From: Monoplex corrugatus
Lineage: Eukaryota; Mollusca; Gastropoda; Littorinimorpha; Ranellidae
Length of the DNA stretch: 64,000 bases
Reading direction: 5' to 3'
Assembly (NCBI GenBank): GCA_030674185.1
Contig: CM060307.1
Coordinates: 50,644,883 to 50,708,882, forward strand
Positions 1 to 64,000 of the stretch are shown piece after piece. Each line of letters opens with the position of its first letter. Positions within the stretch are counted from its first letter, which is position 1. Both the position numbers and the translations under genes were made by a program. Under the pieces are notes generated by a model. The model did not search any database. It had not been told where the DNA came from and was given only the letters and a program-made list of their open reading frames with translations.

Positions 1-966
1 TTCCCATGTGTGCGGAGTGGATTTACTACTCTCAACACAGTTACTCGAGAGGAGAACAAATTAAATTACGGGTTACATAACGTAACAGTTGTCAATGCAA
101 AATCTCTGCCTGCTGGTAGATAATACAAACACCAATTTTCTCTGCTACTATTTGCACTGAAGCACAGGTTATACACACACCAGTTTTCTCTCCTACTCTT
201 TGCACCAACGCATGGTCAATCCAATATACAGCTTGATTTTATCAAAGAGAAACAATTTCCACATGCAATAATGGAATGGTCAGATAACAGCTGTTAACAG
301 GAAACACCCAAGGGTGTGGATGGGACCCAGAGCACCAATGCCTCGCCACTCTCCGGACACTCACCTCCCAATGCCAATCGACAGTCATTTCTTCAAGCAA
401 AGGGGGAGCTGTCCATGCGTTGCATGACCCATTTGGACCTAGTCATCAGTTACCTTGTTTACAAACTGAATAGCAAGGTGGGGAGATGAAAAACCCCGGA
501 ACATAGCCACACAACAAGCTATTCACTGGTGTGCAAAATGGGCAACAAGTGACTGGCAAGTAAGGCCATGTTGTTCATGACTGACAAGAACTTGACATAA
601 GCATCATCACACACACGTTCAAACTTCCACTTCTACACAAACCAAACAACACAATTAAACAAGAATTGGGCCAAAAATTCATAACCGATTTGGCTACCTT
701 AACTTGGAAGCCAGAAAAAAAAAAGACACCCTCCAATTCTGTAAAAATTTCTTTAGCAGACTGCACTAAATATTTCAGACCCACAAAAGAAGTTATTCTT
801 CCCCTCCCTGCCCCTGCTCTTTGCTCGTGTCGATTGTATCCCCATCCATCACAAAACACCCCCACTTTGTGGAAAACCAGTGGTGGAGTAGCGACTGAGG
901 TTTGTTCTGGCCAAACAAGATTGGAAACAAGCAAACGTGCGTACACAGAGAGCTAGGACTAGAGCA
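1..966 (-). other. ABCF2 downstream / presumed 3' UTR
   Basis: No further coding exon is seen past the stop at 967. This stretch probably holds the 3' UTR. I found no clear AATAAA or ATTAAA on the minus strand, so the cleavage site is not placed. Confidence 0.4.
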
Positions 967-1092
967 TCACGGTGCTATAGACTTGGCACGCTCCTTGTGG
1001 GACTGTTTGGTCAGCTTCTCCTTGTAGTCAAAGATGGTTCCATCCCACTTGGAGATGGTCTGCTTCTCACACACCCAGATCTCCTCCGTCAC
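967..1092 (-). CDS. ABCF2: ABCF2 coding exon 14, C-terminus and stop
   Basis: It encodes [20 protein letters not shown], then [19 protein letters not shown] and TGA (969-967). The acceptor is TTGCTTTTAG|GTG. The tail differs in detail from vertebrates but keeps the IWVCEKQTI motif of the family. Confidence 0.93.
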
Positions 1093-4000
1093 CTAAAAGC
1101 AACAAGTAGTGTCGTGTTAGTAAAGAAGGCACAGTGCCTGTATCTAACTCTGTGTGAGTCAGAAAGAGAGAGAAAGAGACGGAGAAAGACAGACAGAAAG
1201 AGAGAGACAGAAAGACAAATAAAGAGAGAGAGATATGCGGTCTGTAAGGAAAGAGTGTGTGTGCTGTGTAATTATGATGCACAAATTTTGCAACATGACC
1301 TGCAAAACATAATCAACCAACCTGAAAATATTTTCAATCAATGGTTAATAATGGTACATACAAAGATTTAAATGTTGTCTTCCCATCCCCTCACACAAAC
1401 TAATGCACACATACACGCATGCACACACGCACGCACCCACACACACACACAACAGGGGAAATTCAGTTCCAGTTTCACTCACTTGGAGATGAGCCTAAAG
1501 TCGTGAGACACAAGGATCATGCCACCTTCAAAACTCACTGATGGCCTCAGCCAGAGCATCAATGGTCTCGATGTCCAAGTGATTGGTAGGTTCATCTAGA
1601 AGCAGCAGGTGTGGACACTGCCAGGCCAGCCAAGCGAACGTCACGCGGCAACGCTGACCATCTGACAAGTTGCGTATAGGACACACCTGGAGAGGAGGAT
1701 AAGAAATTCTTCAAGTGTCAGCTGCAACTTTCTTGAAATGACATCGTCATGTTCACAAAATTCCTTGTGCACTAACATCACAGAGGTCATGTGATGGAAA
1801 TGGTCCGAAATAATCATGGCATATGATAGAAATGATCTGAAATAATCATGGCATGAGATGGAAATGATCTGAAATAATCATGGCATGTGATGGAAATGAT
1901 CTGAAATAATCATGGCATGTGATGGAAATGATCGAAATACATGGCATTTGATGGAAATGATCTGAAATAATCATGGCATGTGATGGAAATGATCTGAAAT
2001 AATCATGGCATGTGATGGAAATGATCTGAAATAATAGGCATGAGAGAATGATCTGAATAATGGCATGAGATGGAAATGATCTGAAATAATCATGGCATGA
2101 GATGGAAATGATCTGAAATAATCATGGCATGGATGGAAATGGTCTGAAATAATCACGGCATGAGATGGAAATGATCTGAAATAATGGCATGAGATGGAAA
2201 TGATCTGAAATAATCATGGCATGAGATGGAAATGATCTGAAATAATCATGGCATGAGATGGAAATGGTCTGAAATAATCACGGCATGAGATGGAAATGAT
2301 CTGAAATAATCATGGCATGTGATGGAAGTAATCTGAAATAATCATGGCATGTGATGGAAATGATCCAAAATAATCATGGCAAAGGCTGTAAGTCTGTAAA
2401 TAAACTAAAGTTCAAGTAAGTTCATATTGCTCATAGCCCAGCCAACAACTAGAGCCATATCAGGGCTAACACTATGTCAAAAACAATCACCCAGTTAAAA
2501 TTAAAAGACAATAGTTAATGCTCACCATTAACCTTGCAAGTCTAAAATGCAATGAAAGAAAAACAGCTGTAAAATCATATTAGGTGAAATCTATTAATCT
2601 CTTGTAAAAACTGGAAAATTGCATCAGGAGGCTTGTCTCGGAAGAGGTTCTTTTAGGAGTCTGCCATGTAGTGCTTTTGTCTCCCATCGTACAAGTCTCC
2701 CATCGTACAAGTCCCAGCAATCAAGGATGAGGTGTCTGATACTCAACGGCTCATCACATGGTATACACCACGGTGCTTCTTCATTTTTTAAAAGGTAAAC
2801 TGTTCCTGGGAAAAGTCTTGGAATCTATTTAAAGTGGGTCTTATCAAAGAATGAGTGAATACCTTATTCTTATTGTAAACACTGACCATTCAACAGGATG
2901 CGAATAAGGAGTCTCTCCAGGACAGATGTGAAGGTTGTTTCTAAATTACAGTTGATACATTTCATATACAAATCAAAGTAACTGCCAGACAGTACTGTTT
3001 GGGTACTGTTTGGCAGGTAGAGGGTGGAGGTTTTTCCTTCTCCCAAGTCGACACAAGTGCAGACCTGCTGCTGCCTGACTTCCCTTCATGTGTACACGTA
3101 TGCAGAACATCACAGATACACGTTAACGACCTGTAAGCTATGTTAATGTTCAACAGCTTAACTCTTTTCTGTTATGAGATTTGTTATGATTTTTCACGAA
3201 ACTGACTGTATATTTACCAGAAAGCACGCCATTTTGTCAAATATTAACTTATTTTATCAAACTAAACACCATAACACTCAGAAATGTTTGCAGTTTCAAC
3301 TGATGTATAACATATACCCTTTTTATCGATAGATTTTACAGATCCAAATGGAAAGATGTCACTATGGGAGAATGTAGGGGAGTTAAAAGGAAACATGAAA
3401 ACACTCAACATGCACTTCTGAAAACATATTACAATTGTCCTAACTTCTGGTAGCCAAACATTTTTATGTGCAAGTCAAAACATATTAGCCCATACAATTT
3501 TGCATAAAAGCCCACTCAAACATTTTGGTGCATGTTAAGAGTTGCATCCCATGAAAAGAAAAACAAACCCAATCAGATCCCACTGGCACACATCTGAGGC
3601 AAAACAGACTTTTTACAGGAAAACCAAACAAATAAAAAATCTACCTGCATACATCTGCTCCAATGATTTCAAAATTTCTTTTATTTCGGTAAGTTTTCAA
3701 ATTTCAGAGACACCAATGAAGCAACTGTATTCTTTGAGTTTTCATTCCTGAAGGAAAAAAAAAAAAAAAAAAAAAAAAAAAGAAACAAAAAAGAAACGAC
3801 TCATTCCTCTTCCTCATCTGGGGACCTCTCTTTTTATGAGAAAACACTGAAATAAAAATTAGTCCTGACTGCTGGCTCTGTTAAAAGAAAAAATATTCTA
3901 TGACATACAGAAAACAGGTAATTCCAAACAGTTGTACAAAATGGGAACTTTTGAAAAATAAACTGGTCTCAGTGTCTATGACATGTATTGATGCTAAATG

Positions 4001-7000
4001 TATATATTAACTGCACTATTCAATTAATTGTATTCAAACTTTTTTTTTCATTTCTTAAAAAGCTAATACAACAACAAAAAAACAATAGTCTGAATCACAC
4101 TGATGATTTTAAAAATGTTCTCATGATATCTTTTTTAAGTACTCCATTCAACACTATCCTAAATATTTTCTCCATGACTAATTACAGCTCTGACTATTTT
4201 GCCAATTTTTTAATGAAAAAACAAAACAAAAGTCCCTATTAGCTCTGATAATGCAGGGGTTGTGCATATGATCTTCATATGGGCTACAGTTTTTGGTTCA
4301 GGCCAGTAGGTTCTTTTGAAAGAGCCATGGGTTCGAGATCTGATATCTCAAGTTCAATCCCAGCGTGCAACATTAAATACTGGCCTGTTCACTGCCATCT
4401 CAACATTTCCAACACTCTTGTGGTGTCAGCTTAATATTTCATAGATCTCTCTCACCTCCTCCCATTTCAAGACCTTCACAACACATAGGGTTTTGCACAG
4501 GCCCATGGAGTCAGCCAGATAACAGCTGGCAGATTTGGGTGGAGTGCATATGGAATTGTCTCTGACTGCGACGAATCCCACTTGAACAAACTCCAACCTC
4601 TATTTGAAAAAAAAAAAATCTAGAAAATATTCTGATCAGATCCAGAGGAGTTCTGCAATACGCTTTCTGTCATCATGTTTAAGTGCTCATTTCTTTCTCA
4701 TCCTTAACCCATCCACAAGTTCTCTACAGGAAGCTGACGGACATGGTGAGGGACTGTTCATACTGCTTATAGCCCAGTCGACTACTAGAGCCATATCAGG
4801 GCTAACACCACGTCAAAAATGACAACCGGTTAAGATAAAAGACAACAGTTAAAAACCATGCTCACCATTAACTTTGCAAGTCTAAAATGCAATTAAAGGA
4901 CTGAAAGGGTTCTGCGATAGACAAGCTGTTCGGTATGGCCTACCTGTTGCTGTCCTGTCAGGCCATAGCGCCCCACAATTTTGCGCATTTCCTCTTTCTC
5001 CTTGATATCAGGGTAACACTTCATCATGTACTCCAGTGCGGACAAGTCCAGTTCCAGTTGTTCAGCCAGATGCTGGTGAACACAGGCAACATACGTTGGT
5101 TGATTGTAATTTCTTATGGCATGAGGATTACACAAAAATAGTTATATATTTACACATCAAGGTTATATACATATTCATGTCCTCTTCATCAGCCATACTG
5201 AATGAGTTACATGCACACATAATCACAATATAGACACATACAGATACGCACACACACACACTTACATACACTTTTCGCAATGCAGTACACACCCATTCCA
5301 CTCATGTTGGTTAAAACCCTTTCCCATCCTTAACTGCTAATTGGTGACTTTTTAGCAGAGAAGCCACCTATTGGTGATTTGTAAGCAGAATAAAGTAACC
5401 ACTAGTAACTGACAGTGATCTGCATGGGGTGCACATGCACACACACATGCACAAACATACTCACATAATTATGTACACACACGCATGCATGTACCAGATC
5501 ATTTTGTAATCTGTCACCCTTTTTTGTCTTTTTTGTCAGCTGTTTGGATGGCTGTATAAGGTCAGTTCTGTGAGCAGCGCAGTGTTTGCTTAAGTGCAAG
5601 TGAAAAGGTTGTTTGTCTTTTTACCTTAACAGAAAAGTGACATAAAATAAGAGATAAATTGATATAACATTGAAAAAAATCTGAAGTTTTGGAAATCATA
5701 CCAAATCATTAAAAGAAGGGGTGACAACATGTATGACTAACACAAAAAGCAGAACTGTTCATCTCAATACATGTTTGGCTGTGTACTTACAATGTCAATT
5801 AGCATTATGGCACATGTAGGTCACTCTGTCTCAGCCCGTTTTTAGTGGCTAATGCCTGGTTTTAATGGCTAATACTATTCTCAGTAAAATGAACTGAAAG
5901 TAACCACACAAGGCCTAATGGTCCAGCTCACAGTGCCCGCTGTGTGCATGCCAGAGCTGGTGGAAGTCCTGTTCCAAAGGCCAAACTAAAATTTACTCCC
6001 ACCGAGAACACCATGACAACTTTAAGTGGAGATGGACATTCAAGAGTTTGAGTTTGACATGGTTAAGTAGGCAGTCAAATATGTATTTAGATAAAAAAAA
6101 AAAACACTACTTTTTATTTCATGTGCTTTTTCATCCTCCTTTGGCATATCTATTTGTCTATCTGTCTGTCCGTCTATCTATCTATCTGTTTGTCTATCTA
6201 TCTGTCTATCTACATTGCATATAGAGTTGTATCTGGGGATATTCTAAGTTTCAATTTATCTGAGTTCAACACATACCTGGTGGTATCTCCCAATTTTAAG
6301 ATGAGAATGCCGACGTATCAATCCATCTGTTGGAATCAGCTGAAATAAGCACAGGCATATCAATTCTTTCAAAAGCCAACAACACTTCTTTTCATGAAAA
6401 AACAGCAATACATAATAAGTAAATGAAAACAAAGAAAAAACAACAACTGTATTCTTGTTTGAATGTGAATGATCTTTGGCCAAGCATGAGACTGGTTCCA
6501 TAATTTACAGTAAGATGAAAACGAATAAACCACAGCTATAAGAACAGCCATTCTCAACTTTAAAACAGTATCTGTCCTCTGGAGAAAACTGCCAAAAGTC
6601 GGACAATTCCCACCATACTTGTACCATAAAACATCAAAGAATATTTTTACAACAGAATACACACAGGATGTTTTTACTACAGAATAAAGATAAAATGTTT
6701 TTACTGTTAATACACATAGAATGTTTTTAATACAGAATACAAACAGGACTTTTTTCAAATGTTTAATTAATACAGGGGAAAAAAGTATAGGAGAGAGACA
6801 CAACAGAGAGAAGAGGGAAATGTGGATTTATGAAAAGATAAAGGGATATTTGGAAAGAAATAGATTGACAGAAAGAGAACAAAAGAGAGCAGGTTTATAG
6901 GGATATGAGAGAGCGAGACAGTGAGGAAGATACCAGTGTTTGGGGGGAGGGGAGAGAGCGAGACAGAGAAGAGAGAGAACAAAAGAGAGGAGGTTTAAAG

Positions 7001-7104
7001 GATAATCAGAAAGCAAGAGTTAGAGAGGAACCACAGCAAGAAAAATGAGGATGGAGGGGGAGGGGGAGGGGAGGGAGGAGGAGGAGAGGAGAGAGAGGAG
7101 AGAG

Positions 7105-7151
<47 letters not shown>

Positions 7152-10100
7152 TGAGGATGATAGGTTTACTTTATACATGAATACTCACAGTACAATAACT
7201 ATTATGCAACTTATACACTGGTCAAGGCTCACCTCTCCACTGATGAGTTTCAGCAATGTGGATTTGCCAGCACCATTGGGTCCAACGAGAGCCACGCGTG
7301 TGTCCAGATCAATGCCAAAGTCCAGGTCCTTGTAGATGTAAGGCTGCAAACAAAGCACACCAAACATTTCAACATTAACACTGACACTTCTAAAACTGCC
7401 TCACTAAAGTCCAATAATAAACACATTTGTTTTATCATGTTAACATCTGGCTAATTCATACAATTTTGTCTTCTCACATGCTTGGAGCTACACTATTCAC
7501 GGCAGTGGGAAAGCATCAGACAATTTGGTCCAAGGTCTTGTGAGGTGGCTGTAAATTCATCAGAGAACTAGGAGATTCTGAAAGTACTTTTTGCTTTATC
7601 TGCATGACCAAGTCAGTCACTATTCAGCATTCTCAAATCTGTCACTTTTTTTACATTTCTCTCGAATGTCTCCCTCTAGAAAGCACTTACTGTCAGTTTC
7701 TTTTTTTCAAAGGGGGCCTGGTGGGAGGGAATGTAGAGAGGTGAACTTAATCTAGGAGATATTCTCCTAGCATGTATGTGTATGTGCGTGTATAGGTGGA
7801 GGGTTGTTTTTTGAAATATTCAGACATTCCTTGAAAAATACTTCTGTCTTCTAAGAGTGTTACAGATTGGAATACCTTTGTTTCATTGTAGCGGAAGCTG
7901 ACTTGCTGCACCATGATGACTGGGGGAGGGATTGTGCCGCAACTTGGGAAGTAAAATGACAAAGTCTGCAACACAAACATTGAGATAAGACATACTGGTC
8001 ACACATGAAACACTGAGAAAGACAAAATAGTCACAAAATGAAAAAAAGAGATAAGACATATTGGTCACACAGAGAAAGACACAATGGTCACACAGAGAAA
8101 CATAATGGTCACACAGAAAAAGACACAATGGTCACACAGAGAAACACAATGGTCACATAGAAAAAGACACAATGATCACATAGAGAAAGACACAAAGGTC
8201 ACACAGAGAAAAACACATCACACATGAAACAGAGAAAAACACAATGGTGACACAAAAAAGACACAATGGTCAGAGAAAGACACAATGGTCAGAGAAAGAG
8301 AAAAAAACAATGGTCACAGAAAGACACAATGGTCATAGAAAGACACAATGGTCACACAAAGACAGAGAAAAAAAACATGGTCAGAGAAAGACACAATGGT
8401 CAGAGAAAGACACAATGGTCAGAGAAAGACACAATTGTCAGACATAATGGTCACACAATGAAAGACACAATGGTCAGACAGACACAACAGTCACACAAAG
8501 AAACAATGGTCACACAAAGAAAGACAATGGTCAGAGAAAGACAATGGTTACAGAGAAAGCCACAATGGTCACAGAAACACACAATGGTCAGACAGAAAAA
8601 GACACAATGATCACACAGAGAGACACAATGGTCACACAAAGATACAATGGTCACACAGAGAAAGATACAATGGTCACACAGAGAGAAACACACGATGGTC
8701 AGACAGAAAGACACAATTATCACACAGAGAGATACAATGGTCATACAGAGAAAGATACAATGGTCACACAGAAAGATACAATGGTCACACAGAGAAAGAT
8801 ACAATGGTCATACAGAGAAAGATACAATGGTCACACACAGAAAGATACAATGGTCACACAGAGAAAGATACAATGGTCATACAGAGAAAGATACAATGGT
8901 CACACAGAGAAATATAGAATGGTCACACAGAAAGACACATGGTCACACAGAGAAAGATAGAATGGTCACACAGAAAAAGACTCAATGGTCACACAGAGAA
9001 AGATACAATGGTCACACAAAGAAAGATACACTGGTCACACAGAGAAAGATACAATGGTCACACACAGAGAAACACACGATGGTCAGATAGAAAAAGACAC
9101 AATGGTCAGATAGAGAAAGACACAATGGTCACACACAGAGAAACACACGATGGTCAGACAGAAAAAGACACAATGGTCAGACAGAAAAGACACAGACACA
9201 GAAACACATGGTCAGACAGAAAGACACAATGGTCAGACAGAAAAAGACACAATGGTCACACAGAGAAAGACAACGGTCACACAAAGAAAGGCACAATGGT
9301 TACACAGAAAAAGATACAATGGTCACACAGAGAAAGACACAATGGTCACACTGAGAAAGACACAATGATCACACAGAGAAACACCCAATGGTCAGACAAA
9401 GACAACGGTCACACAGAGAAAGACACAATGGTCACACAAAGACACAATGGTCATACACAGAAAGACACAATGGTTACACACAGAAAGACACAATGGTCAC
9501 ACAGAGAAAGACACAATGGTCACACAGAGAAAGACACAATGGTCACACAGAGAAAGACACAATGGTCAACAGAGAAAGACACAATGGTCACACAAAGACA
9601 CGATAGTCAGACAGAAAAAGACACAATGGTCAGACAGAAAAAGACACAATGGTCAGACAGAAAAAGACACAATGGTCAGACAGAGAAAGACACAATGGTC
9701 ACACACAGAGAAAGACACAAAGGTCACACAGAGAAAGACACAATACATGGTCACACACAGAGAGACAAAATGGTCAGACAGAGAAAGACACAATGGTCAC
9801 ACACAGAGAAAGACACAAAGGTCACACAGAGAAAGACACAATGGTCACACAGAGAAAGACAACGGTCACACAAAGACACAACAGTCACAAGAGAAAGAAC
9901 CAACGGTCACACAGAGAAAGACACAATGGTCACACACAGAGAGACAAAATGGTCACACACAGAAAGACACAATGGTCACACAAAGACACGATGGTCAGAC
10001 AGAAAAAGACACAATGGTCAGACAGAAAAAGAACAATGGTCAGACAGAAAAAGACACAATGGTCAGACAGAGAAAGACACAATGGTCACACACAGAGAAA

Positions 10101-12700
10101 GACACAAAGGTCACACACAGAAAGACACAATGGTCACACAGAGAAAGACAACGGTCACACAAAGACACAATGGTCAGATAGAGAAAGACACAATGGTCAC
10201 ACAGAGAAAGACACAATGGTCACACACAGAGAAAGACACAATGGTCACACACAGAGAAAGACACAAAGGTCACACACAGAAAGACAATGGTCACACACAG
10301 AAAGACACAATGGTCAACAGAGAAAGACAATGGTCACACAGAGAAAGATACAATGGTCACATACAGAAAGACACAATGGTCACACAGAGAAAGACACAAT
10401 GATCACACAGAGAAAGACACAATGGTCACACAGAGAAAGACAACGGTCACACAGAGAAAGATGCAATGGTCACACAAAGAACACAAGCAGAAAGATACAA
10501 CGGTCACACAGAGAAAGATACAATGGTCACTTAATGGTCACACAATATGCATGTTTATTAAGATCCTGGTTGTCCTACCAGTATTGGCTTATGGAAGCAT
10601 GAAAACGCTGAGCATGCAAGCCCATCAAAGATGGAACATGCAGACTGTGCAGCAACATACCACCTGCACATTCAACATGCATGTGAGAAAAATCATAATG
10701 ATTTAGAAAAAGATAAATATAAAAATAAATATTCCACTTCACTGTGCACTTGATGTGTTCCAACAAGATAAAAGTTGCAATATGTTTACAATATTACATA
10801 AAATAATGCTTTATTACACTCACCTTATCACTTGTGACTTTTTCAGTCAGTCCTCCATCCACCATCTTTTTCAGGGTCTTCTCCTTGCTCTGAGCCTGAC
10901 GGGCCAACTTAGCACTGCCGTGACCAAACCGCGCAATGTAGTTCTGTGTGCATTGTCAAGAAGACACAAAAAGAATGAAATGGCTGTTAATACATCTCCC
11001 AAACTCCTTCATAAAGAAAGAAACATAACAAGAAATAAAGGAAGCATAACAAGAAATAAAAGACACTTAACACACCTTCCAATTCTTGAACTAGGGAAAC
11101 ACAAAAACAGAAAACCTACAATTACTTAGTACACTCAGATAACACCATCCGGACTGCCTTCACTGAGACACCAGAATGAAGATGCAAAGAAGAACAACGC
11201 CCAGCAATGAACAACAGAGAGAAAGAGAACTGAAGGCCCTAAAACACACCTGGATACCATGCAGAAGCAGGTCCACCAAGACTGGAGTAATAGACCATTG
11301 CTGTTCTGCATGCCAATGGTACAATGGGCAATATTCAGCAAAATTAACTTTCATTAATTGCAAACTTGTACAATACGAATTATGCCTCATACTGTAACCT
11401 ACTCCACATCTTAAAAAACGTATCACATGATCTAATGTAACTTAAATAAATCTGAATTTGGATACACAACGTTCATTATAATAACAAAAGCATAAACTTC
11501 AGCATAAATATGAGGACTGACCCGTGAAATAAATGTAACATACAGTGTTCCGTATAGTCGATCCTGTCGTAAGACTTCAAATGAGGAAAGTGGCTGCCTA
11601 ATGGATACCTTATGGGTTTTTCTTTTTGCCAAGGAAGTGACATAACTTTTGGATCAGCCCTCATTATGACAACTGGGACTTTCCTTTTCAAATCAGGAGT
11701 CAGTGTGTGAATATTTTCGCTTCAAGGAGTGTGAACATCATGTCAGACTACAACCACACAGCAGTGCAGGAGTCATGACATTAAAACTCGGCCTTTTTTG
11801 TCATCATTCTCCTGAGTCCAGTCATTTCTCTACGCAAACCAGCACTAACAGCAGCAACTATTTACGTACAAGCTTCAAGCGTCAACAGTTATTGTGTTGT
11901 TCAAAGCCCAGCTGACTGCGCAGAACCATATCAGGGTTATAACCATTTTAAAACGTACACAAGGCATTGAAAACAACGAAAATTATGTATACATATCAAT
12001 GCATTTGCATACATAATCAAAGGATATGCCGCTGGCACTGATCGTTCTGTCCAATTTATCACCTAGGGTTTTAGAAACATTTGAATACAAATGTAAACAT
12101 AAGAAGAACACTAAAACATACACAAAAACTGGCCTAAATTATCTAAAAATGCTTCTGTGCATCACATTACCTTACAACAAAAAAGCACTTAATACATGCA
12201 CCTAGTTTTCAGTCCGAAGAGAAAGCATGTAAGGATTTACAGAACACATACAGATTAATGGACCAGCATGGCAGAAAACAATAAACAGATGACAGAAAGC
12301 AAAGGAGCAAGACAGAAACAAAGAGAATGTCAGAAAAGAGGACATTTCTAGTACAGAATTTCCTGAAGACAGGAATACTATTTATACTGAAAGAGCCCCT
12401 AAAATCCCCACAGGGTGAATATATTCAAGTCTGAATCAACAAGTAAGTACCTATTCACTGTAGCAATTAGTATCAAATAAGTAAGTAGAGTATTCATTAT
12501 ACCAATCAGCATCAAAAATACATGGGTGAAACCTGTCAAAATTAAAAAAACTGAAAGGCCGGGGTCTAGGGGCCGCCAAGGCCCCGGCGGGGTCCAGGGG
12601 GGCGAAGCCCCCCGGCCGAAAACGATTTTTTTGTATTTAAAGACTAATTTTGTGGCCTCTCCTGAATGGAAATTTATAATTTTAATTGCTTTAAAATACA

Positions 12701-12748
<48 letters not shown>

Positions 12749-15700
12749 CGTGCGTTGCGCGCGTGCATGTGTGTGTGCATGCAAATCTCATGGAGACATA
12801 TCAATGACCGAGTGTACAAACAACAGCATGCTAGTGTTCTGAGTGTCACTTGTGTGTTCAAACCTGTTGACTGGCAGCAATATACATTTTTTTTAGTAGC
12901 AACTGTTAATAACAGTAAATGACAAGAAAAAAAAAACTCAGCAATTTTAAACCCAAAAAAAGTTTTTAATTTATTACTCTAATACTCAGTCACCGTGGCA
13001 GGATAATGAGTAGCCTTTTTCTGTAAGCTGACAGCATTTTCAAATGTTTCATTTTTCATTCTATAGTGTGTGATGGAAAGAAGAATTTAAAGCACTCCTG
13101 AAGTAGTATTTCACAACAAACCAAGAACACTATTTTCTCAACATTCAAAGGTAGAAACCATTACACTGCATTTATCACTGCTCCACTGATTCAGTAATTG
13201 TAAAATTCAAAATGAAAGAAACACTGTGTTTTGAATGCCAAAATTGTTGCTGCAGAATGTGCAGAATTCTCACTGCTGGTGAGGGCGCTTAAAAAAATGT
13301 CGGATGTCACCACCACCACCATTATTTCTTTTTCTATTTTGAGCAGTTGGTTTGGTGTTGGTGACAATAGAGGCAGGAGAAGTGACAGTAATTTAAGTTT
13401 GAGTGAGCGACGGAGCTGCGACACATGAACTGGCAAAATAGTGCGCCATGAACGAACCTGTGTTTCCGGTCTCCAAAAAGAAGAGCGCTTTCCACTTCCG
13501 TTTTCTTAACCTGTCGTCTGCTAAACCGTGTTAACGTGCTGAGAACCGCGATTCTTTACTTACGATTTTTTTTCTTTCAAATTAAAAAAAACAAAACGGC
13601 AGCTTCCGTCTGCCATAACTGAGAAAAAAACGGATTTCCGTCCCCAGACGGCACAGTTTCACCCATGAAAATACAAGACACACATTTGTATCTAAATCGT
13701 AACCAGGAGTCAGTGTGTGAATATTTTCGCTTCAAGGAGTGTGAACATCATGTCAGACTACAACCACACAGCAGTGCAGGAGTCATGACATTATAACTCG
13801 GCCTTTTTTGTCATCATTCTCCTGAGTCCAGTCATTTCTCTACACATCCAACAACAACAGCAACTACAAGCTTAAAATGTCAAACCATTCCATTTTCAAT
13901 CAAAGACAAATCCACTGTAACAAGAAAGAATGAAAGGAACACATTTTTTTCAATCTTAACATGATGAAAAAATGGTATCCCTGCCACAGTTTCTCAGCTG
14001 AGAATAAATCTATTATCATCACAAAATACAGTCATTTTCATTTTGCAATGATCTTATCATTCTCTGAGCTTCAACCAGGTTTATTAGAACTGCTTCATGC
14101 TGTTTGTATTTCAACACCTTGCAGTCCTCACTGTATCTACAAACTTCCTACAGGAGGGAGCTAGTGGATACTATAACCGAGTTACTGTTGTTTAAAGCCC
14201 AGTCAACTACACAGAGCCATATCAGGGCCATAGCCGCTTCCAAACCTAGGAAACTTCAACAAGAAAAAAAAAAAGAAAAGAAAATAAAGTACATGTATAT
14301 CAATGCATTCGCACACATAATCTAAGGATATGCCCCTGGCGTTGACCACTCCGTCCAATTTATTGCACAGGGGATTTAAAAACCACACCTGAATACAAAT
14401 TTAAGCATAATTAAGGACACCAAAACATATATACAAGCGGGCATAAATTACCTGAAATTGTTTGTTTCCGCATATCTCACCTTCCTAGAGCCCAAAATGC
14501 ACTTAATACATGTACCCAATTATCAACCATAAGAAGAAGTATGTAGGACTTCATCGAACACATACAGGTGAATGGATCAGCAAGGTAGAAAATAGGATGA
14601 AATGACATAAAGCAAAGGAATAAGGCAGAAAGAAAGAAAGTAACAGAAAAGAGGAAATTTAATAATAATAATTACAATATTTATATAGCGCAAAATCTTG
14701 ACAAATTTCTAGAATTTCCACCAGGTGGGGATACTATTCATACTGAAAGAGACCCCTGGCATACCCACTGAGGGCATGAACTCGTAAAAAAATTATGCAG
14801 TCCCCCCAACCACCCCAATGGTACCCACCTTCATGTGAGCGATCTGATCCTGCTCCCACTTGTACCTCTTGGCCTGGTTCTCCAGCAGCTCCAGACGTGT
14901 CTGAACATAGCTGTCGTAGTTTCCCTGGTACACGAAAATAGGAAGGGTCAGTAAATTCTGTACTGTGGTCAGAAAATTGGTGTTTTTACTATTCCGCTGC
15001 CGATATTGCATTAACATGACAGACAACACAAAGGAAACAAGCCTTGCAATAATTCAATCATCTTGTAAGAGACAGGATGAAGCTAGGCGGTCACATAATG
15101 ACTGGTTCTTTATGCAAACAAAGCTTTGATTCTTGAAAAGTGCAGTGTTCAACATTTCAAACAAAAGTGACAAAACATATTTCAGTACAAGCTTCACCCT
15201 CTTAAATACATACATAAATGATTCCCTGTGCACCTATTTTAAAAAACAGCAAAAACAACAAACTTTAATATTTTCCATCTTTCACCAGCTTTGGAAAATG
15301 GCGTTCAGTGCTTGCGCTCAAAAAACAAAAACAAAAAAAAACCTGATTAAAAAACACACACACACACACGCACAGAGAGCAAAACAAAACAAGGATATAA
15401 AAATACACAAAGTATTTGAAAAATAAAATCACATCCAACTTTTTCACAGCATGACAAATGAGATCTTAACATTCATGTTCATTCTGACAAGCTGAATACA
15501 AAGTTCAATGACAAAAAGAACACACACACCAACGGAGTAGCATAAGTTAGTTCTGCATGTCCGTGTGCATGCACAAGTTATGGTGTAGAAAATCATTCCA
15601 CCAGTCACACTTACTCCGTAATACTGCAATTTTTTCTGATGCATGTGGATGATACTGTTGCAGACTCCATTCAGAAAATCCTGAGAATGTGAGATCACCA

Positions 15701-18567
15701 CCAGAATGCGAGGGTAACTGAAAACAAGCCATCACACACATATTATGGACATGAAATAAGAAAATCACAAGCAAAATTAAAACACCTCTAGAAATGGAAC
15801 TGGAATTGATACATGCTCCACCCAAACCTATAAACACCTCTAGAAATAGAACTGGAATTTGTTTCATCAGGATTAATGGTGATTGGACGATACATGTTCA
15901 ACCCAAACCTATAAACACTTTAGAAATAGAGAGACTGTGAATAAATTTGGTTTTCATCAGGATTAATGGTGATTGGACGATATGATACATGCTCAATCCA
16001 AACCTATAAACACTTCTAGAAATGGAACTGGAATTTGTTTCATCAGGATTAATGGTGATTGGACGATACGATACTTGCTCAACCCAAACCTATAAACACC
16101 TCTAGAAATGGAACTGGAATTTGTTTCATCAGGATTAATGGTGATTGGACGATACGATACTTGCTCAACCCAAACCTATAAACACCTCTAGAAATGGAAC
16201 TGGAATTTGTTTTATCAGGATTAATGGTGATTGGACGATACGATACTTGCTCAACCCAAACCTATAAACACCTCTAGAAATGGAACTGGAATTTGTTTAA
16301 GAAGGATTAATGGAGATTGGACCATACTATACAGGCTCAATTCAAACCTGCTATCAATAATTATCTGACACGTGAAAATCATGTTACATGAAAACCTATA
16401 GAAACATCTTACAATAGTTTTTTCCTTCTATTTTACATCACTGAAAATCGAACGAAATAAATCATTCAACCATCAGCTCAAACAACATATTTGAAAAGTA
16501 TTCACATCGTCAGCTCAAGCAATATAACATTATTCAATGTTGTGTACTATAATAACATCAGCAAAAATGGCAATAATGTTTATTGCATACTACTGTTGAC
16601 ACCAAAAAAATGTTAGTAATATTCTACCTGTTCTCTCGCATGAAGGCTGATTTCTAAGAATCAGTTTCAGTCAAGACAGAAATAAGTATAACAATAATAA
16701 CAACAACAACATTCCCAACAATAACAACAACAAAAATAATACTAATCACAACAGTAACTACAATAATTTTACTAATTCTATTCTATCTGTATAGTGAAAA
16801 CTATCAAAGAATGCCCATTAATTTTATACTGTACAGATCATTATTACATTGCATGAAATAAAGAAGGGGAAAGGGGGGAGGTACAGGGTACGTACATGAA
16901 TAAAGAATGAATCATCAAGAAAACAATAGTTTTTGAATGATACAATTTTTTTTTATATACTTTCATTGTTGTTTAAAGCCCAGCCGACTGTGCAGAGCCA
17001 TATCAGGGCTATAACCGCTTCAAAACACACAAAACTTCAACAGGAAAAAAAAAAGAAAAGAAAATTAAGTACACCTATCAATGCACTCGCGCACATAATC
17101 TAAGGACATGCCCCCGGCGTAGGACCATTCCGTCCGATTTATCACACAGGAGAGATTTAAAAAACACACCTGAATACAAATATAAGCATACATAAGGACA
17201 CCAAAACATATATAAAAACAGGCATAAATTACCTAAAATTGCTTTCGCATATCTCATCTCCTTAGAGCCAAAAATGTACTTCATACATGTACCCAATTAT
17301 CAATCCGAAGAAAAAGTACGTAAGACTTTATCAAAAAAAATACAGGTGAATGGACCATTAACGCAGAAAATATGTAGAAATGACAGAAAACAAGGCAACA
17401 AGGCAGAAACAAAGAGAGTGACAGAAAAGAGGAAATTTCTAGCACAGAAATTCCAGAAGGTGGGGATACTATTTATACTGAAAGAGCCCCCAGCAACCCA
17501 ATGGGGGGGGGGGGGGGGGATGATACAAATAAAACGTCTCATAAATCGTCTGGTAAGTACAAGTCTTTCGTACACACACACACTCAGAGTTCAGATACAA
17601 CATGACCTGATCTGGAAAAGTCAAAAGTACAGATCTCTGCATTTTTGCAGATGTTTTTAAAAGACTGTTCTGCTGTGTTGGTTTTATTTTGAAAGTGAAC
17701 CTGCTTTGCTTTAAAGACATTATGAGGGAGCTCCATAGTGTCGGGCTACAAACATGGAAGGATTTCTTTGCACAAGACAAGAAAAACATGACAACTTCTT
17801 TATTATATAAGACAAGACAACACAAGTCAAAATTCCTTATTTTCGATGGCTATAAAGTATGCAACGAATGCTTCTAAAAGTAGACAGAGAGAACCCAGGT
17901 ACTGTGATCAGAGAAACTCCTCAGAACTGGGCGCTTCAGAAACGTTTGCAGGGTGTAGGGAGTTCTGCAAATATGTTGGCAGAGTATTCAATATTCAAAA
18001 GTACACACGGAAAGCAAAGCGAGAAAACTTTTAGCTTATGTTCTGCTTTGACAGACTACTACTACCAACCTGACACAACCAAGTCTTCAAAAAACAAGAA
18101 AGCAAGCCAGTTTACTTTTTCAACTCCTCCTCAAGCCAGACGCAAGCGTTCAAGTCAAGATGGTTTGTGGGCTCGTCCAGCAAGAGAAGTGAAGGACGCA
18201 GATACAAAGCACGGGCAAGAGCAATGCGCATACGCCAACCTCCTGAGAAGTTCTTCACCTGCAACATAATAGGATAGCTGAATAACACTGTTCACATAGC
18301 AAAAAAAGAGGAAAAAAGGAGAATAAAAAACCCATGAATACACAGAGAGAAAAAAAAAGGGGTTTAGTGGTGCAGTAGGCCTACTATGGTGACATCTTCA
18401 CACGACAGCAACATTTATGTGAAAAAAATTCTTCTGTGACAAAACAATGAATCCAATCCAACAAGATGAAATCTCGCAACGTCAGTGTTTAAACTTCTGT
18501 GATGAAAACTATCACAACATGATCATATTCTGTTTAAACTTCACAGAGTATATTTGCTTTTTGCCCA

Positions 18568-18624
<57 letters not shown>

Positions 18625-18686
18625 TGTGTGCGTGTGCGTGGTGTGTGGTGTGTGTGTGTGGTGTGGTGTGTGTGTGTGTGGTGTGT

Positions 18687-18749
<63 letters not shown>

Positions 18750-21700
18750 CCCCCTTCCTCCTCTCCCTTCCCTCCTCTGCCCACACATTTATCATAGTAT
18801 TTTTAAAATACAATGTCTAACTCAACTGCATACAAATTCAAATCCTGTCTTTTGTGACTGATGTACTTGATTTATTCTGTTCATACATACATGTACAAAT
18901 AAAATAAATCAAACCAATTTCTATAGTATAAATATACTACATGTGATAAATAATGAGCAATGTGTGATGAAAATCTGTGCCTTACAAAATCTTGGCTGGT
19001 TGTCCAGAGAAGTATTATCAACACTTTCATGCTAATTCTAGTTATTTACAAAGTTATGTTTAGCAGATAATTCTACTTCTTTACAAAGTTCGTCCTCCTC
19101 CAGAATCGAACCAGTGCATCCTAGGTGGTCAGTTTTCTCAAAGCAAAGTCACCCTTGGGACAGATGTCTTAACCACTTGGCTCACGGCGCACAAATCCGA
19201 GATACTTTAGTTGGCCACTTTCTGCCCGCTATTAATAGCGCGCCCCTTCCCTTCCACTCCCCACACCCTTTTCACCCGTCCCTTTATCACTAGTGCGGGA
19301 ACACAAAGACGCGCTACACTGATGGACTTTGGTCGACCCTGCCTGGCTAAAAATAGCACATGCAGGCGACGCCGGCTCGCAACTAAAGGGTGGCAGAATG
19401 GCTGGGAAAATGCAGCAACATATTGGGGAATTTTATGCCTTACGAAGTTCATTTGTTTCTCTTGGTCCTGGATTCCACTGCGTCTGCCATTGCCTTTAGG
19501 GCTCTGGTTCTCTCTCTCTCTCTCGCCTGTCAATCCCCTTGCTCCAACCTCTATCAGTCTATGGCGATGACTTTGGCTCAAAAGCCAGATATCCTCAAGT
19601 TGCTAGCTGGACTGGCATACATTTCAGTCTTGTAGATATGGGCTTCCTCCATTCTACTTTTGTATGGTACAGTTAGCTTGATTAGAATCAACTGTTTGGA
19701 TGAATGGGAGTAGCGAATTATGTCCAGTCTCATGCCACTCTTGATGATTTCTTCCATTATGGGAGATCTGCTGAGCTCTCCCAATCGTCTGTTTCACCCA
19801 GCAGACCCCCCTTCCATGCTGTGGGTGAGACATCTTTTTCAGGCCACTTTTTCCTGCCTCTTGCCATGTAGAAATCTTCTAGCATGGTCATATCTTAATT
19901 GGTCAGTATAGCAATCTGATTCACGTTCATGTTGGCTCATACATGTTGTTCTGGTAGATAGGCCCATAATATGCAGGCAACTTGCTGCTGCACAGTCTGC
20001 ATACTCCTGACTTTGGTAGGAAAAAAATTACTGTACACAAAATTTTTTTAAAATACAGATGAAAGAACCAGTAGGGTACAAAAAAAAAAAAAAGAGGAGG
20101 AAAGGTGAAGGTAATAAAAAGGAAAGGAATCAGACAGAAACAGAGTGAGTGACAGAAAAGAAGACATTTCTAGCACTAATTTTTGGTACAAAAAGAGAAA
20201 GATGGGAGGCAATAAGATAGGAAACGAAATAGTCAGAAACAGTGTGAGTGACAGAAAAGAGGGCATATCTAGCAACAATTTCCCAGTTGGCGATCCCATT
20301 TATACTCAAAAAAGCTCCATCCCATGGAAGAAGTCACCTGTTTGATCCCTACAGCGCTGCTGACATACCTTGGTGTGCTGCATATCTTTTGTAAAGCCCA
20401 GACCATGGAGGATAAATCCTGCCTTGGCCATGGCTTTGGTGGCATCCAGTTCTTCCAGACGATCATACACCGCCATTAGTCGATCGTGAGATTCTGCAAC
20501 ACAACATGTAATTCACCTGTGACTGTCTCTCAAATGCTGTGTGTTTTTATTTCTTGTTTGTTTGTCCTCACTCATACATGATAATCTAAAAACATCTTTT
20601 GAATGGACGCTTTATTTCAATGAAAATGACTTTTGTTGTAAGTCCAAACTGCTGCTGGATCACTAATTAGCTGAAAAAAGTTATGATTCCATTCTAACAT
20701 GATGATGAACTCTCTCGTCAATCCAACAGATGAATAAGAGTGTTGGTCGTCCTTGCCTTGAGTGCATCTTCATGTGAGACACAGAAACAATTGTGAAGGA
20801 ACATGAATGGAGTCAGGATTAATTCCTTTTGATTGATTTTGGTAAACAAACAAAAAAACCATGAACATTTTCCACCAAAATGTAGATGGAACAGCATTGT
20901 TGCTAAGGTTGTGCTGCACCTATATTTAAGAACACTTTGACTGAGTTTAAGCACTCAAACACACTTCTCAATACTGATTAGTGCAGTAGATTAGTAGTAT
21001 GTATGTTTATGTTGCATGGTCATGTCTAAATATACATGAAAATATATCATCATCACCACATATACACAAACATAAACACACACACAGAACTCACCAACAT
21101 CAGCTTTGTGACCCAGATCTTCTGCTTCTTTCTCTAAGCGTAGACGTTCTTCATCAACTTCAATGACACTTTCTAGAGCAGTTTTATCACTGGGAGGCAT
21201 TTCACGTCGAAGCAAGAAACTGTCAATATGGTCAGGTATGTTCACCTCTCTTCCGGCAAGAGCTCCCAGCAAGGATGATTTACCTGACAACAGTATGTAC
21301 ACACAATACTCACACCATGTGGAATCAAACATTGATCTTTGTGTTTGTTTGTTTTCTGATAATGCATATTTTTTTTAATGAAACAGGACAGGTACAAATT
21401 TTGAATTCACCAGGCCTCAGGAACCAGAAATACACAACAAAAAAATCAGAATGCGTATTTAACATAAAGACAAAACTTCAGCCTCCTGGCATTTGTTGAG
21501 CGTAAACAAAAGATGAAATCTAATTGTAATGCACAAAACTTACTAGCAAAATCAACACTCAATAAATGCGAGAAAACTGGTAATTCCATCCTCAAGTAAT
21601 TCCATGTTAACATGGTAAAGGACAGAAGTTTGAAATAGTGACATACATGGTTTCTAAGGATCAAACCTTTGCAGTAGTCAGTCTTGTGTAATGTCTCATG

Positions 21701-24639
21701 ATAAACTCTAGGTACCTTTCTTGACAACTCCCCATAATCAATAACAAAATGCAAGATGTACCCTATCCGAATCTGGCACATAGCAGATAACCCTATCAAC
21801 TCTAGCACAAATCTGTTAATCGCATATGCCAGACGTACACTATCCAGATCATGAATTTGTAAACCAGACCTCAGTACAGAAATCTGATAGCTTGTTAAAT
21901 ATAAAGCCAGACCTACATAAAGCCAACCCTATTCTCCCCCCCCCCCCCCTCCAACTTACATTTATGTATTTCAATCCTGCAATAGACTTCAAGAATAGGA
22001 ATTAGGTAAAAAGAAGATGAAGATAAATAGTTTTCTTCTCTTTTTTTTCCCTGGCAGTGGCAGCAAAACATTTTCTCTACCAGATGACTTATTTGTTTGA
22101 CAAATTTTTGCTGAACAGTTGAAAATTCTCACCCCTGATTAGCCAGAAATTTGTTTATAAGCCTACATTACATTCTTTTCCATTTATTCAATATAATATT
22201 TTCACTTATTCGTTCAGTTATTTCTATTATTTGTTTACCAGGGTACGGTGAGGATACTGATTTCAGAAGTAATAAAACTAGAGTATAAACAAAAAGGCAA
22301 GGCTAAGGTCATGTTAAATCTGGCAATACTCACCACATCCATTCAGGCCAATCAGACCGTATCGTTTTCCAACATTCATTTCCAACTTGGAGTCCATGAG
22401 TAACTCCACGCCGTGAAAGAGAACGGACATGTTGTGAATGTGAAGGTCACGGCTGTCGGGATGGGAGGCCAGGACACCAGTGACAGAGCGGTGCTGGGCA
22501 GCAATGTCCATCTCGTCCAGCTGCTTGGTGACCGCTGCAATGCTGGCCCCTCCACCATCCTCACCTGCACATTGTCATTGTATTTCTCTTTGGCTGAAAG
22601 TAGTGAATAATCCCCATTTATATACTGTCATTACCCAATATCTTTACTCTCTTTGAAATTTAGTTTAAAAAAAAAATCTCATGGCTTTTAAGATCTTTAA
22701 TGTGCATTTTTAATGTTCTGTACCCTTACACACACACACGCAAGGGTGCAACCTAGAAAAAGTAAAAAAACTGAAAGGGGTCCAGGGGCTGGCAGCGCCC
22801 CATATGGGGGGTCCTAGGGGGCTATGTCCCCCAGACGCTGAGGCTTTTTTCAAAAAACGGATTTTCCGTTTCTGACTCTTCTGAAAAAAACGGATTCCGT
22901 CGTCAAACGGAAAAAGTTGCACCCATGCACATGCGGTTCTGGCATTAACAAGTCTGCATAATATACAGTAACCTGGAAAATTGGAAAAATCTCCACAATT
23001 TATCAACTAAGTGTTACCCAATCAGGATCACTCTCAGATCTTCCGACTGAAAGTTTGACATTCTAACCGCCTGGTTATCACACCTCTCAATCTCACCTTA
23101 AAGATTATGCTTTGGTTTAACAACGAATCTGGCTTTAAAACTGTTTTGAATAATCTACACATGTACGTTGTCAAGTTTTAATTTAGTCCCTTCTGAAGTC
23201 AGAAGCAGCAGCAACACACCATCAACTGACTGCTTCCACACAAGGACCAGTACTCTGATCTGCTACATATCAAGCACAATACCCTTTCCTGTTGCACTTA
23301 TGCCAATCATGGATTCTGTGAAGTATACATCAAAACCAAGAAGTTGTTTATGGAAATTTCAACAATCTACCTCTTCCCCTTTTCCCCCAAAACTGTTGTA
23401 TTACTTGTAATTACAATTATGCGCAGTGTGAGCAGCTCCACTGGTTATGCACGTAACCATAAACACATGTGATACGCACCGTCTAATATCACTCACAGTG
23501 AACAGACGTTAAATCAAAGAACGAATGAGCGAACATGTGATACGCGAGTACAAAAGCGGATCTGACTATTATGTGGACTGATTGAACTGCAAATGTTGCG
23601 AGCTCTCATTGTCATGTAGATCTGAATTCATGACGTAAACGTCTGTCACATATCCTCTCAGAAAAAAAAAACCCAAAAAGAAAAAACAAAATCCTTAAAA
23701 TTCTTTTAATCATCTTGTTTTTTCCTTCTTTCTGTGCCTCCAAACCACAGTATGGGTTCTCCATCTCATAATTCCAGAAAAATCAAACATTTCAAACAAA
23801 TTAAGCAAAACAAAATTTCCAAAGGAAAATAACTGGTTGTCTGCATATACAACATGTATACTGCGATCTGCAGCTGTATTTCTATAATCCACACTTGCTA
23901 ACAATTACATTTTATTTTGTTCAGTAAATTTGTTTCACATAAGCTTTGCATAATCTATACCTATACAATGTTATCAACTTCACTGTTGTTTCAAGCTGTT
24001 TGTTTCTAAAACTTGTTTTGGACAGTGGTTTCAAAATTCAATGTTTGGAAGTTTGCCAGGCTGAGGCAGAGGTACAGCTTCTGCTTCCCAATCTAACCTA
24101 CATGGATTTAAATTGGGTCCAAAAAACCTTTGTGTGTACAGCCTCTAATCCACCCAGCTATGAATAGTTACCCTCTTCCATGTTGGGGAAGGTAAAGTAG
24201 CAAGGAAGAGAAGCACTACTCTTAAAATGCTGGCCCTGTGAAAAACAAAGTGTTGTGTGATTTTGACCTCATAAGGCTAGCACTGAGAAAAGCAGAAATT
24301 TCTACCAGCTCATTCCCTTATCTGGGTTATGTGACAACCTCTACCCTTTTTTACTTTCATCATTACCCTATCAGGGTTATGGGACAACCTCTGTCCTTTT
24401 TTTACTTCAATGTTGGGAAATTTATAAATGAAATGTAAAACTTGCTCTGTGAGAGCAATACAAACTGTCAGTGTTGGACACTGACCTGTTCCTCCATTTG
24501 TTTCTGCGTGTCCATTCTGCACTGCTCCGGCATCTTCTGCCTCTCCATTGACCTCTTCCTTGGTTGGTTTCTTCTGGTCACGCTTCTTCAGCTGTTCCTT
24601 CTTCTTGGCATCTCTCTTCTTCTTGGCGTCAGAAGGCAT
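967..24639 (-). CDS. ABCF2: ABCF2, ATP-binding cassette subfamily F member 2 (14 coding exons, complete)
   Basis: Soluble twin-ATPase ABC-F protein without membrane segments; the yeast orthologue Arb1 acts in ribosome biogenesis and translation-related work. Exons in transcript order: 24639-24486, 22564-22334, 21283-21095, 20493-20369, 18258-18116, 15717-15615, 14924-14829, 10943-10824, 7965-7876, 7343-7233, 6339-6277, 5072-4944, 1686-1483, 1092-967. Together they give about 627 codons, close to human ABCF2 (about 623). Motifs: Walker A1 GLNGCGKS (about residues 124-131), signature FSGGW (237-241), Walker B1 LLLLDEP, H-loop SHSQDF (His 291), Walker A2 GPNGAGKS (438-445), signature LSDGQ (525-529), Walker B2 LLLLDEP, H-loop SHDFR. 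The lysine-rich N-terminus starting MPSDAKKK matches the family start. Exon phases agree at every junction except exon 13, where one extra T and one missing G break the frame. All other exons are intact, so I read it as a functional gene with sequence errors. Confidence 0.95.
1483..1686 (-). CDS. ABCF2: ABCF2 coding exon 13, signature/Walker B of domain 2, with two apparent indels
   Basis: It encodes [31 protein letters not shown], then EAISEF. There an extra base in the A-run 1530-1533 (read as TTTT on the minus strand) shifts the frame straight into TGA. Removing it restores [15 protein letters not shown], including the switch histidine. The donor reads TCCAA|GTGAGT, where AAG|GTGAGT is needed to join exon 14 in frame, so one G appears to be missing near 1483. 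The two changes cancel in length (204 nt) but not in reading frame. Whether they are assembly errors or true mutations cannot be told from this sequence alone. Confidence 0.88.
1790..2384. repeat. Minisatellite, about 32-bp unit, roughly 18 copies
   Basis: Tandem copies of a unit beginning GATGGAAATGATCTGAAATA and ending ATCATGGCATGA/GT, in ABCF2 intron 12. Several copies are shortened or carry CACGGC for CATGGC. Short reading frames across it are artefacts of the repeat. Confidence 0.95.
2421..2562 (+). repeat. Interspersed repeat, copy related to 4757-4900
   Basis: About 140 bp sharing the core TAGCCCAGYCRACWACTAG, then CATATCAGGGCTAACAC and CACCATTAACYTTGCAAGTC with 4757-4900. Both copies lie in ABCF2 intron 12 in the same orientation. 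The CATATCAGGGC core is shared with the larger repeats at 11889, 14185 and 16968. Confidence 0.8.
2563..4756. other. ABCF2 intron 12, middle part
   Basis: No exon is seen. It holds AT-rich sequence with an A-run at 3755-3781. A SINE-like stretch at about 4300-4590 has a B-box-like GGGTTCGAG and a segment (TAGGGTTTTGCACAGG) that recurs at about 29026. The rest is unremarkable. Confidence 0.4.
4757..4900 (+). repeat. Interspersed repeat, second copy
   Basis: Counterpart of 2421-2562 with the same CATATCAGGGCTAACAC core. It ends about 44 bp from ABCF2 exon 12. Confidence 0.8.
4944..5072 (-). CDS. ABCF2: ABCF2 coding exon 12
   Basis: 129 nt, phase 0 at both ends. It encodes [20 protein letters not shown] and [12 protein letters not shown], the segment before the second signature motif. 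Confidence 0.95.
5073..6276. other. ABCF2 intron 11 with TCTA/TCTG microsatellite
   Basis: Nothing coding is seen. A (TCTA/TCTG)n tract lies at about 6150-6211, 65 bp from exon 11. The rest is AT-rich single-copy-looking sequence with short CA runs. Confidence 0.5.
6277..6339 (-). CDS. ABCF2: ABCF2 coding exon 11 (63 nt)
   Basis: 21 codons, phase 0 at both ends, encoding [20 protein letters not shown]. This aligns to the ABCF2 strand after Walker A. Splice sites are TTTCAG|CT and CCAG|GTATGT. Confidence 0.94.
7020..7152. repeat. GA-rich low-complexity tract
   Basis: A purine tract (GGAGG, GAGAG runs) in ABCF2 intron 10, about 80 bp from exon 10. On the transcript strand it is a long CT tract. 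Confidence 0.9.
7233..7343 (-). CDS. ABCF2: ABCF2 coding exon 10, Walker A of domain 2
   Basis: 111 nt, phase 0 at both ends. It encodes [20 protein letters not shown] (Walker A), then TLLKLISGE. Splice sites are TTTGCAG|CC and GGAGAG|GTGAGC. Confidence 0.96.
7876..7965 (-). CDS. ABCF2: ABCF2 coding exon 9, start of second ATPase domain
   Basis: 90 nt, phase 0 at both ends. It encodes [20 protein letters not shown] and VSFRYNETK. The upstream acceptor is unusual in sitting about 15 bp from the end of a 2.5-kb minisatellite. Confidence 0.95.
7981..10545. repeat. Large minisatellite, about 23-bp unit, 2.5 kb
   Basis: More than 100 tandem variants of a unit close to ACACAATGGTCACACAGAG plus AAAG, in ABCF2 intron 8. 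Variants include TCAGACAGAAAAAG and TCACACACAGAGAAAG. Since the unit is not a multiple of 3 and lacks stops on the plus strand, all three plus frames stay open for long stretches (the longest about 487 codons, 8939-10402), giving a His/Thr/Lys/Gln-rich pseudo-protein. I do not call it a gene. Confidence 0.95.
10560..10695 (+). repeat. SINE-tail-like fragment
   Basis: It contains GGCTTATGGAAGCATGAAAA and ATGCAGACTGTGCAGCAACA. The same segment recurs at 41470-41590 (plus strand), and in reverse at about 49285-49345 and 54110-54215. Confidence 0.65.
10824..10943 (-). CDS. ABCF2: ABCF2 coding exon 8, inter-domain linker
   Basis: 120 nt, phase 0 at both ends. It encodes [20 protein letters not shown], the highly conserved linker, followed by [11 protein letters not shown]. 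The splice sites are CACACAG|AA and GATAAG|GTGAGT. Confidence 0.95.
11694..11845. repeat. ~145-bp direct repeat, copy 1
   Basis: From AGGAGTCAGTGTGTGAATAT to AGTCATTTCTCTAC this is nearly identical to 13705-13857; I see a single difference over the first ~120 bp. It is followed at 11889 by the ~550-bp repeat, and the same order follows copy 2. Confidence 0.92.
11889..12415. repeat. ~550-bp interspersed repeat, copy 1
   Basis: It begins TTGTGTTGTTCAAAGCCCAG, has an ACCATATCAGGGTTATAACC core, and ends with ACTATTTATACTGAAAGAGC plus CCC. It aligns along its length with 14185-14775 and 16968-17510, and in reverse with 49365-49917. This copy lacks the A-rich tract of the others. Confidence 0.85.
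12521..13667. mobile_element. DNA transposon with CATGGGTGAAAC inverted ends and AAAATA target duplication
   Basis: CATGGGTGAAAC (12521-12532) is matched by its exact reverse complement at 13656-13667. The outer flanks are an exact 6-bp duplication AAAATA (12515-12520 and 13668-13673). Inside are a G-rich palindromic segment (12556-12620), a (TG)n tract (12703-12745) and a CGGATTTCCGT motif near the right end. No transposase is seen, so it is non-autonomous or eroded. It lies in ABCF2 intron 7. The 22741 element shares the AAAAAAACTGAAAGG segment and the same kind of ends. Confidence 0.85.
13705..13857. repeat. ~145-bp direct repeat, copy 2
   Basis: Near-identical to 11694-11845. It begins about 30 bp beyond the target duplication of the 12521-13667 transposon. 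Confidence 0.92.
14185..14775. repeat. ~550-bp interspersed repeat, copy 2
   Basis: Same family as 11889-12415, starting GTTGTTTAAAGCCCAGTCAA with core GAGCCATATCAGGGCCATAG. It carries an insertion with TAATAATAATTACAATATTT near its right end. It stops about 55 bp before ABCF2 exon 7. Confidence 0.85.
14829..14924 (-). CDS. ABCF2: ABCF2 coding exon 7, inter-domain linker
   Basis: 96 nt, phase 0 at both ends. It encodes [20 protein letters not shown] and [10 protein letters not shown], the ABC-F linker characteristic of this subfamily. Confidence 0.95.
15615..15717 (-). CDS. ABCF2: ABCF2 coding exon 6, H-loop of domain 1
   Basis: 103 nt, phase 2 in and phase 0 out. It encodes [20 protein letters not shown], holding the switch histidine, then [13 protein letters not shown]. 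The acceptor TTTTCAG|T has a clear pyrimidine tract; the donor is GGA|GTAAGT. Confidence 0.95.
15780..16345. repeat. Satellite-like tandem array, about 86-bp unit, about 6 copies
   Basis: Repeats of a unit containing CCCAAACCTATAAACACCTC, GAACTGGAATTTGTTTCATC and GATTAATGGTGATTGGACGA. Copies are closest to each other in the middle (16080-16260). It sits in ABCF2 intron 5, starting about 60 bp from exon 6. Confidence 0.93.
16346..16967. other. ABCF2 intron 5, AT-rich segment
   Basis: No exon or clear element. Contains AAT/AAC trinucleotide-rich sequence at about 16685-16760. Confidence 0.4.
16968..17510. repeat. ~550-bp interspersed repeat, copy 3
   Basis: Starts TTGTTTAAAGCCCAGCCGAC with core GAGCCATATCAGGGCTATAA and ends at ACTGAAAGAGCCCCCAGC. 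A G-run follows at 17503-17519. Same orientation as copies 1 and 2. Confidence 0.85.
18116..18258 (-). CDS. ABCF2: ABCF2 coding exon 5, signature and Walker B of domain 1
   Basis: 143 nt, phase 0 in and phase 2 out. It encodes [15 protein letters not shown], then [20 protein letters not shown]. The Walker B Asp and the catalytic Glu are both present. The donor AAAAA|GTAAAC fits the phase needed by exon 6. Confidence 0.95.
18570..18749. repeat. (TG)n microsatellite, about 180 bp
   Basis: Nearly pure TG with GTGGTG interruptions, in ABCF2 intron 4. On the transcript strand it is (CA)n. Confidence 0.97.
19085..19196 (-). repeat. tRNA-like SINE head
   Basis: On the minus strand the sequence reads GTGAGCCAAGTGGTTAAGAC (A-box-like), and about 65 bases later GGTTCGATTC (exact B-box core), as in class II tRNAs with a long variable arm. 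I do not see clean stems or a coherent anticodon loop, so I call it a SINE head, not a tRNA gene. The adjoining GGCGCACAAATCCG unit (19189 on) recurs at about 58408. Confidence 0.6.
19189..19440. repeat. Interspersed repeat shared with the 58-60 kb region
   Basis: GGCGCACAAATCCGAGATAC with TCCCCACACCCTTTTCACCC is repeated at about 58408-58530. TGCCTGGCTAAAAATA and CAGAATGGCTGGGAAAATGC recur at about 60318-60402. Confidence 0.75.
20090..20330. repeat. Tandem fragments of the ~550-bp repeat right end
   Basis: The segment GTGAGTGACAGAAAAGARG plus RCAT occurs twice (about 20144 and 20245), and the second leads into CCCATTTATACTCAAAAAAG. This matches the right-hand part of the repeats at 11889, 14185 and 16968. 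Confidence 0.65.
20369..20493 (-). CDS. ABCF2: ABCF2 coding exon 4
   Basis: 125 nt, phase 1 in and phase 0 out. It encodes [12 protein letters not shown] and [12 protein letters not shown], matching the ABCF2 helical segment before the signature motif. Splice sites are TTGCAG|AA and CCAAG|GTATGT. Confidence 0.94.
21095..21283 (-). CDS. ABCF2: ABCF2 coding exon 3
   Basis: 189 nt, phase 1 at both ends. It completes Walker A ([13 protein letters not shown]) and encodes the family stretch [20 protein letters not shown]. Splice sites are TTGTCAG|GT and GATGTTG|GTGAGT. Confidence 0.95.
21370..21480. repeat. Partial fold-back element arm
   Basis: ACAGGACAGGTACAAATTTT and CAGAATGCGTATTTAACATA resemble one arm of the fold-back elements at 40045-40402 and 45193-45515. 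Confidence 0.5.
22334..22564 (-). CDS. ABCF2: ABCF2 coding exon 2, start of first ATPase domain
   Basis: 231 nt, phase 1 at both ends. It encodes the conserved [12 protein letters not shown] stretch, the core beta strand region and the first half of Walker A (LIGLNGCG). The acceptor is TGCAG|GTGAGG and the donor GGATGTG|GTGAGT. Confidence 0.95.
22741..22927. mobile_element. 187-bp MITE with GGGTGCAAC inverted ends
   Basis: CAAGGGTGCAAC (22741-22752) opposes GTTGCACCCATG (22916-22927), differing at one position. The 6-bp flanks are CACACG and CACATG, 5 of 6 identical. Inside are GGGGTCCAGGGG and CCCCCAGACG and a CGGATTTTCCG motif near the right end. These are shared with the 12521-13667 element, and the G-rich part with 58004-61036. 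It lies in ABCF2 intron 1. Confidence 0.75.
22928..24485. other. Rest of ABCF2 intron 1
   Basis: No exon is seen. 24270-24420 contains a short imperfect duplication around TATCTGGGTTATGTGACAAC / TATCAGGGTTATGGGACAAC. Otherwise unremarkable. Confidence 0.4.
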
Positions 24640-24662
24640 TTTTCTCGTCTAATGATCGTCAG
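24486..24662 (-). CDS. ABCF2: ABCF2 coding exon 1 (start codon at 24639)
   Basis: The ATG (24639-24637) lies in a purine-rich context (GAGAAAAATG) and opens a lysine-rich N-terminus [20 protein letters not shown], as in animal ABCF2. The donor ACAG|GTCAGT follows 24486 and leaves phase 1. A TTATTTAG acceptor just before 24662 suggests that 23 bases of 5' UTR precede the ATG and that a non-coding exon lies upstream; I could not place that exon. Confidence 0.92.
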
Positions 24663-26943
24663 CTAAATAAGTCAATAAAAAAGAATGTAAATAAAACTAA
24701 ATGAAATGTATGATTTCTAGCAATCTTCTGCTAAATGAGTTGATAAAAAAAGTAGATAAATAAATAAAATCTATGACAGATCAAAAGTAGCCAATCATTT
24801 TTCGTGGACACTATCATTGTGTCACTGATTATATGCCATGCAGACATGCACCTCTTCACTTTTCAGGAACTGACTGTGTCCTAAAAAGGTACAAGCTGAA
24901 GGATGAATCATGATCATGTTCATATGCAGTAAAGTGAAATGGAGCAACAGATACTGAAAACAAACAAGGAAAATCACCTGACAATGCTGTGAAAACAATG
25001 GAAACAAACCAAAAACAGTATGAAACATGGAAGCAAAGGTGAAACCTAGTGATTTTTAAATCTGTTTTAAAACACAGTTTGGTTTTCTAAATTAGTCTAT
25101 AAAAAAAAAAAAAAAAAAAACCCACACACACACACATAGAAAAACAAAACAGTATCCAACTTTCTGAAGACAGCGTAACCATGCTCGGATAATTCCATAC
25201 AAGCATTAATACTGCACATGGATGTGACAAATAGACCCATAACAAAAATATGGCCCACATTAGGGTCAAAGTCATATCTCCACACTATCAGTACAACAAT
25301 TTAAACAACTCAGCTAATGGGTTTCACATGTATAAAATCCACACAAACAATTTTATCATGCATCCACGAGTTATTGTCTGTCACAATCACACAATGGAAA
25401 CAGCTATTAGCAGCAGTGTTTTACCTTTGACTACTAAATAAACATTCATTCACTTGAACTGCAAATGTTTCAGAACTGAAACGGCAATTTCTAATTTGAA
25501 AATGGTGTTAAGCTGCTCTGATCCAAAGCCAAGAACATGGTATTGATAATTCCATAAGCAACTCAGCATCAACCATACTTTCAGACAGCTAGATCGGACC
25601 TGTTGCAGGCTGCAGTTGCTTGTTCAACTCATTCTGAGGTCATCTTTTGGCCCTAGCTTCATTCTGATTTGCTCAATCACTGATGGCAACATCCAGTCAG
25701 AAACATTAAGTATAAGGTCTGAGAAAATAACATCTCCTCTTCACCCTACTGTCCTGACATTTTTATTCTAAAGCCAATCAAATTTGTTCCTAATTTTACA
25801 TTGATTTGGAATTTTACAAAGACATGAATGAAGACAACTCAACTGAAATGTAAATAAACATAGCAGAATACATAGTTGTTGAAACAATGATGCTAGTCCT
25901 GAATAAGGCATTCAACAAGTCTTCATCTCAATTCATCGAAAAATCACTGAATGTTTTAAGTGTCTGCCTACCTGCCAATGCCTGCACATCAATGATTAAA
26001 CTTAAGACAGAAATTCACTTCGATCTGTGCCAAGGACAGAGCAGCCAGGCTAAGCCTAATAGGACCAAAATACCAGGTCAGGTAGGACATTATTGTGATA
26101 AACTTATTAGGCTATGTGACTGGGGAAAACACTTGCTGTAGTTGCTTTGTCATCTCCACAGTCAAAACTCGTCATCGGATGAATCAGACACACAGGTGAC
26201 AAAGAAAACGATTTGATCAACTTTGTGGGGATGGTGTGATTAACATAATTTATTAACCACTCAGCCAGTACTTTTCAATCGATACAGTTTCCTATTCAAG
26301 CATTATCCATCGTGAATATAACCGCAAGTGTCAAATTAAACGGAATCAACGCAGGAGCAATTTGTTCAATTTGACTGTGAAAAGCGACTTGTCTTCTGCC
26401 ATGACGGTGACCAGTGCTGGCCACTGTCCAAAAAGAGTTATGAGAAAAAGCCAATTTTCATGACAATCTCTGAACCAGTAAGATCCAAAAATAACAAAAT
26501 CACAACTTTACACATTAAATAACATCAGATATACTGATCTCTTCTCACCTATTCTGTCTAAATTTCTTGATTATTTATCTGCCACCGGATGGTCGTTACT
26601 TCAGCACATGGAGTTGCGCCTTTTCCGGAAATATGTGTACGGAATTTGTCTTATTGCACAACTGTACCAAAGTTTCATGTGCGAATGTGTGCGCGCGTGC
26701 GCGTGTAAACGAGAACTTGTGTTTAATTCTGTACATTTTTCTTCCTTCTGTATCCTTTGTATTGTGGCAGCATTATTGTCTGTGGTTGCTGTATTAGTGT
26801 ACAGATCCAGTAACCCCACTCCCCTCTGTACGTAATATACATCAACATACAATGTGGTAACGAAAAATCATATTTCGTATACACAGGAAAAAGTATAATT
26901 GTTGACATATGGACAACATATAACAGTGTGTGTGTGTGTACGT

Positions 26944-26980
<37 letters not shown>

Positions 26981-27792
26981 TGTTGTGTCTGTGTGTCTAT
27001 GTGTTTGTGTGTGTGGGGTGGGGGTGGGTGGGTGTATATTTGTGTGTCATGTTGCTTTCATGGGTAGACTATGTCTGAAAGACTGTATTATAAGGTAATT
27101 TATACATTTTTCAGTGTTCTGTTTTTCTCTCCGTTTTCTTTGTCTTCTTTCTTTTCTTTTTTTTTTTTGTTTTTTGTTTTCGTTTTTCTAACGTCACTTT
27201 TATCTATTTCTAATTAATGTTCATGTTATGGTCTGTTCTTAGTCTTGATGAAATATATTGGTCTATCAGAATATGTTTATACTGTGTAAATGTATTGTAT
27301 TGGCGTAGCCCCTCCCATTCCCCTCTTATTTTATTTTCTATGCAAAGTGCAATGAGCACACTTAGGCTTTTTGCGGTAGGCAAATGGTACAGAAGGGAGA
27401 TACGAAACTTTAATGGGAAAAAGATGGGGCTGCATGATTTTCGCTTTTTTTTCCGGGGGTCTGTTAAGTAAATTGTGTACGGAGAGACCTGGTCTGTTAA
27501 GTAATTTGTGCAGGGAGAGACCTAATAACTCGCTGCCAATCTGCGCGTAAGACACTGATAGTATGTTTATTAAACGTGACATAGCAAAAATGAACGGTGT
27601 TCCGCGACAGATATAATATGACGCTTCGCACCTCTGTTGACGTTTCACATTAAATATTCACCACATTAGGACAGAACCGTGAACGTTTTAATATTTTATT
27701 TATTTACTTAGAGCTAAAGTACACCATTTCCCCTGTATTTCCCGTAGGAATCAAAGTGATTTTTCTGTCATCATTATCTTGTTTAAATTCTG
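24663..27792. other. Intergenic region between divergent ABCF2 and USP40-like genes
   Basis: It presumably holds both promoters and any non-coding first exon of ABCF2. I see no TATA box in a convincing place. A TTCCGGAA palindrome (ETS-like core) lies at 26622-26629 in locally more GC-rich sequence. TG repeats lie at about 26928-27020 and a T-rich tract at 27120-27190. No coding exon is supported. Confidence 0.4.
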
Positions 27793-27913
27793 TGCGGTAC
27801 ACCTTTTCACAGGAAGTTGCAATGTAGAAAGCGACAATGCCCAAACCCAAAGCGTTCGAAGGTGGATGTACAAACCGGTAGAAGAACGCAAGAAGGACGA
27901 ACGACTATCTAAG
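27793..27913 (+). other. Candidate non-coding first exon of the USP40-like gene
   Basis: The sequence ends in a good donor, TCTAAG|GTGTGT, and is locally more GC-rich than its surroundings. Two short upstream frames would result: ATG at 27838 (14 codons) and another starting ATGTACAAACCGG that stops after splicing to 32107. The left border is not determined. The link to the exon at 32107 rests on position only. Confidence 0.3.
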
Positions 27914-28344
27914 GTGTGTATGTTTTTAATACTCGGCTCATATAGATATGTCTGATTTACTGTGTACCCTTTGTGTTGTGTTGTAATATACTTTTCTGTT
28001 ATTATTTTCGATTTCTTCTGTGTTCTAGATGTAGATCTAGATCTGCACTATCATACATGTACATTGTTACGATTGTATTGGCCTCATGGCGAGTCATGGC
28101 TCATAGTCATAGGCCTATTCACTAATTCAGATATTGTCATGATTAGATTAGGGCCTGCATTGTAATACTACTGATAGTCTCTTGCTGCGTGAACAGACAA
28201 AAGTGGGATGGGGGTTAATACTTTAATAGGCCTATTTGTTTTCTGTTGAACAACATTATTCTTTGTCTTCAGTTCACAGTCTTGTAAGCTTGACAAAGGC
28301 CAGCACTGGGCAGCAGACAGAAAATTTGTATCTGTCTTGTTATA

Positions 28345-28506
28345 TTAACCCTTTGACTTCTGCACCCTGCCCACCAGCATTCTGCATTGTCAACCATGCT
28401 AGCAAAGCAAAAACTTAACAGTTTGACACCCTCACACTATTCACCAGCAGGTGAGGGAGTCAAAGAATTTAGTTTTTGTAGTTTGGTGCAGGAGTTGAAA
28501 GGTTAA
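28345..28506. mobile_element. TTAA-ended fold-back MITE
   Basis: Runs from TTAACCCTTTGACTTC to GAGTTGAAAGGTTAA with an internal GCTAGCAAAGCAAAAACTTA and a central CACCAGCAGGTGAGG hairpin. Member of the family described for 37887-38078. Confidence 0.75.
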
Positions 28507-28820
28507 TGATCAGTTAGTGTTGCAGTATGGCAAGTATTTCAGACAAGCATGTTACGTTTCACAGCAGCCCCAGTCTGACTGCTTGTACCAGAAATGATAC
28601 TTTTGACAGCACTGAAAGTTCTTGTTCATAGCTTAGAACTTTCTTAAACTTGAGACTTCAGAATGTTTTACAACTCAAGGACAGTGGCTTCTGGTCCCAT
28701 TTGATCTGTCTTATAGCTAGTCCTTCGGGTCAAGCCCCCATAGCTGGCTGGCTGGCTCTTGTAGGCCTAGTATTTGTAATAGATAGAGCTGTGGACTCAG
28801 GATCTGATGTGTTTAGTTCT

Positions 28821-28902
28821 GCAGGAAGCTAGTGGATCGGGTAAGGGAGTCAAAGGGTTAAGTTCTTGCAGTTAGTTGATAGGGTGCGAGAGCCAAAGGG
28901 TC
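28821..28902. mobile_element. TTAA-family MITE, right half only
   Basis: GGGAGTCAAAGGGTTAAGTT followed by GTTGATAGGGTGCGAGAG; the left half is missing. Confidence 0.65.
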
Positions 28903-29979
28903 AGTGCTCCGATCGTTCTGGTGATGTCATCATATTGTTAAAATGTTAAAACTCTAAAAGTTCTCTCCCCCCCCCCCCCCCCTGTCCTCAGTGTCCATTA
29001 TATGACTTTGCCATGGATGTATAGGGTTTTGTGCAGGTGGAAATTGGAATACCTAGCCTACAGAACTGAGTGCAATGAATCCCTCTTTTGAATAAACCTG
29101 AAACTCAAAACTCGTCAGTAATTGACACCAGTGGTATCAGGGGATACAAATTTCTAACTTTTTAAAAAATTTAAAGTCAGTTACATTTCTAGTGTTATTG
29201 TTAGCTTTTTTCCTGATTCATAGAGTGATTTCTCCCATTGTTACAAACACAAGGTATGCCATTGTGAAGGTTTTGTTGTTGTTGTTTTTTTGTATGTGTG
29301 TTGTTTTGTTCTTGTTGTTTGTTTTTGTTTTGTTTTGTTTTTTTTTCCTTAATTTTTAATATGACAGTAGTGAAACCTTCAACACATGCGAACATGAACA
29401 CATCAACTACAAAATTCTCCTACAGTTCTTAATGTCTAACAATAGCACCCATGTGTATGCCAGACTTTCTTCAATACAGGGTAAGTTCAAAATCTGGTCA
29501 GCTGGTAAAGAGAGAGAAAAAAACAAAAAAGATAAAAAGAAAGGGAAAAAACTCTGACATTGGTCCTGGACTTGAAAACCCTGAGAGCATGGTAATTGCT
29601 TCCTTATTTTTTCATTTTATTTCTGACATGTTGAGAGAGAGTGTGTCACTGTGTGTGTCTCTGTTGTGCTCTCTCTCTCTATATCTATCTATCTATCTAT
29701 CTCCTACAAAGAATCATTGGAAACAGCTCTGTTCCCTCATGGAGCAGGGCCCTGAAGTGTAACGATTGAGAACATTTCAGAAATTTTTACGATGTTTATA
29801 TTTTATGCTTTAATTAGTTTAAAGCTTTGAGAAGAGGTGAGAATCTGAAAGTGTTTGTACATTGCTACAACAAAACGGATGATGAATGAAAAGTATTGTG
29901 TATGTTTTTGTTAAGGCTGTTATCCCTCCCTGTAGTATAATTCCTGGTTTGTGTATGGGTTGGTTACAAGAAAGCATAT

Positions 29980-30340
29980 GTCAGTGTCACTGTCAGTCTC
30001 TCTCTCTCTCTCTTTCTCTTTCTCCCCCCCCCCCATCCCCTTCTATCTCCCTGTCTCTCTCCCCCTCTCATTTTTTCTTCTTCTCATTTTATCTGTGTGC
30101 AAACACACTCTCTTTCTTCTCTCTATATCTGCTCTGTGTGTGTGGGTGTGTGGGTGTTTGTGTCTGTGTATGCTATCTCTGTCTGTCTCTCTCTCCCCCC
30201 TCTCTCTCCCCCCTCTCTCTCCCCCCTCTCTGAGTCTCTCTCTCTCCTTTTTATCTAGACCTCCCTCTATCTCCCTGTGTCTTCCCTTCCCTCTCTTTCT
30301 TTATTTCGCATTTTGTGAGCAAATACTCCTTTCTCTATCT
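29980..30340. repeat. CT-rich low-complexity region
   Basis: Long TCTC/CCCC tracts with no stop in one frame for about 150 codons; a compositional artefact, not a gene. Confidence 0.9.
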
Positions 30341-30348
30341 GCTCTCTG

Positions 30349-30428
<80 letters not shown>
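30341..30428. repeat. (TG)n microsatellite
   Basis: About 44 nearly perfect TG dinucleotides. Confidence 0.97.
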
Positions 30429-30429
<1 letters not shown>

Positions 30430-31224
30430 ATTTATTTTAGCATTTGCACATGTGCACAGCAAAATGTATTCGAAGTTTGTTAACTCAGTTGTGTGCCCAT
30501 CTAGTAGATTTTGTCTATTTTTCTGTCACTTTCAAGGTGGACCATATTTTGTGTTTATCACTTCTGTGGGGTTTGTTTTTGGCAGAAAGTTGAGGCCAAC
30601 TGCAATACTTCACTTTCATTAGCATGAACTGTCCCATACTAAGCAGAGCCTCTTTGTCTCGGAAGTGTTCCTTTCGTAAACAAGATCTGTCCTGTACTAA
30701 GTGAAGCCTCTTTGTCTCAGAAGTGAAACATTGTACAGAGAACATGGTACTCCACATGTATGTTGTCACATCTCCTGCGTGAGTTGGGCCAGCTGGTCGC
30801 TTATTGAGTTATTCAGAGAAGTCTAGTGACAGTGAAAGAGATTTTTTTTCTTCCTTTTGTCCACTTGAATTAACACCGTGATTGCCTCTGAGATAGAAAG
30901 GGGTTTGCTTTTTTTTTTTAGCTCTGTGGTTATTGGCAGCCTACTTGGCCTTGCCCTTGTCTATTTCAACTTATAAAGTTCAGTGCCAAACAGCTGTGAG
31001 AGGTGTTCTTCACAGTTTGCTTTTTCAGTTTCCTAATTCACCCCACCATACTCCACCTGACACCCCACCTCTCACTGATGATGTGAGCCCAAGTTATACC
31101 CATGTTCATAAGTTTATTTGGAAATGAATTGATTTGACTGTTCCAACAATGCAATATTGACTTTCCTGCATCTTCCTTCTTGATTTTTGGCACCCCAAAC
31201 TAGAATCTGTCTCATATGATATAT

Positions 31225-31830
31225 CTGTTTGAAAATGGGAAAATCACCAAAACTAGACAACATTCCTGGAGAACTACTGAAAAGTACTAATGAATTAGGA
31301 ATTAAAGCATTGCACCCTGCCTGTGCAACTAGCCTACGATATTGAGAACATGTGAATGGCCAGCAAGCTGGAAACTACAAGTTTGTCATGTTGCGTAAGA
31401 GCGGAAACATAAAAAGATTTAACAACTACAGAGCCATTGCTCTCATCAGTCATGCCAACAAAATCCTGTACATCTTAAGTTAAAACTAAACAGAATGAGA
31501 TCAAAAGTGGAAGAGGCTGTCTAGCAGATTACAGGGCCAGCAGAGGAACCACTGACAAAGTGACATATATTCTTCATCCTGTTAGAAATCCTGATCAAGA
31601 AAAGCAGAAACAGCGCAGCGAGTAAGAGGTTTTCATTACTTTCATGAACTACAACAAAGTGTTTGACAGTGTCATATACACCATCATCTTTTTGATATCT
31701 TGAAAAAGATGAACATCTAATTAGTCTTATTGAGGCCCTTTACAACAACTAAACAGCAGAACTGGATCACAGTGATAAAATTAAAAGCTGACAGATTCTC
31801 ATAAGATGCCATTCTCACGTTGAGGAGCTG
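31225..31830 (+). pseudogene. Decayed non-LTR retrotransposon, reverse transcriptase fragment
   Basis: With frameshifts and stops, the plus strand encodes SPKLDNIPGELLKS, EWPASWKL, FVMLRKSGNIKRFNNYRAIA then LISHANKIL, LNRMRSKVEEAV and FITFMNYNKVFDSV. These match in order the early blocks of LINE reverse transcriptases (K.PG.DNIP.E; W...; NYR.I.L; KAFD.V). The catalytic YADD block is not seen. It lies upstream of the first USP40-like coding exon. Confidence 0.88.
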
Positions 31831-31913
31831 TTTTGTCATTTGCTAGCATTTGGCATTTGAGACAAATGCACACAGAAGGAGGGAAATGAAGCTGAGAGAA
31901 AAGGAAGAGGATA

Positions 31914-32051
31914 GAGATAGGGGAAAGAGTGGGTGCTAGTTCAGAAAATAAAGTCATTCTCAATGTGCCACAGTCTTAGTTTGAGATAGGGGAAAGAGTG
32001 GGTGCTAGTTCAGAAAATAAAGTCATTCTCAATGTGCCATAGTCTTAGTTT
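31914..32051. repeat. 69-bp tandem duplication
   Basis: GAGATAGGGGAAAGAGTGGG through GCCACAGTCTTAGTTT is repeated once at 31983 with one difference. It ends about 55 bp from the exon at 32107. Confidence 0.93.
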
Positions 32052-32195
32052 TGTTCTTGTCATGTTTGTTGGAATAATTTATATTGGAGAATGCTTTTGT
32101 TTTCAGGAGTGAGAAAAAGAAAGAAGAAATTATTAATATATCAGAGAAGAAGAAGAAGAAAACAACTTTGGAAAAGGAATTGCAGAACCAGGACA

Positions 32196-61341
<29,146 letters not shown>

Positions 61342-61368
61342 GTTGGTGACTGGGGTTCGTGTCACCCT

Positions 61369-61677
61369 TTTAACCCTTTGACTCCCCAAACCTGAACATT
61401 GGTTGAGATGATCAAAGTCATGCTCTTTTCTTTACCAGATTCTTCCAGAGTCTTATCCAAGTCTGAAAAGGAAAAGACTCAAAACATCAGCATTGTCTTT
61501 CTGAGATTAATCTTTTTCACTTCCTCACTTCACTCATGCTGGCAAAGCAAAAACTTAACCGTTTGTTTCCCTCACCCCTATCCACCAGCTTCCTGCAGGA
61601 AGCTGGTGGATGGGTGAGGGAGGCAAAGGGTTAAGTTTTCGCAGTTGGTGGATAGGGCGCGGGAGTCAAAGGGTTAA
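61369..61677. mobile_element. TTAA-ended MITE carrying an inverted fragment of the host gene (exon 16)
   Basis: The left tip TTAACCCTTTGACTCCCC (61369) and right tip GGGAGTCAAAGGGTTAA (to 61677) are those of the MITE family. The internal ATGCTGGCAAAGCAAAAACT segment (61537 on) and central CAGCTTCCTGCAGGAAGCTG hairpin are also present. Between tip and internal segment, where other copies hold a short CACCCTATCCACCA stretch, lie about 140 bp homologous to the reverse complement of 57137-57275. See the separate entry. Confidence 0.8.
61391..61530 (-). pseudogene. Inverted, diverged copy of USP40-like exon 16 and its flanks
   Basis: Plus strand reads CCTGAACATTGGTTGAGATG, then CAAAGTCATG, GATTCTTCCAGAGTCTTATC and CTGAAAAGGAAAAGACTC, then CTTTTTCACTTCCTCAC. 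These are, in order, the reverse complement of exon 16 (57204-57274) and its upstream intron back to about 57137. The donor side (CAG|GTTAG) is at its left edge. The middle of the exon copy is altered (TTTTCTTTACC replaces TTTTCAATGCC), so it cannot encode the same peptide. Confidence 0.85.
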
Positions 61678-62429
61678 AAACCTCACCCTGTTCACCACAC
61701 ACACACACCACCATGATTCACATGAACCTAACCCTAACCTTTCATTTCGTCACTCTGTCCACCAACTTCATAACTCTGCCTCATAACTGAACTACAGACA
61801 TTCGTTTCCTCACCCTTTACTCAAGCATGCACCAAACGCATGCCACCAGTAGGTCTGGTTCTTCCAGACCTCTTTGATCTCCTTTATAAATGCCAACGAT
61901 TCGAGAGGGGAGGAATGCTTTCACCCTGTCCATTGCGTCAACCACTACTCAGCATGCTGGACCCTGAGATATTTCTCCCGTAGGGGATTTCTTGTCTCTC
62001 TCATTGAGGGATAGTCAAGGACAGTCCAGCAATGACCATATGGTATTGTTTCTCAGAATTGGCCCCAAGATCTAGAAGGAATCGGTGACAGCCTCCTGCA
62101 GAGAAGCCCCGAGCTCACAAAATTAGAACTCTTCCTTCCCCAGTTGCATTCTACCGCCCCTCCCTGTCAGGGATGCTCTGAAAGCAGCCCACTGATGATG
62201 GGAATTCACTTTCAACTGCCAGTATTTTTGAGACCCCCATGTCTCCTCCACAGACACATCTCCTTAGTGGCAGCCAGTGCCACTGTCTTTGGCTCCAGGC
62301 ACCTAGCAGACCAAGACATGAGATCAATCCCTCCATCTGATTGTTAAATTCGGGATAAATTGCATATGGTAGAGTGTATGATGCTGAAAGAAAAAAGTTT
62401 TCATGTAAATTCCTGTTTAGCTAGTCTCA
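61678..62429. other. USP40-like intron 17, no feature recognised
   Basis: No exon, array or element is supported here beyond short degenerate MITE-like pieces (CCTAACCTTTCATTTCGTCA at about 61731). Confidence 0.4.
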
Positions 62430-62925
62430 CCCGTCTCACCTGTCAGCGTCACCAGGTTCAGTGTTGGCCGCTGCACATCTGGATGCCACTATCTCCCCCC
62501 AGGCCACTCTGTCTTGACTTTTGTGGACAATTTCTTGAATATTTAGGCCACTGATGTTGGTGATGTTCTCCATGTATGAGATTGGAGGTCTGCCTTTCTT
62601 CCTTTTTGCCACTGTTTTTCCTTGAAAGATAGTTGCCATGATGTCTGTGTCTGTGTTCTTGTTGCATGACACATGTAAATGTATTTAAGTATTCTCTTGC
62701 TGATGTCTGCTAGTAGTTTTCTGGTGGCGTCAAGTTCTTCCAGGACACTTTCATTTGTTCGTCTGTCTGTCCATTTGACACATAGAATATCCTATAAAAC
62801 CACATCTCTGCTGCCACGATTCTTCTGCAATCAGTTTTTCTCAGAGTCCTGGCTTCACAGCCATAAATTATAACTGGCCAGATCAAGCTTTTGAGAAGTC
62901 TGACTTTCAGACCATTTTTAGCTTT
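62430..62925 (-). pseudogene. Decayed non-LTR retrotransposon, RT C-terminal part
   Basis: Read on the minus strand: LKVRLLKSLIWPVIIYGCEA then RTLRKTDCRRIVAAEMWFYR, a frame change, ELDATRKLLADISKRIL, then KRKKGRPPISYMENITNIS and VHKSQDRVAWGEIVA. The order YGCEAxTL...EMWxxR...GRPxxxxxENI...DRxxW is the usual LINE C-terminal region. It is antisense to the USP40-like gene. Confidence 0.9.
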
Positions 62926-63689
62926 ACACTTGTTTAGCTAGTACACTTGTTTAGCTAGTACACTTACTTTATCCAGCTCTTAATCCCATCCTGCCATCCC
63001 CTCTTTCCGATCTTCTAGTGGTCTTCCCACAGAGCTACAGAAAAGAGGAGTAGGAAGTGTCTTTATGCATGACCTGGCATTGTGGGTAGGGAGCACATGC
63101 CTGGTGGTGTCTTCTTACCGATTCCTCTGATCTTGGTGGGTTCCAGCTGAAAATAGAGTAGTCATATGCTGTATTGTGTAAGTTGGATATGATAATTGTA
63201 CCAGCTAAACTGGAATTCATATTTGAAAAAAACTGATTTTTTTAAAATGAAAGTGTGTAGTTTTGAACGGAATGTCAGTGTTTGTTGTTATGTTGGTGTG
63301 TCTTGATTTTCATTATCCTTTTTCATTATTTGTCAACTCATATGTTCTGTTCACTAAACAACGTGTTTGTTGTTATTTTGGATCTTTATCGATAAAACAA
63401 AAAGTTATTTATGTTAGTTAATTCATTTGACAACATTTTTTTTATGTATCATTAGAAAAAGTTAAGACAAATTAACCATTTTTTTGGTAAATGTTTTTTA
63501 TGTAATCGAAGGTTCTTTGAGATTTTCTGTTTCAGTTTTAGACATTTTTTTTATCATAAACTTAAATTAATTGCTGGACATGTTTTTTCCCCTTCTCTTT
63601 GATAGTAAGGAAGCTAGTGGGTAATGAAATGGTAAATGCTTAAGATACAGATTTACTTTTTTTTTTTTCATGTTTTGGTTGCCTATCAA

Positions 63690-63970
63690 TTAACATCAGG
63701 AAGAGAGTTCTTGAATGTAATATAGAACTGATACTGTTGTACAGTTGTGAAGCATGGACAGTCAACACGCAAAGTCAAAATAAAACTGAGGCAACTGAAA
63801 TGTGGTTTCTAAGAAGAATGTTGAAGAGTTCCATGGACAGCAAAGAAAACAGACGAGACAGTCTTGGAAGAAGGCTGACACATGAAGATCATCAATAAAG
63901 AAGATTAGAAAAAGACAGGCAACAGTTATAGGCCATTTTATGAGGAAAGGGGAATTAGAACTCCTGCAGC
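63690..63970 (+). pseudogene. Decayed non-LTR retrotransposon, RT C-terminal part
   Basis: IELILLYSCEAWTVNTQSQN, then ATEMWFLRRMLKSSMDSKEN and RRDSLGRRLTHEDHQ, a stop, then RRLEKDRQQL and GKGELELLQ. The same blocks as 62430-62925 and 37262-37500, here on the plus strand; it may continue past the window edge region. Confidence 0.88.
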
Positions 63971-64000
63971 CTTATGCACAACGCACGCCTTGTGCGCGAC

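Follow-up and report, generated by a model that had tools for sequence, protein, structure and literature searches.

Gene and repeat content of the window

The analysed stretch of 64,000 bases (hereafter the window) has a GC content of 38.9%, contains no N and carries on its plus strand an intron-containing gene for a protein with a ubiquitin carboxyl-terminal hydrolase (UCH) domain. Against Pfam, UCH was found in two of six open frames and also in the joined catalytic exons, and in the PDB the catalytic part matches ubiquitin hydrolases, with USP7 as the best hit. The host gene is presumably USP40-like, and the organism an animal, in all likelihood a marine invertebrate. Exon 56290-56380 ends in phase 1, the in-frame exon 57204-57274, which has a length of 71 nt and is the source exon of the chimera described below, begins in phase 1 and ends in phase 0, and exon 61190-61341 starts in phase 0. 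With an incomplete exon model as query, the source-exon region gave a best PDB match of only E 0.34 and, in Pfam, ubiquitin-like matches at E 0.043 to 0.13, far below the cut-off, while the corrected source-exon model gave no Pfam match. Searching for homologues of the gene region with a 467-residue query yielded 323 candidates, none of them at E ≤ 0.001; this search took proteins of 0.55 to 1.75 times the query length, and relatives of more than about 800 residues were outside its reach.

Several repeats are present in the window apart from the MITE family treated below. CA microsatellites are plentiful, and a minisatellite of ~23-bp units at 8000-10600 leaves a 494-residue open frame (8918-10402) which is probably non-coding. 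A dispersed repeat of ~450-525 bp is found at 11895-12399, 14186-14660, 16967-17490 and, inverted, at 49370-49813, these being 67-84% alike. Two near-palindromes at 40099-40377 and 32589-32844 have arms of 133 and 117 nt that are 88% and 90% complementary, respectively, the former having a relative at 45189-45519; in the comparison across the window, neither of the two matches the chimera's MITE.

A nested TTAA-ended MITE family

Allowing for up to three mismatches, 29 matches to the tip of the MITE family are present in the window, whereas 100 shuffles contained 0.17 on average. Including the chimera, the family is found at 13 places, those at 4691 and 14112 being weak and an array at 45930-46181 not being counted, and at six of the 13 (28345, 37887, 43172, 52849, 55657 and 61370) TTAA is present at both ends. 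The array consists of ~42-bp MITE-arm units in tandem and is reminiscent of the tandem CMITE arrays of corals. The family is nested, with an 80-bp TTAA palindrome sitting within a larger TTAA-ended palindrome. In the consensus, the halves of the outer element join as GCAAAAAC-TTAA-GTTTTTGC with the inner element at the centre, and these flanks of the inner element suggest one original TTAA. A version of the outer element lacking the inner one (GCAAAAACTTAAGTTTTTGC) was not found in the window, the sole match with three mismatches lying inside an existing MITE copy, and empty-site relatives of the joined flanks were likewise absent from the window. Neither do the stretches between neighbouring copies (28505-28817 and 43267-43319) have a second copy in the window. 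No match was obtained in phage records, and the tip pattern occurred in none of the viral contigs and none of the genome contigs of the collections searched. The stand-alone inner palindrome (Table 1) starts about 20 bp past a likely donor, gtaagt at 55638 (exon 55479-55637), and the chimera, starting 28 bp past the donor of exon 61190-61341, is also located very near a splice donor.

Judged by its TTAA ends and CCCTT tips, the chimera's family appears to fit the piggyBac-type MITEs, in agreement with the first-pass annotation, which had arrived at this class from the TTAA borders and the CCC...GGG tips. In the relevant passages of PMC10813416, CCCTT adjoining TTAA is given as the most conserved motif of piggyBac tips, and a CC[C/T]T tip motif is described in those of PMC2872659; the tip found here, TTAA-CCCTTTGACTCCC, conforms to both and is free of mismatches at either end of the chimera. 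The family has presumably been moved by a piggyBac transposase. Kolobok T2-MITEs have the same TTAA target, but differ in their tips, for which the passages of PMC6004289 dealing with them give AGG or RR; a Kolobok origin was rejected on account of the CCC...GGG tips.

Structure of the chimeric copy

The family member in the intron following exon 61190-61341 is a chimera of MITE and host gene sequence (Table 1). It opens with TTAACCCTTTGACTCCC and closes with the exact reverse complement of TTAACCCTTTGACTCCC, this tip being found with 0 mismatches at 61370-61386 on the plus and at 61661-61677 on the minus strand, and the perfect inverted match between the two ends extends over 19 bp (61368-61386 versus 61661-61679). 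Hence, the two tips, whose relatedness the first-pass annotation had presupposed, are identical. Of the outer left arm, only this tip is clearly left before the insert, and the two bases CA at 61387-61388, between the left tip and the insert, are filler or mutated arm. The part from 61530 to 61677 matches the family model, for which five other copies were used and the chimera was left out, at E 8.9e-37, and the tips of the inner palindrome are recognizable at 61555-61571 (plus strand, three mismatches) and 61618-61634 (minus strand, one mismatch). With identical tips and this model match, the description of the element as one composed of the tips, internal segment and central hairpin of the family holds. 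Just outside the chimera, weak MITE-arm-like matches of 4.9 and 5.6 bits are present at 61723-61773, perhaps representing a further decayed copy.

Table 1. Features of the chimeric element, its source and related copies in the window.
Feature	Position	Strand	Remarks
Exon directly upstream of the element	61190..61341	+	donor gt at 61342; open frame
Chimeric MITE copy	61370..61677	+	308 bp, TTAA to TTAA; mismatch-free tips at both ends
Left tip, TTAA-CCCTTTGACTCCC	61370..61386	+	17 of 17 bases as in the chimera-free consensus
Insert, reverse-complement copy of 57136-57277	61389..61529	-	88.7% identity over 142 columns, E 5.9e-48 (search within the window)
Rest of outer left arm	61530..61554	+	GCAAAGCAAAAAC at its end; consensus from position 51, by eye 46
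Central hairpin, i.e. inner TTAA-bounded palindrome	61555..61634	+	both tips matched
Outer right arm, GTTTTCGCAG...GGGTTAA	61635..61677	+	consensus matched to its end
Source segment	57136..57277	+	exon 57204-57274 with 68 bp of the upstream and 3 nt of the downstream intron
Possible decayed MITE arm	57091..57122	-	14 bp from the source boundary
Sister copy with the best score; insert absent	37887..38079	-	
Full-length sister copy, without insert	55887..56078	+	
Stand-alone inner palindrome	55657..55724	+	TTAA at both ends; E 9.9e-10

The insert aligns to the source segment with a score of 202, while the highest score in 1000 dinucleotide shuffles was 32. The resemblance of the left arm to a reverse-complemented exon with its upstream intron is therefore far beyond chance, as had been claimed, and the coordinates had to be adjusted, from 61391-61530 to 61389-61529 for the insert and from 57137-57275 to 57136-57277 for the source. 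The latter lies 4.1 kb upstream of the chimera in the same gene, and the copy is inverted. Insert and source show 15 mismatches in 141 aligned bases (10.6%) and one real gap. In the arm, the insert displaces ~28-33 bp (consensus 18 to 45 or 50) that are kept in the sister copies, with a junction homology of 0-1 bp as judged by eye, the divergence of ~10% blurring the junctions. Read in gene sense, the splice acceptor, the open frame and the donor GT are all retained in the insert, and these splice signals and the frame run antisense to the gene. Within the frame, 5 of 23 residues are changed (MDKTLEESGIENNMTLFISTNVQ versus LDKTLEESGKEKSMTLIISTNVQ). With the exon borders taken at 57204-57274, the exon part differs from the source at 9 of 71 positions, and the intron part shows 6 mismatches in 67 (9.0%, interval 3.4-18.5%). 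Six of the nine exon differences are found within the 15 bp of 57229-57243, a cluster that could result from a multi-base event or from a paralogous source. Beyond exon and chimera, the insert sequence was found at no third place in the window, and when 11 exon stretches (some with approximate borders) were compared with the window, no second copy was obtained except that of the source exon.

A possible decayed arm beside the source exon

The first-pass annotation had also postulated a decayed MITE arm at 57089-57157, just upstream of the source exon. Of this, only the part at about 57091-57122 aligns well with the family, while the surrounding match (57158-57091), obtained when scanning the window with the chimera-free model, stays below the inclusion threshold at 7.3 bits (E 0.12). 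This score was equalled somewhere in 7 of 40 block-shuffled windows, and one reversed window peaked at 4.1 bits. At least 11 sub-threshold matches were obtained in the scan; among those listed, eight are at known family places and two at 61723-61773. Two scoring schemes were applied in pairwise comparisons with 989 background windows: the score of the arm was reached or exceeded by 12 or 61 of these and that of the full consensus by 19 or 24, the numbers being 418 or 493 when the arm was taken in its other orientation. A chance match at this one spot, picked after the fact, would be unlikely, and a decayed MITE arm next to the exon serving as helper in the event is plausible, albeit as a weak proposition.

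Origin of the chimera

Since the source includes intron, DNA and not mRNA was copied, and a retroposed exon was rejected because of the intron present in the insert. The sequence has most likely passed from the gene to the MITE, as the exon is in phase and the exon and the chimera are the sole places in the window with the insert sequence. For the opposite direction, with exon 57204-57274 having been exonised from MITE-borne sequence, the possible MITE-like arm, separated by 14 bp from the border of the source segment, might be adduced. However, the 12 other listed family places in the window are without the insert sequence and the exon is in phase with both of its neighbours, on which grounds this derivation of the exon was rejected as hardly credible.

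As to the event itself, in-place templated repair of the MITE arm, with the gene's own upstream exon as inverted template, is the explanation we prefer and consider reasonably probable, because the only chimera known from the 64-kb window lies in the source gene. A nested piggyBac-type MITE resident in the intron after exon 61190-61341 would have suffered a break in its left arm, possibly aided by the palindromes of the MITE itself, and would have lost about 28-33 bp. The gap might then have been mended with the upstream exon of the same gene, 4.1 kb away, serving as template for a short inverted copy, and the copied segment would have been rejoined with little or no microhomology. The nearby template, the junction homology of 0-1 bp (by eye) and the replacement of 28-33 bp are all in line with such a repair, as is the position of the insert between an exact tip and the MITE remainder, where it replaces consensus 18 to 45/50. 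We infer that the copying took place in situ rather than before transposition and that exon 57204-57274 itself was the source.

The main rival to in-place repair is Pack-type capture followed by transposition, and on this point our view of the mechanism departs from that of the first-pass annotation. In the rival scenario, the exon would have been acquired elsewhere or earlier and the chimera then transposed as a unit into the intron by means of its TTAA ends. With its TTAA tips intact on both sides, the chimera would be able to move. The host gene fragment is located in the arm interior between intact TIRs, which is the Pack-type arrangement, and among eight copies compared, that of the chimera has diverged least in its MITE part (4.9% versus 6.6-20.1% from the typed consensus). 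Against this, there is one copy in the 64-kb window, the insert is absent from all other places there, and landing at most 4.1 kb from the source would be coincidental unless hops are local, making this route rather unlikely. In particular, one known copy, its location in the source gene, its inverted orientation and a junction homology of 0-1 bp favour repair over capture. As for timing, the MITE part of the chimera differs from the chimera-free consensus at 8 of 133 positions (6.0%, interval 2.6-11.5%) and from the typed consensus, which was made after seeing the chimera, at 7 of 142 (4.9%). The ratio of insert to MITE divergence amounts to 1.5 to 1.8; if copying had coincided with insertion, an insert divergence as high as double that of the MITE would be expected. 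Considering the wide intervals, similar ages of insert and MITE appear compatible with these values, and the intervals are compatible with copying before, at or after insertion.

A point against the gene's own exon as source is the higher divergence of the exon part (9/71) compared with the intron part (6/67), though a coding exon would be expected to change more slowly; the confidence intervals of the two overlap. Because of this difference, some room is kept for a paralogous exon copy elsewhere in the genome, instead of 57204-57274, as template, to which the changes in 5 of 23 residues and the concentration of six of the nine exon differences within 57229-57243 would also point. Such a source is nevertheless distinctly improbable, as the flanking intron matches too (6/67 mismatches), requiring a rather recent gene duplicate, and a source in the same gene is simpler; the homologue search, covering proteins near the query length, yielded no relative that could serve to polarise the changes. 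Even less probable is a constellation without any single element, in which a solo MITE tip on one side and a truncated MITE on the other would by chance flank an inverted exon duplication. Tips are indeed dense, with 29 in 64 kb, and weak arm-like pieces are present outside at 61723-61773, but the outer tips of the chimera are exact, have the correct orientation and enclose the missing arm stretch, and from the tip density the chance of a right-oriented tip within 150 bp would roughly be ~3%.

Possible effect on the transcript

One transcript would hold both the exon and its antisense copy. Their potential pairing over ~142 nt would cover the 3' splice site, the whole exon and the donor GT, and skipping of the source exon would shift the frame because of its 71 nt. 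For the pairing of 57100-57330 with the element, -222.4 kcal/mol was computed, compared with -90.7 kcal/mol on average and -105.2 kcal/mol at the lowest for 100 mononucleotide shuffles of the element. However, self-folding would compete strongly, since the element and the exon stretch reach -142.3 and -55.8 kcal/mol on their own, and the net gain from pairing is small. That the antisense copy pairs with exon 57204-57274 in the same pre-mRNA, thereby regulating its skipping or directing A-to-I editing, is a highly doubtful proposition, and the open-licence literature searched yielded no relevant paper on antisense exon copies pairing in pre-mRNA.

Comparison with known systems

The chimera represents a clean, small and readable case of a host exon entering the arm of an animal transposon, with the source 4 kb off. 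Should a second copy exist, the element would rank as a mobile piggyBac-type MITE carrying an exon; if there is no second copy, the lone MITE-exon chimera may be a local repair scar and not countable as Pack-type capture. Gene-fragment capture by a piggyBac-type MITE had been called unusual in the first-pass annotation, a fair remark inasmuch as no report of such a MITE with a host exon was recognised among the papers listed from the open-licence literature, judged mostly by titles and the opening parts of abstracts. The acquisition of host sequence by MITEs (transduplication) is treated as known in the pertinent passages of PMC2872659.

Closest in structure are the coral CMITEs, for which the same source (PMC2872659) describes, in the passages concerned, TTAA ends, CCCTTT tips in several families, small size and tandem arrays, in all of which they resemble the family found here. 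In CMITE-IN, likewise, one TTAA element is situated inside the TTAA of another TTAA-ended unit (PMC2872659). The coral elements, however, are ~100 bp long, their conserved core is of unknown origin and these passages describe no gene exon within them, and the repeats around the inner element of CMITE-IN are direct, whereas they are inverted here and one copy additionally carries an exon of the host gene. With the Pack-TYPE transposons, which PMC8903248 in its relevant parts reports from plants, the chimera shares the character of a non-autonomous DNA transposon with host coding DNA, and the passages on gene capture in the review PMC13317346 concern plants as well. In contrast to the plant Pack-TYPE elements so described, the case presented here involves an animal gene, TTAA/CCC tips, one copy in the window and a source within the same gene, 4 kb off. 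With regard to the preferred in-place repair, the passages of PMC8421209 and PMC11724301 on templated insertions at double-strand breaks and on MMBIR present such insertions as an established repair outcome, in which a short and possibly inverted copy of another locus is placed at the break. The insert found here corresponds to this pattern, differing in that a MITE arm would have been the site of the break, that the copy is old, having diverged by ~11%, and that the repair is read from sequence alone.
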